From: Rhodovulum sp. MB263
Lineage (GTDB): Bacteria; Pseudomonadota; Alphaproteobacteria; Rhodobacterales; Rhodobacteraceae
DNA: 64,000 nt
Assembly (NCBI RefSeq): GCF_002073975.1
Contig: NZ_CP020384.1
Coordinates: forward strand, 2,728,001 to 2,792,000
Direction of reading: 5' to 3'
The translations under genes and the position numbers were made by a program. The stretch's first letter is position 1, and every line of letters starts with the position of its first letter. Below are positions 1 through 64,000 of this stretch, piece after piece. Below the pieces are notes generated by a model. It did no database searches. It had not been told where the DNA came from and was given only the letters and a program-made list of their open reading frames with translations.

Positions 1-78
1 CACGAAACCGTGAACCAAAGGGTCGGCACGGCCCCACGGAATCGGGTATTTTCATCACGAAGAACAAAGGGTTGTTAA

Positions 79-1083
<1,005 letters not shown>

Positions 1084-1089
1084 ATTGGC

Positions 1090-2493
1090 TCAGGCGCCGA
1101 GCCGCGCCTGCACCCGGGCCATGAAATCCTCGCCGCGGCGCTCGAAGCTGTCATACTGATCGAAGCTGGCCGCGGCGGGCGCCAGGAGCACCACCTCGCC
1201 CGGCTGCGCCTCGTCGGCGGCGCGGGCGACCGCGGCCTCCATCGTGGTGCAGACCTCATGCGGGATATCCTTGAGATGCAGCGCGAAACCCGCCGCCTCG
1301 CGCCCGATCACATAGGCCTTCGCGACATGGCCGAGATGGGGCAGAAGCGGCGCCAGACCGCCCTCCTTCTCGAGCCCGCCGCAGATCCAGCGGATCTTCG
1401 GGAAGGCCGCCAGCGCCATCGCCGCACTGGCCGCATTGGTGGCCTTGCTGTCATTGACGAAGCGCACGCCGCCCGCCTCGGCCACCAGCTGGCTGCGATG
1501 GGGCAGCCCCGCGAAGGAGCCCAGGGCCTCCTCGATCTGTTTCGGTCCGATCCCCAGACAACGCGCCGCGGCATAGGCGGCACAGGCATTCTGGTGGTTA
1601 TGCGCCCCCGGCAGTCCGGCGATGGCACGCAGATCGATGCTGGCCACCTGCCGTCCCTTGCGCCATTCGGTCAGGAACCCCTTGCGGGCGAAGACCATCC
1701 AGCCCGTTCCGGCCAGCTTCTGGCCCGACGAGATCCGGATCACCCGGTCGTCGGCCGCGCCCTCGGCCAGCTGGTTGGCGAGGAACATCCCCTCGGACTC
1801 GTCGACGCCGATGATCGCGCGATCCGGCCCGCCCTCGGCGAAAAGCCGGCGCTTGGCCGCGAAATAGCCGCCAAGGCCGCCATGCCGGTCAAGATGGTCG
1901 GGCGAGAGATTGGTGAAGACCGCGATATCGGGGGTCAGCGCCCGCGCCAGATCGGTCTGGTAGGAGGACAGCTCCAGCACCACCACCGCCCCCTCGCCCG
2001 GCGGATCGATATCCAGTACGCCGCGGCCGATATTGCCGGCCAGCTGGCTGGGGCGGCCGCAGCTTTCCAGCAGGTGATGGATCAGCGCCGAGGTCGTCGA
2101 CTTGCCGTTCGAGCCGGTCACCGCGATCACCTTGGGGGGGGCGTCGAAACTGTCCCAGTCCGGGGTCGCAAGCGAGCGGAAGAACAGCCCGATATCGTTG
2201 TCGACCGGCACGCCCGCAGCCCAGGCGGCGGCGATCACGCGGTTCGGGCCGGGGTAGAGATGCGGGATGCCGGGGCTCACGATCAGCGCGCTCACGCCCT
2301 CGAAACCGCCCGCGCGGGTCGGATCGGCCACGGCAAAGCCCTCGGCCCCGGCCGCGGCGCGCGCGGCCTCGTTGTCGTCCCAGACCAGAACCTCGGCCCC
2401 GCCCGCGCGCAGTGCCCGCGCCGCCGACAGCCCCGACCGGCCCAGCCCCAGAACGGCCAGCTTCTGACCCTCTACACCACGCACCGGAATCAT
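1090..2493 (-). CDS. murD: UDP-N-acetylmuramoyl-L-alanine--D-glutamate ligase MurD
   Basis: MurD adds D-glutamate to UDP-MurNAc-L-Ala in the cytoplasm, the second amino-acid step of peptidoglycan precursor synthesis. The 467-residue product starts with a Rossmann-like segment (VLGLGRSG), has the ATP-binding GSNGKST loop at residues 127-133 and a Mur ligase C-terminal domain. The open frame runs 30 codons further upstream from a TTG, but the ATG at 2493 is preferred: it has an AAAGGA ribosome site just upstream and gives the normal family length. It is the last dcw gene in the window on this strand, separated from the small membrane gene at 2660-3061 by about 165 bases. Confidence 0.95.
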
Positions 2494-2659
2494 GCCCTGT
2501 CCTTTCGCTTTCAGCGGCGAGACGATGCCCCCGGCACGGGCCGGGTGCAAGACACAGCAGACGGTCCGGACCGGTCGCTTCAAGGACGGGCGGCCCGCCC
2601 CCTTGCCATCGTCGGGGACAGGCGGACGCCTTTCAGGGCGCGCGCAGGGTCTCTGCGGC

Positions 2660-3061
2660 TCAGCCCAGCAGGTAGGACCAGCCCAGCATCACCGGCGGGA
2701 CCACCGCCACGGCAAAGGAGAAGACCAGACCGGTGGCCTTGTTGCCGCCCATGCGCTGCACCGCGCCCGCAAGCGCCGGGGCCAGGATGATGCCCGCCAC
2801 GAAGATCGGGATGATCTTGCCGAAGATCGGCGCGCAGTTCTGCGGCTGGGCGAAATTCGCCTCGCAATAGGGCACGATCTGATCGGAGAAGATCACCGCC
2901 AGAATCAGAAGATAGCCAAGGCCCGCCCAGACCGCATAGGGCGGGACGCCGTTCCAGGATTTGAGCTTCACGTCGGGCGTGACCGCGTGCAGGGACGGGG
3001 TGCCGAGCCGGGCGGCTGGCGAAAGATAGCTGTAGGTGTCTTCGACCGGGTTCATCTGCAT
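2660..3061 (-). CDS. small dcw-associated membrane protein of unknown function
   Basis: I do not recognise a function for this 133-residue protein. A soluble N-terminal stretch of about 40 residues is followed by three likely transmembrane helices (roughly residues 43-60, 83-100 and 108-130). Two cysteines at about 69 and 79 lie in the loop between helix 1 and helix 2. It sits between mraY and murD in the cell wall operon, in line and on the same strand, which suggests co-transcription with the lipid-linked precursor enzymes but does not prove a role in wall synthesis. The true start may be the second methionine (MNPVED). The hydrophobicity pattern and the position inside the operon make it a convincing real gene. 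Confidence 0.7.
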
Positions 3062-3095
3062 CTCTCTATCTCCTCGGCCACCCCGGCCCGACCAC

Positions 3096-4181
3096 TCAGC
3101 GGACCTTGAGGGTTGCCAGACCGATCAGCGCAAGGATCAGGCTGATGATCCAGAATCGTATCACGATCTGGGGCTCGGCCCAGCCCTTCTTCTCGAAGTG
3201 GTGATGGATCGGGGCCATCAGGAAGACCCGCTTGCGGGTGGCCTTGAAATAGGCGACCTGGATGATCACCGACAGCGCCTCGACCACGAAAAGCCCACCT
3301 ACTATGGCCAAAACGATCTCGTGCTTGGTCGCGACGGCGATCGCGCCCAGCGCGCCGCCCAGCGCCAGAGACCCGGTATCGCCCATGAAGACGGCGGCGG
3401 GTGGGGCGTTATACCACAGGAAGCCAAGCCCCGCGCCGATCAACCCTGCGCAGAAAATCAGGATCTCGGCGGTTCCGGGGACGTAATGGACCTCTAGATA
3501 ATCGGTGAAGTCGACTCGGCCGACCGCATAGGCGATGACGCCCAGCGTGCCCGCCGCGATCATCACCGGCATGATCGCCAGCCCGTCGAGCCCGTCGGTC
3601 AGGTTGACGGCATTGGCCGAGCCCACGATCACCAGCATCGCGAAGGGGATGAAGAACATCCCCAGATGGAGCAGCGTGTCCTTGAAGACCGGCAGCGCCA
3701 GATTGTGGCTCAGATCATCGGGATGCGCCCAGGACGCCCAGTATCCGGCAATGGCCGCGATCAGCAGGCCCAGCCCGAAGCGGACGAAACCGGGCACGCC
3801 CTTGGTGTTGTTCTTCGAGACCTTGGCATAGTCGTCGGCAAAGCCGATGGCGCCGAAGGACAGGGTCACGAACAGCAGCATCCAGATATAGGGGTTGTCG
3901 AGCCGGCCCCAGAGCAGGGTCGAGACGATCAGCCCGCCCAGGATCAGCACCCCGCCCATGGTGGGGGTGCCCGCCTTCGAGACGATATGGCCCTCGGGGC
4001 CGTCCGCGCGGATCGGCTGGCCGTTCCTCTGCCGCTTGCGCAAGAGGTTGATCAGCGGCCGCCCGAACAGGAAGCCGAAGATCAGCGCGGTGAAGAACGC
4101 GCCGCCCGCCCGGAAGGTGATGTAGCGGAACAGGTTGAAGACGCCACCGCCATCGGACAGGTCGGCAAGCCAGTAAAGCAT
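3096..4181 (-). CDS. mraY: Phospho-N-acetylmuramoyl-pentapeptide-transferase MraY
   Basis: MraY transfers phospho-MurNAc-pentapeptide from UDP to undecaprenyl phosphate at the inner membrane, forming lipid I. The 361-residue product is hydrophobic throughout and carries the family signatures: the GTPTMGG segment near residue 71, the Asp-Asp pair at 116-117 (FADDY), the [10 protein letters not shown] motif, and the histidine cluster in [12 protein letters not shown] near the C-terminus. The reading frame extends far upstream through murF sequence, but the ATG at 4181 overlaps the murF stop codon by one base (TGATG), gives the family length and implies translational coupling. Confidence 0.96.
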
Positions 4182-5629
4182 CAGGACATTTCCTCGTCGC
4201 TGCCGGGGTCGCCTTGCCCCAGCCTTTTCAGGGCCTCGACCACGACCGAGACGCGGCTGCCCTTCGATCCCTTGACCAGCACCACATCGCCGGCATCGAC
4301 CAGCGAGTGCACCCTCGCGGCCAGAGGGTCGGCTTCGTCGAACCACTGCCCCCGGCGCGAAAGCGGCAGCGCGAAATAGAGCGCGCGCATCCGCGGCCCG
4401 ACACAATGCACCAGATCGACATGCGCCATCGCCTCGAGATCGGCCAGCCCCGCATGCATCGCCTGCTCGTCGGGGCCGAGTTCCAGCATGTCGCCCAGAA
4501 TGGCGATCCGCCGGCCATGCGCCACCCGTCCGAGCCCGTCGGTGGGACTGGCCGCCGCCAGCACCTCGAGCGCAGCAGCCATCGAGGCCGGATTGGCATT
4601 GAAGGCGTCGTCGATCACCTCGACCGAGAGGCTTTCCTCGACCGTGTCGAGCGGGATCCTGAGCCGCGCGCCGCGCCCGCCGGGCGGGCGCCACTGGCCA
4701 AGATCGCAGGCCGCGACCACGAGATCGATGCCCAGCGCCTCGGCGACCGCCAGCACGCCCAGCGCATTGGTCGCGAAATGGCGCCCCGGGGCATGGATCT
4801 TGAACAGCAGAGCGCGCCCGCGCGCCTCGGCCCGCACCACCGTCGAGTCGTCATGCAGATCCACCTGCAACAGACGGAAATCACAGCCCTCCGTCGTCCC
4901 GAACCGGGTCTCGGCCGCAGCCCGCCCGGCCGCGCCCGCGGCCAGCACCGGGCTTGTGTCCAGATCGCCAGGATAGACCGCGATCCCGCCGGGCTCCAGC
5001 CCCCCGAAGACCGCGGCCTTCTCGGACGCGATGCCCGCCAGCCCGTCGAAGGCCTGCAGATGCGCGGGCGCGATGGTGGTGATCAGCGCCACATGCGGCA
5101 GCGCCAGCCGGGCCAGCGGCGCGATCTCGCCGGGATGGCTCATGCCGATCTCGAGCACGGCGAAATCGGTCTCGCGCGGCATCCGCGCCAGCGTCAGCGG
5201 CACGCCCCAATGGTTGTTGAAACTGGCCTCGGCGGCATGGACCCGCCCCTGTCCGGCCAGAACCGCGCGCAGCATCTCCTTGGTCGAGGTCTTGCCGACA
5301 GATCCCGTGACCGCGACCACCCGGGCCCTGCTGCGCGCGCGTCCGGCCCGGCCCAGCGCGCAAAGCGCCTCCAGCACATCGGGCACGATCAGCAGGGGCG
5401 CGGTCTCGTCCACCCCCTCGGGCAGGCGCGACACCAGCGCAGCCCCCGCGCCGCGCGCCAGCGCATCGGCGACGAAATCATGGCCGTCGCGCTGATCCTT
5501 CAGCGCCACGAAGAGATCGCCGGGGTTCAGGCTGCGGGTATCGATACTGACGCCCGTGACCGACCAGTCCCGGGTGACGCGCCCGCCAGTTGCCCCGAGC
5601 GCCTCTGCCGCCGTCCAGAGCGCGCTCAT
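4181..5629 (-). CDS. murF: UDP-N-acetylmuramoyl-tripeptide--D-alanyl-D-alanine ligase MurF
   Basis: MurF ligates the D-Ala-D-Ala dipeptide to UDP-MurNAc-tripeptide, finishing the soluble pentapeptide precursor. The 482-residue protein has a Mur ligase N-terminal domain ([13 protein letters not shown]), the ATP-binding GSVGKTS loop at residues 109-115, the central domain ([15 protein letters not shown]) and the C-terminal IDDAFNANP motif, all typical. It overlaps murE by 4 bases (ATGA) and mraY by one base, so the three are coupled. Confidence 0.96.
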
Positions 5630-7113
5630 GCCAGCCGCCCGTCAAGCGCCGCGACCGCGACGCTGGCCTGTTCGGCATCGTCAAAGGGATAAACCGCGTC
5701 GCCGACGATCTGGCCGGTCTCGTGGCCCTTCCCTGCGATCAGGAGCGCATCGCCCGGCTCGAGCGTATCGACCCCGCGCAGGATCGCCTCGGCACGGTCG
5801 CCGACCTCGATCGCCTCGGCGCAGCCTTGCAGGATCTCCGCCCGGATCGTCGCCGGCTCTTCGGATCTGGGGTTGTCATCCGTCACGATCACGACATCGG
5901 CCTGTTTGCAGGCCACCTGCCCCATCAGCGGCCGCTTGCCCCGGTCGCGATCCCCGCCCGCGCCGAAGACGACCACGATCCGGCCCATCACATGAGGCCT
6001 GAGCGAGGCAATGGCCGCCGCCAACGCGCCCGGCTTGTGCGAATAATCGACGAAGACGGTGGCGCCATTGGCGCGGGTCGCAGCCAGCTCCATCCGGCCG
6101 CGCACGGTGGCAAGCTCGGGCAGGGCCGCGAAGACCTGCCGCGGCGCCTCGCCCGCGGCGATGGCCAGCCCGGCGGCGGCCAGCACGTTCTCGGCCTGGA
6201 AGCCCCCGATCAGATCGAGCCGGACCTGCTGCGCCACGCCCTCCCAGGCAAAGCGCAGATCCTGGCCGGTGGCGTCATAGCGCTGCGCCAGAATGCGCAG
6301 ATCCGCCTCTTCGGCGCGGCCGACTGTCAGGATGGTCTGGCCTCGCGCCCGGGCATGGCCCAGCATCTGCGCACCGCGCGGATCGTCGATATTGATCACC
6401 GCGGTCCCGTCCTCGGGCAGCACCCGGTCGAACAGCCCCGCCTTGGCCGCGAAATATTCCTCGAAACCCGCGTGATAATCGAGATGGTCCTGGCTGAAAT
6501 TGGTGAAGGCCGCAGCCTTCAACGCGACCCCGTCCAGCCGCCGCTGTTCAAGCCCGTGGCTCGAGGCTTCCATCGCGGCATGGGTGACGCCCACGCCTGC
6601 CATCTCGGCCAGCAGCCGGTGCAGCATGATCGGCTCGGGCGTGGTATGCGAGAGCGGCGCCTGATAGGCCCCCTGCACTCCCATCGTGCCGAGATTGCAG
6701 GAGGCACGTCCGAGCCCGGCCCAGATCTGCCGGGTGAAGCTTGCAACCGAGGTCTTGCCCGCGGTGCCGGTGACCGCGACCATGGTCGCGGGCTGGGCGC
6801 CGTAGAACAGTGCCGCCGCGCAGGCCAGAGCCTGACGCGGATCCTCGGCCACCACCAGCGCGGCATCGCTGCCCGCCAGCGCCTCGGCGGCGATCCGCGC
6901 GCCGGCGCGGTCGGTCAGCACGGCGGCCGCCCCCATCCGCAGCGCGAAGGGCACGAATTCGGCGCCATGCGCCCGCGTGCCCGGCATCGCCGCAAAGAGA
7001 TGGCCCGGTTTCGTGTCGCGGCTGTCGACCGACAGCCCCGTGATATGCACGTTTCGCCCGCCCTGGGCGGTAAGCCCCAGATCGCCGAGCGTCGTTTCGG
7101 TCCGGATTGTCAT
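5626..7113 (-). CDS. murE: UDP-MurNAc-tripeptide synthetase MurE (meso-diaminopimelate type)
   Basis: MurE adds meso-diaminopimelate to UDP-MurNAc-L-Ala-D-Glu. The 495-residue product has the N-terminal SVDSRDTKPGHLF motif, the ATP loop GTAGKTS at 116-122, and the substrate-selecting DNPRSE motif, which marks the meso-DAP-specific enzymes of Gram-negative bacteria as opposed to lysine-adding ones. The start at 7113 lies 14 bases after the ftsI stop. Confidence 0.96.
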   Translation of the reverse strand: MTIRTETTLGDLGLTAQGGRNVHITGLSVDSRDTKPGHLFAAMPGTRAHGAEFVPFALRMGAAAVLTDRAGARIAAEALAGSDAALVVAEDPRQALACAAALFYGAQPATMVAVTGTAGKTSVASFTRQIWAGLGRASCNLGTMGVQGAYQAPLSHTTPEPIMLHRLLAEMAGVGVTHAAMEASSHGLEQRRLDGVALKAAAFTNFSQDHLDYHAGFEEYFAAKAGLFDRVLPEDGTAVINIDDPRGAQMLGHARARGQTILTVGRAEEADLRILAQRYDATGQDLRFAWEGVAQQVRLDLIGGFQAENVLAAAGLAIAAGEAPRQVFAALPELATVRGRMELAATRANGATVFVDYSHKPGALAAAIASLRPHVMGRIVVVFGAGGDRDRGKRPLMGQVACKQADVVIVTDDNPRSEEPATIRAEILQGCAEAIEVGDRAEAILRGVDTLEPGDALLIAGKGHETGQIVGDAVYPFDDAEQASVAVAALDGRLA

Positions 7114-7127
7114 GATCTCCGCGCCCC

Positions 7128-8906
7128 TCAGTTCGCGGTCAGTGTTACGCCGAAGCCCGGCGCCTGTTCAATCTCGGGCCGGAGCCCCAGAAGCGGCGCG
7201 GCGCGCCGGATGACTTCGGCGGCGACCGGCACCGCGGTCCAGCCCGCGGTGCGGCGCGGTTTGGGACCGGTGGTGTCCTGCGGCTCGTCGAGGGTGACGA
7301 TCAGCACATATTGCGGCGCCTCGGCCGGGAACATGCTGGCAAAGGTCGCGATCACCTTCTTGTCGTAATAGCCGCCGGTGGGCTTGGGCTTGTCGGCAGT
7401 ACCGGTCTTGCCCCCCACCCGATAGCCCGGCACCTCGCCGAAGGAGGCCGTGCCATGCACCACCACCTCGCGCAGCATCTTGCGGATCTGGCGCGAGGTT
7501 TCCTCGGAAATCACCCGCTCGCCCGGCTTGTCGCCGCCCGCCAGAAGCGTCGGCCGGACCAGAAGACCGCCATTTGCGATGGTCGAATAGGCCGCCGCCA
7601 GATTGAGCGGGCTGGTCGACACCCCGTGCCCGTAGGAAATCGTCATCGTCGACAGCTCGCTCCAGTTCGCGGGCAAGAGCGGCCTGGTCCCGGCCGCCTC
7701 GACCAGTTCGACCGGCGAGGGGTCCAGCAGCCCGAGACGGGTGAGGAACGCCCGCTGACGCTCGCCGCCGATCCGCTGTGCGATCCGGGCGGTGCCGATA
7801 TTCGAGCTTTTCACCAGCACCGTGGTCACCGACAGGCTCGAACCGTAATTGTGGAAGTCGTTGATCCGGAACCGCCCCCAGACCAGCGGCCCCTTGGTGT
7901 CGATCATGGTATTCGGGTTGACGATGCCCTCGTCCAGCGCCTGCGACACGGTAAGAGGCTTGAAGGTCGAGCCAAGCTCGTAGACCCCCTGCACCGCGCG
8001 GTTGAAAAGCGGGCTGTCGGAGGGATCGCCCTTGACCAGCTGGCGCGGACGCTCGTTCGGATCGAAATCGGGCAGCGAGACCATCGACAGGATCTCGCCG
8101 CTATGCACATCCATCAGGATCGCGGCCGCGCCCTTGGCGCTCATCAGCTTCATGCCGCCCGCCAGAACCCGCTCGACCGCGGCCTGCACCGTCAGGTCGA
8201 TCGACAGCCGGAGCGGCTGGCCGCCATTGGCCGGATCGCGCAGATATTCGTCGAAATAGCGCTCGACCCCGGCCACGCCGATCACCTCGGCCGACTGCAC
8301 GCCCTCGCGGCCGAAGCCGGCGCCTCCGAGGATATGCGCAGCCAGCGCCCCGTTGGGATAGAGCCGCATCTCGCGCGGGCCGAAGGACAGGCCCGGATCG
8401 CCGATGTCATGCACGAGCTGCATCTGCTCGGGGCTGAGCTTCTTCTTGATCCAGACGAATTTGCGGTTGCCGGTGAAATCCTTCACCATCCGCGCCTCGT
8501 CGAGATCGGGGAAGATCGCGGCCAGTTCGCGCGCCACCGCCTTCGGATCGATCATCAGCGGCGGCTGGGCATAAAGCGAATGGGTGGCGAGATTGGTGGC
8601 AAGGATATTGCCGTTGCGATCGACGATATCGGCGCGCTGGGCCACGATCGAGGCGCCCGGGGCGGTGGCGCGCGGCTCGGAGGGAACCGATCCCGCCAGA
8701 ATCCCCATCCGCACGCCGACCACCGCGAAGGCCGCGCAGAACACCACCCCCAGCACCAGCAGGCGCCCCTCGGCCCGGACCCGGGCCTGGTCGCGCATCT
8801 TCTCGTGGCGCAGGCGCTTGTTCTCGCGCTCGATGGCATCGGGATTCTCGCCCCTGGCGCGGGCTTCCAGAATGCGCGCCAGCGGGCGCAGCGGTGTCCG
8901 GATCAT
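7128..8906 (-). CDS. ftsI: Division-specific peptidoglycan transpeptidase FtsI (PBP3)
   Basis: This class B penicillin-binding protein cross-links septal peptidoglycan and works with FtsW, FtsQ, FtsL and FtsB at the divisome. The 592-residue protein has a basic cytoplasmic tail, one membrane anchor (about residues 48-70), a PBP dimerisation domain, and a transpeptidase domain with all three active-site motifs: STFK (313-316, catalytic Ser313), SSN (367-369) and KTG (500-502). The frame is open about 99 codons further upstream through ftsL, but the ATG at 8906 overlaps the ftsL stop as ATGA and gives a normal N-terminus. Confidence 0.95.
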   Translation of the reverse strand: MIRTPLRPLARILEARARGENPDAIERENKRLRHEKMRDQARVRAEGRLLVLGVVFCAAFAVVGVRMGILAGSVPSEPRATAPGASIVAQRADIVDRNGNILATNLATHSLYAQPPLMIDPKAVARELAAIFPDLDEARMVKDFTGNRKFVWIKKKLSPEQMQLVHDIGDPGLSFGPREMRLYPNGALAAHILGGAGFGREGVQSAEVIGVAGVERYFDEYLRDPANGGQPLRLSIDLTVQAAVERVLAGGMKLMSAKGAAAILMDVHSGEILSMVSLPDFDPNERPRQLVKGDPSDSPLFNRAVQGVYELGSTFKPLTVSQALDEGIVNPNTMIDTKGPLVWGRFRINDFHNYGSSLSVTTVLVKSSNIGTARIAQRIGGERQRAFLTRLGLLDPSPVELVEAAGTRPLLPANWSELSTMTISYGHGVSTSPLNLAAAYSTIANGGLLVRPTLLAGGDKPGERVISEETSRQIRKMLREVVVHGTASFGEVPGYRVGGKTGTADKPKPTGGYYDKKVIATFASMFPAEAPQYVLIVTLDEPQDTTGPKPRRTAGWTAVPVAAEVIRRAAPLLGLRPEIEQAPGFGVTLTAN

Positions 8907-9364
8907 CGCCCCTCCTCCGCATCCCCGGCATCGCCGGCATCGAGCGCCTCGGGCACGGCCGAGGCCGCGGCGGCCTCCTCGACGGGCAGGGTGGGTGCGG
9001 CGGTCTGGGCCGGGCGGTCGGCCTCGGCCATGATCTCCTGGAACAGCTCGTCGGGCAGCACGATATCGGGCAAAACCATCTCGGGATAGGAGACCTGATC
9101 GATCTGGCCGAACTGCTCGGGCGCGAGCGGCCCGAGCCCGAGCCGGTCGTAATTCAGCGCCGCCAGCTCGCGCAGCCGCTCGGGCCGGTTCAGATAGGCC
9201 CATTCGGCATTCTGCATGGCCAGTTGCTCGCGCAGCGACCCGATGGCACGGTTCAGACGCTCGACATTGTCGAGCGCCGCCTGGGTCCGGTAATTCTCGC
9301 GATAGGCCCAGAAGGCCAGCGCCATAACCGCCATCGCCGTCAGAACATAGACGAGGCTGCGCAT
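8903..9364 (-). CDS. ftsL: Cell division protein FtsL
   Basis: FtsL is a bitopic divisome protein that links early components to FtsI/FtsW. The 153-residue product has a single N-terminal transmembrane helix (about residues 4-20), a periplasmic segment with coiled-coil character (RTQAALDNVERLNRAIGSLR), and the LNRPERLRELA motif common in alphaproteobacterial FtsL. The acidic, alanine-rich C-terminal extension of about 50 residues is poorly conserved in the family. The gene abuts rsmH and overlaps ftsI by 4 bases, which fits the fixed dcw order. Confidence 0.88.
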   Translation of the reverse strand: MRSLVYVLTAMAVMALAFWAYRENYRTQAALDNVERLNRAIGSLREQLAMQNAEWAYLNRPERLRELAALNYDRLGLGPLAPEQFGQIDQVSYPEMVLPDIVLPDELFQEIMAEADRPAQTAAPTLPVEEAAAASAVPEALDAGDAGDAEEGR

Positions 9365-10360
9365 CTACTCCTCCATGATCTTCGGCAGACCGAGCTGGCT
9401 GCGATCGGCCGCCCCCGCCGGCCTGTCGGTACGGATCGCCACCCTCAGCTTGGCCGAGCGCGCGCGCGGATTGGCCTCGAGCTCGACCGGATCGGGCGCC
9501 ACCGCGCGGCGGGTGACAAGATCGAAACGCGCGGGCTCGGGCCTGGTCTCGGGCGCATAGCGGCTGCCGCCCGCGCCCTGCCCCGAGCGCGCCTGCAGAT
9601 ACCGCTTGACGATGCGGTCTTCAAGGGAATGGAAGGTGACGACCGCCAGTTTTCCGCCGGGTTTCAGCGCCCGCTCGGCGGCTTCCAGCCCACGGACCAG
9701 CTCGCCAAGCTCATCGTTCACCGCGATCCGGATCGCCTGGAAGCTCCGGGTCGCCGGATGTGTCTGGCCCGGCCGGTGGGGCGGCAGGCAGCGCGCCACC
9801 ACCTCGGCCAGTTGCGCCGTGGTCACGATGGGCGCAACCGCCCGGGCCTTGACGATGGCCCGCGCGATCCGGCGCGAGGCGCGTTCCTCGCCATAGTGAA
9901 ACAGGATGTCGGCCAGGGCGGTCTCGGAGGCGGTGGCGACCAGATCGGCGGCCGACAGGCCCCCGGCGCCCATACGCATGTCGAGCGGACCGTCCTTGGC
10001 AAAGGAAAACCCGCGCTCGGCCTGATCGAGCTGCATCGAGGAGACGCCGAGATCCAGCACCACCCCGTCGAGCGGGGCATCGGCATGGAGGTCGAGCTCG
10101 GAGAAAACCCCCTCGACCAGCCGCAGCCGCTCGCCCCAGTCCGCAGCCCAGGAGGCGGCCAGATCGGCGACGCTGGGGTCGCGGTCGACCCCGATCACCC
10201 GGTCGGCCCCGGCTTCCAGCAGCCCGCGACTGTAGCCGCCCGCGCCGAAGGTGCCGTCGAGCCACAGCCCCGAGACCGGCGCCACCGCCCCAAGCAGGGG
10301 GCGCAGCAGGACCGGGATATGCGGCGGGTCGGCAGGGGCGGAACGGTCCGCAGCAGCCAT
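9365..10360 (-). CDS. rsmH: 16S rRNA m4C1402 methyltransferase RsmH (MraW)
   Basis: RsmH methylates N4 of C1402 in the ribosomal decoding centre. The 331-residue protein opens with [11 protein letters not shown], has the SAM-binding [10 protein letters not shown] and IGVDRDP segments, then the family-specific [11 protein letters not shown] and the late [10 protein letters not shown] motif. It is translated just downstream of mraZ (3-base gap) and directly before ftsL (adjacent codons). Start and length agree with the family. Confidence 0.95.
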
Positions 10361-10363
10361 GGC

Positions 10364-10888
10364 CTAGCCGTCCCCGGCGAGACCGACGCCCGCCACGGCC
10401 CCGTCGAGGAAGCTCAGCGGATCGACATCGTCGGGAAGTTCGTCGAGCCAGGCCTCGGTCTTGGCCAGTTCCTCGGTCTCGTAGGTCTCGGGTTTCCAGA
10501 TCTGGAAGGTATCGCCCGAGGCGATGAAGAAGGCCTCGCCCTCGAGCCCGATCTTGTCGCGCAGCTTCTGCGGCAGGGTCAGCCGGCCGTCATTGTCGAC
10601 CTCGGTCGGATGCGACTGGCCGTGGAACATCCGTTCCAGCATCCGCCGCTGCATCGAGCCGCGCGGCAGCGCCGCGATCTTCTCATCGACCTCGTCGATG
10701 GCCTCGATGGTATAGCATTCCAGATATTTGCGGCGGTGATCGCCATAGACGATGACCAGTTGCGGGCGGAGCCCCTCGGTCCAGTCCGGGTCGCAAGCCT
10801 CGAGCACACGGCGAAACAGGGCCGGGATCGAGACCCTACCCTTGGCATCCACCTTGTGCTGGCTTTCGCCTCTGAACCTGCGCGCCAC
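10364..10888 (-). CDS. mraZ: Transcriptional regulator MraZ
   Basis: MraZ is the first dcw gene and a DNA-binding repressor of that cluster in bacteria where it has been studied. The 174-residue product contains two SpoVT/AbrB-like MraZ repeats: KVDAKGRVSIP near residue 12 and VDNDGRLTLPQKLR near 97. The initiation codon is GTG rather than ATG, preceded by an AGGAG-like site. The C-terminal tail (about 25 residues, acidic) is longer than in E. coli. The upstream leader is unusually long (see the ncRNA entry), so expression is probably controlled by attenuation as well as by MraZ itself. Confidence 0.93.
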   Translation of the reverse strand: MARRFRGESQHKVDAKGRVSIPALFRRVLEACDPDWTEGLRPQLVIVYGDHRRKYLECYTIEAIDEVDEKIAALPRGSMQRRMLERMFHGQSHPTEVDNDGRLTLPQKLRDKIGLEGEAFFIASGDTFQIWKPETYETEELAKTEAWLDELPDDVDPLSFLDGAVAGVGLAGDG

Positions 10889-10951
10889 CTGCCCGACGCT
10901 CCTTTACCCTCACCGTCTTCGCCAACGACCGGTTCTGAGACCGCTCCGACG

Positions 10952-10991
10952 AAAACGGCGGACTGAGCTGCTGCCACCGCCCAATCCGCCG
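10952..10991 (-). terminator. intrinsic terminator inside the dcw leader
   Basis: Read on the minus strand, CGGCGGA pairs with TCCGCCG (7 bp) across a 22-base loop and is followed by TTTT. It would end the UpsM-like RNA about 65 bases before mraZ, making this an attenuator. Confidence 0.6.
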
Positions 10992-11162
10992 CCCTCGTCC
11001 CGTTCCGGGTTGCCCGGCTGCGCGCACCACCTGGGGGATGTTTGCTCGCTCGCGCGCCGGATCTCGTATGGGGGCTGTGGCGGGTGCCTGTATGAAACCG
11101 TTTTGGTTTTTCCGGGGTCTCTTTATGCGCCCCTTAATCCGTATCGTCCGCCATCGCCCTTG
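10952..11162 (-). ncRNA. UpsM-like sRNA / extended dcw 5' leader
   Basis: About 270 bases separate the mraZ start from a good promoter, and an internal hairpin followed by a short T-run lies about 210 bases from the predicted transcription start. In R. sphaeroides the dcw operon has a 268-nt leader in which premature termination yields the 206-nt sRNA UpsM; position, strand and both lengths match here. The RNA identity is therefore inferred from architecture, not from sequence comparison. Read-through would make the full dcw mRNA. No protein gene is credible between 10,889 and 11,530. Confidence 0.7.
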
Positions 11163-11169
11163 TAGGACC

Positions 11170-11198
11170 CTTATGACATGGGAATTCATGGAGATCAA
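11170..11198 (-). promoter_or_regulatory. predicted dcw (mraZ/UpsM) promoter
   Basis: On the minus strand a TTGATC -35 box and a CATAAG -10 box are separated by exactly 17 bases. The start site would fall near 11,161, giving a leader of about 270 bases before mraZ, close to the 268 bases reported in R. sphaeroides. Confidence 0.55.
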
Positions 11199-11490
11199 CT
11201 GAATTTGGCGGGAATGTGTTGAAGAGATCACGCCGTCGAGGCGGGAATCCACCCGGAAATCGACACCGGATTGGGATGCAGGCACCTCAATTTGTGCTGA
11301 AATTTTATAAAAACCCCACATATCGTAGACACCAGACAGAATGCACCCCTTGAGTGCATCTGATAAAAATTTTCTCGGAAAGGATGATCTCGCCGAATGC
11401 GCGTGAACAGGTGCCGTCGGAACCGGCAAGAAAAAGGCCCCGAATCACCGATCCGGAGCCTCCGACCCAAATTTGACCATGAATTCCCGT
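11178..11490. repeat. AT-rich interval bounded by imperfect inverted repeats
   Basis: GGGAATTCATGG at 11180-11191 reappears inverted at 11477-11488, and similarity continues inward with small gaps (TCAA, then AATTTGG). Between them lies a distinctly AT-rich stretch (about 11,270-11,420) that includes a small hairpin (ATGCAC/GTGCAT near 11,341-11,360). There is no credible coding sequence. It may be a decayed miniature element or duplicated promoter DNA; the outer part of one arm carries the dcw promoter. Confidence 0.35.
11431..11460 (-). terminator. terminator of apbC
   Basis: On the minus strand GGCTCCG pairs with CGGGGCC (7 bp, one wobble) and is followed by TTTTTC, about 75-100 bases after the apbC stop codon. 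Confidence 0.6.
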
Positions 11491-11533
11491 GAGCGCGGGG
11501 GCGGGACCACCCCTGCCCGTTCCGCCTCGCGGC

Positions 11534-12640
11534 TCAGGCCATGCCGCCGCCGATCAGCCGGACAGCGATCTGCGCATAGGCCTCGGCGATGGCCCCCTCG
11601 CCCAGCGCCACCGGACGCCCGGCATCTCCCGCCTCGCGTACCTCGAGCGCCAGGGGCAGCGCGCCGAGGAAGGGCACCCCCAGCTTCTGCGCCTCGGCCT
11701 CGACCCCGCCATGGCCGAAGATATGCGCCTCATGCCCGCAATTGGGGCAGATATAGGTGGACATGTTCTCGATCAGCCCGAGTACCGGAGTCTGGAGCTT
11801 GGCGAACATGTCGAGCGCCTTGCGCGCATCCAGCAGTGCCACATCCTGAGGTGTCGAGACCACCAGGGCCCCGGTCAGTTTCGTCCGCTGGCACAGCGTC
11901 AGCTGGATGTCGCCCGTGCCCGGCGGCAGATCGACCACCAGCACGTCGAGCCGCCCCCAGTTGACCTGGCCCAACAATTGCTGAAGCGCGCCCATCAGCA
12001 TCGGACCGCGCCAGACCACCGCCTCGTCTTCCTTCAGCAGCAGGCCGATCGACATCATCGTCACGCCATGCGCCGAGACCGGCTCGATGATCTTGCCGTC
12101 GGGCGAGGCGGGGCGACGGGTCGCGCCCATCATCCTGGGCAGAGACGGACCGTAGATATCGGCATCGAGCAGCCCGACCCGGCGCCCCTGACGGGCCAGC
12201 GCCACCGCGAGATTGCTGGCCACCGTCGACTTGCCGACGCCGCCCTTGCCCGAGGCCACAGCCAGGATGCGGTCGACCCCCGACGGATTGCGTGGCCCGT
12301 CATCGGGGGTGGGGTGGCGGCCGATCCGGGGGCCCGGCTGCGCCCCCGCCTGCGGCCCCGGTTGCGGCGCCGATTTCTGCGCCGCCCCCGCCCCGCCATG
12401 CGCCGTCAGTACGATCGAGGCCCGCGCAACGCCCGCAATCGCCTCGACCGCGGCCTGGGCAGCCGCCCGCACCGGCTCCATCGCCCGGGCCGCCTCGGCG
12501 GTTTCGGCCTCGATCACGAAGCGCACCGTATCACCCTCGACAGAGAGCGCGCGGACCAGATCGCGCGAGACCAGATCGCCGCCGCCCGGCACTGCGATTC
12601 GGGACAGTTCGGCTAAAATCACATCATTGGAAAGAGGCAT
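11534..12640 (-). CDS. apbC: Iron-sulfur cluster carrier protein ApbC/Mrp
   Basis: This P-loop ATPase of the Mrp/NBP35 family binds and transfers Fe-S clusters to client proteins in the cytoplasm. The 368-residue protein has an N-terminal MIP18-like domain (about residues 1-80), a Pro/Gly/Gln-rich linker (85-118), a deviant Walker A GKGGVGKS (131-138), the VVDLPPGTGD switch (235-244), and the cluster-ligating CPNC pair (C298, C301). Length is normal for alphaproteobacterial forms. It is a single-gene unit with its own terminator, running towards the dcw leader. Confidence 0.92.
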   Translation of the reverse strand: MPLSNDVILAELSRIAVPGGGDLVSRDLVRALSVEGDTVRFVIEAETAEAARAMEPVRAAAQAAVEAIAGVARASIVLTAHGGAGAAQKSAPQPGPQAGAQPGPRIGRHPTPDDGPRNPSGVDRILAVASGKGGVGKSTVASNLAVALARQGRRVGLLDADIYGPSLPRMMGATRRPASPDGKIIEPVSAHGVTMMSIGLLLKEDEAVVWRGPMLMGALQQLLGQVNWGRLDVLVVDLPPGTGDIQLTLCQRTKLTGALVVSTPQDVALLDARKALDMFAKLQTPVLGLIENMSTYICPNCGHEAHIFGHGGVEAEAQKLGVPFLGALPLALEVREAGDAGRPVALGEGAIAEAYAQIAVRLIGGGMA

Positions 12641-12810
12641 CAGAGACTCCGTTTCGCGCGAGACCTGTCCTCTTACTTGGCCGTATGCCCCAAAAGGGCA
12701 AGAGTCGTTTCTTCCCCGCCCATTCCCGCGCCATCCGGGCAGAACCCGCCCAAAACTATGTCAGAATGACTTATGCAGTTTCCGCATGGCAGCAATTCGG
12801 CCGCGAGCCA

Positions 12811-12840
12811 TTGTGCAACTGCAGCAAAAGGGTATTTATA
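12811..12840 (+). promoter_or_regulatory. candidate promoter of the hairpin-array RNA
   Basis: TTGTGC at 12811-12816 and TTTATA at 12835-12840 are separated by 18 bases. This is the best -35/-10 pair upstream of the four hairpins and would start transcription about 45-55 bases before hairpin 1. Stress sigma factors (RpoHI/RpoHII) drive the comparable RNAs in R. sphaeroides; I cannot assign the sigma factor from sequence alone. Confidence 0.35.
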
Positions 12841-12899
12841 GGACCAACGGCGCGGACGGGACGCAACGGCATCGACCGGCAACCCACCGCCCAGAGAAA

Positions 12900-13085
12900 G
12901 GAAACCCCTCCTCCTCCCTGGGTTTCCTCATCTCGCGGCGGCACCTACCTCCTCCCAGGTGCCGCCGCACTTTTCATACGGGGCTTCGGCCCCACCGGAT
13001 ACGGCAGTATGTCTCCTCCTCCCTGACACTGCCGTTGTGCAGAACGGCGGCGCCCCCTCCTCCCTGGCGTCGCCGTTTCTCTTTT
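12900..13085 (+). ncRNA. array of four CCTCC-loop hairpins (cuckoo / CcsR-type sRNAs)
   Basis: Four stem-loops follow one another, each presenting an anti-Shine-Dalgarno loop. Hairpin 1: GGAAACCC (12900-12907) with GGGTTTCC (12920-12927), loop CTCCTCCTCCCT. Hairpin 2: a perfect 12-bp stem, 12935-12968, loop ACCTCCTCCC. Hairpin 3: CGGCAGT/ACTGCCG plus GTC/GAC, 13002-13034, loop TCCTCCTCCCT. Hairpin 4: 12 pairs with one wobble, 13043-13077, loop CCCTCCTCCCT, followed by a T-rich tract that probably terminates transcription. A GGGGC-TTCG-GCCCC hairpin lies between 2 and 3. In R. sphaeroides such RNAs (CcsR1-4) are stress-induced and made downstream of a DUF1127 gene; no DUF1127 reading frame is present here. 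The 260 bases before the array hold no gene I can support. Confidence 0.8.
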
Positions 13086-13194
13086 CCCGAACAGCCCCGA
13101 AGACAGATCCGCAGGCAGACGCCAGCCGGGCGGCGCAATGCCACGACCGACGCCGAGCGCCTGTCGTCAGATTCCGGAAGGGGCTTTATCGGGG

Positions 13195-13221
13195 AAAGGC
13201 CGCGCCTGAACGGCCCGGCCT
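13195..13221 (-). terminator. terminator of the uvrD/pcrA helicase gene
   Basis: On the minus strand AGGCCG pairs with CGGCCT and is followed by TTT, starting right at the helicase stop codon. Confidence 0.5.
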
Positions 13222-15681
13222 CTAGAAGGGAACATCGCCGGCACTGGCGGCCGCCACCACGAACCGGGCCACGACCTTCTTGGCCCCGGCCTTGTCGAAG
13301 GCGATGTCGAGCTTGTCGCCCTCGATCCCGGTCACCGTGCCATAGCCGAATTTCTGGTGGAACACCCGCGCACCGAGCTCGAAGGCCGGCAGCGCCTCGG
13401 CATCGATCGTGATGCCACGGGCGCCGTGCGACGGCGTGGAGCCTGACCGACCGGCGGTGCGGCTTTGCAGCCGCTGCCAGCCCGGCGAATTATAGACATC
13501 GGCGCGCGAGGCCCGCGCCTCGATATCCGAGACCGCCACCTGCGGCGCCGCCGCGCCATAGCCCCCGCCATACAGTCCGGGAGGCGTCAGCACCTCGACA
13601 TGGGCAGCGGGAAGCTCGTCGATGAAGCGCGAGGGCAGTTGCGACTGCCATTTCCCGTAGACCCGGCGATTGGCGGCGAAGGACACGGTGCAAAGCTCTT
13701 CGGCCCGGGTCAGCCCGACATAGCCAAGCCGCCGTTCCTCCTCGAGCCCCTTCAGCCCGGTCTCGTCCATTGCGCGCTGACTGGGGAAAAGCCCGTCCTC
13801 CCAGCCCGGCAGGAACACCACCGGAAATTCCAGCCCCTTGGCGGCATGCAGCGTCATCACCGAGATCTTGGCCCCGGTCGCCTCGCTGTCATTGTCCATG
13901 ATCAGCGCGACATGTTCGAGAAAGCCCTGAAGATTGTCGAATTCCTCCAGCGCCTTGACCAGTTCCTTGAGGTTCTCCAGCCGCCCCGGCGCCTCGGGCG
14001 TCTTGTCGGCCTGCCACATCGCCGTGTAGCCCGCCTCATCCAGAATGCGCTCGGCCAGCCCGACATGGCTCAGAGCCCCCTGCCCCGCCTCCAGCGGCAC
14101 GGCCTCGTCGTCGATCAGCATGGCGTCGTCGCCCGCCACCACCGTCGGCGCCGTGTCCAGCACCTCGCCATGCCAGCGCCAGATCGCCTCGATCAGCCTG
14201 CGCAGCTCGGCCCCGCCCTTGCCGCCTAGCCCGCCGCTTTCCAGCAGCATCCGGGCACCCTCGACCAGCGGCACGCCTTCGGCCCGGGCCATGGCCTGGA
14301 TCTTCTGCCGGGCCTTGTCGCCGAGGCCGCGCTTGGGGGTGTTCACGATCCGCTCGAAGGCCAGATCGTCGGCGGGGCTGACGGCGAGGCGGAAATAGGC
14401 CATCGCATCGCGGATCTCCATCCGCTCGTAGAAACGCGGCCCGCCGATCACCCGGTACGGCAGACCGATGGTCAGGAAACGATCCTCGAAGGCACGCATC
14501 TGGTGGCTGGCGCGCACGAGAATCGCCATGTCATCCAGCGAGAAGGGCCGCATCCCGCGGCTGCCGCCCTGCAGCGTCTCAGCCTCCTCGCCGATCCAGC
14601 GGGCCTCTTCCTCGCCATCCCAGTGACCGATCAGCCGGACCTTCTCGCCCGCCTCGGCCTCGGTCCAGAGCGTCTTGCCAAGCCGCCCCTTGTTGGCCGC
14701 GATCAGCCCCGAGGCGGCGGCGAGGATATGCGGGGTCGAGCGGTAATTCTGTTCCAGCCGGATCACCGCGGCGCCGGGAAAATCCTTCTCGAAGCGCAGG
14801 ATGTTGCCGACCTCGGCGCCGCGCCAGCCATAGATCGACTGATCGTCGTCGCCGACGCAGCAGATGTTCCTGTGCCCGCCCGCCAGAAGCCGCAGCCACA
14901 GATACTGCGCCACGTTGGTGTCCTGGTATTCGTCGACCATGATATAGCGGAACCAGCGCCGGTACTGCTCCAGAAGGTCGGGATGGGCCTGGAATATGGT
15001 CACCACATGCAGCAGCAGATCGCCGAAATCGGCCGCGTTCAGGGTCTTCAGACGGTCCTGATAGGCGGCATAGAGCCTGACGCCCCGGCCATCGAAGCCC
15101 GAGCTTTCCGAGGCCGGCACGGTCTCGGGGGTCCAGGCGCGGTTCTTCCAGTGGTCGATCAGCCCGGCCAGCTGCCGCGCGGGCCAGCGTTTCTCGTCGA
15201 TATTCGCGGCCGCGATCACCTGTTTCAGCAGCCGGATCTGGTCGTCGGTATCGAGGATGGTGAAATTCGACTTGAGCCCCACCAGCTCGGCATGGCGGCG
15301 CAGAAGCCGGACGCAGATCGCATGGAAGGTGCCGAGCCAGGGCATGCCCTCGACGGTCTCGCCCATCAGCCGCCCGACCCGCTCCTTCATCTCGCGCGCG
15401 GCCTTGTTGGTGAAGGTCACCGCCAGGATCTCGTTCGGCCGGGCCGCGCCGGTGCAGAGCAGATGCGCGATCCGCGCGGTCAGCGCCCGGGTCTTGCCGG
15501 TGCCCGCGCCCGCCAGCATCAGGACCGGGCCGTCCAGAGTCTCGACCGCCTGGCGCTGCGCCGGGTTCAGCCCGTCGAGATAGGGCGCCGCGCGCGCGGC
15601 CATGCCGCGAACGGAGGCACGAACGGAAAGGGGCGCCTCAGCGGCGGTTTCGAAAGCGTCGGAGTCGTCGATCGGGCACAT
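13222..15681 (-). CDS. uvrD: ATP-dependent DNA helicase UvrD/PcrA
   Basis: This superfamily 1A 3'-5' helicase acts in nucleotide excision and mismatch repair and in clearing RecA or stalled polymerase. The 819-residue product has the Q-motif region (LNPAQRQAVE), Walker A AGAGTGKT (57-64), the VDEYQDTN Walker B/motif II, DDDQSIYGWRGA (motif III), the QNYRS motif IV, LHAAKGLEFPVVF (motif V), and a C-terminal Tudor-like region (GARVFHQKFGYGTV). An in-frame extension of about 96 codons exists upstream, but the ATG at 15681 gives a family-like N-terminus. It has its own terminator and divergent neighbours. Confidence 0.93.
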   Translation of the reverse strand: MCPIDDSDAFETAAEAPLSVRASVRGMAARAAPYLDGLNPAQRQAVETLDGPVLMLAGAGTGKTRALTARIAHLLCTGAARPNEILAVTFTNKAAREMKERVGRLMGETVEGMPWLGTFHAICVRLLRRHAELVGLKSNFTILDTDDQIRLLKQVIAAANIDEKRWPARQLAGLIDHWKNRAWTPETVPASESSGFDGRGVRLYAAYQDRLKTLNAADFGDLLLHVVTIFQAHPDLLEQYRRWFRYIMVDEYQDTNVAQYLWLRLLAGGHRNICCVGDDDQSIYGWRGAEVGNILRFEKDFPGAAVIRLEQNYRSTPHILAAASGLIAANKGRLGKTLWTEAEAGEKVRLIGHWDGEEEARWIGEEAETLQGGSRGMRPFSLDDMAILVRASHQMRAFEDRFLTIGLPYRVIGGPRFYERMEIRDAMAYFRLAVSPADDLAFERIVNTPKRGLGDKARQKIQAMARAEGVPLVEGARMLLESGGLGGKGGAELRRLIEAIWRWHGEVLDTAPTVVAGDDAMLIDDEAVPLEAGQGALSHVGLAERILDEAGYTAMWQADKTPEAPGRLENLKELVKALEEFDNLQGFLEHVALIMDNDSEATGAKISVMTLHAAKGLEFPVVFLPGWEDGLFPSQRAMDETGLKGLEEERRLGYVGLTRAEELCTVSFAANRRVYGKWQSQLPSRFIDELPAAHVEVLTPPGLYGGGYGAAAPQVAVSDIEARASRADVYNSPGWQRLQSRTAGRSGSTPSHGARGITIDAEALPAFELGARVFHQKFGYGTVTGIEGDKLDIAFDKAGAKKVVARFVVAAASAGDVPF

Positions 15682-15766
15682 GGCGACCAATCTAGCGCGG
15701 CCCGGCGATGAGTTAAAGAAGTGTTCCCATTCCGTTCCTGTTTTCGGGCATTTTTTGCCGCCGTCG

Positions 15767-15795
15767 TTGCAATTTCGCGCATAAGGCGAATAGTC
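15767..15795 (+). promoter_or_regulatory. candidate promoter of the lipoprotein gene
   Basis: TTGCAA at 15767-15772 and ATAGTC at 15790-15795 with a 17-base spacer, 25 bases before the ATG at 15821 and its AAAGAGA ribosome site. Confidence 0.4.
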
Positions 15796-15820
15796 GGAAC
15801 AAACAGGGGCGAAAAAGAGA

Positions 15821-16147
15821 ATGAGTCGATACCGCATCCTTCTGTCAGGCTTGGCACTGGCCGCTCTGGCCGCCTGCGGCACGCCGGAACGGCCGGAAAA
15901 CGGCGTTCCGAAGGTCATCACCCCCGAAATGCTGCCGCAGCCGCCCGAGGCTTCGGCCCCCGCCTGCACCGCCGAGATGGCCGCCCGTTTCCATCAGCCC
16001 GAAGCGGGCATCTTCCGGATCGGCAGCGGCCGCACCGCCGCCGGGTTCTGGATCGACATGAAGATGGCCGGACGCGACGGCACCTGGCGCTGTCAGACCA
16101 CCCGCGACGGCCGCGTCCTCACCGTCACCCCGCTGTCAATGTCCTGA
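15821..16147 (+). CDS. small lipoprotein of unknown function
   Basis: The 108-residue product begins with a classic lipoprotein signal (MSRYRILLSGLALAALAAC) whose lipobox LAAC would be lipidated at Cys19. The mature part is short, proline-rich at first (ITPEMLPQPPEASAP), then has a small domain with two cysteines (about positions 49 and 90) that could form a disulfide in the periplasm. I do not recognise a named family. Its end overlaps the end of the convergent gene at 16136-16549 by 12 bases. Confidence 0.72.
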   Translation: MSRYRILLSGLALAALAACGTPERPENGVPKVITPEMLPQPPEASAPACTAEMAARFHQPEAGIFRIGSGRTAAGFWIDMKMAGRDGTWRCQTTRDGRVLTVTPLSMS

Positions 16148-16549
16148 AGTGGCGCCGTCGCGAAGGACCGGCAGGTCCGGGCCCTTGCGCCCAGGCCGCT
16201 CTCGCTGCCAGCGCAGCAGGAAACCGGCATCGAGCGCCAGGTAGCTGACCCCCGCCATCCCTGCCACCGTGCGAACCTGGAATTCGGCCGGTTCCTCGCG
16301 GCCATCGGTGTCGATCATCACGATCATCGGCAGCTTGCCGGTCAGATGCGCCGCGAACAGCGACTGATGCAGCGAATCGTAGGCGGAGCGGCGCCCGTCG
16401 AGCCCAACCTCGATCACATGGGTCGGGGTCTCGCAATCGACCCGGACATGGCGCGCCTCGCCCGCGACGACATAGCCGTGGCGGGTCTCGGTCTCGCCCC
16501 CGAGGACGAGCGCACAGAGGATCGCGGCAAGTTCGACTTCGCTGGGCAT
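16136..16549 (-). CDS. conserved hypothetical protein
   Basis: This 137-residue protein has no signal peptide and no long hydrophobic helix. It reads as a mixed alpha/beta domain: a hydrophobic N-terminal helix (LAAILCALVLGG), strands around VDCETPTHVIEVGLDG and LPMIVMIDTDGREEPAEFQV, and a basic C-terminus. The segment CETPTHVIEVGLDGRRSAYDS resembles short nuclease-like or holliday-resolvase-like folds, but I see no complete active site and assign no function. It is convergent with the lipoprotein gene and divergent from the pyruvate carboxylase gene. Confidence 0.6.
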   Translation of the reverse strand: MPSEVELAAILCALVLGGETETRHGYVVAGEARHVRVDCETPTHVIEVGLDGRRSAYDSLHQSLFAAHLTGKLPMIVMIDTDGREEPAEFQVRTVAGMAGVSYLALDAGFLLRWQRERPGRKGPDLPVLRDGATSGH

Positions 16550-16708
16550 GCGGAACCGATACCCTGCCCGCCCCGGAGGTCAAGCGACCGGTCCCATCAT
16601 GGTCTACAGCCCCGTTCACACTTGCTTCGCCGCAACGCAGCTTTATACCGACAGAAATCAGCCGCGATCCGATGTCACGGCCCGAAACGACCCCAGGGAG
16701 GCCCCAAC

Positions 16709-19700
16709 TTGACCGACTTCAACAAGGTTCTCGTCGCCAACCGAGGCGAGATCGCCATCCGCGTGATGCGCGCCGCCAACGAGCTGGGCAAGCGCACCGT
16801 CGCGGTCTATGCCGAAGAAGACAAGCTGGGGTTGCACCGGTTCAAGGCCGACGAGGCCTACAAGATCGGCGAGGGGCTGGGCCCGGTCCAGGCCTATCTC
16901 TCGATCGAGGAAATCATCCGCGTCGCCAAGATGTCGGGCGCCGACGCGATCCATCCGGGCTACGGGCTTCTGTCGGAAAACCCCGCCTTCGTCGAGGCCT
17001 GCGCCGCCGAGGGCATCGCCTTCATCGGTCCGAAGGCCGAGACCATGCGCGCGCTCGGCGACAAGGCCAGCGCCCGCAAGGTCGCGATCGCGGCCGGCGT
17101 ACCGGTCATTCCCGCGACCGAGGTGCTGGGCGACGACATGGAGGCCATCGCCAGCCAGGCCGAGGAGATCGGCTATCCGCTGATGCTCAAGGCCTCCTGG
17201 GGCGGCGGCGGGCGCGGCATGCGACCGATCCACGGCCCCGAGGAACTGGCCGAGAAGGTCCGCGAGGGCCGGCGCGAGGCCGAGGCCGCCTTCGGCAATG
17301 GCGAGGGCTATCTTGAAAAGATGATCACCCGCGCCCGCCATGTCGAGGTGCAGATCCTCGGCGACAAGCATGGCACGATCTACCATCTGTGGGAGCGCGA
17401 CTGCTCGGTCCAGCGCCGCAACCAGAAGGTCGTCGAGCGCGCCCCCGCCCCCTATCTGTCGGCCGCCCAGCGCGAGCATCTGTGCAATCTCGGCAAGAAG
17501 ATCGCCGAGGCGGTGAATTACGAATGCGCCGGTACCGTCGAGTTCCTGATGGACATGGAGACGGGCAATTTCTACTTCATTGAGGTCAATCCCCGCGTCC
17601 AGGTCGAGCATACCGTCACCGAAGAGGTGACCGGCATCGACATCGTCCGCGCCCAGATCCTGATCGCCGAAGGGAAAAGCCTGGTCGAGGCGACTGGCGT
17701 GGCCAGCCAGTATGATGTCGATCTGAGCGGCCATGCCCTGCAATGCCGGATCACGACCGAAGACCCGCTGAACAACTTCATCCCCGACTATGGCCGCATC
17801 ACCGCCTATCGCGGCGCGACCGGCATGGGCATCCGGCTGGATGGCGGCACCGCCTATTCGGGCGCGGTCATCACCCGCTATTACGACTCGCTGCTGGAGA
17901 AGGTCACCGCCTGGGCACCGACGCCCGAGGCCGCCATCGCCCGGATGGACCGGGCGCTGCGCGAATTCCGCATCCGGGGCGTCTCGACCAACATCGCCTT
18001 CGTCGAGAACCTGCTGAAGCACCCGACCTTCCTGAACAACGAGTATTCGACCCGCTTCATCGACGAGACGCCCGAGCTGTTCAGCTTCGAGAAACGGCGC
18101 GACCGGGCGACCCGCATCCTGACCTATATCGCCGACATCACCGTCAACGGGCATCCCGAGACGACGGGCCGGGCCAAGCCCCCGGCCGAGGCGCGCGACC
18201 CGCGCCCGCCGCTTGCCCGGCGCGAAAGCTACGCGCCCGGCACGCGGCAGATCCTGGAACAGTCGGGCCCCGAGGGGCTGGCCGAATGGATGGCGGCGCA
18301 GAAACAGCTGCTGCTGACCGACACCACGATGCGCGACGGCCACCAGTCGCTGCTGGCCACCCGGATGCGCTCGATCGACATGATCCGCGTGGCGCCCGCC
18401 TATGCCCACAACCTGCCGCAGCTCTTCAGTGTCGAATGCTGGGGCGGCGCGACCTTCGACGTGGCCTACCGGTTTTTGCAGGAATGCCCATGGCAGCGGC
18501 TGCGCGACCTGCGCGCGGCGATGCCGAACGTGATGACGCAGATGCTGCTGAGGGGCGCCAATGGCGTCGGCTACACCATCTATCCCGACAATGTCGTGCA
18601 GGGCTTCGTCAAGCAGGCCGCCGAGACCGGGGTCGACGTCTTCCGCGTCTTCGACAGCCTGAACTGGGTCGAGAACATGCGCGTCGCGATGGATGCGGTG
18701 CTCGAGACCGGCAAGCTCTGCGAAGGCACGATCTGCTATACCGGCGACATCCTCGACCCGGCCCGGGCCAAATACGACCTGCAATATTACGTCGCCATGG
18801 GCCGTGAGCTGAAGGCCGCGGGCGCCCATATCCTGGGGCTCAAGGACATGGCCGGGCTCCTGAAACCCGCCTCGGCGACGGTGCTGATCAAGGCGCTGAA
18901 GGACGAGGTCGGGCTGCCGATCCATTTCCACACCCATGACACCTCGGGCATCTCGGCCGCCACGATCCTTGCCGCGGCCGAGGCCGGCGTCGATGCGGTC
19001 GATGCCGCCATGGACGCCTTCTCGGGCGGCACCTCGCAGCCCTGCCTCGGCTCGATCGTCGAGGCGCTGCGCAACACCCCGCGCGAGACCGGCATCGACA
19101 TGGGCGCGGTGCGCGAGATCTCGGCCTATTGGGAGGCCGTGCGCCAGCAATATGCGGCCTTCGAATCGGGCCTGTCCGCGCCCGCCTCCGAGGTCTACCT
19201 GCACGAGATGCCCGGCGGGCAGTTCACCAATCTCAAGGCCCAGGCCCGCAGCCTCGGGCTCGAGGAGCGCTGGCACGAGGTCGCCGAGACCTATGCCGAG
19301 GTGAACCAGATGTTCGGCGATATCGTGAAGGTGACGCCCTCCTCGAAGGTGGTGGGCGACATGGCGCTGATGATGGTCAGTCAGGGCCTGACCCGGGCCG
19401 AGGTCGAGGACCCGTCGCATGACGTGGCCTTCCCCGATTCCGTGATCGACATGATGCGCGGCAATCTCGGCCAGCCCCCGGGCGGCTTCCCCGAGGCGAT
19501 CCGCCGGAAGGTGCTCAAGGGCGAGGAACCCTTCACCGACCGGCCCGGCAAGCATGTGCCCGCGGCCGATATCGGCAAGATCCGCGCCGAGATCGAGGCC
19601 CAGTTCGAGGACCTGACCTTCGACAACGAGGACCTGAACGGCTATCTGATGTATCCCAAGGTCTTCACCGATTATGCCACGCGGCACCTGCAATACGGGC

Positions 19701-20152
19701 CGGTGCGCACCCTGCCCACCCGCACCTTCTTCTACGGGATGGAGCCGGGCGAGGAGATCGAGGCCGAGATCGACCCAGGCAAGACCCTGGTGATCCGGCT
19801 GCAGGCGGTGGGCGAGACCGCCGAGGATGGCGAGGCGCGGGTCTTCTTCGAGCTGAACGGCCAGCCCAGGGTGATCCGGGTGCCGAACCGCAGGGCCAAG
19901 GCCAGCGTCGCCCGCCGTCCCAAGGCCGAGCTCGGCAACCCGGCCCATGTCGGCGCGCCGATGCCGGGGGCGGTGGCGACCGTCGCCGTGGCCGCCGGGC
20001 AGGAGGTCAAGGAGGGCGATCTGCTGCTGACCATCGAGGCGATGAAGATGGAAACCGGCCTGCACGCGGAACGCGACGGCAGGATCAAGGCCGTCCATGT
20101 CGCGCCGGGCCAGCAGATCGATGCCAAGGACCTCTTGATAGAGTTCGAATGA
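16709..20152 (+). CDS. pyc: Pyruvate carboxylase
   Basis: This biotin enzyme makes oxaloacetate from pyruvate and bicarbonate using ATP, replenishing the TCA cycle. The 1,147-residue protein has a biotin carboxylase domain with ATP-grasp (VLVANRGEIAIRVMRAA at the start, GGGGRGMR near 165, EVNPRVQVEHTVTEE near 291), a carboxyltransferase domain (DTTMRDGHQSLLATRMR, with the catalytic LKDMAGLLKP region) and a C-terminal biotinyl domain with EAMKMET, the biotin attached at about Lys1113. The frame is open upstream to 16346, but the TTG at 16709 with AGGGAGG seven bases before it gives the exact family N-terminus; the start is therefore probably TTG. It overlaps the next gene as ATGA. Confidence 0.96.
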   Translation: MTDFNKVLVANRGEIAIRVMRAANELGKRTVAVYAEEDKLGLHRFKADEAYKIGEGLGPVQAYLSIEEIIRVAKMSGADAIHPGYGLLSENPAFVEACAAEGIAFIGPKAETMRALGDKASARKVAIAAGVPVIPATEVLGDDMEAIASQAEEIGYPLMLKASWGGGGRGMRPIHGPEELAEKVREGRREAEAAFGNGEGYLEKMITRARHVEVQILGDKHGTIYHLWERDCSVQRRNQKVVERAPAPYLSAAQREHLCNLGKKIAEAVNYECAGTVEFLMDMETGNFYFIEVNPRVQVEHTVTEEVTGIDIVRAQILIAEGKSLVEATGVASQYDVDLSGHALQCRITTEDPLNNFIPDYGRITAYRGATGMGIRLDGGTAYSGAVITRYYDSLLEKVTAWAPTPEAAIARMDRALREFRIRGVSTNIAFVENLLKHPTFLNNEYSTRFIDETPELFSFEKRRDRATRILTYIADITVNGHPETTGRAKPPAEARDPRPPLARRESYAPGTRQILEQSGPEGLAEWMAAQKQLLLTDTTMRDGHQSLLATRMRSIDMIRVAPAYAHNLPQLFSVECWGGATFDVAYRFLQECPWQRLRDLRAAMPNVMTQMLLRGANGVGYTIYPDNVVQGFVKQAAETGVDVFRVFDSLNWVENMRVAMDAVLETGKLCEGTICYTGDILDPARAKYDLQYYVAMGRELKAAGAHILGLKDMAGLLKPASATVLIKALKDEVGLPIHFHTHDTSGISAATILAAAEAGVDAVDAAMDAFSGGTSQPCLGSIVEALRNTPRETGIDMGAVREISAYWEAVRQQYAAFESGLSAPASEVYLHEMPGGQFTNLKAQARSLGLEERWHEVAETYAEVNQMFGDIVKVTPSSKVVGDMALMMVSQGLTRAEVEDPSHDVAFPDSVIDMMRGNLGQPPGGFPEAIRRKVLKGEEPFTDRPGKHVPAADIGKIRAEIEAQFEDLTFDNEDLNGYLMYPKVFTDYATRHLQYGPVRTLPTRTFFYGMEPGEEIEAEIDPGKTLVIRLQAVGETAEDGEARVFFELNGQPRVIRVPNRRAKASVARRPKAELGNPAHVGAPMPGAVATVAVAAGQEVKEGDLLLTIEAMKMETGLHAERDGRIKAVHVAPGQQIDAKDLLIEFE

Positions 20153-21029
20153 CAAAGAGCAAGAACCGGCCGCGTCTCGCCAGCTGGCGGGACGCGGAAG
20201 CCGCGCGCGACAGCCCCCAGACCGATATCATCCCTGTCGCGCTGATCTCGCTCGACGATGCAACCGGGCGTCGCGACCATCTCAGACAGGCGGGCTTTCC
20301 CCCGGACCTGGTCGGGGGCTATTGGCCGGCATCGGATCTGCGCAAGGCCGATGAGGCCGAGCTGGCCGGATCGCGGATATGGACTACTTTGCCAGGTCGA
20401 TCGGGCGCAGGCCCCTTCCCAGCGAAATCGGATGCGCGCTGTCCCACAGGCGCGTCCTGGAATGGCTCGCGAATTCGGACCATCCTCTCGCCCTGATCTT
20501 CGAGGATGATGCCCGCCCCGCCGACCCGCGGGCATTTGACGTGCTGCCGGACCTCCTCAAGCCCGTTGTCGAACATGGCCGACAGGGCGCATCCTTCATC
20601 CTGCATCTCGGCGTCAAGCGGCGACGGCGCCCCAGGAACGTCAACCGCGTTCTGGCCGGATGCGGCGTCGGCTTCCGGCACCGCTGGATCGTGCGCGATG
20701 CCGGGAAGGATCACAATATCTGGCGTGCTCATGCCTATGTCATCTCGCGCGAAGCCGCGCGGCGCACCGTTGCGGCCGAGACCCCGATCAGGACGCTGGC
20801 CGATCATTTCAGGAACCGAAGCCAGGAGCATCTCCTGTTCTCCGAACCCGGCCTCTTCCTGCAGGCGCCCGACCTAGAAAGCACGATCGACCCGACCGGA
20901 GTGATCCGCAAGGCGCACGTAAAACCCAAACGCAAGTCCTGGAAGAAGCCGGAACAGGCGAACGCGATGGGCAAGCTCAAGATCATGGATCGCCTGCGCC
21001 GCCTCAGGTCGGAGACCTTCCGGCTCTAG
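20149..21029 (+). pseudogene. Glycosyltransferase family 25 (LPS biosynthesis type), frameshifted
   Basis: Two overlapping frames make one family 25 glycosyltransferase. The first (from the ATG at 20149) gives PVALISLDDATGRRDHL, the usual N-terminal strand and helix. The second (from about 20379) gives LPSEIGCALSHRRVLEW, the EDDARP metal-site motif, and RAHAYVISREAARR. Moving from one to the other needs a one-base correction between about 20,340 and 20,380, as if one base were lost. The gene overlaps pyc by 4 bases, so it is normally translated in coupling. The frameshift may be real inactivation, a sequencing error, or phase variation; I see no slippery heptamer or long homopolymer that would favour programmed shifting. 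Sugar donor and acceptor are unknown. Confidence 0.7.
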
Positions 21030-21171
21030 CCCCGCGCGACCGGCCATCTCGGAGCGCGCGGACAGCCCCTGCCTGCGCATATCCCGCACGACCTTATCCG
21101 TGCCCGGGATCTGCCCACAGGCCTTCCAAATCCCCGAAAGCAATTTTTCCGTCCCGGGCCGCTTTTTCCAC

Positions 21172-21198
21172 TTGCAGCCCCCGGCCGGAATTTATACA
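21172..21198 (+). promoter_or_regulatory. promoter of the first tRNA-Gly copy
   Basis: TTGCAG (21172-21177) and TATACA (21193-21198) with a 15-base spacer lie 20 bases before the tRNA. The same boxes precede the second copy. Confidence 0.5.
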
Positions 21199-21217
21199 TC
21201 GCGCCTACCCAATGGAT

Positions 21218-21292
21218 GCGGGCGTAGCTCAGGGGTAGAGCATTACCTTGCCAAGGTAAGGGTCGTGAGTTCGAATCTCATCGCCCGCTCCA
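21218..21292 (+). tRNA. tRNA-Gly (GCC)
   Basis: Acceptor GCGGGCG/CGCCCGC, D-arm GCTC/GAGC, anticodon stem TTACC/GGTAA with loop TTGCCAA (anticodon GCC at 21250-21252), T-arm GTGAG-TTCGAAT-CTCAT and an encoded CCA. First of two identical copies. Confidence 0.97.
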
Positions 21293-21404
21293 ATTTTTCT
21301 CGAACAGCACCGATGACTGGAACCGGCCTCTGGCCGGAGGCGCGTCCTGGCGCGCGATCCCTCCTGTCGGCAATCTCGCCGCAGGCGAGAGGTTATTTTT
21401 CCAC

Positions 21405-21431
21405 TTGCAGCCCCCGGCCAGAGTTTATACA
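21405..21431 (+). promoter_or_regulatory. promoter of the second tRNA-Gly copy
   Basis: TTGCAG (21405-21410) and TATACA (21426-21431) with the same 15-base spacer as upstream of copy one. Confidence 0.5.
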
Positions 21432-21450
21432 TCCCGCCTACCCAATGGAT

Positions 21451-21525
21451 GCGGGCGTAGCTCAGGGGTAGAGCATTACCTTGCCAAGGTAAGGGTCGTG
21501 AGTTCGAATCTCATCGCCCGCTCCA
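21451..21525 (+). tRNA. tRNA-Gly (GCC), second copy
   Basis: Identical in sequence to the copy at 21218-21292; anticodon GCC at 21483-21485, CCA encoded. Confidence 0.97.
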
Positions 21526-21618
21526 GGGGACTTCCTATCAGGACAGTGATGACGCCATCGGTTCCCGCGCCCTCGGCCGTGATCGACGCATCGTCCGGCA
21601 GAGACCGGACGACGCAGG

Positions 21619-22311
21619 TCAGAACGGAAATGGCGAGACCCCGATCACCGGGCGATGGGCGGCAAGAAGCCCTGCCCAGAGCGCAAGGCCCAGGGCAATC
21701 CGCCAAAGCGGCGGCGGCCCCGAGGGGCGCCAGCGCCCGCTCAGAAGTGCCGCGAAAGGCAGGGTCGCGGTGCGGGCGGCACGCCGGTCCCACTCTGCCC
21801 CCATCAGGCGGCGGTTGCGCCGGTCGATGGCCCGGCTGCCCGTCATCGCGAAGACCGCAAAGCCGCCGAACATCAGCAGATGCGCCAGATCGGGATTGGC
21901 CAGGGCATGGGCCAGCGCCCAGAGCGTCAGCGCCACCGGCAGCGGATGCCGCGTCAGCCCGACGATGCCCGGCCGCTCGGGGTCGAAGCGCGCATTCCCC
22001 GCGCCGCCGAAGCTCAGCGGATTGGGGGCGCCAAGCGTCGCCGCGATCAGCAGGCAGACGAAGGGCATGACCAGAACCGGCAGCCCGAGCTGCCAGGGCA
22101 GAGGCGCCCAGAGCGGAATGAAGGGCGCCCGGCCCGAGGCCACGATCAGCCAGCCCAAGGCCGCCAGCGACACCGCGACATAGGCCGCCAGATAACCCCG
22201 CCGCCCCAGCCAGCGCCTCAGCCGGGCCTGCACCCCGGGCCGGACCGGCAGCGCATGCGACAGCAGGAACGCCGCATAGGCGGCCGCGAATTCGCCCCAG
22301 CCGCCCATCAT
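21619..22311 (-). CDS. NnrU-like integral membrane protein
   Basis: This 230-residue protein has about six hydrophobic helices and the features of the NnrU/isoprenylcysteine-methyltransferase-like group: a short N-terminal helix ending in SHALP, and the GLTRHPLPVALTLWALAHALANPD segment, which resembles the cofactor-binding core of that superfamily. NnrU was first linked to nitrite/nitric oxide reductase expression, but homologues occur widely and no denitrification gene is nearby, so the role is open. The frame extends further upstream; the ATG pair at 22311 is preferred because it gives the family N-terminus and follows a GGAG site. Confidence 0.75.
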   Translation of the reverse strand: MMGGWGEFAAAYAAFLLSHALPVRPGVQARLRRWLGRRGYLAAYVAVSLAALGWLIVASGRAPFIPLWAPLPWQLGLPVLVMPFVCLLIAATLGAPNPLSFGGAGNARFDPERPGIVGLTRHPLPVALTLWALAHALANPDLAHLLMFGGFAVFAMTGSRAIDRRNRRLMGAEWDRRAARTATLPFAALLSGRWRPSGPPPLWRIALGLALWAGLLAAHRPVIGVSPFPF

Positions 22312-22636
22312 CGGCGGCTCCGGCGGCCAGCACGGGCACCGCCGGAAAGACCATGGCCAGGGGACGACGGGAAGCGTCGGCCCGATGCGCCCGATGCCCG
22401 GCCCCAACGGGCCCCGCAGCTCCGCCGGATCCGGGCCGGACCCGGAGACAATGTCGCACAGCCACCGGAACCCGCGGCGTTCTGACGCGTTCCACCATGG
22501 ATGACAGCGGATCGGCGAGGTTCGAAGCCCCCCCTCTGGCCGGCTCCCTCACCGGCGCCTCCCGCCGCTGACACGGCCCGGGCGTCTACCCCCGCCCGGG
22601 CCTCATGTTTTCGGGACCAAGACCCTGCCCGCACTC

Positions 22637-25600
22637 TCATCCTGCCAGTGCCTCCTCCAGTTCGCGCACGAGACGCTGCTTTTCCTCAGCCCGGGGCGGC
22701 GAGAACCGCGCCAGCAGCAGATAGGCGACCGGCGTCAGGTAAAGCGTCGAGAGCGTGGCCAGTCCCAGCCCGCCGACGATGACCCAGCCCAGCGCCTCGC
22801 GGGCCTCTGCCCCCGCCCCCGAGGACAGGATCAGCGGCACGCCGCCCAGCACGGTCGAGACCATGGTCATCATCACCGGGCGCAACCGGATCGTCGCCGC
22901 GTCGAAGATGGCGTCGCGCACCGTCGCGCCCCCGTCGCGCAACTGATTGGCGAATTCGACGATCAGGATGCCGTTCTTGGCCATGATGCCGACCAGCATC
23001 ACCAGCCCGATCTGGCTGTAGACATTGAGGCTTTGCCCGGTCACGAGCAGCGCGAAGATCGCGCAGGCCAGCCCCAGCGGCACCGTCGCCATCACCACGA
23101 TGGCCGAGATGAAACTTTCGAACTGCGCAGCCAGCACCAGAAACACCACCGCGATGGCGAAGCCGAAGATCAGCAACAGCCCGGAATTGGTCTCGCCCAT
23201 GGTGGCCGCGGCGCCCTTGGGCAGGATGCGGTTATCCTCGGACAGAAGCCCGTCCGACAGCTGGACGATCCGCTCATAGGCGCCGCCCAGCGACTGCCCC
23301 GGCCCCAGATCGGCCGAGATCGAGACCGCGCGGCTTTGATCCAGCCGGTCGAGATCGGGCGCGACGGGGCGTTCCTCGAGCCGCACGAAGGTCGAGATCG
23401 GCACCATCCGCCCGCCCGCGCTTTTCACGAAGATGTTCTCGAGATCGCCCGGGTCATCGACCGTCTCGGCCGACGAGACAAGCTGCACGTCGTAATTCTG
23501 GTCGCCGACGAAGACCGACACGACGCTGCGCCCGTTCAGGAAGGCCCTCAATGCATCGCCCAGACCCGAGATGTCGATCCCCAGATCGGCGGCGCGGGTG
23601 CGGTCGACCTCGACGAACAGCTCGGGCTGGGTACGCTCGAAATCGAGCCGCACCTCGCCGAAGGCGCCGTCATCCCGCATCCGTTCGACCAGCGCCTGGG
23701 CGGTCTCGGCCAGCCGGTCATAGCTTTCGCCGGTCAATGCGACGCTGATGCCGCTGCCCGCGCCGCGAATGCCCAGCGAATTGGGCTGGATCGCGAAGGC
23801 GCGCACCCCGATCACGTCTTGCAACCGGGTGTTGATATCGGTCACGATCTCGTTCTGGCTGCGGTCTCGCGCCTCCCAGGGGGCGAGGGTGAAGACCATG
23901 AAGCCGCGACTGTCCGAACCGCCCGAGCCCGCGATCGAGAAGAGGTTGACGATCTCGCCCGCCTCGCGCAGCGGCGCGATGGCGTCCTCGATCTCGGCCA
24001 TCTTGGACTGGGTATAGTCGAGCGACACGCCCTGCGGCGCCCGGATGCTCAGAAGCGCGACCGAGCGGTCCTCCTGCGGCGTCAGTTCCTGCCGCACGCC
24101 CCCCGCCACAAGCAGGGCGGTCGCGGCGAACAGGAGCGCCGCCGTCACCACCACAACGGGCAGCGCCAGCGCGCCGGCAAGACTCCGGCGGTAGAACCCG
24201 GCCAGCGCCGCGCCGAGCCGGGCCATGGCGCCGGTCCCGGTGCCGGGCGTGCGCGCCAGCATGCGGCTGGCCAGCACCGGACAAAGCGTCAGCGCCACGA
24301 CCGAAGAGATCCCGACCGCAATCGCGAGGGTAAAGCCGAATTCGCGGAACAAGCCCCCCGCCTGCCCCGGCAGGAACGAGAGCGGCACGAAGACCGCGGC
24401 CAGCGTCGCGGTGGTGGTGACGACCGCAAAGAAGACCTGCTTGGCGCCAAGCACGGCGGCCGCGCGCGGCCCCATGCCCTCGGCCCGGCGGCGGACGATG
24501 TTCTCCAGCACCACGATGGCATCGTCGACCACCATGCCGGTGGCCAGCACCAGCGCCAAAAGCGTCAGGATATTGACCGAGAAGCCCGCCAGATAGATCG
24601 CGGCCAGTGTGCCGATCAGCGAGACCGGCATGGTCAGCGCCGGGATCAGCGTCGCGCGCAGATCGCGCAGGAACAAGAAGATCACCAGAACCACGATGGC
24701 AACGGCAAGCCCCAGCGTCTTCAACACCTCGGCGATGGCGCCCTTGATGAAGACCGCGTCATCCGAGGTGACGAAGATCGAGATGTCGTCGGGCAGGCTC
24801 TGGTCGAGCTCGGCCACGGTCCGGCGCACCTCGCGCGAGATGTCGAGCGTGTTGCTGCCCGCCTGCCGGATCACGCCCATGCCGATCCCGGTCCGGCCAT
24901 TGGCGCGCAGGACCGAAGTGTTGGGCTCGGGGCCCAGATCGACCCGCGCCACGTCGCGCAGGAAGACGTTGGGGGCAATGCGCAGATCCTCGAAGGCCTC
25001 GGCCGAGACGACCATGGCGGTGGTGCGCACGCTGAGGCTCTGCCGCCCGCCCTCGAGATCACCCGCCGCGGCGTTGAAGCCCGCATCGGACAGCGCCTCT
25101 GCCAAGTCGGCCAGCGTCAGCCCGCGGCTGGCAAGCCGCGCCTGATCGACATCGACCCGGAAGATCGGCGCCCGGTCGCCATAGACCTGCACATCGGCCA
25201 CGCCCGGCAACGAGACCAGCCGATCCTCGATCCGGTCCTCGACGATCTCGGTCAGCGCCTCGGCCGAGCGCCGGGACGAGGTCACCGCGACCCGCATCAC
25301 CGGCTGGGCATCGGCATCGGCCTTGACCACGCGCGGATCCTCGGCCTCGTCGGGCAGCTCGCGCTGGATCCGGGCAACCGCATCGCGGGTATCGGTCGCG
25401 GCGACGTCGATATCGACATCCTCGGCGAATTCCAGCGTCACCCGGCTGCGGCCGAAGCGCGAATTCGACTCGATCGAGCGGATGCCCGAGACCCGGCCGA
25501 CCGCGCCCTCGATCCGGCTGGTGATCTCCTGATCGATGGTCTCGGGCGCGGCCCCGGTGAACTCGGTGGTGACGGTGACGACCGGGCGGTCGACATTGGG

Positions 25601-25741
25601 AAGCTCGCGGATCTCGACCCCGAACAGGGCCGCCAGCCCGGCCAGCACGATCAGCGCGCTGAGCACGAGGGCCAGGACCGGACGCCTTACGAAAAGCGAC
25701 GTACCGCCGGATTCGGCCTCGCGGAGCGCTTCCTGCAGCAT
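22637..25741 (-). CDS. RND efflux pump inner-membrane permease (HAE1/AcrB-like)
   Basis: This 1,034-residue proton-driven permease exports drugs or other amphiphiles from the inner membrane and periplasm. The N-terminal helix (PVLALVLSALIVLAGLAALFG) is followed by a large periplasmic loop, a block of TM helices with IVLVIFLFLRDLRATLIPALTM-type sequence (TM3-4), a second periplasmic loop, and a second TM block. Two adjacent acidic residues in DDAIVVLEN match the TM4 proton-relay region (GMVVDDAIVVLEN). Length matches the family. It is transcribed directly after the adaptor gene (10-base gap). No outer-membrane channel gene is adjacent, so a channel encoded elsewhere is probably used. Confidence 0.92.
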   Translation of the reverse strand: MLQEALREAESGGTSLFVRRPVLALVLSALIVLAGLAALFGVEIRELPNVDRPVVTVTTEFTGAAPETIDQEITSRIEGAVGRVSGIRSIESNSRFGRSRVTLEFAEDVDIDVAATDTRDAVARIQRELPDEAEDPRVVKADADAQPVMRVAVTSSRRSAEALTEIVEDRIEDRLVSLPGVADVQVYGDRAPIFRVDVDQARLASRGLTLADLAEALSDAGFNAAAGDLEGGRQSLSVRTTAMVVSAEAFEDLRIAPNVFLRDVARVDLGPEPNTSVLRANGRTGIGMGVIRQAGSNTLDISREVRRTVAELDQSLPDDISIFVTSDDAVFIKGAIAEVLKTLGLAVAIVVLVIFLFLRDLRATLIPALTMPVSLIGTLAAIYLAGFSVNILTLLALVLATGMVVDDAIVVLENIVRRRAEGMGPRAAAVLGAKQVFFAVVTTTATLAAVFVPLSFLPGQAGGLFREFGFTLAIAVGISSVVALTLCPVLASRMLARTPGTGTGAMARLGAALAGFYRRSLAGALALPVVVVTAALLFAATALLVAGGVRQELTPQEDRSVALLSIRAPQGVSLDYTQSKMAEIEDAIAPLREAGEIVNLFSIAGSGGSDSRGFMVFTLAPWEARDRSQNEIVTDINTRLQDVIGVRAFAIQPNSLGIRGAGSGISVALTGESYDRLAETAQALVERMRDDGAFGEVRLDFERTQPELFVEVDRTRAADLGIDISGLGDALRAFLNGRSVVSVFVGDQNYDVQLVSSAETVDDPGDLENIFVKSAGGRMVPISTFVRLEERPVAPDLDRLDQSRAVSISADLGPGQSLGGAYERIVQLSDGLLSEDNRILPKGAAATMGETNSGLLLIFGFAIAVVFLVLAAQFESFISAIVVMATVPLGLACAIFALLVTGQSLNVYSQIGLVMLVGIMAKNGILIVEFANQLRDGGATVRDAIFDAATIRLRPVMMTMVSTVLGGVPLILSSGAGAEAREALGWVIVGGLGLATLSTLYLTPVAYLLLARFSPPRAEEKQRLVRELEEALAG

Positions 25742-25751
25742 GGCCCCCTCC

Positions 25752-26903
25752 CTAGCCCGCGTCGCGCGCCGTACGCGGCAGGGCCCGCCCCGCCTGCGGC
25801 CCGACGACGCGCAGTTCGGCGCCCTCGCGCAGCGTCTGCAGCCCCTCGACCACTACCGGCTCGCCGACCGCCAGATCGGCCTCGACCAGCACGCTGTCGG
25901 CATTGCGCTGACGGATCGCCACCGGCACCCGCGCCGCGCGGCCCTCGCGCAGCGCCCAGACATAGGCGCCCGAACTCGACCATTGCACCGCCAGCGGATC
26001 GACCATGGGCAGCGGTTCGCCCTCGAAATTCAGCACCACCTCGAAGGACATGCCGCCGCGCAGAAGATCGTCGGCATTGTCCAGCTCGCCCTGCACCCGC
26101 AGCGTGCGGCTGGCCGGGTCGACGGCATTGTCGACGGCATGGACGCGCCCCTCCAGCACCCGGCCCGGCATGCCCAGCGGCCGCGCGCTCAGGGCCAGCC
26201 CCTCCCTGACCTCTCCGACCACCCGCTCGGGGACGTGAAAGTCGATCAGGATGCGGCTGCGGTCGACGATGCTGGCCAGCGCGTCCTGACTCGAAACCCG
26301 GTCGCCGACAGCGATGTCGAGCACCCCCGCCCAGCCCGCAAAGGGCGCGCGAACGGTGCGTTCGGACAGATCGAATTCGGCCTGGCGCAGCTCCAGCTCG
26401 GCCGTTCTAAGCGCCAGATCGGCCTCGCGGCGCCGGACCTCGGTGACGGCCCCGGTGGTTTCCAGGCGCCTCACCCTCTGGGCCTCGTCGCGGGCATCCT
26501 CCAGAACCAGTTGCGCGCGGTCGACCGCGATCCGCTCGGCCTCGTCGTCGAGCTGCACGATCAGATCGCCCGCCGCCACCCGATCGCCGTCGCGGATACC
26601 GATCGCGACCACCTCGCCCGTGACCTTCGAACGCAGCATGACCGAGCGCAGCGCGCGGCCGTCGCCGATGGCGGCCACCCGGTCCCGGATACGACCTTCC
26701 GCGACCTCCTCGACGGTGACGGCCACAGGCCCGGCACGCGGCCCCGAGGGGCCCGTCCCCGCCTCGGGTGCGGAAGGCGCCAGCCCCAGCAGGGCACCGA
26801 TACCGATCCGGTCGAGCCAGGGTCGTGCCCCCGGAACGAAGACAACCCAAAGCGCAAGCGTGCCAGCCAGAAGCAGGACGGAGAGACCTATTTGCCGTGC
26901 CAT
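25752..26903 (-). CDS. RND efflux periplasmic adaptor (membrane fusion protein)
   Basis: This 383-residue adaptor bridges the RND permease to an outer-membrane channel. An N-terminal membrane helix (IGLSVLLLAGTLALWVVFV) is followed by a barrel-sandwich half (LRSKVTGEVVAIGIRDGDRVAAGDLIVQLDD), an alpha-hairpin of about 70 residues, the returning half (VRAPFAGWAGVLDIAVGDRVS) and a beta-barrel/MP domain. The frame is open upstream, but the ATG at 26903 has GGGAAGG a few bases before it and puts the membrane helix at the N-terminus. It is the first gene of the two-gene operon. Confidence 0.9.
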   Translation of the reverse strand: MARQIGLSVLLLAGTLALWVVFVPGARPWLDRIGIGALLGLAPSAPEAGTGPSGPRAGPVAVTVEEVAEGRIRDRVAAIGDGRALRSVMLRSKVTGEVVAIGIRDGDRVAAGDLIVQLDDEAERIAVDRAQLVLEDARDEAQRVRRLETTGAVTEVRRREADLALRTAELELRQAEFDLSERTVRAPFAGWAGVLDIAVGDRVSSQDALASIVDRSRILIDFHVPERVVGEVREGLALSARPLGMPGRVLEGRVHAVDNAVDPASRTLRVQGELDNADDLLRGGMSFEVVLNFEGEPLPMVDPLAVQWSSSGAYVWALREGRAARVPVAIRQRNADSVLVEADLAVGEPVVVEGLQTLREGAELRVVGPQAGRALPRTARDAG

Positions 26904-27289
26904 GCACCTTCCCGTTCGCGCGTCTTGCCGGTTCATCCGGCCGCAATGTCCTTTAATTAGGAAGCGATGGCCAGAATAACAGGCGGCACCGGCGCGGTTT
27001 TCTCCGCGTTCCGTCCCGGCGCCTGCCGGTCCCGTCCGGTTCGCGGGCAATGTCGGGCAACCGCAGTGGCGGCCCTTGCTGCGGGCCGCCACTGCGACAG
27101 GCCGTCCCGCCCCCCGCCAGGCCGCGAATTTTTCTTGCAGCGACTCGGGAAAAGCCGCATAGAGCGGTTCGCGACGTTATCTCTATCGACCACTGTCTTC
27201 CCTTACGCGGCTGTCAGTTCATCGATCGATACCTGACGAGCCAAGCCGCTGCACTTCCGCGAGCGGCACTACTTGAGGAGACACACGGG
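26904..27289. other. divergent intergenic region before the cold shock gene
   Basis: These 386 bases hold the adaptor-gene promoter on one strand and the cold shock gene promoter and a probable long 5' leader on the other, as is common for csp genes. I cannot place a convincing -35/-10 pair or a coding sequence. Confidence 0.4.
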
Positions 27290-27496
27290 ATGGCTACCGG
27301 CACCGTGAAATGGTTCAACAGCACCAAAGGCTTCGGCTTCATCGCTCCCGACGGCGGCAAGAAAGACGTGTTCGTGCACATCTCTGCCGTCGAACGTTCT
27401 GGCCTGGCCGGCCTGCAAGACGGTCAAAAAGTGTCGTTCGAAATCGAAGCCGGCCGCGACGGCCGTGAATCGGCGACCAAACTGGCCGAGATCTGA
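27290..27496 (+). CDS. Cold shock protein (CspA family)
   Basis: This 68-residue single cold shock domain binds single-stranded RNA and DNA and acts as an RNA chaperone. It has both RNA-binding motifs, KGFGFI (RNP1) and VFVHIS (RNP2), and the family start [11 protein letters not shown]. The ATG follows a GAGGAG ribosome site. The reading frame continues far upstream, but only this start fits the domain. A strong terminator follows at 27564-27590. Confidence 0.95.
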
Positions 27497-27563
27497 GGCC
27501 AGACGGGCTGGCGGCGCTCCGATAGCGCCCGGCCCGACCGCGTCACAGCTTTGAAATATCCGA

Positions 27564-27590
27564 CCCCGCGGCACCTGCCGCGGGGTTTTT
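27564..27590 (+). terminator. terminator after the cold shock gene
   Basis: CCCCGCGGCA pairs with TGCCGCGGGG around a short loop and is followed by TTTTT. The small minus-strand gene at 27595-27711 ends just beyond it, so the hairpin may serve both directions. Confidence 0.85.
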
Positions 27591-27594
27591 CGGT

Positions 27595-27711
27595 TCAGAT
27601 CATGGCCCAGTCGGTAAAGCGCCAGGTGGTCGGCGCGCTTGGCATGCCCCGGTCATTCGCGGGCTTCGGCGCGCGGCGCGCGCTCTGCTCGTTGTCGCTC
27701 TTGCGGCTCAT
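27595..27711 (-). CDS. 38-residue small protein
   Basis: A short frame on the minus strand starts with ATG and follows a textbook AGGAG ribosome site seven bases away. The product is hydrophilic and basic at first (MSRKSDNEQSARRAPKPAND), then ends TTWRFTDWAMI. Similar tiny proteins ending in a RFTDWA-type motif occur in alphaproteobacteria to my knowledge, but no function is known to me. It converges on the cold shock gene and shares its terminator region. Confidence 0.5.
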   Translation of the reverse strand: MSRKSDNEQSARRAPKPANDRGMPSAPTTWRFTDWAMI

Positions 27712-27878
27712 CCGGATCTCCTTTTCTGCCTTTCTGCTCGGCATGGGGACAACGCATCGCCGAGCGGTCCTGTTTCACAGGCGGGATCACATGGCCTCAC
27801 GATACCGTCATGTCGCCCCGACCGTTCGATCTTCGCAGCCTTGCGTCAAAGAGCTGTCAACGCTCCGTATCCGCGCGG

Positions 27879-27958
27879 CGGGCCTACACCGGCAAGGGCT
27901 GCCCCGTCCTCTCCCTGCCCACAACGTTGACCGGTTTCCCCTTCCCGGTGTAGGCCCG
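27879..27958. repeat. long inverted repeat upstream of the TRAP operon
   Basis: CGGGCCTACACCGG (27879-27892) is perfectly inverted at 27945-27958 (CCGGTGTAGGCCCG); beyond one mismatch the stem continues for five more pairs (AAGGG with CCCTT), leaving a loop of about 40 bases. It ends 43 bases before dctP and could be an operator, a leader hairpin or a palindromic repeat element. Confidence 0.7.
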
Positions 27959-28000
27959 GGACAATCGGCGGCGCGCGGCCGCAGACGGGGGGAGAACGGA

Positions 28001-29077
28001 ATGGCAGCGGAACGCAGAGCAGGACGGCTGGCCGGAACACCGATCGCAAGGCTGCTCGGCGCAGTTACCGCGGCAACGGCCGCGATCTGGACCGCGGGCG
28101 CGGCACTGGCGCAGGACTATACCTTCAAGCTGCACCATTTCCTGCCTGCGACCTCGCCCACCCAGACCGAGACGCTCGAGCCCTGGGCCCGCGCGGTCGA
28201 GGCACGCTCGGGCGGCAGGGTCAGGATCGAGATCTACCCCTCGATGACGCTGGGCGGACGCCCGCCCGAACTGGTGACCCAGGCCCGCGACGGGGTGGTC
28301 GACCTTATCTGGGTCGTGAACGGCTACACGCCGGGCCTGTTTCCGCGGACCGAGGTGATGGAGCTGCCGAATGTCTATGTGAACGATCCGGGGGCGGCCA
28401 ATCTGGCGCTGGCCGATCTGTTCGAGACCGACCTCAAACCCGATTACAAGGGCCTCGAGGTGATGTTCCTGCATGTCCATGCCGGCAACGGCATCGCGCT
28501 GCGCGGCCCCGAGGTGCACGCCCCGGCCGATCTGGCCGGCCGCAAGATGCGGATCCCGTCGCGCACGGGGGCCTGGGTGCTCGAGGCGCTGGGCGCGGTG
28601 CCGGTGGCGATGCCGGTGCCCGAGCTGCCGCAGGCGCTGCAGAAGGGCGTGGTCGACGGTGCGCTGGTGCCCTTCGAGATCGTGCCCGCGCTGAAGCTGC
28701 AGGACCAGACCGACCGGCTGATCGAGGGCGACCGCAATACCCGCTTCGGCACCACCACCTTCCAGCTTTCGATGAACAAGGCGCGCTGGGACAGTCTGCC
28801 GCCCGAGATCCGGACCGCGTTCCGCGAGGCCTCGGGCCCCGACTGGCTGGCCGAGCTCGGCCGGATCTGGCGCGGCACCGAAGAGACCGGGGTCGCGATC
28901 ACCACCGCCGCGGGCAAGGCCCATCAGGTTCTGAGCCCCGAGGAAACCGAAACCTTCCGGACCGCGCTCGAGCCCGTGGTCGCGCGCTGGATCGAGGATG
29001 CCGACCGTCGTGGCATCGACGGCGCGGGTCTGGTCGCCCGCGCCCGCGCCGCGATCGCGGCCCATGCCAGCCGATGA
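28001..29077 (+). CDS. dctP: TRAP transporter substrate-binding protein DctP
   Basis: This periplasmic receptor captures an organic acid and hands it to the DctQM permease. The 358-residue precursor has a signal peptide (hydrophobic core around residues 18-33, cleavage likely after AALA) and the DctP fold: FKLHHFLPATSPTQ at the start, GGRVRIEIYPSMTLGG, and the RKMRIPSRTGAWVLEALGAVPV segment whose arginine usually binds the ligand carboxylate. The substrate cannot be read from sequence. The ATG follows a GGGGGGAG site. First gene of dctPQM. Confidence 0.92.
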   Translation: MAAERRAGRLAGTPIARLLGAVTAATAAIWTAGAALAQDYTFKLHHFLPATSPTQTETLEPWARAVEARSGGRVRIEIYPSMTLGGRPPELVTQARDGVVDLIWVVNGYTPGLFPRTEVMELPNVYVNDPGAANLALADLFETDLKPDYKGLEVMFLHVHAGNGIALRGPEVHAPADLAGRKMRIPSRTGAWVLEALGAVPVAMPVPELPQALQKGVVDGALVPFEIVPALKLQDQTDRLIEGDRNTRFGTTTFQLSMNKARWDSLPPEIRTAFREASGPDWLAELGRIWRGTEETGVAITTAAGKAHQVLSPEETETFRTALEPVVARWIEDADRRGIDGAGLVARARAAIAAHASR

Positions 29078-29565
29078 GGCTGCGGCGCGCGCTGGCCGCT
29101 GCGGTCGCGTTCTGGGCGATCCTCGGCGGACTGGTGCTTGCGGGCGTGGTCGCGCTCAACGTGATCTCGATCCTCGGCGGGCTGCTCGGCCATCCGGTCC
29201 CGGGCGATTTCGAGCTGACCGAGATCGGCACCGCCATCGCCGTCTTCGCCTTCCTGCCCTGGTGCCAGCTGACCCGCGCCAATGTCACCGCCGATGTCTT
29301 CACCATGGGCGCCTCGCGGATCTGGGCCGCGCGGATGAGCCTTGCCGGATCGCTGGCCGCCCTTGCCGTGGCCGGGGTCCTGCTCTGGCGCATGAGCCTC
29401 GGGCTCGGCGATCAGCAGGCCTATGGCTACACCACCGCGATCCTGCAGATCCCGCTCTGGCCCTGTTTCCTGCCGGTGCTGGCCTCGCTCGCGCTGCTGG
29501 CGCTGGCGGCGGTGGCGACGCTGACCGAAGATGCCGCCGCCGCGCGCGGGAGGGGGCATGCCTGA
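29074..29565 (+). CDS. dctQ: TRAP transporter small permease DctQ
   Basis: This 163-residue protein has four predicted membrane helices and the loop features of DctQ, the small subunit that joins DctM in Na+-driven solute uptake (EFELTEIGTAIAVFAFLPWCQ-like segment around residues 46-66). It overlaps dctP by 4 bases (ATGA) and dctM by 8 bases, so the three subunits are made together. Confidence 0.88.
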   Translation: MRLRRALAAAVAFWAILGGLVLAGVVALNVISILGGLLGHPVPGDFELTEIGTAIAVFAFLPWCQLTRANVTADVFTMGASRIWAARMSLAGSLAALAVAGVLLWRMSLGLGDQQAYGYTTAILQIPLWPCFLPVLASLALLALAAVATLTEDAAAARGRGHA

Positions 29566-30916
29566 CCCGATGATGCTGGGCCTGACCGGGCTTGGCGCGC
29601 TGGTCCTCTTGATCGCGGGGCGGATGCCCATCGCCTATGCGATGATCCTCGTAGGCGGCGCGGGCATCGCCGCGCTGAACGGCCCGGCGCTTTTGCTGAA
29701 CCAGCTCAAGACGCTGGCCTGGGGCCAGTTCTCGATCTACGATCTGACGGTCGTGCCGCTCTTCGTGCTGATGGGGGCGCTTGCCGGGCGGGCTGGACTG
29801 TCGGCCGCGCTGTTCCGGGCCGGGGCGGCCTGGCTCGGCTGGATGCGGGGCGGCACCGCGATGGCCGCCATTGCCGCCTGCGCGGGCTTCGGCGCGGTCT
29901 GCGGCTCGTCGCTGGCCACCGCCTCGACCATGGGCAAGGTCGCCCTGCCCGAGCTGCGCCGCCAGAACTATTCGGGCGCGCTGGCGACCGGCACGCTGGC
30001 TGCGGGCGGTACGCTCGGCATCCTGATCCCGCCCTCGGTGGTGCTGATCCTCTATGCGGTCCTGGTCGAGGCCAATGTCGTCACCATGTTCATGGCAGCC
30101 CTCGTGCCGGGCGCACTGGCGGTCCTGCTGTTCCTTCTGACCATCGCGGGCTATGTCGCGCTCCGCCCCGGCGCAGGTCCCGCCCATGCCCCGGCCGGGC
30201 GGGCCGAGTTCCGCGCCGCGACCCTTGGCGTGCTGCCGGTGCTGGGCATCTTCGCGCTGGTGCTGGGCGGCATCTATCTGGGGCTTTACAACCCCACGCC
30301 GGGGGGGGGCGTGGGTGTCGCGCTGGTCTGGGCCTATGGCACGCTCCGCGGACGGCTCGGCCTTGGCGCGCTCCGCGCCTCGGTGCTCGAGACCGCCGCG
30401 ACCTCGGGCATGATCTACCTGATCCTGCTGGGCGCCGAACTGATGAAGATCTTCATGTCCCGCGCGGGCCTGCCGCAGGCGGGCGCCGAATGGATCGCGG
30501 GCGCGGGGCTTGCGCCGCTCGCGGTGCTGGTGCTGGTGCTGGCCGCGCTGATCGTGCTGGGTTGCCTGATGGACAGCCTGTCGATGATCCTGCTGGTGAT
30601 CCCGTTCTTCTGGCCGGTGCTGGTCGAGGTCAATGGCGGGCTTTACCAGATGGCCGAGGGCGCGGGCTTCGGCATGGGCACCGAGGATCTGAAGATCTGG
30701 TTCGGCATCCTCGCGCTGATCGTGGTCGAGCTGGGTCTGATCACCCCGCCCGTCGGCATGAATGTCTTCGTGATCTCGTCGCTCGCCCGCGACGTGCCGA
30801 TGGCCGAGACCTTCCGGGGCGTGTTGCCCTTCTTCCTGGCCGAGCTTTTCCGCGTCGGCCTCCTGCTGGCCTTTCCGGCGCTGGTGCTTTGGCTGCCAGG
30901 CGCTCTGGGCGGCTGA
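29558..30916 (+). CDS. dctM: TRAP transporter large permease DctM
   Basis: DctM is the transport channel subunit. The 452-residue protein is very hydrophobic, with about 12 membrane segments and family motifs such as GRMPIAYAM, AACAGFGAVCGSSLATASTMGKVALPE and TLGILIPPSVVLILYA. The start at 29558 follows AGGGGG and overlaps the end of dctQ; a 9-codon upstream extension in the same frame is less likely. Confidence 0.93.
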   Translation: MPDPMMLGLTGLGALVLLIAGRMPIAYAMILVGGAGIAALNGPALLLNQLKTLAWGQFSIYDLTVVPLFVLMGALAGRAGLSAALFRAGAAWLGWMRGGTAMAAIAACAGFGAVCGSSLATASTMGKVALPELRRQNYSGALATGTLAAGGTLGILIPPSVVLILYAVLVEANVVTMFMAALVPGALAVLLFLLTIAGYVALRPGAGPAHAPAGRAEFRAATLGVLPVLGIFALVLGGIYLGLYNPTPGGGVGVALVWAYGTLRGRLGLGALRASVLETAATSGMIYLILLGAELMKIFMSRAGLPQAGAEWIAGAGLAPLAVLVLVLAALIVLGCLMDSLSMILLVIPFFWPVLVEVNGGLYQMAEGAGFGMGTEDLKIWFGILALIVVELGLITPPVGMNVFVISSLARDVPMAETFRGVLPFFLAELFRVGLLLAFPALVLWLPGALGG

Positions 30917-31104
30917 GCGGTTCACTCCGGCCTCTGCCGGACCCCGGGCCGATGCCGCCGGCAATACGTATGCCTGCCTCGGGTCCCGGGCCACGCCCGG
31001 AACCGGAGCGCCGGGGTCGACGGGCAAATCGCCGTACCGGGAAGAACAGCCCCCCGGGCGGGGTCAGACGCTCTGCCCTCTCAGGGCGGCCCGGGGGCGG
31101 TCTT

Positions 31105-32460
31105 CTATTCGGCCGGTTGCAGCCCCGGCGCCCGCCCCCCGGAGGGCAGCACCGTCGCCGGAAGCGGATCGGCAGAGCAGTCCGGACAGGGAACGGCCGC
31201 CGCGACCGCCGCCGCCTCGGGTAGCGGACCGGCAGGCGCCGTCACCGGGTCGGTCAGCGGCTCGGGCACCGGATCGGTCACGGGCTGGGCCACGGGCAGC
31301 GGCACGCGGCGAGGCTCGCGTCGGGCGGCCTGGGCCAGCATCGCCGCGACCAGCATCGCGGCCACGCCCAGCGGCGGCAGCAGCCAGGGCAGCAGCGCCA
31401 GATCGGGATAGCCCGCCATCAGCACCTGGAACAGCAGCGAGACCGCAGTGCCGAAGGAGAAGACCAGAAGCCCGTGCCGGCCCATCAGCCGCAGCGGCGC
31501 CGCCACCCGGCTGCCCGCGAGCCGGACGACCGCAGGCAGGCAGGACAGAACATAAAACAGCGCCAGCACATGCAGCATCCGCGGCAGCGAGACATAGGTC
31601 TTGTCGAAGCCTACCAGGTGGAATGGCAGCCCCGCCTGGCCTGCCTGCCGCATCAGTGCGTTCATCTGCTGGCCCAGCGCGGGGATCTGCGCCCAGAGGA
31701 AGACGCCCCCGAGAAAGGCCACGGCCAACCAGAACAGCCAGCGCCGCCGCGCAACGAAGCGCTCGCCCCGGCGCATATGGATGCCGGTCAGAAGCCCCAG
31801 CACGAAGATGATCTGCCAAGAGAGCGGGTTGAAGAACCAGCCGCCCGGATTGGGATAGTTCGGCAGATCGAGCCGCCACATCCCGGCGACGAACCAGATC
31901 GCGATCGCGACCGAGACCATCAGCCGCGGCGCCCGCATCCCGATGAAGATCGCCAGCGGGGCGAAGAGCAGCAGCACCGAATAGGCAGGCAGGATGTTCA
32001 CATAGCCGAACTGGTGGGTCAGGAGCGGAATGCCGATCAGCGCCTCGGCGGTATTCTCGAACACCTGCCGGAGGTTGATCTTGGTCAGCAGCTCGGGCAC
32101 GCCCAGCGCCATCGCCCCCCAGGCGAAGATCGCGATGGCCCAGGCGCTCAGCAGCACATGGACGATGTAAAGCGTCCAGGACCGCCCCCAGATCGGACGG
32201 ATCGCGGCCCAGAGCCCGTTCAGCCGGATCTGCGGCGCGGCGAAGCGACCGGAATAGGCCAGCCCGGCGGCGATACCCGACATCACGAAGAAGGCCTCGG
32301 CCGCATCGGAAAAGCCGAAATTGCGGATCGTCCAGTGTTCATAGGGATTGCCGGGCACATGGTCGATGAAGATCATCACCAGTGCGAGGCCGCGGAACGC
32401 GTCGATCCGGGGATCGCGCGGACGCTTGACGGGAACGGATACGGGCTCAGGCCGCGACAT
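31105..32460 (-). CDS. opgC: OpgC: membrane succinyltransferase for periplasmic glucans
   Basis: OpgC adds succinyl groups to osmoregulated periplasmic glucans from the membrane. The 451-residue protein has the OpgC/acyltransferase 3 features: PRIDAFRGLALVMIFIDHV at the start (with the acyltransferase His), about ten membrane helices, and a Pro/Ala-rich hydrophilic C-terminal tail of about 90 residues. The ATG at 32460 overlaps the end of opgH by 14 bases; the frame extends 26 codons more upstream but without a better start. In R. sphaeroides the same gene completes the opgGIH operon and controls succinylation. Confidence 0.9.
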   Translation of the reverse strand: MSRPEPVSVPVKRPRDPRIDAFRGLALVMIFIDHVPGNPYEHWTIRNFGFSDAAEAFFVMSGIAAGLAYSGRFAAPQIRLNGLWAAIRPIWGRSWTLYIVHVLLSAWAIAIFAWGAMALGVPELLTKINLRQVFENTAEALIGIPLLTHQFGYVNILPAYSVLLLFAPLAIFIGMRAPRLMVSVAIAIWFVAGMWRLDLPNYPNPGGWFFNPLSWQIIFVLGLLTGIHMRRGERFVARRRWLFWLAVAFLGGVFLWAQIPALGQQMNALMRQAGQAGLPFHLVGFDKTYVSLPRMLHVLALFYVLSCLPAVVRLAGSRVAAPLRLMGRHGLLVFSFGTAVSLLFQVLMAGYPDLALLPWLLPPLGVAAMLVAAMLAQAARREPRRVPLPVAQPVTDPVPEPLTDPVTAPAGPLPEAAAVAAAVPCPDCSADPLPATVLPSGGRAPGLQPAE

Positions 32461-34216
32461 CGACCGCCTCCTTGCTGGCATCTTCCGCCATCCAGCGCCG
32501 GACCAGATCGCGATAGGCCCGGATGACGGGGGCGGCATCGGCTTCCTGCGGAACGGCGAACAGGCTGTGGGTCAGCGGCCGCGAGGTCCAGGCGATCAGC
32601 AGCGGTGCGATCAGCATCGGCAGGCATACGGGCAGCAGCCAGATCGTCAGATCGGGTGCGATCCGGGTGACAATCGCCAGCGCCGCCGCCCCGGTCAGGG
32701 TGATCCAGAGCCCGGCGCGCAGCCCCTGCAACAAGCTCAGCTTGCCCTCGCCGCGCTGGTTCGCGGGCCAGCCGCCATCGCGCCCCGACAGCACCTGCAG
32801 AACCGCGCGCGACTGATACATCAGCATCAGCGGCGCCAGCAGCGAGGTCAGCAGGATCTCGGTCAGGACCGAAGCTGCGGCCCGCCTGCCGCCGCCGAAG
32901 CCCTTCGCCCGCCGCGACAGCACCGCACCGATGAGGATCGACAGCTTGGGCAGCAGAAGCAGCCCGCAGATGCCGATCAGAAGAGTGATGATCTCTTTCG
33001 TGCGGTCCGACGGGAAGACCGGGAAAAGCTGATAGGGTTCGGGGAAATAATCGGGCGCGGGCGCGAAGACGGTGGCCAGCAGCGAGGCGATCAGGAAGGC
33101 GCCCCAGAGCAGCGACACCAGATAGGCGAAGATGCCCTGCAGGAAGACGAAGCGGCTCCAGCCGGCAAGCCCCGGCGCCAGCAAAAGGCGCATGTGTTGA
33201 AGGTTGCCCTGGCACCAGCGGCGGTCGCGCTTGGCATAGGCAAGGATGTTGTCGGGGCCCTCCTCGAACGAGCCCTCGATGGTCTCGTCGAGTTTCACGC
33301 GCCAGCCGGCCCGCGCCAGAAGCGCCGCCTCGACATAGTCATGGCTGAGGATATGACCGCCGAAGGGCGGCTTGCCCTGCAGCGCGGGCAGGCCGCAGCT
33401 TTCGGCGAAAGCGCGCACCCGCACCATGGCGTTATGGCCCCAGAACGGGCCGGTATTGCCCTGCAGCCGCGCCAGGCCCCGCGCGAAGACCGGCGAATGG
33501 AAGCTTGCCGAGAACTGCATCGCGCGGCCGAACAGCGAGCCCGCGCCGATGATCTTGGGCAGGGTCTGCAACAGCCCGAGCCTCGGGTCGGCCTGCATCC
33601 GCGCGATCATCCGGCGGATGGTCACGCCCTCCATCAGGCTGTCGGCATCGAGGATCAGGGCGAATTCGTAGGCGCCGCCCGAGCTCTGGATGAAATCCTC
33701 GATATTGCCCGCCTTGCGGCCGCGATTGTCGGTGCGGCGACGGTAGAAGATGCGCCCTGCCCCGCCTGTCTCGGCCAGAAGCCGCGCGAAGGCGTCGCGC
33801 TCGCGCACCGCATTTTCCGGGTCGCGGGTATCGGACAGCACCGCGATGTCGCAGCGCAGGCCGACCGCCTGGATCGAGCCGTCCATGGCCGCGATCCGGG
33901 CAAAGGTTGTCAGCGGATCCTCGTTGCAGATCGGCACCAGCACCACGGTCGGCTGATGCGGCAGCTTCAGCTGCGGCTCGGGGGTCCGGCGCAGATGGCC
34001 GAGAAGACCAATAAAGGCCCCGGCCGCGCCCCAGGCCAGCCAGGCCGTGGTGATGAAGATCAGTGTGGTCCGGGCCAAGTCCCAGGGATCGACGCCATCC
34101 TGTGCAGAGGCCTCGGCCAGAAGGGACGCTGCCACGGAGGCCGCGGCGAGGGAAAAGCCGATCGCCAGCCCGCGCAGCAGGCGGGTCCGGAAACCGGACG
34201 CAAGGATGCGGGACAT
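32447..34216 (-). CDS. opgH: OpgH: glucans biosynthesis glucosyltransferase
   Basis: OpgH is a membrane family 2 glycosyltransferase that polymerises the glucan backbone from UDP-glucose. The 589-residue protein has N-terminal membrane helices, the cytoplasmic GT domain (PICNEDPLTTFARI, LDADSLMEG, LSHDYVEAALLARAGW) with the acceptor-site DRRWCQGN, and C-terminal membrane helices. It is shorter at the N-terminus than the enterobacterial protein, whose extra domain links nutrient status to division. It lies between opgI and opgC. Confidence 0.94.
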   Translation of the reverse strand: MSRILASGFRTRLLRGLAIGFSLAAASVAASLLAEASAQDGVDPWDLARTTLIFITTAWLAWGAAGAFIGLLGHLRRTPEPQLKLPHQPTVVLVPICNEDPLTTFARIAAMDGSIQAVGLRCDIAVLSDTRDPENAVRERDAFARLLAETGGAGRIFYRRRTDNRGRKAGNIEDFIQSSGGAYEFALILDADSLMEGVTIRRMIARMQADPRLGLLQTLPKIIGAGSLFGRAMQFSASFHSPVFARGLARLQGNTGPFWGHNAMVRVRAFAESCGLPALQGKPPFGGHILSHDYVEAALLARAGWRVKLDETIEGSFEEGPDNILAYAKRDRRWCQGNLQHMRLLLAPGLAGWSRFVFLQGIFAYLVSLLWGAFLIASLLATVFAPAPDYFPEPYQLFPVFPSDRTKEIITLLIGICGLLLLPKLSILIGAVLSRRAKGFGGGRRAAASVLTEILLTSLLAPLMLMYQSRAVLQVLSGRDGGWPANQRGEGKLSLLQGLRAGLWITLTGAAALAIVTRIAPDLTIWLLPVCLPMLIAPLLIAWTSRPLTHSLFAVPQEADAAPVIRAYRDLVRRWMAEDASKEAVDVAA

Positions 34217-34227
34217 CTGGCTTGCCG

Positions 34228-34410
34228 TCAGCCCAGTTGCAGCGGTCGCAGCAGGCGGGCCAGCCAGATCGGCAGACGCAGCTCCCGCCGCGCCTCCAGC
34301 ACCTGCTGGGGCATGTCCATCGGAGCGACCGGAGGAGCCCAGTGAGGGCCTTCTACCGCAATCGCGTTCTGCGCATCGAAGGTGGTATCTGCACTCATTC
34401 GTTGATCCAT
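34228..34410 (-). CDS. opgI: OpgI-like small protein in the opg operon
   Basis: This 60-residue frame sits between opgG and opgH, overlapping the end of opgG by 16 bases and ending 11 bases before opgH. R. sphaeroides has a small gene, opgI, at exactly this position. The product is soluble, with QQVLEARRELRLPIWLARLLRP near the end as a possible amphipathic helix. The name rests on position only; function is unknown. It could be a detached N-terminal part of OpgH, as some OpgH proteins begin with comparable extra sequence. Confidence 0.6.
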   Translation of the reverse strand: MDQRMSADTTFDAQNAIAVEGPHWAPPVAPMDMPQQVLEARRELRLPIWLARLLRPLQLG

Positions 34411-36053
34411 TGGTAGAGCCAGGTTTCGGTCAGGTTTTGCCCGTACCCCGTTATTTCAGCCTTGAGTTCGACCAGAGCGCCGGTATCGGCGGTTATGTCG
34501 ACGACAAGGCGCCATGTCTTCGTATCCGGGATACGGCTGAACACGGGTTTCTCCATTCGGCCCGTGCTTGCGTACACCTCGGCAGTAACGTCCGCGTCGG
34601 CCGGAAGTTCCCCGAGAGTGCCGCCTTCGAAATCGACCACGAATTTTCGCAGTCCAGGGCTACCGGCGGCGCCGGCGACACCGCCCCGCCCGACCAGCGT
34701 GCGCACCACATGGGCGCGCGTCCCGACGGCACCGGGGGGATTGGTGCCCCAGTGCAGACGGTAATCGTATTCCATCGCGTCGCCCTTGCGCGCCCGTTGC
34801 TCGGGCACCCAGAAGGCGACGATATTGTCGTTGGCCTCCAGATCGGACGGGATCTCCACCAGCCGCACCGTGCCGCGTCCCCAATTGCCGACCGGCTCGA
34901 CGATCAGCGAGGGACGGCGTTCGTAATGCGCCCCCGCATCGAGATAGTCGTCGAAGCTCCGGTTGCGCTGGATCAGACCGAAGCTGACCGGATCCTGCGC
35001 CCCGAGATAGGAGCTGGCAAGCCGCGGCGGGTTTTTCAAGGGCCGCACGAAGGTCTCGCCTTCGCGTGTATTCATGATCAGCATCTCGCTGTCATGCACC
35101 CGATGGCGGAAATCGTCGAAATCGCCGCGGTCGTTATCGCCCAGCAGGAACATCGAGGTCAGCGGCGCGATACCCAGCTGATCGACATCCTCGCGCAGGA
35201 ACAGTCGCGCGGTCACGTCCATCACCGTGGTCGCTCCCGGCGTGACGATGAAGCGGTAGGCGCCGGTCAGCGACTTGCTGTCCAGCGCGGCATAGATCGT
35301 CATCGACGTCGCGCCGGGCGCCGGACGTTCCAGCCAGAAGGCACTGAAGCGCGGGAATTCCTCGGTCTTGCCCGAGGCGGTGTTGACCGCAAGACCACGG
35401 GCGCTGAGCCCGTAGACATTGCCCTGCCCGAGCGCCCGGAAATAGCTTGCGCCCTGGAAGACGACGACCTCGTCGAAGGTATCGGCGCGGTTGAAGGGCG
35501 CATGCAGCCGGAAGCCCGCAACACCCGGCATCTCGAAATCGGGCGGGATCAGCTCGGCGGCCTTGCCGTCATACTCGAAATCGGCGGCCGAGAAATGCAT
35601 CGGCTCGGCGATGCCCTCGACCAGCTCGTAGATCTCGACCGGCTCCTTGTAGAGCCAGCCCGGATGGAAGGCCTGCAGACGGAAGAACCCGCCCTCATCG
35701 GCCCAGCGCGAATGATCGGGCCGGAAGCGGATCGCGCGATAGGCATCGTAATCGAGCCCGGACAGCGGCCCGCCCGGCAGGGCCACGGGCTTGTAAGCCT
35801 CTTTCGAGAGCGCCTGCATCCGGTCGCTCAGCACGTCGAAGGAGAACGGAACCGGTTCGGGCGCCGGTTCAGCCACGACCTCGGGTGCCGGTGCAGACGG
35901 CTCGGCTTCGGCCGCCGTATCCTGCGCCGCAGCATGGCGAGGCAGGCCCAGCGCCGCCACCGCGGCAGAGCCAGCCAGAGCCGCCAGCAGGCGACGACGG
36001 GAGGGACCGGTCTCTCCGATACCCACCGAAGAACTCGAACTGTCTGGAAACAT
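34395..36053 (-). CDS. opgG: OpgG: periplasmic glucan biosynthesis protein
   Basis: OpgG acts in the periplasm on the nascent glucan released by OpgH and is needed for branching. The 552-residue precursor has a twin-arginine signal (SRRRLLAALAG, residues about 19-29), a short Ala/Pro/Glu-rich linker, then the MdoG domain (FSFDVLSDRMQALSKEAYKP, YDAYRAIRFRPDHSRWADEG). The ATG at 36053 has AAGGGG upstream and puts the Tat signal at the N-terminus; a longer in-frame start at 36275 is unlikely. First gene of the opg operon. Confidence 0.93.
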   Translation of the reverse strand: MFPDSSSSSVGIGETGPSRRRLLAALAGSAAVAALGLPRHAAAQDTAAEAEPSAPAPEVVAEPAPEPVPFSFDVLSDRMQALSKEAYKPVALPGGPLSGLDYDAYRAIRFRPDHSRWADEGGFFRLQAFHPGWLYKEPVEIYELVEGIAEPMHFSAADFEYDGKAAELIPPDFEMPGVAGFRLHAPFNRADTFDEVVVFQGASYFRALGQGNVYGLSARGLAVNTASGKTEEFPRFSAFWLERPAPGATSMTIYAALDSKSLTGAYRFIVTPGATTVMDVTARLFLREDVDQLGIAPLTSMFLLGDNDRGDFDDFRHRVHDSEMLIMNTREGETFVRPLKNPPRLASSYLGAQDPVSFGLIQRNRSFDDYLDAGAHYERRPSLIVEPVGNWGRGTVRLVEIPSDLEANDNIVAFWVPEQRARKGDAMEYDYRLHWGTNPPGAVGTRAHVVRTLVGRGGVAGAAGSPGLRKFVVDFEGGTLGELPADADVTAEVYASTGRMEKPVFSRIPDTKTWRLVVDITADTGALVELKAEITGYGQNLTETWLYQWINE

Positions 36054-36454
36054 TGATGGACCCCTTAAGCAAGGCTCGTCATTCTTGATTGCCACCTGGC
36101 CCTCCATTTGTCCCGACCCGATGCACCCTGCACGTGCAGCATGGCAGAAACATGCCGGAAGAACCCGATGCTTGCGCAGAAACTGGAGCATCTGCCAATG
36201 GCGGCAATTCCTCCGACCGAACCACAGGCAGGTTTCCGGTGCTTGCCATACACCGGATACGCAGGACTCTGCCATAGCGGGAGATTAATAGGCAAACAAT
36301 TGCCGAGTTCAATGCGCCGCAGCGCCGCTGGAACGCGGCATGCAGCCTCCTTGCCTCACCAGGGACGGGGCTCACGGACGACGCCGACATGTGTCGGCGC
36401 ATCGGTCGCGCTCCGGCCCACAGGCCTCAGGGCGTAAAGCCCGGGGCTTACGGC
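36054..36454. other. leader and promoter region of opgG; terminator of the upstream gene
   Basis: These 401 bases hold no credible gene. There is an 18-base perfect palindrome CGCCGACATGTGTCGGCG near 36,386-36,403, and a GTAAAGCCC/GGGGCTTAC hairpin near 36,434-36,452 just past the stop of the gene at 36455-38191, which may terminate it. Promoter boxes for opgG are not clear. Confidence 0.4.
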
Positions 36455-38191
36455 TCAGGGCGCGGGCGCGATCGGACCCGCAACCGCGATCTGGCGCAGG
36501 ATCTCGGCCTCGAGGGCGGGCGCGTAGCCGCGGCTCCGGACGAAGGCCGCCGCCCCGGCACCAAGCTCGGCCACCCTTGCGAGCCGCCCCGGCTCGGTCC
36601 ATGCGACAAGCCCCGTCACCGGCTCGGGCGGCGCGACCGGATCGCGGGCCGCCGCAAGACCGACCAGCAGCCGCTCGACCGGCGAGCCCGACGGATCGAG
36701 CGGACGCACCGCCTCCCGGGCCGCGACCGCATCCGCCCCCATCAGCGCATGGAAGGCCGGCGCGACATGAAACCAGCCCGGCGGATCCGGCTCGAGCCGC
36801 AGCGCCTGCGCCACCAGCGCCAGCCCCTCTGTCCAGCGCCCCTCGAAGGCGGCGATGCGCGAGCCGATCAGCGCAAGGCTCGGCGGGTGGTGCGGATACA
36901 GCTCGAGCAGCCGCGCCGCATGGCTGCGGAAGCTTTCCGGATCGTGCGCCGGCCCCTCGATCGCGAGCATCGCCGCCGCCTGCAGCGTCATCAGACCGCG
37001 CGGCGCAAGCCGCATCGCCTGAGCGCTGGCCCCCGCCGCATCGGACCAGGCTGCGGCAACCGCGTCGGGGCCGGGCCTCAGATTGCGCCCGAACCGCGCC
37101 TCGTCGAGATGCACGAGCGCCAGCGCCGCCCAGGCCTCGCCAAGCCCCGGATGGCGGTCGACGAGCCGGCCGAGGCATGCTCCCAGTTCGGCATGGGCAG
37201 GGCCCCCGGGCCTGACCAGATAGCGGTGAATCCCCATCAGGCAGGAGAGTTCCGGCAAACCGACACCGCCATAGCCGGACGCGGGCGGCGAGGCCTGTTC
37301 GGGCGCCCTGTGATGCGCCGCGCCGAGCCGCCGGAGGATCTGGCCGACAGCGTCACGCCGGGCCGCCTGCACCGCCTCGGCGCTGTCGCCGACACGCTGG
37401 AACATGGTCCAGACCGTGCGCCGCTGGGGAAAGGAAATCAGCTCGAACTGGGCCAGCAGGGCGTCGCTGCGCCACATCAGGCGCCCCCTGAGCAGATAAT
37501 CGGCGGTTTCCGCCGCCCGCTCCGCATCGGACGGGGCACTGACCGCGATCCAGGAACGGGCGGCGAGATCGGTTGCGATCTCGGCCCCGAGGCCGAAGGC
37601 AAGATCCTCCAGCCCGCTCAGTTGTCCCTCGGCCCGCATCGGCAACACCGCCACCCGCAACACGCGATAGGGCGCCTCTTCGATGGGCCGCGCGGCGGCC
37701 GCGATGATCTCGTCCCGGTCGTGTCGGAGATGCGCCCGCCAGAGAACGGGCAGGATCAGCAGCAGCACGAGCCCCGCAAGAAGCACCCCCCGCCACAGCC
37801 CGGGCGATGGCGGCGGCCCCGCCTCGCCGGGTCCGGGACGCAGGGTCGGACGGCAGCTGCCTTTGGGAATTTCGATCACCGGCAGTTCGGGATCGGCCAG
37901 GGCGTAGAACCGGGCCAGCGCCTCGCGCAGCCGGCCGATCTCGCTCCGCACGAGACCTGCGCGGCCGGGCTCGCCCCCCGGGTCGCGATCGAAGACCTCG
38001 ACCGCGATGGCATGCGGCTTAATTTCGTCGCCATGACCGGAAAGCTCGCGGTCGACGAGGTATTCCAGCAGTCTGGCACGGCGGGGACTGCGCCCCAGCA
38101 CCCCGGCGGCGCGGATCGCGGCAACCGCTTCGAGCACCGCTTCATGGCATGGGGGCACCACGGCGCCGCCGTTCGGGGAACGGTGTGTCAT
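36455..38191 (-). CDS. winged-helix-like domain plus TPR-type membrane protein
   Basis: This 578-residue protein has an N-terminal domain of a family seen at the start of many regulator-like proteins: LLEYLVDRELSGHGDEIKPHA, then AVEVFDRDPGG and LVRSEIGRLREALARFYA, followed by PVIEIPKGSCRPTL. One membrane helix (about 132-150) separates it from a periplasmic part with a TolB-like segment (VLRVAVLPMRAEGQ) and helical repeats with TPR character. It resembles transmembrane regulators of the CadC type in layout. Target unknown. The frame stays open upstream, but the ATG at 38191 begins the conserved domain. Confidence 0.7.
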   Translation of the reverse strand: MTHRSPNGGAVVPPCHEAVLEAVAAIRAAGVLGRSPRRARLLEYLVDRELSGHGDEIKPHAIAVEVFDRDPGGEPGRAGLVRSEIGRLREALARFYALADPELPVIEIPKGSCRPTLRPGPGEAGPPPSPGLWRGVLLAGLVLLLILPVLWRAHLRHDRDEIIAAAARPIEEAPYRVLRVAVLPMRAEGQLSGLEDLAFGLGAEIATDLAARSWIAVSAPSDAERAAETADYLLRGRLMWRSDALLAQFELISFPQRRTVWTMFQRVGDSAEAVQAARRDAVGQILRRLGAAHHRAPEQASPPASGYGGVGLPELSCLMGIHRYLVRPGGPAHAELGACLGRLVDRHPGLGEAWAALALVHLDEARFGRNLRPGPDAVAAAWSDAAGASAQAMRLAPRGLMTLQAAAMLAIEGPAHDPESFRSHAARLLELYPHHPPSLALIGSRIAAFEGRWTEGLALVAQALRLEPDPPGWFHVAPAFHALMGADAVAAREAVRPLDPSGSPVERLLVGLAAARDPVAPPEPVTGLVAWTEPGRLARVAELGAGAAAFVRSRGYAPALEAEILRQIAVAGPIAPAP

Positions 38192-38990
38192 GGCTTGCGA
38201 TCCAGGGTAGCTAGGGGAAGAAACGTCACGGCCACTCGTCCAACAAACGAGGCGCACCCAGGTTACGCCCCGGCCTGTCCTGCGGGCGAGGGGAGGCCAG
38301 CGCCGGACGAACCTCTGGCAGATAAGCACAGGAATCGCCTCGCGACAAAGCCACGAGCCGACCCGCGCGCCGGATGAGCGGAACAAGGCGCAAAGCGCCC
38401 CTCCCATCGGCATCCAACAGCCGAAGCGCATGCCGCGCCGATGCCGCAGATCCGTGACGAACGCGGCAACCGCCACGGCGCGCCCTGCCCCGCCCTGCCC
38501 TGCCCTGTACCGAGCCAGCCGGTCCGCACGGCCCCCTTGCGCTGCATCCCGGCACCGGCCGTGCTGCCGGGCGGTCCCGGCCGAGAGATGGCATGGCGAC
38601 GTCGACCGGCCCGCGCGCGATAGCCCCCGAAGATGCTGTTGGGCGCCTGGGAGGACCGACATGTCCGGCCGGGACTGCATCGCGCGACATCGGAGAACGA
38701 CCCGGCCGGAGAGTCTGGCGACCTGGCGCGATCCGGCGAAGAGAGGCCTTCAATGGCATCGCCCCAGACGGCGCGGCGAGTGCGGTTCAGGGCCCATTGT
38801 TTTCAGGAAGCCGCCAATATCCAGTCGTCGCAGGACGTGTCCGGACCGGACCGCATCAAGCTTCCTGAGGCGCTCAAGACTGCATGTTCTGCCTCCGGAC
38901 CTTGCGGACACCATAGATCCGCCAGTTTTCGGCAGATGCGTTTCGACATGATCTGTGAAGCTGGTCTGACCGGGTTGGCCGCGGAAAAGA
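38192..38990. other. 800-base region without a supported gene
   Basis: Several long open frames exist here, but they are low-complexity Arg/Ala/Gly-rich translations typical of chance frames in GC-rich DNA. A short run of CCCTG-type repeats lies at about 38,480-38,510. The right end grades into the IS21 remnant. It marks the border between core and accessory sequence. Confidence 0.4.
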
Positions 38991-39520
38991 GCGCCAGGTG
39001 AACATGCGCTTCCCGGCTATGGTATAAACCACTACGTGTTCGAGCCGGAGTTCTGCACTCCAGCGGCCGGCTGGGAAAAGGGTCAGATCGAAAAGAACGT
39101 CCAGGACGACCAACCGCGCTTGTGGCAGTCGATGCCGAACGTCGCCGACCTTGGTGCGCTGAACGCATGACTGGAACGGCGCTGCATGGAGTTCTGGCGC
39201 GAAATCCCCCATGCCACCCTCGCGGATGCCTGGGGCTCGGAGCAAGCGGCGCTCATGCAGTTGTCACCCGCCTTCGACGGCTTTGTCGAGCAGAGCAAGC
39301 GCATGTCACCGACCTGACTGATAAGCTTCGAGCGCAATCGCTACCGGGAAGACCCACGTTGCAACCGCGCCCGGCATCCATGCCATCGAGCATCGTCGCC
39401 GGAAGGTGCGCTTCTTCTCGGCCATCGAACTCGTCAACGCTCTCGAGCAGGAGAAGGCAAGGGAAAAGCCGGACACATCGCGGAGAAACGGCTCTTCTTC
39501 ATCAGAATCTCCTCGTTCAT
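38991..39520 (+). pseudogene. IS21-family remnant (fused istA and istB fragments)
   Basis: Plus-strand translations in shifting frames match the C-terminal part of an IS21 transposase: HYVFEPEFCTPAAGWEKGQ, then MPNVADLGALNAW, ERRCMEFWREIPHATLADAW, AFDGFVEQSKRMSPT and ISFERNRY. Straight after this, at about 39,340, the sequence becomes the middle of the helper ATPase: KTHVATAPGIHAIEHRRRKV and RFFSAIELVNALEQEKAR. The joining of the two removes the rest of istA and the start of istB, including the P-loop. Several in-frame stops and shifts confirm decay. It points to past transposition at the border of the accessory region. Confidence 0.8.
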
Positions 39521-39784
39521 CTTGCCGAGAAAATTCTACCTGCGCATCCCCTTAACCTTGGGGAGGATCATCGCGTCACCTGGCCCTGGGGGCGGCGCTC
39601 CGCCTCCTCCCCTACAACCCTCGAAAACAACGGAAAAATCCGGCCGCGGCCGGATCGGGAGAGCGCCTTCGGTGAGGAAAGTGGCGGAGGAGATGGGTCC
39701 GATGCCGAACCTTATCCAGCCGTTAAGACATTGTTATTAAAATGCTTAAACCAGAAGCCGCAAGCCTGCCCCACCGAAGCGCCA

Positions 39785-40636
39785 TCAGACAAGCGCGATG
39801 TCCGCCCCGCCTCTCGGGGCCAGGAGCGAGTTGTCTTGAGCGGGATCACTCTCCACTCTTACGAATACCTCCATCGAGAGCAAATCGACGTTCGTTCCGA
39901 TAAAGTTGCCTGCCACCGGGGTCACCTGTGCGATGTTTCGGGCCACAGCGAGTGGTATCAGGTTCCGAGACCCGAAGCTTCGGTTCGTGGGATCGAAGGC
40001 AATCCATCCGGCACCGGGTACAAATATCTCGACCCAGGCATGGGTGGACCCGGAACCCGCAGACCCCAAAAGGCATTCTTCCGCATCTGACAGATAGCCG
40101 GATACGATGCGGGAACCGAGTCCAAGTGTGCGCGCGGCTTCGGCGAGCAGGACCGCAAGATCACGGCACGAGCCCCATCGCCGGTCGAGCGTCTCGATCG
40201 GTGCCTGGGTGCCTTCAGTGTCGCGGCTCTGGTAGGAAATCTGGGTGAACACACCATTGCTGATGTCCTTCAGCAGAGACAGGGTGTCGGTCGGACGCGC
40301 CATGACAAAGTCCTCGACCCATCGGGAAAGCCGCCCGTCTGGGTCGCAGTATTGTGGTACTGTCAATGCCCCCAGATCCGTCCACTCATCTGCGGCGTAG
40401 ACAAAGGGATACTGGGCGGCCAAGGCAGCAATGGCAAAGACCGGCCACGCTGGCGCGGTGAGTTCCACGGTGGCGCGGCTCTCGATCACCAGATGATCTG
40501 TCAGGCCGTCAAAGACGGCGGTGGCGACGGCGTTACCGGCCACATCATGCGCCCAGGTTACCGTTGCCGTCGGAGAAATGGAGAGGACATGCGCAAGTAG
40601 TCGCAGGTCCCGCGTTTCTCGGGGACGCACCATCAA
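39785..40636 (-). CDS. transglutaminase-like protein, start region altered
   Basis: The 283-residue product is a bacterial transglutaminase-like cysteine protease relative: the N-terminal domain ([32 protein letters not shown]) is followed by the core with [21 protein letters not shown] (catalytic Cys), [15 protein letters not shown] (His) and FDPTNRS (Asp). Family members usually begin with a HTTTYRYR motif. That motif is encoded in frame upstream (about 40,640-40,690), but between the preceding stop and the TTG at 40636 there is no ATG, GTG or TTG, only CTG (40697-40699). The gene either starts at CTG or has lost its start. A second, intact family member lies at 41845-42651. Confidence 0.75.
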
Positions 40637-40756
40637 CCTGTGCGGTCCGAGAGAGACCGCGTTACGGTATCGGTAGGTTGTGGTGTGAACGATGTCCAGA
40701 CAGGCCAGAATTGTGTTCCAGTACGGTTCGAGGAAGACGGCGCGCGTCTGTGGGGA

Positions 40757-40966
40757 TCAACGGCGGCGAGATGCGCCCGGGCCAGCGGCCACGGCGTTCC
40801 GCCAGGCATTCAACCCCTTGCAGCGCCGGCAAATCCGTTCTCCGAAGCCTTCGCTCCAGAACGACGTTTCGCATCGCAGGCATCGGCGTTCTTGCGCAAC
40901 ATCGCCCAAAGCCTTCGCGGTCTTGATGTCCGGAACAGCAGCTTCGGCAATGGCCTTGTCCGCCAT
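40757..40966 (-). CDS. small zinc-ribbon protein
   Basis: This 69-residue protein has two CxxC knuckles: RCLRCETSFWSEGFGERICRR includes the first and part of the second, continuing CKGLNAWRNA. Four cysteines in this spacing would bind one zinc. The N-terminus is short and alanine-rich. Small proteins with this FWSEGFGERIC-type ribbon are frequent in alphaproteobacteria and phages; a nucleic-acid or protein contact role is usual, but none is shown here. The ATG overlaps the stop of the upstream gene by one base. Confidence 0.6.
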   Translation of the reverse strand: MADKAIAEAAVPDIKTAKALGDVAQERRCLRCETSFWSEGFGERICRRCKGLNAWRNAVAAGPGASRRR

Positions 40967-41499
40967 CACGTTTGCTCCGCGGCCAGACCGGTGCGCAAGG
41001 GCGGCGGCGTGTCCGGTCGCGCAGGCATGCCTTCGTTTTCGGCGGCCCGGATCGACTCTTCGTCCCGCGCTCTTCTGGCGGTCATCTTCGAAGACGGCGC
41101 GCCCAGGTTCGGATCAGACGTCCCAGACCCGGAATAGCGATGTCGCAGGTGTGCCTCGGAAACCCCGTCGGCCTTCATCAATAGCTGTACCATCGGATCA
41201 GCCAGCATTTCTTCAAGGAAGAAGTCGGCCAACTCCCTTCTCGTCAGCTTGTCCCTGGCGCGTGCTTGATCGAGGTCGGCAAGGGAAACGGTCAGAATCC
41301 GCGCAAGTCCCGGATGAGATATCCTGGGATGAAGTTTCACCAGGACAGAGGCCTTCCAGGTTGCGGGATCCCGTTGATCAGGGGGCGAAGCCATCTCGGT
41401 TTCGATCTCATACTCTCCCGCCGGGAGAGTCTCGTCAAAGCCCGGAACGGTGAAGGGTCGGGAAAAAACCGCAATGGTCTTGCACGTCAGATCTTCCAT
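40966..41499 (-). CDS. hypothetical protein with PFTVPG-type N-terminal domain
   Basis: The 177-residue product has a short N-terminal beta-type domain (KTIAVFSRPFTVPGFDETL then PAGEYEIETE) that is clearly related to the one at 45335-45652. A middle helical segment (LTRRELADFFLEEMLADPMV) and a basic, disordered C-terminal third follow, ending ENEGMPARPDTPPPLRT. No function is known to me. It is transcribed with the zinc-ribbon gene (one-base overlap). Confidence 0.6.
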   Translation of the reverse strand: MEDLTCKTIAVFSRPFTVPGFDETLPAGEYEIETEMASPPDQRDPATWKASVLVKLHPRISHPGLARILTVSLADLDQARARDKLTRRELADFFLEEMLADPMVQLLMKADGVSEAHLRHRYSGSGTSDPNLGAPSSKMTARRARDEESIRAAENEGMPARPDTPPPLRTGLAAEQT

Positions 41500-41575
41500 C
41501 GGCGCGTTCCCTTCCCTTGTTGCTGTGGATGGTTCGCGCCCCTCACTGGAATGAGGCGCGTAACCTGTGTCGGTC

Positions 41576-41713
41576 TCAAGATGTCTTGGACTTCGCGGCT
41601 GCTTCCTTGCCAGCGACCTTGGGCTCGGTCTCCTTGGCGGGGGGCGTCGCTGTCTTCGCCGGCTTCGGCTTTAACGCGGCCGCAGCCCTTGCGGTCAGAT
41701 CCTTGAAGGACAT
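41576..41713 (-). CDS. 45-residue Lys/Ala/Pro-rich small protein
   Basis: A short frame starting MSFKDLTARAAAALKPKPAK and ending in a Lys/Ala/Thr/Pro tail. It is very basic and likely unstructured after a short helix. The reading frame extends 21 codons upstream, but this ATG gives the compact MSFKDL start, a beginning I associate with small alphaproteobacterial proteins. Function unknown. Confidence 0.45.
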   Translation of the reverse strand: MSFKDLTARAAAALKPKPAKTATPPAKETEPKVAGKEAAAKSKTS

Positions 41714-41844
41714 GTCATCGATCCTTTGATTGCCGACGCCAACTCCTCGTCCATGTCGGACCGGGATGCCTGGCACCAGTACAAACCATATGGGGATTGC
41801 CGACCCGATTTACGATGGCGCATCTAAAAGAAAGCCAAGGTCAG

Positions 41845-42651
41845 TCAGGTCAATTCATCCGTCCAGACGTTGAATTCCACCAAAGTGTTCTGGCCGAATG
41901 TCTGGGTCAAAGGGACATCCGCGGCATCGCGACCGCGCGCGATCAGGATTCTCGCAAACCTCGGCTTGTTGTTCCGCGGGTCGAACATGTGCCATTCTCC
42001 GTCAAGGAATACCTCCATCCACGCGGCAAAATCCCCTGGCGGATGAGGCAGAGGTTCACCGATGTCGCTCAGATATCCGGTGCAGTAGCGGGTCGGAATG
42101 TTCATGCAACGACACAGCGCGATGGCGAGATGGGCAAAGTCGCGGCATACGCCCTGTCGCTCGGCGAGGGTCTGCGATGCGGTACGCGTCGCCTTCGCCT
42201 GCATATAGTCGAAGCGGACATGTCCATGCACGAAATCGCAGATCGCCTGGACGCGTGACCATCCGGGATCCGCGGCCTCGAAAAGGCGCCACGCCTCCTC
42301 CGACAGAAGGTCGGTGTCGCAATACCGGCTGCCCTGAAGAAACACGAGCGTCTCGAAAGGAAGATCCTGGACCGCGTGCTGCCGCGCGCCGGCAATGGAG
42401 GGATCAGGCTGGCCCGTGTCGCGGAAGATGCCATCCGTCGACAGGCAGAAGTCGCCCGCCGGAGCCACGAGACGCGTGCACCAGTTGCCGAAACCGTCAC
42501 GGTAGCTTTCAAGCGGCACGCTCGGCGAGGTCACGAGATAGTCGGCACGCTCCAGATCGCCGAAGCGCGAGTAGTGGACGTTCAGCATCGCAATCAGCGG
42601 CGTCGGTTGCGGGAAGCTGTATCGCAGCCGGCACCCGATACTGACGCGCAT
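41845..42651 (-). CDS. transglutaminase-like protein
   Basis: This 268-residue protein has a beta-rich N-terminal domain (MRVSIGCRLRYSFPQPTPLI) and a transglutaminase core: RQGVCRDFAHLAIALCRCMN (catalytic Cys), GDFAAWMEVFLDGEWHMFD (the usual His position in the first part reads DFAAW, so the His appears shifted or replaced) and the Asp in FDPRNNK. It was likely a protease or amidase relative rather than a cross-linker. The ATG at 42651 is chosen because the 50 codons upstream are not conserved-looking. It differs from the gene at 39785-40636, so the cluster carries two such proteins. Confidence 0.8.
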   Translation of the reverse strand: MRVSIGCRLRYSFPQPTPLIAMLNVHYSRFGDLERADYLVTSPSVPLESYRDGFGNWCTRLVAPAGDFCLSTDGIFRDTGQPDPSIAGARQHAVQDLPFETLVFLQGSRYCDTDLLSEEAWRLFEAADPGWSRVQAICDFVHGHVRFDYMQAKATRTASQTLAERQGVCRDFAHLAIALCRCMNIPTRYCTGYLSDIGEPLPHPPGDFAAWMEVFLDGEWHMFDPRNNKPRFARILIARGRDAADVPLTQTFGQNTLVEFNVWTDELT

Positions 42652-42682
42652 GCCAGACGCGCCACGACGAGAAACATCCGCA

Positions 42683-43465
42683 TTACCGTCCAAGGATGCA
42701 CATCCCGTCAGAGAGCCGGAAGCCTCGATTGCAGCTCCACCGGTTGCCGGATCGGTCGAGATAGGCGTTCTCTGGCAGATCGATGGCGACGCAGGCGCCA
42801 TTCAGCAGCTCGTATCCGCGCTCGCAACTCCATCCCAGTCCATAGGATGCCTCGTCCAGATAGGCATTCGATGGCACGACAACGGCGTCGCATCGGTTGT
42901 CGATCTTGACGAAGCCTCTCTCACAAGCCCAGGCGGCGCCGTAGTCTGCGTTGGTCAGATAAGCGTTCTCTGGCACGGCAATCGGCGAACATGTCCCTGC
43001 AACAGCCTCATAGCCACGATCACAGGTCCATCCGGCCCCCGAGTGATCGTCCGTCAGGTAGGCATGCTCGGGAAGAACGATGGGCACGCATGTCTCGTCC
43101 TCCTGCCGGAACCCGCGTTCGCATTGCCAATCGTAACCGGAAGACCGGAGGAAGGCATTGGCGGGCACCGGGATGCGATTGCAGGATATCCCGTTTACCT
43201 CTTCATACCCACGGTCGCACTCCCACCCCGTCCCGTAGGAGCGCCCGGTTGGATAGGCATGCTCGGGGATGTTGAGAGCCAGGCATTCAGCGGCCTCTAC
43301 CCGGTAACCTAGGTCGCACACCCATCCGCCGCCATAGCTGCGCGGATGGGCGTTCTCCGGCATTGGGCCGGTGCCATCCTGCGCAAGCACGGGGAAGGCG
43401 AAGGAGGCGATCACACCGGCTATGACGGCCGTCCTCGCGATCAGCCTCGCCAAGGGATTTCTCAT
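42683..43465 (-). CDS. secreted seven-repeat cysteine protein
   Basis: A signal peptide (MRNPLARLIARTAVIAGVIA, cleavage likely after VLA at residue 28) is followed by seven tandem repeats of about 31-35 residues that fill the rest of the 260-residue protein. The consensus is PeNAyl, then GxxWxCxRGy, then about 8 residues, then C and a short hydrophobic strand; each repeat has two cysteines that could pair in the periplasm or outside the cell. The frame is open to 43669, but the signal peptide fixes the start at 43465. I do not recognise a named domain; a surface or envelope structural role is plausible. Convergent or operonic neighbours give no further clue. Confidence 0.7.
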   Translation of the reverse strand: MRNPLARLIARTAVIAGVIASFAFPVLAQDGTGPMPENAHPRSYGGGWVCDLGYRVEAAECLALNIPEHAYPTGRSYGTGWECDRGYEEVNGISCNRIPVPANAFLRSSGYDWQCERGFRQEDETCVPIVLPEHAYLTDDHSGAGWTCDRGYEAVAGTCSPIAVPENAYLTNADYGAAWACERGFVKIDNRCDAVVVPSNAYLDEASYGLGWSCERGYELLNGACVAIDLPENAYLDRSGNRWSCNRGFRLSDGMCILGR

Positions 43466-43665
43466 CGCAACTTGCTCCCTGGCGGACCAGTGTCCGCCGG
43501 TTGCCTCATGAGTCCTCGATAGGCCAAGCGTGAGCGTTCCTGTCAGCCGTCGAGTGGGCGCGGCCGGTAGCGGGGAGACCCTGGAATTCGATCTCGTTGG
43601 CATGCCTTCGTTCTCGGTCACATGGATCGAGAAGTCCGTCGGGACTGTCGGGCGGGTGCTGCTGG

Positions 43666-44145
43666 TCATCGGAGGGACAGCTTGAGCAAGGCCGCAGCCG
43701 CAAGGGCATTTTCCTTCTGATGGTAGTCGCCGCGAAACTTGCCATCGACTTGCACCTCCCAGATGCCGTTTCTTTCGCGTACCTGAACCCCACCGCGCTG
43801 CGCCGGCCGGTTCATGGAAGAATCCTTTGCACCTCTGCTTTTCGGCGGCACGGTTTTCACGTTGGTCATTTCCGGCTCCTTCGCGTCGGGCGCGCGCGCT
43901 TCTCCGAGAAGCATCACGGCGCGAATGAATTCTTCCGCGTACTCGTCGGTCCCACGGTGGTCGTGTTCGCGCTGCGTCAATTTCATCGGCTCTACGAACC
44001 GTTCTCGCAGGTGGTCGGCGAAACGCGGCTCGGTACGGGCCATGTAGGCGATCAGAGCCTGCAGAATCCGTTCATGGGCCAGCACGCGCCGTTCGAGATC
44101 GGTCGTCTCTGCTGCCGTCTTGGTAAGATATTCCACTGATGTCAT
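43666..44145 (-). CDS. hypothetical protein with DUF2188-like C-terminus
   Basis: The 159-residue product has an N-terminal helical half (ETTDLERRVLAHERILQALI, then RFADHLRERF) and a short C-terminal beta/alpha unit, VRERNGIWEVQVDGKFRGDY, followed by a helix (QKENALAAAALLKLSLR). The latter resembles DUF2188-type domains. The linker between them is Lys/Pro-rich. No function is known to me. It starts the run of minus-strand genes downstream of psiE. Confidence 0.55.
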   Translation of the reverse strand: MTSVEYLTKTAAETTDLERRVLAHERILQALIAYMARTEPRFADHLRERFVEPMKLTQREHDHRGTDEYAEEFIRAVMLLGEARAPDAKEPEMTNVKTVPPKSRGAKDSSMNRPAQRGGVQVRERNGIWEVQVDGKFRGDYHQKENALAAAALLKLSLR

Positions 44146-44470
44146 GGCGTATCGTCCTTCACGCTGCGTGATGCGACGCTGGATGTCGAGTGCTCGGGCG
44201 TCGGCGGGCCAGCTCTCGCCTCATCGCGATCCAGGTCTTGCCATCCACCTACCAGTCAGGCGGACATCGGGTGCTGACGCAGGTTAAGGGAACGGAAATA
44301 AAGTGGGCGTGTCTTGCTCGGAAGCGGAAAGAAGCCGGCCTTGGCAGTCCAAGTGTCATTAAGGTGCCCCGGCCATGACTATGGCCGTCAGCCTTCATTG
44401 GAGAATAGGTGTTCATTACCAAAACCAGAGCCCACCCAAAGGAACTGCGCAGGACCTTGCCTGGGCGTAA
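44146..44470. other. intergenic, no supported gene
   Basis: 325 bases between the PsiE-like gene and the gene at 43666-44145. The short open frames do not look coding. It must contain the promoter for the downstream minus-strand genes, but I see no clear boxes. Confidence 0.35.
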
Positions 44471-44923
44471 TCATGCTGCCTGCTTGCCGATCGCCCAGAT
44501 GATTACGAGCGCGGACAATGACAGGAGGAGAATGGCGGCCGCCTCGATCAGTATGTTTTCCGGGGCCATTTCCTTGCCCTGCAGGACGACCAGCCGTCCG
44601 ACCGCAGTGATCGCAATAAAAATTGGATACACGAAAACGGAATTGCGTTTGGCGTAATACACCGCAACCATTCCGATCACTTCAAGATAGAGAAACATCA
44701 GCAGAATATCGGCCAGCAGGATTGTGCCAAGGCGATAGATGGCCACGATTTCGAAGGCGACGGCGAGGAGGGTCATGGCCACGATCACAACCAGCAACAG
44801 ACGCTCGATGAAGTGGAACAGACCCAGGGCAAACAGCCTTTCGCCACGCCCTGCCCCGTCGTCTTCCTTCAGGGGCACCGCCCTGTCGACCGCTGCCGCT
44901 CCCGCTTGATGCGCTCTATTCAT
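44471..44923 (-). CDS. PsiE-like membrane protein
   Basis: This 150-residue protein has a hydrophilic N-terminus and four membrane helices and matches the phosphate-starvation-inducible PsiE family in layout and motifs: FHFIERLLLVVIVAMTLLA, ILLADILLMFLYLEVIGMVA, then YYAKRNSVFVYPIFIAITAV, whose charged YYAKR segment is typical. Its biochemical role is unknown in the family. It lies upstream of the other genes on the same strand. Confidence 0.75.
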   Translation of the reverse strand: MNRAHQAGAAAVDRAVPLKEDDGAGRGERLFALGLFHFIERLLLVVIVAMTLLAVAFEIVAIYRLGTILLADILLMFLYLEVIGMVAVYYAKRNSVFVYPIFIAITAVGRLVVLQGKEMAPENILIEAAAILLLSLSALVIIWAIGKQAA

Positions 44924-44993
44924 GATTGCGGCCCTTGGTCACGAAGCTATCGGCCCAAATCGACATGCGCGGGGAACGTCCTGCGCCCTGCCC

Positions 44994-45338
44994 TCACAGA
45001 TCCAGTTCCTTCAGGCAGGCTTCCGCAATGTCTCGGTTGGGGGCATCGGTTCCCGGCATTGTCGCCCAGCCGGCCGTCATGAGCGCGTCGCGCCGCTGAT
45101 AGGTCGAGGCGACCTTGATCGTTGCCATCTTTTCCGCCCGCGCCGGATCCGACCGCGCCATGTCGAGGCAAACCGGCACCATGGAGGCGACGACATCGTC
45201 TTGGGACATCGCCATCGCCCTCTCGTTTGCGGTTCCGCCGGTCACCCAGCCGCCCCACGTGAATCCGACGACACCGACGCAGACCGCGCCGATCAGTGCG
45301 CCATAAATGCCGGGTTTGAGCCATTCGGGAGTGTTCAT
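44994..45338 (-). CDS. single-pass membrane protein, unknown
   Basis: The 114-residue product has one N-terminal membrane helix (IYGALIGAVCVGVVGFTWGGW) and a periplasmic helical domain containing two cysteines (about positions 58 and 108; PVCLDMARSDPARAEKMATI and IAEACLKELDL). The spacing fits a small, disulfide-stabilised domain. The ATG has GGAGGA upstream and overlaps the next upstream gene as ATGA, so the two are coupled. The frame is open much further upstream, which is ignored. Confidence 0.65.
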   Translation of the reverse strand: MNTPEWLKPGIYGALIGAVCVGVVGFTWGGWVTGGTANERAMAMSQDDVVASMVPVCLDMARSDPARAEKMATIKVASTYQRRDALMTAGWATMPGTDAPNRDIAEACLKELDL

Positions 45339-45652
45339 GTTCTGTCCTCCTGCGGGGAAAGCGCCGCATCGCTGTAGCCCTTCTTGGCCTCGGTCGCGGT
45401 CTGATCCCGGCTCAGCGCCTCTTTCAGGTCGCTGTCGGAAATCGCCCGTAACTCTGTACGTCCCGCATGACCGCCCCTTCCGCGCACCTTCAGGTAGGTC
45501 GCCGTCCGGCGATACGCCTCGAAGCTGAGCCCCTGGAGAAGCTCTTCTTCGACAAGAACCTCGTAGTCGCCCGCGGGCAAATCTCCCGGGTGTCCCGGCA
45601 ACGTGAACGGGTTCGAAAATGTCACCGTCGATCTGGTCGACCGCATGTTCAT
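45335..45652 (-). CDS. short PFTLPG-type protein, paralogue of the gene at 40966
   Basis: This 105-residue protein shares its N-terminal domain with the one at 40966-41499: VTFSNPFTLPGHPGDLPAGD then YEVLVEEELLQGLSFEAYRR, ending with a short Arg-rich strand. The C-terminus (ISDSDLKEALSRDQTATEAK) is different. Together they define a small family in this cluster. It overlaps the downstream membrane gene by 4 bases. Confidence 0.6.
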   Translation of the reverse strand: MNMRSTRSTVTFSNPFTLPGHPGDLPAGDYEVLVEEELLQGLSFEAYRRTATYLKVRGRGGHAGRTELRAISDSDLKEALSRDQTATEAKKGYSDAALSPQEDRT

Positions 45653-45929
45653 CTCTGGTCTCCGCGATGTTGGCAGATCCGTCGCTCACCACGGGTGACG
45701 GCCCCTTGGAGTGCGGGACGGACCAGTCGAACGATAGCGTGCCTTGTACCTCGGGATCGTCCGACCGGCGCTGACGCATGTTAGCCTTGGGCGCAGAACC
45801 CGTTGCGGCCTTCCCTTGGGGGGGGCAGTCGCCAGCACTGACCTGTGCAAGGGCGGCGAGACCGGCCTGCGCGTATCCTTTGGGAAACAGGGATGATCTG
45901 CGTTCCTGCAACTCTTGAAAGGATTGGCG

Positions 45930-46355
45930 ATGGCCGCCCCCAATGTTCTCGACCCGCACCCGCCCGAGTTCGATCGGTTTCTCCATGCATCCGTCGGCGA
46001 GGACCGGAACGGCTTTGCCGTGACCGTGCTCTCCGCGCTTGCGCGGCTTGGCCTCGATCCATGGAAGGAAACAGCTGAACTGGTCACGCTGGGGCGCGAC
46101 GCCGCGCGGGCGCGATTGGGGACACTGCTTGCTCGTTTTCGGGACGTTCCTGCGCTCGCCAGCGATCACGGCAGGATCGCACGAGACCTGAGCCAGCTGC
46201 TCCCCGAAGGACCGACGTCAGGTGCCCTGCAGCGCGCTGCCTCCACAGTGGCCGGCGGCCGCCCGGGAACAAGCGGAGCGATCTGGGTGGTGCTGGCGAT
46301 CGTCTTTGCTCTGTTTCAGATGTTCATGATTGGCGGGTCGGGGGCAGGCGAATGA
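45930..46355 (+). CDS. hypothetical protein with C-terminal membrane anchor
   Basis: The 141-residue product has a helical cytoplasmic part (FDRFLHASVGEDRNGFAVTV, then LGRDAARARLGTLLARFRDV) and one hydrophobic segment at the extreme C-terminus (GAIWVVLAIVFALFQMFMIG), as in tail-anchored or single-anchor proteins. The ATG at 45930 follows GAAAGGA. It overlaps the next gene by 4 bases (ATGA), indicating an operon of two. Confidence 0.6.
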   Translation: MAAPNVLDPHPPEFDRFLHASVGEDRNGFAVTVLSALARLGLDPWKETAELVTLGRDAARARLGTLLARFRDVPALASDHGRIARDLSQLLPEGPTSGALQRAASTVAGGRPGTSGAIWVVLAIVFALFQMFMIGGSGAGE

Positions 46356-46765
46356 CCGTCTCAACCGCGACCGCAAGGACACCGCCCCATGCCGCACACA
46401 AGTCCGGCACGCTATCGCCGCGCGAACAGAGCGTTCTGTGGGACATGGAGGAGCACTTCTGGACCAGTGGCGCCGACAACGCGCGGGCAACGACTGCGAC
46501 CAACGCCGTCATGGTCTTCCCCTATCCGCCCGGCATCCTCCAGGGTGACCAGATCTGGACCCACCTTCGTGAAAGGACTGGCTGGCGCTCCGTCGTCATG
46601 GCCGAACGGCGCGTAATGCGGTGTCATGACATCGCCATTCTCACCTATCGCGTCTCGTCGGAGAAGGCCGATGTGCCGATCTACAAGGCCCTCTGTGCCT
46701 CTACCTACCTCAACGATGACGAAAGATGGCTGAGGATTTCCCACCAGCAAACTGTTGTGACTTGA
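46352..46765 (+). CDS. NTF2-like (SnoaL/DUF4440-type) protein
   Basis: The 137-residue product fits a cone-shaped NTF2-like fold: an opening helix (SPREQSVLWDMEEHFWTSGA), a hydrophobic strand (AVMVFPYPPGILQGDQIW), a helix (THLRERTGW) and paired strands (VVMAERRVMRCHDIAILTYR). Such domains bind small hydrophobic ligands or act as simple enzymes; no catalytic residues stand out. It is translationally coupled to the preceding gene. Confidence 0.6.
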   Translation: MTVSTATARTPPHAAHKSGTLSPREQSVLWDMEEHFWTSGADNARATTATNAVMVFPYPPGILQGDQIWTHLRERTGWRSVVMAERRVMRCHDIAILTYRVSSEKADVPIYKALCASTYLNDDERWLRISHQQTVVT

Positions 46766-46977
46766 GAAGCGCAGAGGCATACGACCTGCCGCAGGCGCCG
46801 GGACTAATCTGCGTAAGTGCGGTGTCGCGCAGATGCCTGTTAGGTTAGACCTGCCCGCCGAATACTTGGTGGTGCATTTTTCCGAGTACCCGAGAAGCGT
46901 GTGGGCGTACCGTTCCCCAAAAGATCGGCATGTCGGCACGCTTCTTATTCTCGGATAGTCCAGAAAGGATAATTCCA

Positions 46978-47166
46978 ATGACACCCGAACAGATCAAGAC
47001 CGCCGACAAGATGAAATCCGTGAAGGCCGCCTGCGTGAACGCCCCTGCCGGATCCAAGAAGGATACGGCGATGAGGCATTACCATGCAGCCGAGAAGGCA
47101 CATACGGCAAAGAACGAAGCCGAGACCGACCAGGAACTCGATGCGGCGACCAACGCCCTTGCGTAA
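46978..47166 (+). CDS. 62-residue helical small protein
   Basis: A short soluble protein, likely two to three helices: MTPEQIKTADKMKSVKAACV then GSKKDTAMRHYHAAEKAHTA and a final NEAETDQELDAATNALA. It is charged and alanine-rich like small stress or nucleic-acid-associated proteins. The ATG follows AGAAAGGA. The 212 bases upstream hold its promoter but no other gene. Function unknown. Confidence 0.55.
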   Translation: MTPEQIKTADKMKSVKAACVNAPAGSKKDTAMRHYHAAEKAHTAKNEAETDQELDAATNALA

Positions 47167-47224
47167 CCTCCGGCATCTGACGTGAACACGGGGCCGCCTG
47201 CCGAGCAAAGGAGGGCGGCCCCTC

Positions 47225-47959
47225 TCACTTCAGGAGCGGCCCGGTCTGGTCCAGATATGCCGGATCGAACTCGGCAAGGTCCACCAGCCCGCCATGGTCG
47301 TGAAACGTCACGCGGCCGTCCCGAAAGGTGACCAGTCCGCTCTCGCGGAGCTGCCGCAGGACGCGGTTCACATGAACCGCGCTCAGCCCCAGCGTATCGG
47401 CGAGGTGGAACTGCGTCAGCGGGCAGTCGAAACCTTCCCTGCTGCCGATGCCGACCAGCGCAAGCCTCGATCCCAGCTCCAGCAGGAAATGCGCCATGCG
47501 GGCCTCCGCATCGCGCCGGCCGATCCCGACGAGATGTTCCACCACCATCGCCTCGTCCCTTGACGCCGCCCAGAGGATGGCGGTCGCAAGGCGCGGCGTC
47601 CGCGCGAAGGCATCGAGAAGGTCGCTCGCCAGCACTTCGGCGGCCTCGATGTTGACGATGGGTTCGAAGCTGTGGTCCGACGTGCGCAGCAGGACGCTGC
47701 GCAATCCCAGAAAATCCCCCGGCACCTGGAAATCGACGATCTGGCGCGTTCCGTCAGGTTGAAGCTTGTAGGAACAGACCCAACCGTCTGAGAGGATATA
47801 CGCGGCTTGATCGACTTGCCCCTGATGCACCATGTCGCGTCCCGGAACAAAGAAGCGGCGACGCTGATGCAGACTTTCAAGTATGGCCAGCTCGACATCA
47901 GACAAGGCGACAAAGGCCGAAAGCTTGCGGGTCAGGGGGCTGTGTTCAACTGATGTCAC
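47225..47959 (-). CDS. Crp/Fnr-family transcriptional regulator
   Basis: The 244-residue protein has an N-terminal cyclic-nucleotide-binding-like barrel (FFVPGRDMVHQGQ, then SYKLQPDGTRQIVDFQVPGD, FLGL) and a C-terminal winged helix (LADTLGLSAVHVNRVLRQLR). The N-terminus lacks the cysteine cluster of oxygen-sensing FNR and the cAMP-binding Arg-Ser pair is not evident, so the signal is unknown; it belongs to the FixK/Crp-like group often used in stress circuits. The GTG at 47959 is the likely start; a much longer frame upstream is not family-like. Confidence 0.85.
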   Translation of the reverse strand: MTSVEHSPLTRKLSAFVALSDVELAILESLHQRRRFFVPGRDMVHQGQVDQAAYILSDGWVCSYKLQPDGTRQIVDFQVPGDFLGLRSVLLRTSDHSFEPIVNIEAAEVLASDLLDAFARTPRLATAILWAASRDEAMVVEHLVGIGRRDAEARMAHFLLELGSRLALVGIGSREGFDCPLTQFHLADTLGLSAVHVNRVLRQLRESGLVTFRDGRVTFHDHGGLVDLAEFDPAYLDQTGPLLK

Positions 47960-48109
47960 GGGGCCTCGCGTCGTGTCGTGACCGAATAGCGGAAATCGGC
48001 CCGGACACTGCTCTGGATCAGCCCAGCATAGGCAATTTCCTGCGAGAAGTACGGATGTATCTGAAACTCGTGTTCCACGGGGATCACGATGCCAAGGAAG
48101 GGACGCCAG

Positions 48110-48346
48110 ATGTCGACCGCGAGCGAACATGCAGGCCAGGCCGCCCTGTCAATCTGCGAGGCGCTCCTGCTTGCCATGAACGATCGCGGGTTGCTGCCGG
48201 AGCACGAGATCGTGGAGGTTCTTCGCGATGCCGCGGCGGCCCACGAGAATGCCGTTGGCACCGAACTCGAAATGGAAAACCACCGGGCCGTCGCCGAATT
48301 GATCAACACGATCATCGCTGGCGGAAACTCGGTTCGACGCTCGTGA
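48110..48346 (+). CDS. hypothetical helical protein
   Basis: The 78-residue product (MSTASEHAGQAALSICEALL onward) is a compact helical protein: LLPEHEIVEVLRDAAAAHEN, then ENHRAVAELINTIIAG. No membrane segment, no motif I know. The ATG follows AAGGAAGGG; an upstream start at 48089 is possible. It diverges from the Crp/Fnr gene and may be its target, which is an inference from position only. Confidence 0.5.
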   Translation: MSTASEHAGQAALSICEALLLAMNDRGLLPEHEIVEVLRDAAAAHENAVGTELEMENHRAVAELINTIIAGGNSVRRS

Positions 48347-48407
48347 ACCGCTCGGGCAGCGGTGTCGATCGGAATTCTCGGAATGGAGGCCGAATAAGTT
48401 TCTGAGC

Positions 48408-48687
48408 TGACCCCAGCGAGTGGTCCGGGTTAACTGCTAAAGCATGGTCGGCCTTCGATCTACTGGAATGAAGACCTTGGGCGCTGGTGGCCGATATCCG
48501 AGGGCACTATGCGGCCGGTCCATGTTGTAGTGTTTTCGCCATCTTTCGATGAGAATTTGCGCCTCCCTCAACGAGTAGAAGACCTCGCCATTCAGGAGCT
48601 CGTCCCTGAACCTGCTGTTGAAGCTCTCGCAATAGCCGTTCTCCCAAGGTGACCCCGGCTCTATGTACGCGGTCTTCGCCCTACACC
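48408..48687 (-). pseudogene. IS3-family transposase remnant (C-terminal part)
   Basis: The frame encodes the end of an IS3 OrfB integrase: [20 protein letters not shown], then [17 protein letters not shown]-type sequence with the catalytic Glu of DDE in the WENGYCE segment, and the usual [17 protein letters not shown] ending. The element end is preserved (TGACCCCAGCGAGTGGTCCGG at 48408-48428), but the 5' part is lost exactly where the IS481 element begins (about 48,687). Confidence 0.85.
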
Positions 48688-49009
48688 TGTCCACTTAACC
48701 TTCTTGGCTAACGAATGACATTACGGTTTCGATGGGACGTCGCCCCATGTTTCGGCAACCCAGATGCGGGCGCTCGGTGTTGTAGTGGACGAGCCAAGCG
48801 TCGAGATCGGCCTGGAGCGCCTCGACGGTCTCGTAGAAGGTCTCGCGCATCTTCACGCGGAAGAACTCCTCCAGCACCGTGCCATTGAACCGCTCGACGA
48901 AGCCGTTGGCCTTCGGCGTGCGGACCTTGGTGCGGCGATGCTCGATGGCGTTGAGGTCGAGATAGAGCTCGTAGGGGTGACGCTCGGTGCCGCAGAATTC
49001 GCGGCCGCT

Positions 49010-49034
49010 CGCCATTGGGCTCGAACCAATGGCG
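49010..49034. repeat. T-arm-like hairpin in the transposase, copy 1
   Basis: CGCCATTGG and CCAATGGCG form a perfect 9-bp stem around a 7-base loop (TTCGAGC on the minus strand). It lies inside an extra segment of the transposase gene. Confidence 0.6.
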
Positions 49035-49407
49035 CCTTCAATGGCTCGCTCGGTCAGCACCGCCTTCACCGGCAGGTCCAGGGCGCGGTAGAAGGGCAGC
49101 ACGTCGTTGTGCAGGACTGCGACCGCCGCCTCGGGCTGCTTGGAAACGTGCAGGAAGCCGAAGGCGTAGCTGCCGAAGGTATCGACGACCGCGTGCAGAT
49201 AGACCTTGCCGATCCCCTTCAGCGTGCCGACGAAGAACGTGTCGGCCGAGAGCAGCTCGCCGGGAGTGCCTGATTCCACGTGTCGTTCCCGGAAGCACGG
49301 GTTCTGCTTCTCGAGGAAGGCGGCCTGTTCGGCAGTGATCTCGATGGTCTGGCCCGCATGGGCGTCCTCGAGCGCCAGCCAGCGGTCGTAGCGCGTGCCC
49401 AGGCCGT

Positions 49408-49432
49408 CGCCAGCGGGCTCGAACCGGTGGCG
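49408..49432. repeat. T-arm-like hairpin in the transposase, copy 2
   Basis: CGCCAGCGG and CCGGTGGCG form a 9-position stem with one mismatch around the same TTCGAGC loop. An alternative 9-bp stem pairs TCGCCAGCG with CGCTGGCGA at 49436-49444. Confidence 0.55.
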
Positions 49433-49905
49433 CCACGCTGGCGACCGTTCAGGATCTTCTGGATGGTGATCGAGGAGACCCGCACGCCCTCGAGCGCCAG
49501 CATCGCCTCGAAGCGGTTGCAGCCATAGGCCGGATGTTCGAGCGCCAGCGCCTTGATCCGCTCGACCGTCTCCGGCGGGGTCGTTTGCGGGTGGGTCTTG
49601 TGGATCGGCGGCAGGTCCTTCAGCCCCTCGAAGCCCGTTCTCGGGCTTACGCGGCGCCACCGGCGCCACGGTCCCTCAAACCCAAAACCGACGTTTCCAC
49701 TCGTAGAAGCTGGTGCGGTCCATGCCGCGCTGGCGACAGGCCTCGGCCACGTTGCCGAGTTCTTTCGCCAGTTCCAGAACGCTCATGCGGGTTTGCGCGA
49801 TCTTGGTCTTCGCGTCACGAGCCTTGGGTTTCGTCGCTTTTGGTGTTCCATCCATGGCGGGCTCCTCCTTTCCCAAAATAGCATGGAAAGAAGGTTAAGT
49901 GGACA

Positions 49906-50752
49906 CGAAGAGGTCGCGTTTGCTCGTTTGGGTGGCGCTCGCGCGTCGAGCGTCCGCCGCAAGGGAATTGCCCTGATTATAGCCGCGCATAAGGACCTGG
50001 CGGAGGCCGCGCCGACTGCTGACGCATTGCGCACTCGGATGGCGGACCTGCCGGCGTCTTGGCGCGAGGCGGCGCTTCGTCCGGAGATATCGACGCAATG
50101 GCGAGAACTCCAGGTCAGACAGCTGTTTCGCCTCACTCTCGAAGGTTTGTTTTTCTGGAAGGTCGGCACGTTGGTGAAAGGGCCGATGACAACGCGACAG
50201 ATTGCGCGTTCGTTCCTCGATGAGCTCAGCGCAGGTTCTGACCTCCCAAAATCAGCAGTAAGTTGGGTGCCCGGGACCGGGCTTGCCGGAAATCCGGTAA
50301 CACTCCTGCGAGACATCCAGACTAAACTGCAAAGACGACCACGTGATCCTACGCAACTTGTTGCGGCTCTTATTCACGGCTTGGCATTCAGCTTAGCCGA
50401 GGCACCGAGAGAGGCGCATCAGTTTGAAAGCTCAGACAGGCTCCCGTTGGCGCGCGCTCGAAAAGACGCCGATTCCTGGAAACATCTGGCTCCAGGGGAA
50501 TTTCTTATTCGGGTGATCGAGAACTGGATCATGGCTCAACATGCCTATTGGTCGGTCAGGAGGGGCCTTGCCGATGCAAGAACCCGTGGGAAGCAGATCA
50601 TGCGTCTGCGCATCATTATGGATGAAGGCGGTTGGACATTGACCCCCGGCACGACAACGATGGGAAATCCGCCCCAGCCCACACCTGATCGGCTTGAAAC
50701 GGCGGTCAGTCTCCTGACCGAGTGCCGTCGGTTTGAGGAGATCAATCCCTGA
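49906..50752 (+). pseudogene. 3' part of an unknown gene cut by IS481
   Basis: About 280 codons remain open directly from the IS481 end: VAFARLGGARASS, then RELQVRQLFRLTLEGLFFWK, ENWIMAQHAYWSVRRGLADA and RIIMDEGGWTLTPG near the end. Codon use and a lower GC content differ from the core genes. There is no native start, so the 5' part was lost. I do not recognise the family; the hydrophobic and aromatic C-terminal domain resembles proteins found in defence or mobile contexts, but this is a guess. Confidence 0.55.
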
Positions 50753-51019
50753 CGAAGTTTCGTGGTAAGTCGACGCGGATTCACCATGTTTTGCAATGGG
50801 CCAAGTGGGCGTGCCGAAGTGGCCCCGTCTCCGACACGCCCCGAATGGAACGCGGCCGCCTGCGCGACCGCGCGGCCGGCGAAAACTCAAGCCAGCCTGG
50901 TGGGCTCCGAGCGGGTTCGCCGCCATCCCCACCGCCGCGCTCGATCCGGCCCACAGTCCGGCGTCTCCTGCGGTCCCCGCGCTTATCGGGTCCGGGTCCC
51001 CTTCATTCGCCGCGAACGG

Positions 51020-51937
51020 CTACCCGGCGTCGGCGGCCTCGGCCGGCGCGATCTCGGTGATGGTCTGGAACTCGCCGAGGAACTCGGGATGGTTCTGCGC
51101 CAGGTAGCGCACGACCCGGGCGTTCCCGAGCAACTTGCCGACATAGCCCTTGATCACGGTCAGGTGCAGGTGATCCTGCCCGTAGGTGTCCTGGATCGAG
51201 TCGATCCCCTCCTGCAGCCGGGCCAGTTCCTGTTCCATGCGCGCCATCGCCTCGGGCGTGATGCCCTTGACCTTCTTCGGCTTGGAGGACTCGACCAGTT
51301 GGGCCTGCGGCGTTCCTGCCAGGATCGCATTCACGTAGGCGACGGAATAGTTGTTCACGTTGAGCAGAAGCTCGGCCGCCTCGATCTGGCGCATGGTCTT
51401 CATCTTGCGCAGCGCATCGAACACGGCGTTCGTGCACGGCTTGTCTTTCAGGATCGCGACGGCTTCTTCGCAGATGCCGTCCAGAAGGCGCGCCTTGCGC
51501 CGGATGCTGCTCATGTTGAGGTCGAGGGCGAGCGCGATCTTCTCTTCAGGCACGCCGCGCTCGATCGCCTTGCGGATCATCTTGTGTTCCTGGATCGGCG
51601 CGAGGCGGCTGACCTGCCGATTGTAGGTGAAAGCCTCGTCGTCCGTGGAAACGAGACATTCCACTTCGCTCTCGCCCGCGTCCTTCAACGCCTCGATCCG
51701 CAGGTGGCCGTCCAGCAGCAACCAGGTCGCGGACTTGTCGGGGTTTCGGACGACAACGGGCGGCTCGACGATCCCGATCTGGGCGATAGAGGCCACGATC
51801 TGCCGGTACTTACGGCCCGATTTCGCGGACTTGCCGAGGGCGCGGAGCGGCAGGATCGCGTCTAAGGGGAGAGTCACGCAGTCGTCCTCGAACCCGAGCG
51901 TGACGCTCTTCGGGGTGTCGCGTGCGTCGCGCTTCAT
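51020..51937 (-). CDS. ParB/RepB-like protein (second ParB of the recombinase operon)
   Basis: The 305-residue product has a ParB-type N-terminal domain (YRQIVASIAQIGIVEPPVVV, then WLLLDGHLRIEALKDAG, where the usual GERR box reads DGHLR), a helical middle with HTH character (QEHKMIRKAIERGVPEEKIA, then LDLNMSSIRRKARLLDGI) and a RepB-like C-terminal region (GITPEAMARMEQELARLQEG). Plasmid partition is possible, but there is no ParA gene, so a role with the adjacent recombinase is more likely. It overlaps the upstream ParB gene by 4 bases. Confidence 0.8.
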   Translation of the reverse strand: MKRDARDTPKSVTLGFEDDCVTLPLDAILPLRALGKSAKSGRKYRQIVASIAQIGIVEPPVVVRNPDKSATWLLLDGHLRIEALKDAGESEVECLVSTDDEAFTYNRQVSRLAPIQEHKMIRKAIERGVPEEKIALALDLNMSSIRRKARLLDGICEEAVAILKDKPCTNAVFDALRKMKTMRQIEAAELLLNVNNYSVAYVNAILAGTPQAQLVESSKPKKVKGITPEAMARMEQELARLQEGIDSIQDTYGQDHLHLTVIKGYVGKLLGNARVVRYLAQNHPEFLGEFQTITEIAPAEAADAG

Positions 51938-52845
51938 GCCGGTGCTCCGTCAGCCACGGACCGCGCGAGATCAGCGGGCATCGTCTCGAGACCCTCCGCG
52001 CTGAGCAGGGTCATGAAATGCGCATCCGCGCAGAGCTTTCGGAAGGCCTCGCGCACGAACATCAGCCGGCTCTGGGTGAGCTCGGCCTTCTTGATCAGAA
52101 GCTTCTGGCGCGTGGCTTCCTGCTGATACGCCCGGACAAGCCCCTCGCTTGTTAGGGCACGTTTTGGAGGCTTGCGCCCGAGCGGATTGCTGTGGAGTTG
52201 CGGACCGCGCAGTTCGCGTTGCTGGATCAGGCGGCGAACGAGAGCCAGCTTCCGTCCCCGCAGCTTGTTCTGCGTGTAGGCGTCCATCAGCGCCTTCTGC
52301 GCGCCCTTCGCGTCCGTCTTGGATATCTGGATAGCCAGGTTCAGCGGAAGAACCCCGGTCTCCACGGCCGAGACCAGGCGCTCTTCGCCCTTCTCCAACA
52401 GGCCGGCGATCATGTTCACATATTCGGTCGAGACCCCGATTTTCTCTCCGATCTGGCGGTCGTTATAGCCGCGCTGGCGGAGCGCACCGATCTCGCGCAT
52501 CAGGTCGATGGGGTTGTGCTGCCGGCGCGCGCAGTTCTCCACGAGGCTCATCACGAGGCAATCGCTTTCGTCGGCCTCGATCACGATGGCGGGGATGAGG
52601 CCCTGCTTGAGCTCGATGAAGGCCTCGAGGCGGCCCTGACCGCAGACCAGGTCGTAGTCCTGCGGGGCGGTCCCCGCACGCGGCGCCACGGTGATCGGCC
52701 GCTTCAGGCCGATGCGGGCGATGTTGTCGACCATCGCCTCGAAAGTGCGACGGTTGCGGACGCGGGGATTGAGGACCCGGATCCTGTCGGTCGGGATCAG
52801 CATCACCTGCTTCTGGCTGGTCGGCTCCATGTCTTCGGGCATCAC
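51934..52845 (-). CDS. ParB/RepB-like protein (first ParB of the recombinase operon)
   Basis: The 303-residue product is a fuller ParB relative: PTDRIRVLNPRVRNRRTFEA, GLKRPITVAPR, CGQGRLEAFIELKQGLIPAI (GQGRLEA for the CTP-box region), SLVENCARRQHNPIDLMREI and a HTH (YNDRQIGEKIGVSTEYVNMI). The C-terminal third is helical and basic. It is different in sequence from its neighbour. 4-base overlaps on both sides tie the three genes into one operon. Confidence 0.82.
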   Translation of the reverse strand: MMPEDMEPTSQKQVMLIPTDRIRVLNPRVRNRRTFEAMVDNIARIGLKRPITVAPRAGTAPQDYDLVCGQGRLEAFIELKQGLIPAIVIEADESDCLVMSLVENCARRQHNPIDLMREIGALRQRGYNDRQIGEKIGVSTEYVNMIAGLLEKGEERLVSAVETGVLPLNLAIQISKTDAKGAQKALMDAYTQNKLRGRKLALVRRLIQQRELRGPQLHSNPLGRKPPKRALTSEGLVRAYQQEATRQKLLIKKAELTQSRLMFVREAFRKLCADAHFMTLLSAEGLETMPADLARSVADGAPA

Positions 52846-54413
52846 GCCACCTCCGGGTTCCTGGCCCGCGAAGCGAGCGCGTAGAAGAAATCGAGCGTAT
52901 CGAACCGGTAAGCATCGAGCGCGAGCCCGTTCTGCTCGGCGAGTTTCAGTTTACTGAAGGTCATGTCGATGCTGGGAAGCACGTAATAGTCGCGCGGCGC
53001 CTCGTTCACCTCGTCCATGCGCACGGCGATGGTGATGTCCGGCACCAAGCCAGTGTCGAGGCGGATGCGCCAGCGCAGCGACCCTGCCCCCGTCGCGGTG
53101 CAGCGGGCCAGAACGATGGACACAGTGAACTCGTCGTTGACGCGCACCAGGTCGGTGTCTGGGTCCTGTACGGCCGACCCGCCGTGCCGGGTGATGCCGG
53201 CGATGATTTCGGCCACGACCTGCAGATGCGCCTGCCGCAGCGCCCGGTTCACCTCGATGTAACTGTAGTCGCGATCCGGCTCGTAGCCGATCAGCCGGTA
53301 GGCGCGCAGGAGACTGCCGAAGCGGCTGCGATAGGCGCTGGAGGATGGCAGGTCGTCCTCCTCGTCGATAATCAGGCCCGACAGCATGCCCTGTCGCTGG
53401 AGGATCGCGCGCAGCGCGTCGAGCAGTTCCTCGTCCGAGAAATGGCGGCTGCGGGCATCCACGATCTCTCGCGCACGCATGAAGAGCGCCTGATCGACGA
53501 TGGCGGGATAGGCGCCCTCCGCGCGGATCCACATTTCGCGCGGGTTCACCACGCGGCGCTGCTTCAGCTTGAACGACACCTTCGCGAAGACATTGTTCCC
53601 GATGTATTTTTCGTTGGTCAGCACCTGATGCACCGTTGCCCGGGTCCACGGCCGGTCGAGATCGGTCCAGTGTCCTTCGGCGTTCAAGACATCCGCAATC
53701 TCGCGCTCCGTGCGCCCCTCGTTAACGAACATCTTGTACATGCGCTGGACGACCCGCTGTTCCTCCTCCGGTCCGGGGACCAGGATCACGCGGTCGGTCT
53801 GGAGGCTCTTCTGCTCGCCGCGCGACAGCTCGCCCTTCGGATTGCCATGCTCGTCGATCAGCACCCGCCGCAACCCGTATCCTGCCGCGCCGCCCTGGCG
53901 ATAGCCCAGCTCCACGAGGCGGCATTGCCCGGCGAAGACCTTCACCGACAACTCGCGGCTGTACTCGCCGGCCATCACGCGTTTCACGGTCTTCAGGAGG
54001 TTCGAGCCGATGCTGCCGTCGTTCTCGAACTGCTCGCCGCAGTAGTGGACCCGGATGCCGGCGCGTGAGCAGACGTGCTCATGATAGGCGCCTTCGTCGG
54101 CATCCTGAAACCGGCCCCAACGGCTGACGTCGTAGACGAGGATGGCCTTGAAGTCGGCGTTGCCGGATTGAACCTCGGCCATGAGGTTCTGCAACGCCTC
54201 GCGGCCGTCGAGCCGCAGCCCGGATCGCCCGGAATCCTCGAACACGCGCAGGATCTGCAAGCCCCGCGCAGCGGCGTAGTTCCGAATGACGTCCAGCTGG
54301 TTCTCGGTGGAATACTTCTGGTGGTCTGTCGACATCCGGACGTAGGCGACAGCGGGCACGTCGGGCTCTGATGGGCTGGCGCCAGTCTCCCTGCTTGCCT
54401 CACGCCCTTGCAT
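52842..54413 (-). CDS. Large serine recombinase
   Basis: This 523-residue protein has the resolvase/invertase catalytic domain at its N-terminus: AVAYVRMSTDHQKYSTENQL with the nucleophilic Ser in RMSTDHQ, then VFEDSGRSGLRLDGR, YDVSRWGRFQDADE and GSNLLKTVKRVMAGEYSREL. A recombinase domain follows (REIADVLNAEGHWTDLDRPW, then TRATVHQVLTNEKYIGN). The C-terminal third lacks an obvious Cys-rich zinc ribbon and is unusual. It should cut and rejoin DNA at att-like sites, though none is identified. First gene of the recombinase-ParB-ParB operon. Confidence 0.88.
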   Translation of the reverse strand: MQGREASRETGASPSEPDVPAVAYVRMSTDHQKYSTENQLDVIRNYAAARGLQILRVFEDSGRSGLRLDGREALQNLMAEVQSGNADFKAILVYDVSRWGRFQDADEGAYHEHVCSRAGIRVHYCGEQFENDGSIGSNLLKTVKRVMAGEYSRELSVKVFAGQCRLVELGYRQGGAAGYGLRRVLIDEHGNPKGELSRGEQKSLQTDRVILVPGPEEEQRVVQRMYKMFVNEGRTEREIADVLNAEGHWTDLDRPWTRATVHQVLTNEKYIGNNVFAKVSFKLKQRRVVNPREMWIRAEGAYPAIVDQALFMRAREIVDARSRHFSDEELLDALRAILQRQGMLSGLIIDEEDDLPSSSAYRSRFGSLLRAYRLIGYEPDRDYSYIEVNRALRQAHLQVVAEIIAGITRHGGSAVQDPDTDLVRVNDEFTVSIVLARCTATGAGSLRWRIRLDTGLVPDITIAVRMDEVNEAPRDYYVLPSIDMTFSKLKLAEQNGLALDAYRFDTLDFFYALASRARNPEVA

Positions 54414-54734
54414 CTGCCCGGCTCCGGTTCACGTCGCAGCAATCCGGTCGGGACGGTCCGGACCGTTGCGCATGCTGCCGCGATCATTCGAGCATGCGAG
54501 CGCCTGAAAGTCGTTTCCGAAAAAGGGCAATCCCTTTCCATGCCCGGCGCATTGGCGGATCGCCTGCGGCGCGCGGCCGTCCACGCGCTTGATAATCTGC
54601 GGTCCCGTTTCGCAGTTCATATCGGCCACCTTCAAGTGAATGGTCGGTTCCCACAGGCGGCCGAACAAGACCACCGCGGGAACAAATGGATTCTGCCGTT
54701 TTCATGGCTCTCCAAAGATTTAACGGAGAGAAAC
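54414..54734. promoter_or_regulatory. divergent control region with a 14-bp palindrome
   Basis: 321 bases between the recombinase operon and the divergent HTH gene. The perfect palindrome ACGGTCCGGACCGT at 54453-54466 lies near the recombinase start and is a candidate binding site for the HTH protein, a ParB protein or the recombinase. No gene is credible here on either strand. Confidence 0.45.
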
Positions 54735-55034
54735 ATGAAGATGCGCGTGAAGATGGGCACAGTTGTGCACCCCGAGGACGTTCCGGCTAACTATCGCGCC
54801 GCCATGGCCATGGCATTGCAAGCGGAGCTCGGATCGACCCACCGGGCGATCAAGTCCGCCATGCGGTGGACCGGCGCCAGCGAGCGGACCGTGAAATACT
54901 GGTTCGCAGGCGAGCGGGGACCGAGCGGCGAGCACCTCGTGTCGCTCGCGCGTCATTCGGATGCCGTTCTGACCGCGCTGCTTGCGCTGTCGGACCGGTT
55001 GATCCTGGATGATGCCGAGAACCGGGAGCGCTGA
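54735..55034 (+). CDS. small HTH protein divergent from the recombinase operon
   Basis: The 99-residue product (MKMRVKMGTVVHPEDVPANY, then ELGSTHRAIKSAMRWTGASE, RTVKYWFAGERGPSGEHLVS) looks like a helix-turn-helix of the XRE-like kind; WTGASERTVKYWFAG is the recognition helix region. The ATG follows GGAGAG. As a small divergent regulator it probably controls the recombinase operon. Confidence 0.65.
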   Translation: MKMRVKMGTVVHPEDVPANYRAAMAMALQAELGSTHRAIKSAMRWTGASERTVKYWFAGERGPSGEHLVSLARHSDAVLTALLALSDRLILDDAENRER

Positions 55035-55120
55035 CAGGTGAAGGCGGGGCGTGGAAAGCGCACCCTTGTCTCGTGTTCGTTTTTGGTTATCTTGAATACG
55101 TACCGAGAAGGGAGAGCGTC

Positions 55121-55375
55121 ATGCCTCGCACCACCACCATGACCGTCCGCGTCAGCGGCGCCCTGAGCGAGTTCGTCGCAACCAATGTCGGCGAAGACGG
55201 CGCCTACGAGAACGTCAGCGAATACATCCGGGACCTGATCCGTCGCGACAAGGAGCGCGCGGAGCACGAGGCTTTCGACCGATTGAGGGCCGAACTGAAC
55301 CGAGCCTTCGCTGCGCCCGAGGACACCTACAAGCCGCTGACCGCCGCCGATGTGATCGCTCGGAACCGGACCTGA
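55121..55375 (+). CDS. parD: ParD-type antitoxin
   Basis: The 84-residue antitoxin has a ribbon-helix-helix DNA-binding N-terminus (TTMTVRVSGALSEFVATNVG, then ENVSEYIRDLIRRDKERAEH) and a C-terminal tail that wraps the toxin. It neutralises ParE and represses the operon. The ATG follows GGGAGAGC; the frame has 16 codons before it. A TTGTCT / TATCTT pair with a 16-base spacer near 55,066-55,093 is a possible promoter. Four bases separate it from parE. Confidence 0.88.
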   Translation: MPRTTTMTVRVSGALSEFVATNVGEDGAYENVSEYIRDLIRRDKERAEHEAFDRLRAELNRAFAAPEDTYKPLTAADVIARNRT

Positions 55376-55379
55376 CCGC

Positions 55380-55688
55380 ATGGCAATCCGGATCCAGGAG
55401 GCGGCTTCGATCCGCCTCGACGAGATCTACCGATACACCCGCGACCGGTGGGGCGAGGCACAGGCCGAAACCTACATCACCGGTCTGTTCGCCGCCTTCG
55501 AGCAGATCGACACACGCGGTGTCATGTCGAGACCCGTACCGGCCGAGTTCGGCGTGAAAGGGTACTTCTTCCGCTACGAGCGGCATTTCGTGTACTGGCG
55601 ACGGCTGTCAAATGGCGACATCGGCATCGTCACAATCCTTCACGAGCGGATGCATCAGATGGACCGCTTCAAGGAGGATTTCGGTTAA
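55380..55688 (+). CDS. parE: ParE-type toxin
   Basis: The 102-residue toxin of the RelE/ParE fold (IRIQEAASIRLDEIYRYTRD, RWGEAQAETYITGLFAAFEQ, YFFRYERHFVYWRRLSNGDI, VTILHERMHQMDRF) blocks DNA gyrase in characterised members. All elements are present and length is normal, so it is probably functional. It likely stabilises the accessory region. Confidence 0.88.
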   Translation: MAIRIQEAASIRLDEIYRYTRDRWGEAQAETYITGLFAAFEQIDTRGVMSRPVPAEFGVKGYFFRYERHFVYWRRLSNGDIGIVTILHERMHQMDRFKEDFG

Positions 55689-55918
55689 GCCTTTGTCCAA
55701 AAATGGAATTTCTGGATAAAATCTGAATCGCAGCCAGCCCGACAGACCTGGAGAACGTTGGATCCCGGTCCCGTCCCCTCCGCCAGATTTCCCGGTTTCT
55801 TCCGGGGTGGGCACCAAAACAGCCCACATTTACTGGTTTTTGACAGGTTCTCATCAACATCTGGCCCCAATCCTCCCGCAGAAAATGTGTGACAGAATGA
55901 GGGTTGAGATAAGGCAAC

Positions 55919-56140
55919 GACATTCGAGGAGCTTGCCCGGAAAGTTCACGAAAGGAAGTACAAGGACAACGCCAACAACGGCAAGCATATCGCGCAGCGG
56001 ATTCGGACGCTCGAAACATACTCCTTCCCAACGCTGGGCAACCTGGCCGTTTCCGAGATACACCAAGACGACATAGAAGCGGTCCTTGACCCCATCTGGA
56101 CATCCAAGCCGGAAACGATGATGTCCCGAGAGATGGTGTA
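55919..56140 (+). pseudogene. P4-type tyrosine integrase, N-terminal remnant
   Basis: A plus-strand frame without a start encodes TFEELARKVHERKYKDNANN, then KHIAQRIRTLETYSFPTLGN and VSEIHQDDIEAVLDPIWTSK, ending at a TAG. This is the arm-type/SAM-like N-terminal domain of P4 integrases; the catalytic domain is gone. It points to an earlier genomic island at this site. The 230 bases between parE and this remnant hold no gene I can support. Confidence 0.7.
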
Positions 56141-56189
56141 GCTCACCGCGGGCCTCGCGCTTTCAAGCGGGCCGAGCTGGTCAGTCGCT

Positions 56190-56330
56190 CTGCGCTGCAG
56201 GCAACCTGCTGCCGGTCAGCGCGTCGGCGAACCGCTCCAAGGGCGCGCGCGGGCCGCTCGACTGGTTGCCGCCGGATCCGGGCTTCCGCTGCCAGTATGT
56301 GCTGCGGTTCAGGCGGATCAGCGCGCGCTC
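56190..56330 (+). pseudogene. HNH nuclease (DUF1524-like) remnant
   Basis: The plus-strand frame reads LPVSASANRSKGARGPLDWL, then PPDPGFRCQYVLRF. The NRSK, WLPP and CxYV spacing is characteristic of the last part of DUF1524-type HNH nucleases. No start and no upstream HNH residues are left in frame. Confidence 0.4.
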
Positions 56331-56399
56331 GACGTCGCAAAGACAGGTTTCTGCGATTTCGTGCCGTCCAGGGACGACGCGACGAACCGCCTTCGCTTG

Positions 56400-56591
56400 C
56401 TACTCCCAACCGTCATCCAAGAAGCTCTTGAGATCAAAATCAGGGTCTCGCGCTCCCATGCGGTCAACCTGATCTTGGATCGGTCGCAGGCGTTCGAGCA
56501 GGTTCTGTCCAGCCCGTAAACGAACGAATTCGCGAAGCAGCTGCACACGTAGCTCATGATACTCCGCAGTTTCCACATCGACATCGCACAT
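56400..56591 (-). CDS. small helical protein, possibly truncated
   Basis: The 63-residue frame (MCDVDVETAEYHELRVQLLR, then EFVRLRAGQNLLERLRPIQD, ending DFDLKSFLDDGWE) looks like a real helical product rather than a chance frame. It begins right at the end of the IS3 remnant, so the original gene may have been longer. Function unknown. Confidence 0.35.
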   Translation of the reverse strand: MCDVDVETAEYHELRVQLLREFVRLRAGQNLLERLRPIQDQVDRMGARDPDFDLKSFLDDGWE

Positions 56592-57016
56592 GACCGACCT
56601 GTTTATCCTGCGAGGTGTGCCCTGCCACGTCCGATCCGATAACGGCCCCGAGTTCATCGCCAAGGCCGTGCGGCACTGGATCGACGCGGTGGGCGCTAAC
56701 ACCGCGTTCATCGAACCGGGTAGTCCTTGGGAGAACGGCTACTGCGAGAGCTTCAACTCGAAGCTCAGGGACGAGTTGCTGAACGGCGAGATCTTCTACT
56801 CGCTGGCCGAGGCACGCGTGGTGATCGAGGCGTGGCGGGTCCATTACAACACCGCGCGGCCTCACTCGTCCCTGGGCTATCGGCCACCAGCGCCGGAGGC
56901 CGTTCACTGGGCACCGTTTCGAGCTCCGGGATCAGCCCCGCCGCATGCATCTACCTTGGCACCGAGACCCGTCATGCACTAAGGCTGAAACCGGACCACC
57001 CGATAGGGGCAGACCA
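56590..57016 (+). pseudogene. IS3-family transposase remnant (3' half)
   Basis: The frame encodes the end of an IS3 OrfB: FILRGVPCHVRSDNGPEFIA (second catalytic Asp), [20 protein letters not shown] and [19 protein letters not shown]. The 5' half is missing. The right element end is preserved (CCGGACCACCCGATAGGGGC and AGACCA, ending 57016). Its sequence is related but not identical to the opposite-strand remnant at 48408-48687, so the two frame the mobile zone. Confidence 0.85.
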
Positions 57017-57164
57017 GACCAGCTCCGCGCATTGCAGCCGATTGCCCGGTAAGGCTGAAGCAAGAGCTGCGTTGATTTCCCTGATCAATCGTCGCAGACA
57101 CTTTCTGCGACCTCGAGAGCCCTGCTGGGTTGAACCACAGTGACGCGGCATTCCCGCACCTGCG

Positions 57165-57986
57165 TCACGGCCTCGATCTTATCCCCGTGTCCAGAGAACC
57201 GGCAGCAGGACAGCCGACCGCAGGCGTGTTAAGCGCCATTGCCCTGGCCAACAGCAGGGTTCGCGCAACTGATCGCCGCGAGGCAAGGAAGAGCGCGACC
57301 ATCACGAACCAGATCAGCGACGAGGCCAGCCCTTGCTCGGACAGGTCGTCGGTGATCGCGGCGATCCAGAAGCCGGGGCCGAAGACCAGAATCAGGACGA
57401 CCATGCCGTATTCCAGAAAGGTGACGGCAAGATTGGGCGGCGGCAGCAGGTCGACCGGTTCGGCGGCCAAAGAGACCGGCCGCAAATACGGCACACCTTC
57501 CGCGGTTCCTATTCGTTCCTGCGCCAGGACCACCATGCGATCATGTCTGGCATTCCAGACCGCAAGCGAAAGGGAGGCCAGCGAGATGCAGATCAAGGCC
57601 GCCGTTCCCAGTGCCATCCGCATCGTCTCGAAGGCCACCAGCGAAATCGCGACTGCGGTTACCATGGGGCCGAGATAGATCATCGAGACGGAAAAGACGA
57701 TGTAGCCGACAGCGCGACGCAAGACGACAAGCAGCCAGCTGGAAAGGAAAATCGTAGCGGGCAGACAGATCGCGGCCCAACTGACCCAGGCGCGCCAGGA
57801 AACGGCCTCGGGCCGGAACAGGGCGAGCGGGTCGTTGAGTTGAAGCAGCGCGGCAAAGTAGAAAACCCCGAACAGGACCGCGCCCAGAAGAGCCGCGCTG
57901 CGCAGTTTTCCGTCCCAGCATTCCGGTGCAGATCCCAGTACCAGGCGCACCGACCAGAGATTACGCAGCACCGACATCAGAACCAT
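57165..57986 (-). CDS. multi-pass membrane protein, candidate immunity protein
   Basis: The 273-residue protein has about six hydrophobic segments (for example AALLGAVLFGVFYFAALLQL, VSWAAICLPATIFLSSWLLV, YGMVVLILVFGPGFWIAAIT) and no motif I recognise. It begins 10 bases before the end of the putative effector gene, so the two are translationally linked. A small polytopic protein after an effector aimed at membranes is the usual layout for an immunity protein. This is inferred from context. Confidence 0.6.
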   Translation of the reverse strand: MVLMSVLRNLWSVRLVLGSAPECWDGKLRSAALLGAVLFGVFYFAALLQLNDPLALFRPEAVSWRAWVSWAAICLPATIFLSSWLLVVLRRAVGYIVFSVSMIYLGPMVTAVAISLVAFETMRMALGTAALICISLASLSLAVWNARHDRMVVLAQERIGTAEGVPYLRPVSLAAEPVDLLPPPNLAVTFLEYGMVVLILVFGPGFWIAAITDDLSEQGLASSLIWFVMVALFLASRRSVARTLLLARAMALNTPAVGCPAAGSLDTGIRSRP

Positions 57987-59473
57987 CCTTCGGGAACCGC
58001 TTTCGCTGCCCTGTTTTGCAGGACATTCCAGCCTTCCCGTATATCGTCCGCCGTTTCATTCGCCCAATCCTCTACCCCTTCGGCAGTTTCCACCGCCCAG
58101 TCGGCCACATCATGCGCGCTCTCGGAGGCCCAGTCGGCAGTATCCTGCGCGGCTTCGGATGCCCAGTCGGCGGCTTCTCCGGCCTTTTTCGCAGTCCAGT
58201 CCGCCGCGCGCTCCATCTGTCGGCCTGCTTCAGCCGCCGTGTCGCCGGCCCATTGCCGGGCGGCGTCATACTTGAGCATCAGATAGTCGGCGAAATCTCC
58301 CGTCACCTCGACGGCACCCTGTGCGATCGCCTCCAGCCCGTTCCCGATGGCGGTGTAGAGCTGGTCGCATTTGGTCCCCAGATCCCATCGGTTGGCGATC
58401 CAGGTCAGCACCATTCCGACGGCCAGTCCGGTACCGATGCCGGCCGCGACGACAATCGCGGCCGTCCCGAGGGTCAGCGCGGCAGCGCCACCGAAAGCGA
58501 TTGCGACCGCCGAAATGACCGCTTCCGCTGCGATGGCCGAGATCCCCAACGCGATACCGTCGACGGTCAGGGTGCTCAGCAACAGGCTCCAGTCTCCTCG
58601 GGATTGCGGATTGCCGTACCACTCGACGAAATCGATCGTGCCGACGATGAACCAGCCGACGACGGGAAGTTTGCTTGCCGCACCTTCTGCAGAGGGTACG
58701 GCCGCAGTTCTCAGATTTCCGCGGGTGGCGGTGACGACCTGTGCCAACCGCGAGCGCGTCATCGCCGCAACGACCCCCGTCATCAGCTGTCGGCCGATAC
58801 CCGGCTTCATCCGGGCGACGATCACGAGGGCCCCCGAACTGTCGCGCGCGACGCGCAGCGCGCCCTTGCCTCCGTCGACAAGCGCCCTGATCGCCCTCCG
58901 TCCGTTCATGCTCCGTACGGCAGCGACCACTTCGGCAATTGCGGGCGCACCGTCCGTTCCGGTCATTCTCAGGTCGATGTCATGTCCGGAGCTTTCGTAA
59001 AGGTCCTGCGCGCCCGAGATTTCGTCAATAATCTCCAGGGTGACGAGAATTGCCCTTGCAATCGCCAGCAAGACGTCATCCGGCGCGGTATCGACATCTA
59101 TTTCGCCCTCGTCCAAAGACAGCGAAGGCGGGGCCTGAAGCACCAGAATTTCCTGTTCAGGCCTTTGCCCTCCCGCTTTGGCGTTCTCGTCGATCTCGCT
59201 GAGCAGAACCCCCAGATCCTGCGGGCGTGAATAGGTGAACTCCTGAAGCCTCGAGCAGACAGGATACGTGGTGCCATTCAGGATGACGTCGAGTCTGTTT
59301 GTCGTGCCCGTAAGCGTATTGGGCAGGATCATGCGCTCGCCGCTTGGCAGAATGCCGGTAGCTTCGCCATTGACGACGCCTTCCATCAGCAGGCCACCGG
59401 ACGGCGAGTTTACCCGAAACAGGTTCCCCATCTCGCATCGCGCCAGCGGGTCGTCGCAGTTTACCGTCGTCAC
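57977..59473 (-). CDS. putative membrane-active T6SS effector with 11-residue Trp repeat
   Basis: The 498-residue product starts with GTG. Residues 1-130 are beta-rich (LFRVNSPSGGLLMEGVVNGE), 130-260 helical, 270-360 a hydrophobic Gly/Ala stretch with glycine-zipper character (VISAVAIAFGGAAALTLGTA, then VVAAGIGTGLAVGMVLTWIA), and 400-480 amphipathic helices in which Trp occurs at 426, 437, 448, 459 and 470, exactly 11 residues apart, each in an A/V-x-D-W context. Glycine zippers and 11-mer helices suggest membrane insertion. It lies between a DUF4123 adaptor gene and a membrane protein gene, which is how T6SS effector-immunity pairs are arranged. No known toxin domain is recognised. Confidence 0.65.
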   Translation of the reverse strand: MTTVNCDDPLARCEMGNLFRVNSPSGGLLMEGVVNGEATGILPSGERMILPNTLTGTTNRLDVILNGTTYPVCSRLQEFTYSRPQDLGVLLSEIDENAKAGGQRPEQEILVLQAPPSLSLDEGEIDVDTAPDDVLLAIARAILVTLEIIDEISGAQDLYESSGHDIDLRMTGTDGAPAIAEVVAAVRSMNGRRAIRALVDGGKGALRVARDSSGALVIVARMKPGIGRQLMTGVVAAMTRSRLAQVVTATRGNLRTAAVPSAEGAASKLPVVGWFIVGTIDFVEWYGNPQSRGDWSLLLSTLTVDGIALGISAIAAEAVISAVAIAFGGAAALTLGTAAIVVAAGIGTGLAVGMVLTWIANRWDLGTKCDQLYTAIGNGLEAIAQGAVEVTGDFADYLMLKYDAARQWAGDTAAEAGRQMERAADWTAKKAGEAADWASEAAQDTADWASESAHDVADWAVETAEGVEDWANETADDIREGWNVLQNRAAKAVPEGWF

Positions 59474-60505
59474 TTACGCCTCCTTCCCGATCGAGATCGC
59501 GAGGGCAAGCATATCCCTGGACCTGTCGAGATCATGAGCAGAGCCTTGAAGGATGCCGTCGAATCGCCGGTCCTGTTCCGGCGGAAAGCCGAGCATGAGC
59601 CTACTCAGGCAATATCTTTCGACCGCGCGCTCCTCGCGCAATCCCAGAGAGATTGCCGATCTTGCCATGCGGTGAAGACTGGTCAGCCTCCTGTCTTCGG
59701 ACACGCTGGTCGTGGAAGGTATGACCTTTGTCAGTTTCCGGTCGAGTTTCTCGACGAACAGGTCAAGGCGGATGCGTGCAATGTCGCGCCGGAAACCGGG
59801 CCATCTGCCCGGAGAGTTTCCCGTCCGAATGTCCCGGCGCAGGTCCGGATGCGACACGTGGGCGATCGACACCATCCCCCTTACCGGTTCGGGCAGTATG
59901 AAGGTCATGTCCAGAAGGAAGTGTTCCAGGAACGGTGTCGCGGCTTCGTCATGGCCCTTCAGATAGCGCGCCAGATAAGGCGGCGCCCAGAAGCGGAAAA
60001 AGATCCACCTTCCTCCCGCGTCCTGAAATTTTGTGAACTTCCGGAGATGGGACCAGATCATGTCCAGCGACCGACTGCTCCTGATGAAGATCGCTGCGGC
60101 ATTGTTCCAATATTGGCCGGCAGACTTTCCCCCGGTGAACAGCTTCCGGGTCAGGTCGGACTCCTGTTCCAGACGGACGAGCCATGGCGCGGCGTCTCCC
60201 CATTCGTCGCGTGCGTCCCCCTTGAAAAGGCATCTATGGTCCAGACCCGACGCTTCCAGAACCTCGGGAAGCATCGGCATCCGGGCCGCATCTATCAACG
60301 CAAGGACGCTATCGCCGTCATCCCCAGCCGGGAACAGATGCGGCATCAGGTCCTCGGGAACCGTCCTTGTCGGCCATTTTCCGAACTGGCTGTCGAGCGG
60401 CCTGAAATTCGTGAGAGTCTCGATGTGAAGGGCCGACAGGCCGTCCGAGGACATCTGTCCACCCGGTTTACCTCCGGAAAGGTCCATCCAGAAATCGGCC
60501 GTCAT
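59474..60505 (-). CDS. DUF4123 domain protein (T6SS effector adaptor)
   Basis: The 343-residue protein matches the DUF4123/Tap group, chaperones that load effectors onto VgrG: SVLALIDAARMPMLPEVLEA, then CLFKGDARDEWGDAAPWLVR, a SAGQYWNNAAAIFIRSSRSL segment and LRKFTKFQDAGGRWIFFRFW, followed by APPYLARYL. It ends directly at the effector GTG and overlaps the upstream VgrG remnant by 4 bases, the classic vgrG-adaptor-effector order. Confidence 0.8.
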   Translation of the reverse strand: MTADFWMDLSGGKPGGQMSSDGLSALHIETLTNFRPLDSQFGKWPTRTVPEDLMPHLFPAGDDGDSVLALIDAARMPMLPEVLEASGLDHRCLFKGDARDEWGDAAPWLVRLEQESDLTRKLFTGGKSAGQYWNNAAAIFIRSSRSLDMIWSHLRKFTKFQDAGGRWIFFRFWAPPYLARYLKGHDEAATPFLEHFLLDMTFILPEPVRGMVSIAHVSHPDLRRDIRTGNSPGRWPGFRRDIARIRLDLFVEKLDRKLTKVIPSTTSVSEDRRLTSLHRMARSAISLGLREERAVERYCLSRLMLGFPPEQDRRFDGILQGSAHDLDRSRDMLALAISIGKEA

Positions 60506-60720
60506 TTTAAAAGGTCCATGCCAGAAGGCCCGCTGCGACTGCGTAGGCCAGCATACAAGGCCGTCCCGGCGGCTGCGTGGCGCATCCGGTCGCCGGAGCG
60601 TGACGCGGAAAATACGTTCAGTTGGTCAGCGCTCTCGAAGTGGCAGAGCGCCAAGGCGCCCTCGCCTAGGGCGGAGGAAATCCGGCCAATCCGGAGCTCC
60701 TGATTGAAAAAGCCTCTCAT
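60502..60720 (-). pseudogene. VgrG N-terminal remnant
   Basis: The 72-residue frame opens FFNQELRIGRISSALGEGAL and continues ALCHFESADQLNVF, close to the start of T6SS spike proteins (a hydrophobic strand, LGEDVL-like turn, then F-x-G/S-x-E-x-L). At about residue 35 the frame is lost; the next frame reads ERIFRVTLRRPDA, as expected further along VgrG, and runs into the DUF4123 gene. Everything else of VgrG is deleted, so the cargo must use a spike encoded elsewhere or be orphaned. Confidence 0.45.
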
Positions 60721-61135
60721 GAAACACCCTCTTGAATTGCCGCGAAGGTAGTAAGTCCCCGCGCGTCATGGCAACCCCAGGCATCCCCTTACCTTCAGGG
60801 ACGCTTGGCTATTGGCAGTATCATGCCGATTTGCAGAATGCTGCAAAGCAATGGAAGGTGCTGGAGTGGACACTGTCAGGAAAGCGATCAGGGACAGCTT
60901 CCAGAACCTACAGAGCCGATATCGGAAATTGGTTCACCTGTGCTCACGTGGCTTTCCACGAATGACCGCTTCCGTATTTTTTTGGCTGCTCGGGCTTGAG
61001 GCGCTCAACGTCGGCTATCGGCAGATGCCAACCAGACGGCGGCCATCTGCGCGGTGTGCGCGCTGAGGCAGGAGATGATGCCCTAGCGGCGCAGTGGACC
61101 GGACCCGGCGTCGTTGCGCTATCACATTCTGCGCC
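60721..61135. other. intergenic, no supported gene
   Basis: 415 bases between the T6SS cassette and the HicAB pair. Open frames are short and not convincing. The promoter of the cassette should lie at the left end. I see nothing else. Confidence 0.35.
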
Positions 61136-61555
61136 TCAAGCCGCAGCTTCCAACGCGAACCCGGGAGCCTGTCCCAACGCAGCGAACGCCGCATCGTATT
61201 GCTCCAGCCGGGTAGCATGGTTCGGATCGAACAGCCGATCTACCTGGGGCCGATGCCAGCCGAGATCCCGGACCAGATCGGCGCGGGTCTTGTCCGCATC
61301 TGACAGGGCCCAGAACAGCAGGACCTTGATCTGGAGCTGCAGCGGAACCGCCACGAGGCGCGGGCCGTCGCTCGGCCGCGGGATGTCCTCGAAACCCGAT
61401 AGGCGTGATGCCAGCGCTTCGGAGATCGCTCCTTTGGCCATGCTCAGGGCTTCGACTTCGGTTTCGCCGAAGCTGGTCACCTCCGGCAGATCCGGGCAGG
61501 TCACCAAAAAGGTACCGTTGTCGTCAGGGGTCAGGTCTACGGGATAGGCCAGCAT
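61136..61555 (-). CDS. hicB: HicB-type antitoxin
   Basis: The 139-residue antitoxin has the degenerate-RNase-H N-terminal domain (MLAYPVDLTPDDNGTFLVTC, then PDLPEVTSFGETEVEALSMA) and a C-terminal DNA-binding HTH (KTRADLVRDLGWHRPQVDRL). It neutralises HicA and represses the operon. The internal ATG at 61555 is preferred to the one 12 codons upstream; it lies 32 bases after hicA. Here the toxin gene comes first, as is common. Confidence 0.88.
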   Translation of the reverse strand: MLAYPVDLTPDDNGTFLVTCPDLPEVTSFGETEVEALSMAKGAISEALASRLSGFEDIPRPSDGPRLVAVPLQLQIKVLLFWALSDADKTRADLVRDLGWHRPQVDRLFDPNHATRLEQYDAAFAALGQAPGFALEAAA

Positions 61556-61587
61556 CAGGGGATCGCCTCCTTCGGGAGATCCCGGCC

Positions 61588-61776
61588 TCACTTGAGGCCG
61601 AGATCCTTGAGTATCTTGTTCACCAACCCCGTACCGAGTTCCTTGCGGGCCCCGTGCATCGGGATCTGGCTTTTCCTGTCGCCCAATCGAACAGTCTTGT
61701 GGCCGCTGCCCCCTTTGTGGGTTTCGAAGGTGCAGCCTTTGGAGCGCAGGAGCTTTTCGAGTTCTTTGCTGTTCAT
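61588..61776 (-). CDS. hicA: HicA-type mRNA interferase toxin
   Basis: The 62-residue toxin (MNSKELEKLLRSKGCTFETH, then KGGSGHKTVRLGDRKSQIPM) has a dsRBD-like fold with the active-site His in GGSGHK. It cleaves mRNA when free. It precedes hicB. The predicted promoter leaves almost no leader, so translation may start close to the mRNA 5' end. Confidence 0.9.
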   Translation of the reverse strand: MNSKELEKLLRSKGCTFETHKGGSGHKTVRLGDRKSQIPMHGARKELGTGLVNKILKDLGLK

Positions 61777-61782
61777 GGATAT

Positions 61783-61821
61783 AACATAGTCAACACATCT
61801 GTTTAAGTCAACAGATGTGTT
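61783..61821 (-). promoter_or_regulatory. hicAB promoter with overlapping operator
   Basis: On the minus strand TTGACT (61806-61811) and TATGTT (61783-61788) are 17 bases apart. A perfect 12-bp inverted repeat, AACACATCTGTT (61792-61803) and AACAGATGTGTT (61810-61821) with a 6-base spacer, covers the -35 and spacer, a typical autorepression operator. The -10 lies only 6 bases upstream of the hicA ATG. Confidence 0.7.
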
Positions 61822-62202
61822 TAATCACGGTGTGGAAATCTACGCCTGCGACCCGATCTTGGACGTCTGCCCGGGCACCAGATGCAGATGGTGATATTCT
61901 GCTTCTGCGGGGCTGCCGGGGCTGCGGGTCGGCTCAGTTCACGCGGATCGCATAGACCCCACCTGGATCTGGGCCGAAGTGCGAGCGCGTGAGGCGGTAG
62001 CCAGTGCCGTCCTTCGGCGGACAGGTGCGGCAAGCCTGATCGCGAGCCCTTTCCTTCCCTCTAACTTGGTTGATTCCACCTTGCCATTTCTTTGCCAGAA
62101 TACCGTGTGAGTTCCTGCGATGTTCTGGGAATCTAGGGAGAAACAAGAGCCTAGATCAACGGCGCCGGCCCCGCTGTATCTTTTTGCTTTTATTGAGTTT
62201 TA
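61822..62202. other. intergenic between hicA and tRNA-Ser
   Basis: 381 bases. A minus-strand frame ending CRTCPPKDGTGYRLTRSHFG, then PDPGGVYAIRVN (about 61,934-62,030) has a protein-like composition and may be the tail of a lost gene, but there is no start and I do not annotate it. The tRNA-Ser terminator region (TTTTTGC on one strand) is at the right end. Confidence 0.35.
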
Positions 62203-62292
62203 TGGCGGAGACGATGGGATTCGAACCCACGAGACGGTTTCCCGCCTACTCCCTTAGCAGGGGAGCGCCTTCGACCACTCGGCCACGTCTCC
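62203..62292 (-). tRNA. tRNA-Ser (GCT)
   Basis: Class II tRNA of 90 bases with encoded CCA. Acceptor GGAGACG/CGTCTCC, anticodon GCT at 62256-62258 in a CTGCTAA loop, a long variable arm (GGCGGGAAACCGTC region) and T-arm GGTTCGAATCC. Confidence 0.96.
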
Positions 62293-62455
62293 GCCGCCTC
62301 GTTTAGAGATCCGGGACAGGAGAAACAAGGCCAAAATCGAGATTCCTTGGTCGCTCATATCTCATTCCACACTGTCCCCACCCTCCTGCCTGGGCGTTCA
62401 CTCCCCTCATCTGGTGGATCGGGACCGGTGCCCTATCACTGGCGGAGGCCTGCTT

Positions 62456-62491
62456 CTCCAGAATGGCATGGAAAGAAGGTTGAGTAGACGC
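62456..62491. mobile_element. end fragment of an IS481-type element
   Basis: GGCATGGAAAGAAGGTTGAG and TAGAC match the inner end and inverted repeat of the IS481 element at 48688-49905 with two substitutions in the repeat. The rest of the copy is absent. Confidence 0.7.
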
Positions 62492-62499
62492 GTTGAGTA

Positions 62500-63030
62500 C
62501 TGCTGCTCGGGTCTGAGGCCACCGGCACCGATCACCGGCCTCTGGCACATCATCCCGGCCAGGCCGGATTCGAGTTGAAGCTCGTCTCTTCTGTCGGCCT
62601 GGCTCGAACGCGCGAGGCCCTGCACGACAGCTGGGACAAGAACGACCCGAAGGACGCCCAGGTCATCCTGCACATGCTGGAGAACGGCGCCGTGCAGTTC
62701 TTTCATGATCCCCTGGTCGTCGGGATCGCCGACATTCAGGAGCTGTCGAAGACGCATGAGATCGTCTCGCGTTCGAAGACCGAGCTCTGGCACCGCATTC
62801 CGACGCATTACCTGCCGCTCTACTTTCCCGAGGCCGTCTTCGCCGTGAAGCCTACACCGCAATCGCGGCAAAGATGGCGCGCACCGTACACGCCGTGGTC
62901 AAACACGGCGCACCCTATCGCCCCTTCTTCGAGCGGGGCGCCCACGCCGATCTGCCGAACCACGTCGGCAATCTTCACTCCCCGAGCTCGCAGCACGTGG
63001 AACTGCCACAGATTCATGAGGGTGATTTAG
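62500..63030 (+). pseudogene. IS110-family transposase remnant
   Basis: The middle of an IS110 transposase is readable from about 62,545: AGFELKLVSSVGLARTREAL, HDSWDKNDPKDAQVILHML, then FHDPLVVGIADIQELSKTHE and SKTELWHRIPTHYLPLYFPE. After an internal deletion the end is found near 62,860-62,950 (AKMARTVHAVVKHGAPYRPF then FERG). Start, DEDD motifs and termini are missing. The 285 bases between it and tRNA-Ala hold nothing I can support. Confidence 0.8.
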
Positions 63031-63315
63031 GGCTTCTCTGGTTTGCCGGCCATCGTCGTCGTCCTGCGTGATACGGGACAAAATACCCCAAGGGCGGCCC
63101 TGCCCTATCCTTCGATGCGACGGGACCTCCGTGTCGTGCGGATCACACCTGATGACGGGCAAAAATCCATGGATCGCAGCTCGGCACCCGAAGACGACAG
63201 GTTCACGGGAAAACCCACCAGACCGGCCGCTTTATGTCATCAAACATGCTGAAAAGCGTTCGGCACGCTTATGCGTTCAAAACGCACAGTTATTTCACAT
63301 TTGCACAAGTATATC

Positions 63316-63391
<76 letters not shown>

Positions 63392-63936
63392 GGTGAGCGG
63401 TCATTTGCAGTATGGCGCGGGGGATGTCAAGCGGTCTGCCCCATATGATGATGCAGAAATTTCGCAATCTTCAGCAGCGGCCGCGCCGGGACCAACCAAG
63501 CAAAAGCTCGCCCCCTCGCAGACAGGCGCCGACGCGGTCCGCCCTCCTGTCGCTCCGGGGGCCGCAGAAGGTACGATCCGAGATCCCTGGGACCTGCAAC
63601 GGCCTCATCCGGCAGGCCTGCCAGCAGCCCTCCCCGATACCGACCGGACGCGGCCGATCGTCCTTTCGGCCCGCCCCGCGCCCATGCGTACGCCCCAACG
63701 CCCCGGCCCCTATTCCGAGGCCAGCCCCAACCAGCCCGCGGGCAGAAAGAGAGGGCTTGTCGGTTGCGGCGCATCGCCCCCGGGGGCCAGCCACGGCTTT
63801 CCGTATTGCGCAGGCACCGGAACGAATCCACCCGTCCGGGCGAGAGGCCTCCCGCGCCTCTGGGCCGCAACCGGCTTTACCCCTCCGCGCCACGGGCTAG
63901 GATCGAACGGATGCAGCGGCAGCGGGAGACCCAAGG
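63392..63936. other. intergenic, no supported gene
   Basis: 545 bases between tRNA-Ala and the partial gene at the window end. Long open frames on both strands are Arg/Ala/Gly-rich and look like chance frames. It contains the promoter of the partial gene at its right side, without clear boxes. Confidence 0.35.
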
Positions 63937-64000
63937 ATGAGATCGCTTCGGCTCTGGCAGGTTCTGCGCCTGTCGCGTCGGCTCTGGGTGCGCACCAGCC
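63937..64000 (+). CDS. partial gene at the window end (possible membrane protein)
   Basis: An ATG with AAGGATG-type ribosome site starts MRSLRLWQVLRLSRRLWVRT before the window ends. The basic, Trp/Leu-rich start resembles the N-terminus of membrane proteins such as the DUF2254 family, but 21 residues cannot decide this. Confidence 0.4.
   Translation, partial: MRSLRLWQVLRLSRRLWVRTS

Follow-up and report, generated by a model that had tools for sequence, protein, structure and literature searches.

An anti-Shine-Dalgarno hairpin array of Rhodovulum as the likely former 3′ part of a ccaF1-CcsR operon from which the DUF1127 gene was lost

In the genome of Rhodovulum sp. MB263, an array of the CcsR/cuckoo type lies between mrp-like and uvrD-like genes, and it is, with good confidence, the former 3′ part of a ccaF1-CcsR operon whose DUF1127 partner has lost its coding sequence; the scheme of processing and regulation that we attach to this explanation is given below. 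The parts of it that can be read from the sequences are the locus, the structure and its covariation, the conserved promoter module, and the absence here of a gene that is present in relatives. Studies of CcaF1 and the CcsR RNAs have treated them as a single operon whose protein product aids the maturation of the RNAs, and genomes that keep the array without the gene, next to close relatives that bear it, constitute a natural deletion series in which it can be asked whether CcsR-like RNAs need CcaF1 in cis, in trans or at all.

The array is a real structure. Four consecutive plus-strand stem-loops occupy positions 12900-13077 of the window, i.e., the whole stretch of 64,000 nt that was analyzed (Table 1), as the original prediction had recognized together with the T-rich stretch behind the last of them. 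That prediction, however, credited only three of the loops with the motif CCTCCTCCC, which is in fact exact in all four, starting at 12910, 12948, 13015 and 13056. Besides these four copies the window contains one more, and 1.26 in total would be expected from shuffling. The segment 12845-13090 folds with -114.6 kcal/mol (z -6.98), a stability equaled in none of 200 shuffles, and among 1000 dinucleotide shuffles of 12890-13090 there were 996 without a motif-bearing hairpin loop, 4 with one and 0 with two, compared with four such loops in the real sequence. A chance origin of the array is ruled out by the shuffles and by the covariation described below. The 32 other exact copies of the motif in the 4.16-Mb genome are isolated, the nearest pair being more than 2 kb apart, and none of these sites forms a second array; a loose stem test gave up to 10 pairs at a few of them, again without an array. 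Hairpins 2 and 3 are separated by a fifth, motif-free hairpin, and a small hairpin is predicted at the same position in many relatives, though not in all.

Table 1. Positions of the array, its putative promoter elements and the neighboring genes in the window
Feature	Positions	Strand	Remarks
Upstream neighbor, Mrp/ApbC-type iron-sulphur carrier	11534-12640	-	NCBIfam ApbC score below cut-off; synteny
Box A, TGCA-N6-GCAT (TGCAGTTTCCGCAT), LysR-type site	12774-12787	+	Conserved in genus alignment; form of the LsrB site of S. meliloti nfeR1
Putative core promoter	12811-12838	+	TTGTGC 12811-12816, 16-nt spacer, TATTTA 12833-12838; read from sequence
Box B, TGCA-N6-GCAA (TGCAACTGCAGCAA)	12814-12827	+	Overlaps -35 hexamer; starts 40 bp after start of box A
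Non-coding leader	12845-12899	+	Occupies the place of the DUF1127 coding sequence in G004 and G009
CcsR-like unit 1 (hairpins 1 and 2)	12896-12973	+	Full-length match to Rfam RF02791, 52.9 bits, E 2.4e-12; gathering score of 65.3 missed
Hairpin 1	12900-12927	+	Motif 12910-12918; stem nearly invariant in genus
Hairpin 2	12935-12968	+	Motif 12948-12956; both-side changes at 3 pairs
Spacer hairpin, motif-free, GGGG-CUUCGG-CCCC	12980-12993	+	3′ of U-rich stretch
CcsR-like unit 2 (hairpins 3 and 4)	12997-13081	+	Second match to RF02791 (30 bits, E 1.5e-5), likewise short of 65.3
Hairpin 3	13001-13035	+	Motif 13015-13023; both-side changes at 9/11 pairs
Hairpin 4	13043-13077	+	Motif 13056-13064; doubles as stem of probable intrinsic terminator
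T-rich tail TCTCTTTTCCC	13078-13088	+	Directly 3′ of hairpin 4
Downstream neighbor, UvrD/PcrA-type helicase	13222-15969	-	Convergent with array; NCBIfam PcrA score below cut-off; synteny

The locus order shared in the family is mrp, DUF1127 gene, array and uvrD, and mrp and uvrD flank gene-bearing and gene-less arrays alike. The array lies between them in all 16 genomes of the genus (in G008, the uvrD match is beyond the fetched 1.5 kb and present in a longer stretch). A DUF1127 gene adjoins it in only two, G004 and G009, where the order is promoter, gene and array and the stop codon of the gene abuts hairpin 1; in the 14 genomes without the gene, about 50-220 nt of leader separate the same promoter from the array. 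The claim that no DUF1127 frame lies upstream of the array of the window was borne out, for neither a hidden frame of this kind nor a degraded remnant of one was found in its leader, the plus strand of the leader has no ATG, GTG or TTG start codon, and the nearest DUF1127 matches of the genome are elsewhere. Because relatives have the gene at the same locus, the state of the window represents a loss and not an original protein-free state. Outside the genus, a DUF1127 domain was found upstream on the same strand at 59 of the 62 mrp/uvrD-linked family arrays, the 62 being those with at least 450 nt upstream from two samples (29 and 33) that may share genera and were all picked by exact motifs. 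The three at which it was not found are L067, whose DUF1127 domain lies downstream, and L062 (genus G107) and L127 (Yoonia litorea), both of which have the array and the promoter module in place with no upstream DUF1127 gene found.

Arrays with at least three exact motifs at 20-50 nt spacing occur in at least 85 of the 295 family genomes (one genome per genus), which is a lower bound because the array of the window itself, with a second gap too long for the pattern, was missed. Of the 83 fetched arrays located outside the mrp/uvrD locus, 56 show no upstream DUF1127 domain in the 450 nt scanned, a few of these being chance matches in other phyla. Given these arrays and the precedent of NfeR1, an array with its own promoter and without a protein is not the new situation it had been thought to be; protein-free arrays of this kind are already published for Rhizobiales, and what is apparently new is the loss of the cis partner from a conserved operon. 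In the open-licence part of PubMed Central, as far as its articles were covered, we saw no report of cis-gene loss at the mrp/uvrD locus or of a LysR box at ccaF1-CcsR. As a separate observation, a giant array with 26 exact motifs lies behind a DUF1127 gene at L064 (G180:C1:334949-336281), built from a three-hairpin unit repeated head to tail about every 140 bases, which suggests that arrays may grow by tandem duplication. In the genome of the window, 15 kb of the 239-kb replicon match plasmids of R. sulfidophilum at 93% over 99-100%.

The number of losses was considered on a tree constructed from Mrp and UvrD, that from Mrp alone being weak. The genus forms one clade (100/99) with G004 as its first branch (next node 86/90), and G009 falls within a clade of five (89/97), while the gene is absent throughout the clade of four that contains the window (100/100) and a clade of six (99/98). 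If only losses are counted, parsimony calls for three or four of them, and two changes suffice if regain is allowed. A tree constrained to unite the 14 gene-less genomes is worse by 36.4 log units, with a p-AU of 0.05; a single loss in the genus is disfavored by the tree, not firmly rejected, and the partner gene has probably been lost from the conserved operon repeatedly. The equal-cost solution with only two changes could also mean that the genus originally had no gene at the locus and that G004 and G009 gained a DUF1127 gene, the protein-free state being ancestral, as the 56 of 83 off-locus arrays without an upstream DUF1127 domain might also intimate. Such a gain seems highly improbable, however, because the same order including the gene is found at 59 of the 62 linked family arrays, because the first branch of the genus is gene-bearing, and because the gene in G004 and G009 sits between the same promoter and the same array.

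With the array of the window as the structural reference, the alignment comprised 16 genomes of the genus, all of which possess the array, and 96.5% of its cells pair under the window structure. Both sides of the pair have changed at 16 of the 43 stem pairs, a number that 0 of 500 shuffles reached, and partners that were slid gave at most 6 pairs. Such covarying pairs are found at 9/11 pairs of stem 3, 4/12 of stem 4 and 3/12 of stem 2, and stem 1 has none because it hardly varies, with 15 of its 16 columns invariant. In contrast to this fixation in hairpin 1 (12900-12927), stem 3 varies at all 11 pairs and retains the structure in 89.1% of cells. Variation at stems 2 and 4 affects 4/12 and 5/12 pairs, respectively, in this comparison within a genus, whereas the free stems published for cuckoo RNAs are a feature of wider comparisons. 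At hairpin 4, aligned conservation is even higher for the stem (0.94) than for the motif (0.89), partly through a shift in the alignment. The original prediction that the loop alone is selected is too simple, for although the loops matter, the freedom of the stems has limits, above all in stem 1. Whether close relatives lose the loop motif, a question the prediction had raised against itself, depends on the length considered, because the shorter TCCTCCC is present in four copies in 15 of the 16 genomes but the full 9-mer in four copies in only 9, with three copies in 5 and two in 2. The alignment contains 33 G-U/U-G cells versus 4 A-C/C-A cells, an excess indicating that it is the plus-strand RNA that folds.

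The incomplete conservation of the full 9-mer, together with the long leader without a gene in G005, where the RNA is the most changed, might mean that the array is a decaying remnant of the ccaF1-CcsR operon after the loss of the protein. We see only a very slim chance of this, because compensatory changes keep the stems, TCCTCCC is retained fourfold in nearly every genome, and the array persists in 16 of 16 genomes with its promoter boxes conserved. An equally slight chance is given to a role of the hairpins chiefly at the level of the DNA or of the minus strand, where they would terminate transcription in both directions or block decay behind uvrD and the C-rich loops would be a by-product. 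In favor of such a role, uvrD ends on one side of the array and mrp starts on the other, both being minus-strand genes, and such strong GC hairpins would stall minus-strand transcription too. Against it, the G-U pairs favor the plus strand by 33 to 4, a conserved plus-strand promoter stands at the array, the DUF1127 gene, where present, is on the plus strand just upstream, and Rfam sRNA models match the plus strand.

As a CcsR/cuckoo-type RNA read from the plus strand, the array can be compared with known families. A covariance search, which the original prediction had proposed, matched on the plus strand the CcsR1 model twice (RF02791; Table 1) and the alpha-r14 model once (RF02344, 47.1 bits, E 1e-7, with a gathering threshold of 58.8), but these matches come from a permissive Rfam search of a short stretch and all are below the gathering thresholds, at which an Rfam scan gives tRNAs only. 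Weaker permissive matches (6C, Scr3202, ar7 and others) were taken as chance. Because none of 18 other array loci of the genus and family, 13 of them with a cis DUF1127 gene, reaches the CcsR1 cut-off, this cut-off does not separate the array from its gene-bearing relatives; the scores of the 18 fall within the range seen here, and the ar14 cut-off was reached by 2 of them. The CcsR1 matches of 52.9 and 30 bits, together with the four motif loops, support the assignment of the anti-Shine-Dalgarno loops to the CcsR/cuckoo kind, and the most fitting description of the array is a pair of CcsR-like units, each made of two hairpins. Elsewhere in the window, two tandem tRNA genes with equal scores lie 161 bases apart (21218-21289 and 21451-21522).

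CcsR1-4 of Rhodobacter sphaeroides, encoded with ccaF1 (RSP_6037), come from the same bacterial family and likewise consist of paired hairpins with CCUCCUCCC loops in a row, with a terminator after the last, and the gene-then-array arrangement is shared by relatives of the array of the window. The latter differs in that it lacks a ccaF1-type gene in cis, comprises two CcsR-like units where R. sphaeroides has four, and matches the model, although twice and over its full length, with scores below the Rfam cut-off. NfeR1 (alpha-r14) of Sinorhizobium meliloti has anti-Shine-Dalgarno hairpins, its own promoter (putative here) and no DUF1127 partner, and a TGCA-N6-GCAT box precedes its start (putative here) by about 60-70 bp. 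It has, however, three hairpins as opposed to four plus a spacer hairpin, it occupies another genomic position, and the binding of LsrB was measured there, whereas at the array of the window it is the sequence of a putative site that is seen. The cuckoo RNA family has been described as two to four adjacent hairpins with CCUCCUCCC loops and free stems (PMC4504443, PMC10253847), and the array, with four adjacent hairpins bearing such loops, fits the published description of the motif. The CIN1 locus of this family is defined in the same sources by a DUF1127 neighbor, which is missing at the array of the window. According to published descriptions, AbcR1/AbcR2 share C/U-rich anti-Shine-Dalgarno loops and, in Rhizobiales, control by LsrB/VtlR (PMC7143759, PMC7486931), but differ in structure and sequence.

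The promoter predicted near 12,811-12,840 also appears to exist, for a promoter-like region with TTGTGC and TATTTA is found there, and the columns of ATTGTGCA and TAT-T are invariant across 13 aligned promoters; transcription would start at about 12845. Two boxes accompany it, and box B, which deviates in its last base in the window, reads TGCA-N6-GCAT in many relatives. Of 159 arrays, 101 have a TGCA-N6-GCAT sequence in the 600 nt preceding them, compared with 104 of 2308 background windows, and the two-part promoter module precedes 56 of the 62 mrp/uvrD-linked arrays, 9 of the 83 others and 29 of 1282 background windows. S. meliloti NfeR1 (alpha-r14/cuckoo) is reported to possess a sigma-70 promoter and the activator LsrB (PMC10746234, PMC7143759), whose site at nfeR1 is TGCA-N6-GCAT at -72 to -57 (PMC10746234). 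If transcription starts at 12845, box A is at about -71 to -58, a box of the LsrB/VtlR type upstream of the core promoter. The related VtlR of Brucella has been reported to control DUF1127 genes (PMC12595884). Against a regulator of this kind, work on R. sphaeroides assigns the ccaF1-CcsR promoter to RpoHI/RpoHII and not to a LysR protein (PMC10253847), and LsrB is held in one account to be unique to Rhizobiales (PMC11975290).

In each of the 7 family genomes searched, one LysR protein is by far the closest to Agrobacterium VtlR (229-260 bits versus at most 130 for the next). The candidate LsrB/VtlR-like protein of this genome (C1:1568342-1569199) shares 43% identity with Agrobacterium VtlR, and its helix-turn-helix is identical at 45 of 61 positions versus 22 of 57 for the next paralogue; it was chosen by sequence only, its orthology being judged by the score gap, and no NCBIfam model scores above its cut-off. 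A location of LsrB adjoining trxB, as in Rhizobiales, was rejected, because the gene beside trxB does not encode a LysR protein and the homologue is elsewhere. The shared promoter box provides a testable link from the rhizobial LsrB/VtlR-sRNA circuit to Rhodobacterales. A loose form of the module is found upstream of DUF1127 genes of a further type as well, in 8 of 25 cases, this type having the C-terminal sequence LSRLSDRELDDIGL (L215, L217, L220, L225, L328, L329, L331 and L335), and is therefore not specific to CcaF1 or to arrays and marks a wider regulon, hinting that several DUF1127 types might belong to one regulon.

The array of the window is an orphan in cis, which is not necessarily to say protein-free. 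Contrary to the idea of a genome without the partner protein, a CcaF1-type DUF1127 gene encoding 71 amino acids exists 364 kb from the array (about C1:3104922-3105137; L002 1429-1644), and upstream of it are a TGCA-N6-GCAT box and an ATTGTGC hexamer resembling the array promoter. The DUF1127 genes of the genus were typed against a profile built from 30 CcaF1-type proteins of other genera, using a line of 50 bits that was drawn after the scores had been seen (other types at most 44.8, CcaF1-type at least 51.1). Such a gene is found away from the array in 7 of the 14 gene-less genomes (G000, which is this genome, G003, G005, G006, G007, G013 and G015), preceded by the loose promoter module in 5 of the 7. 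The gene-bearing G004 and G009 have no CcaF1-type gene in trans. In the remaining 7 gene-less genomes, every DUF1127 match that the search let through was examined, and none is of the CcaF1 type. A trans gene coexists with a cis gene in at least 3 of 12 genomes from elsewhere in the family (L332, L341 and L353, with 30 of 52 places covered), so it may be an older paralogue rather than a cis gene that moved.

Taken together with published work, these findings allow a mechanism to be proposed. The LsrB/VtlR-like LysR activator probably reads the promoter with its two TGCA-N6-GCAT-type boxes, and a transcript of about 240 nt would begin near 12845 and end at hairpin 4, which would serve as its terminator; induction under stress is a likely path, judging from what has been published on CcsR, NfeR1 and CcaF1. 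RNase E, which together with CcaF1 and PNPase has been reported to process CcsR in R. sphaeroides (PMC10253847, PMC8625941, PMC7866481), might then cut the unpaired U/A-rich linkers to give two RNAs of about 80 nt with two C-rich loops each. The CcsR RNAs are also characterized by stress induction, dependence on RpoHI/RpoHII and binding of Hfq. Pairing of the loops with extended Shine-Dalgarno sequences resembling GGGAGGAGG would, during stress, make a set of mRNAs less stable or less well translated. A CcaF1-type protein, if it is still needed for processing, would come in trans from the separate gene with the related promoter; since the search found none in half (7) of the 14 gene-less relatives, their arrays probably function either independently of it or with the help of a different DUF1127 protein.

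A broader reading, which we put forward only tentatively, is that the ccaF1-CcsR operon has been dismantled several times independently, once or more in this genus and also in Yoonia litorea and one other genus, with the promoter and the array kept. Half of the gene-less genomes of the genus would make the CcaF1-type protein from a gene located elsewhere, whose promoter is copy-like. The array would be an autonomous regulator, and in Rhodobacterales as in Rhizobiales one LysR circuit of LsrB/VtlR descent would govern both cuckoo arrays and DUF1127 genes, whether or not the protein is encoded in cis. An excess of CcaF1 has been reported to hinder CcsR maturation (PMC8307010).

For targets, the genome contains 25 sites with GGAGGAGG located 3-9 nt before ATG versus 2 for the reversed pattern, although Shine-Dalgarno sequences are expected there anyway, and some 8 of the 25 frames encode fewer than 90 amino acids and may not be genes. 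The frames led by GGAGGAGG include those for a universal stress protein, a cytochrome c, a MaoC/mesaconyl-CoA-hydratase-like protein, an acetyl-CoA hydrolase/transferase, and solute-binding and ABC ATPase proteins, as well as ftsI in the window; a TRAP transporter is a further candidate with a GGGAGGAGG leader. On the minus strand of the window, GGAGGAGGGGCGATG at 8904-8918 precedes this ftsI-like frame and has an 8-base match to the array loops; it and the frames listed may serve as leads, not as targets. Also on the minus strand, positions of about 10889-11300 make up the region upstream of what we take to be an mraZ-like gene, named by recognition like its neighbors in the window. In R. sphaeroides, the sRNA UpsM has been described as a product of the mraZ leader (PMC7866481).
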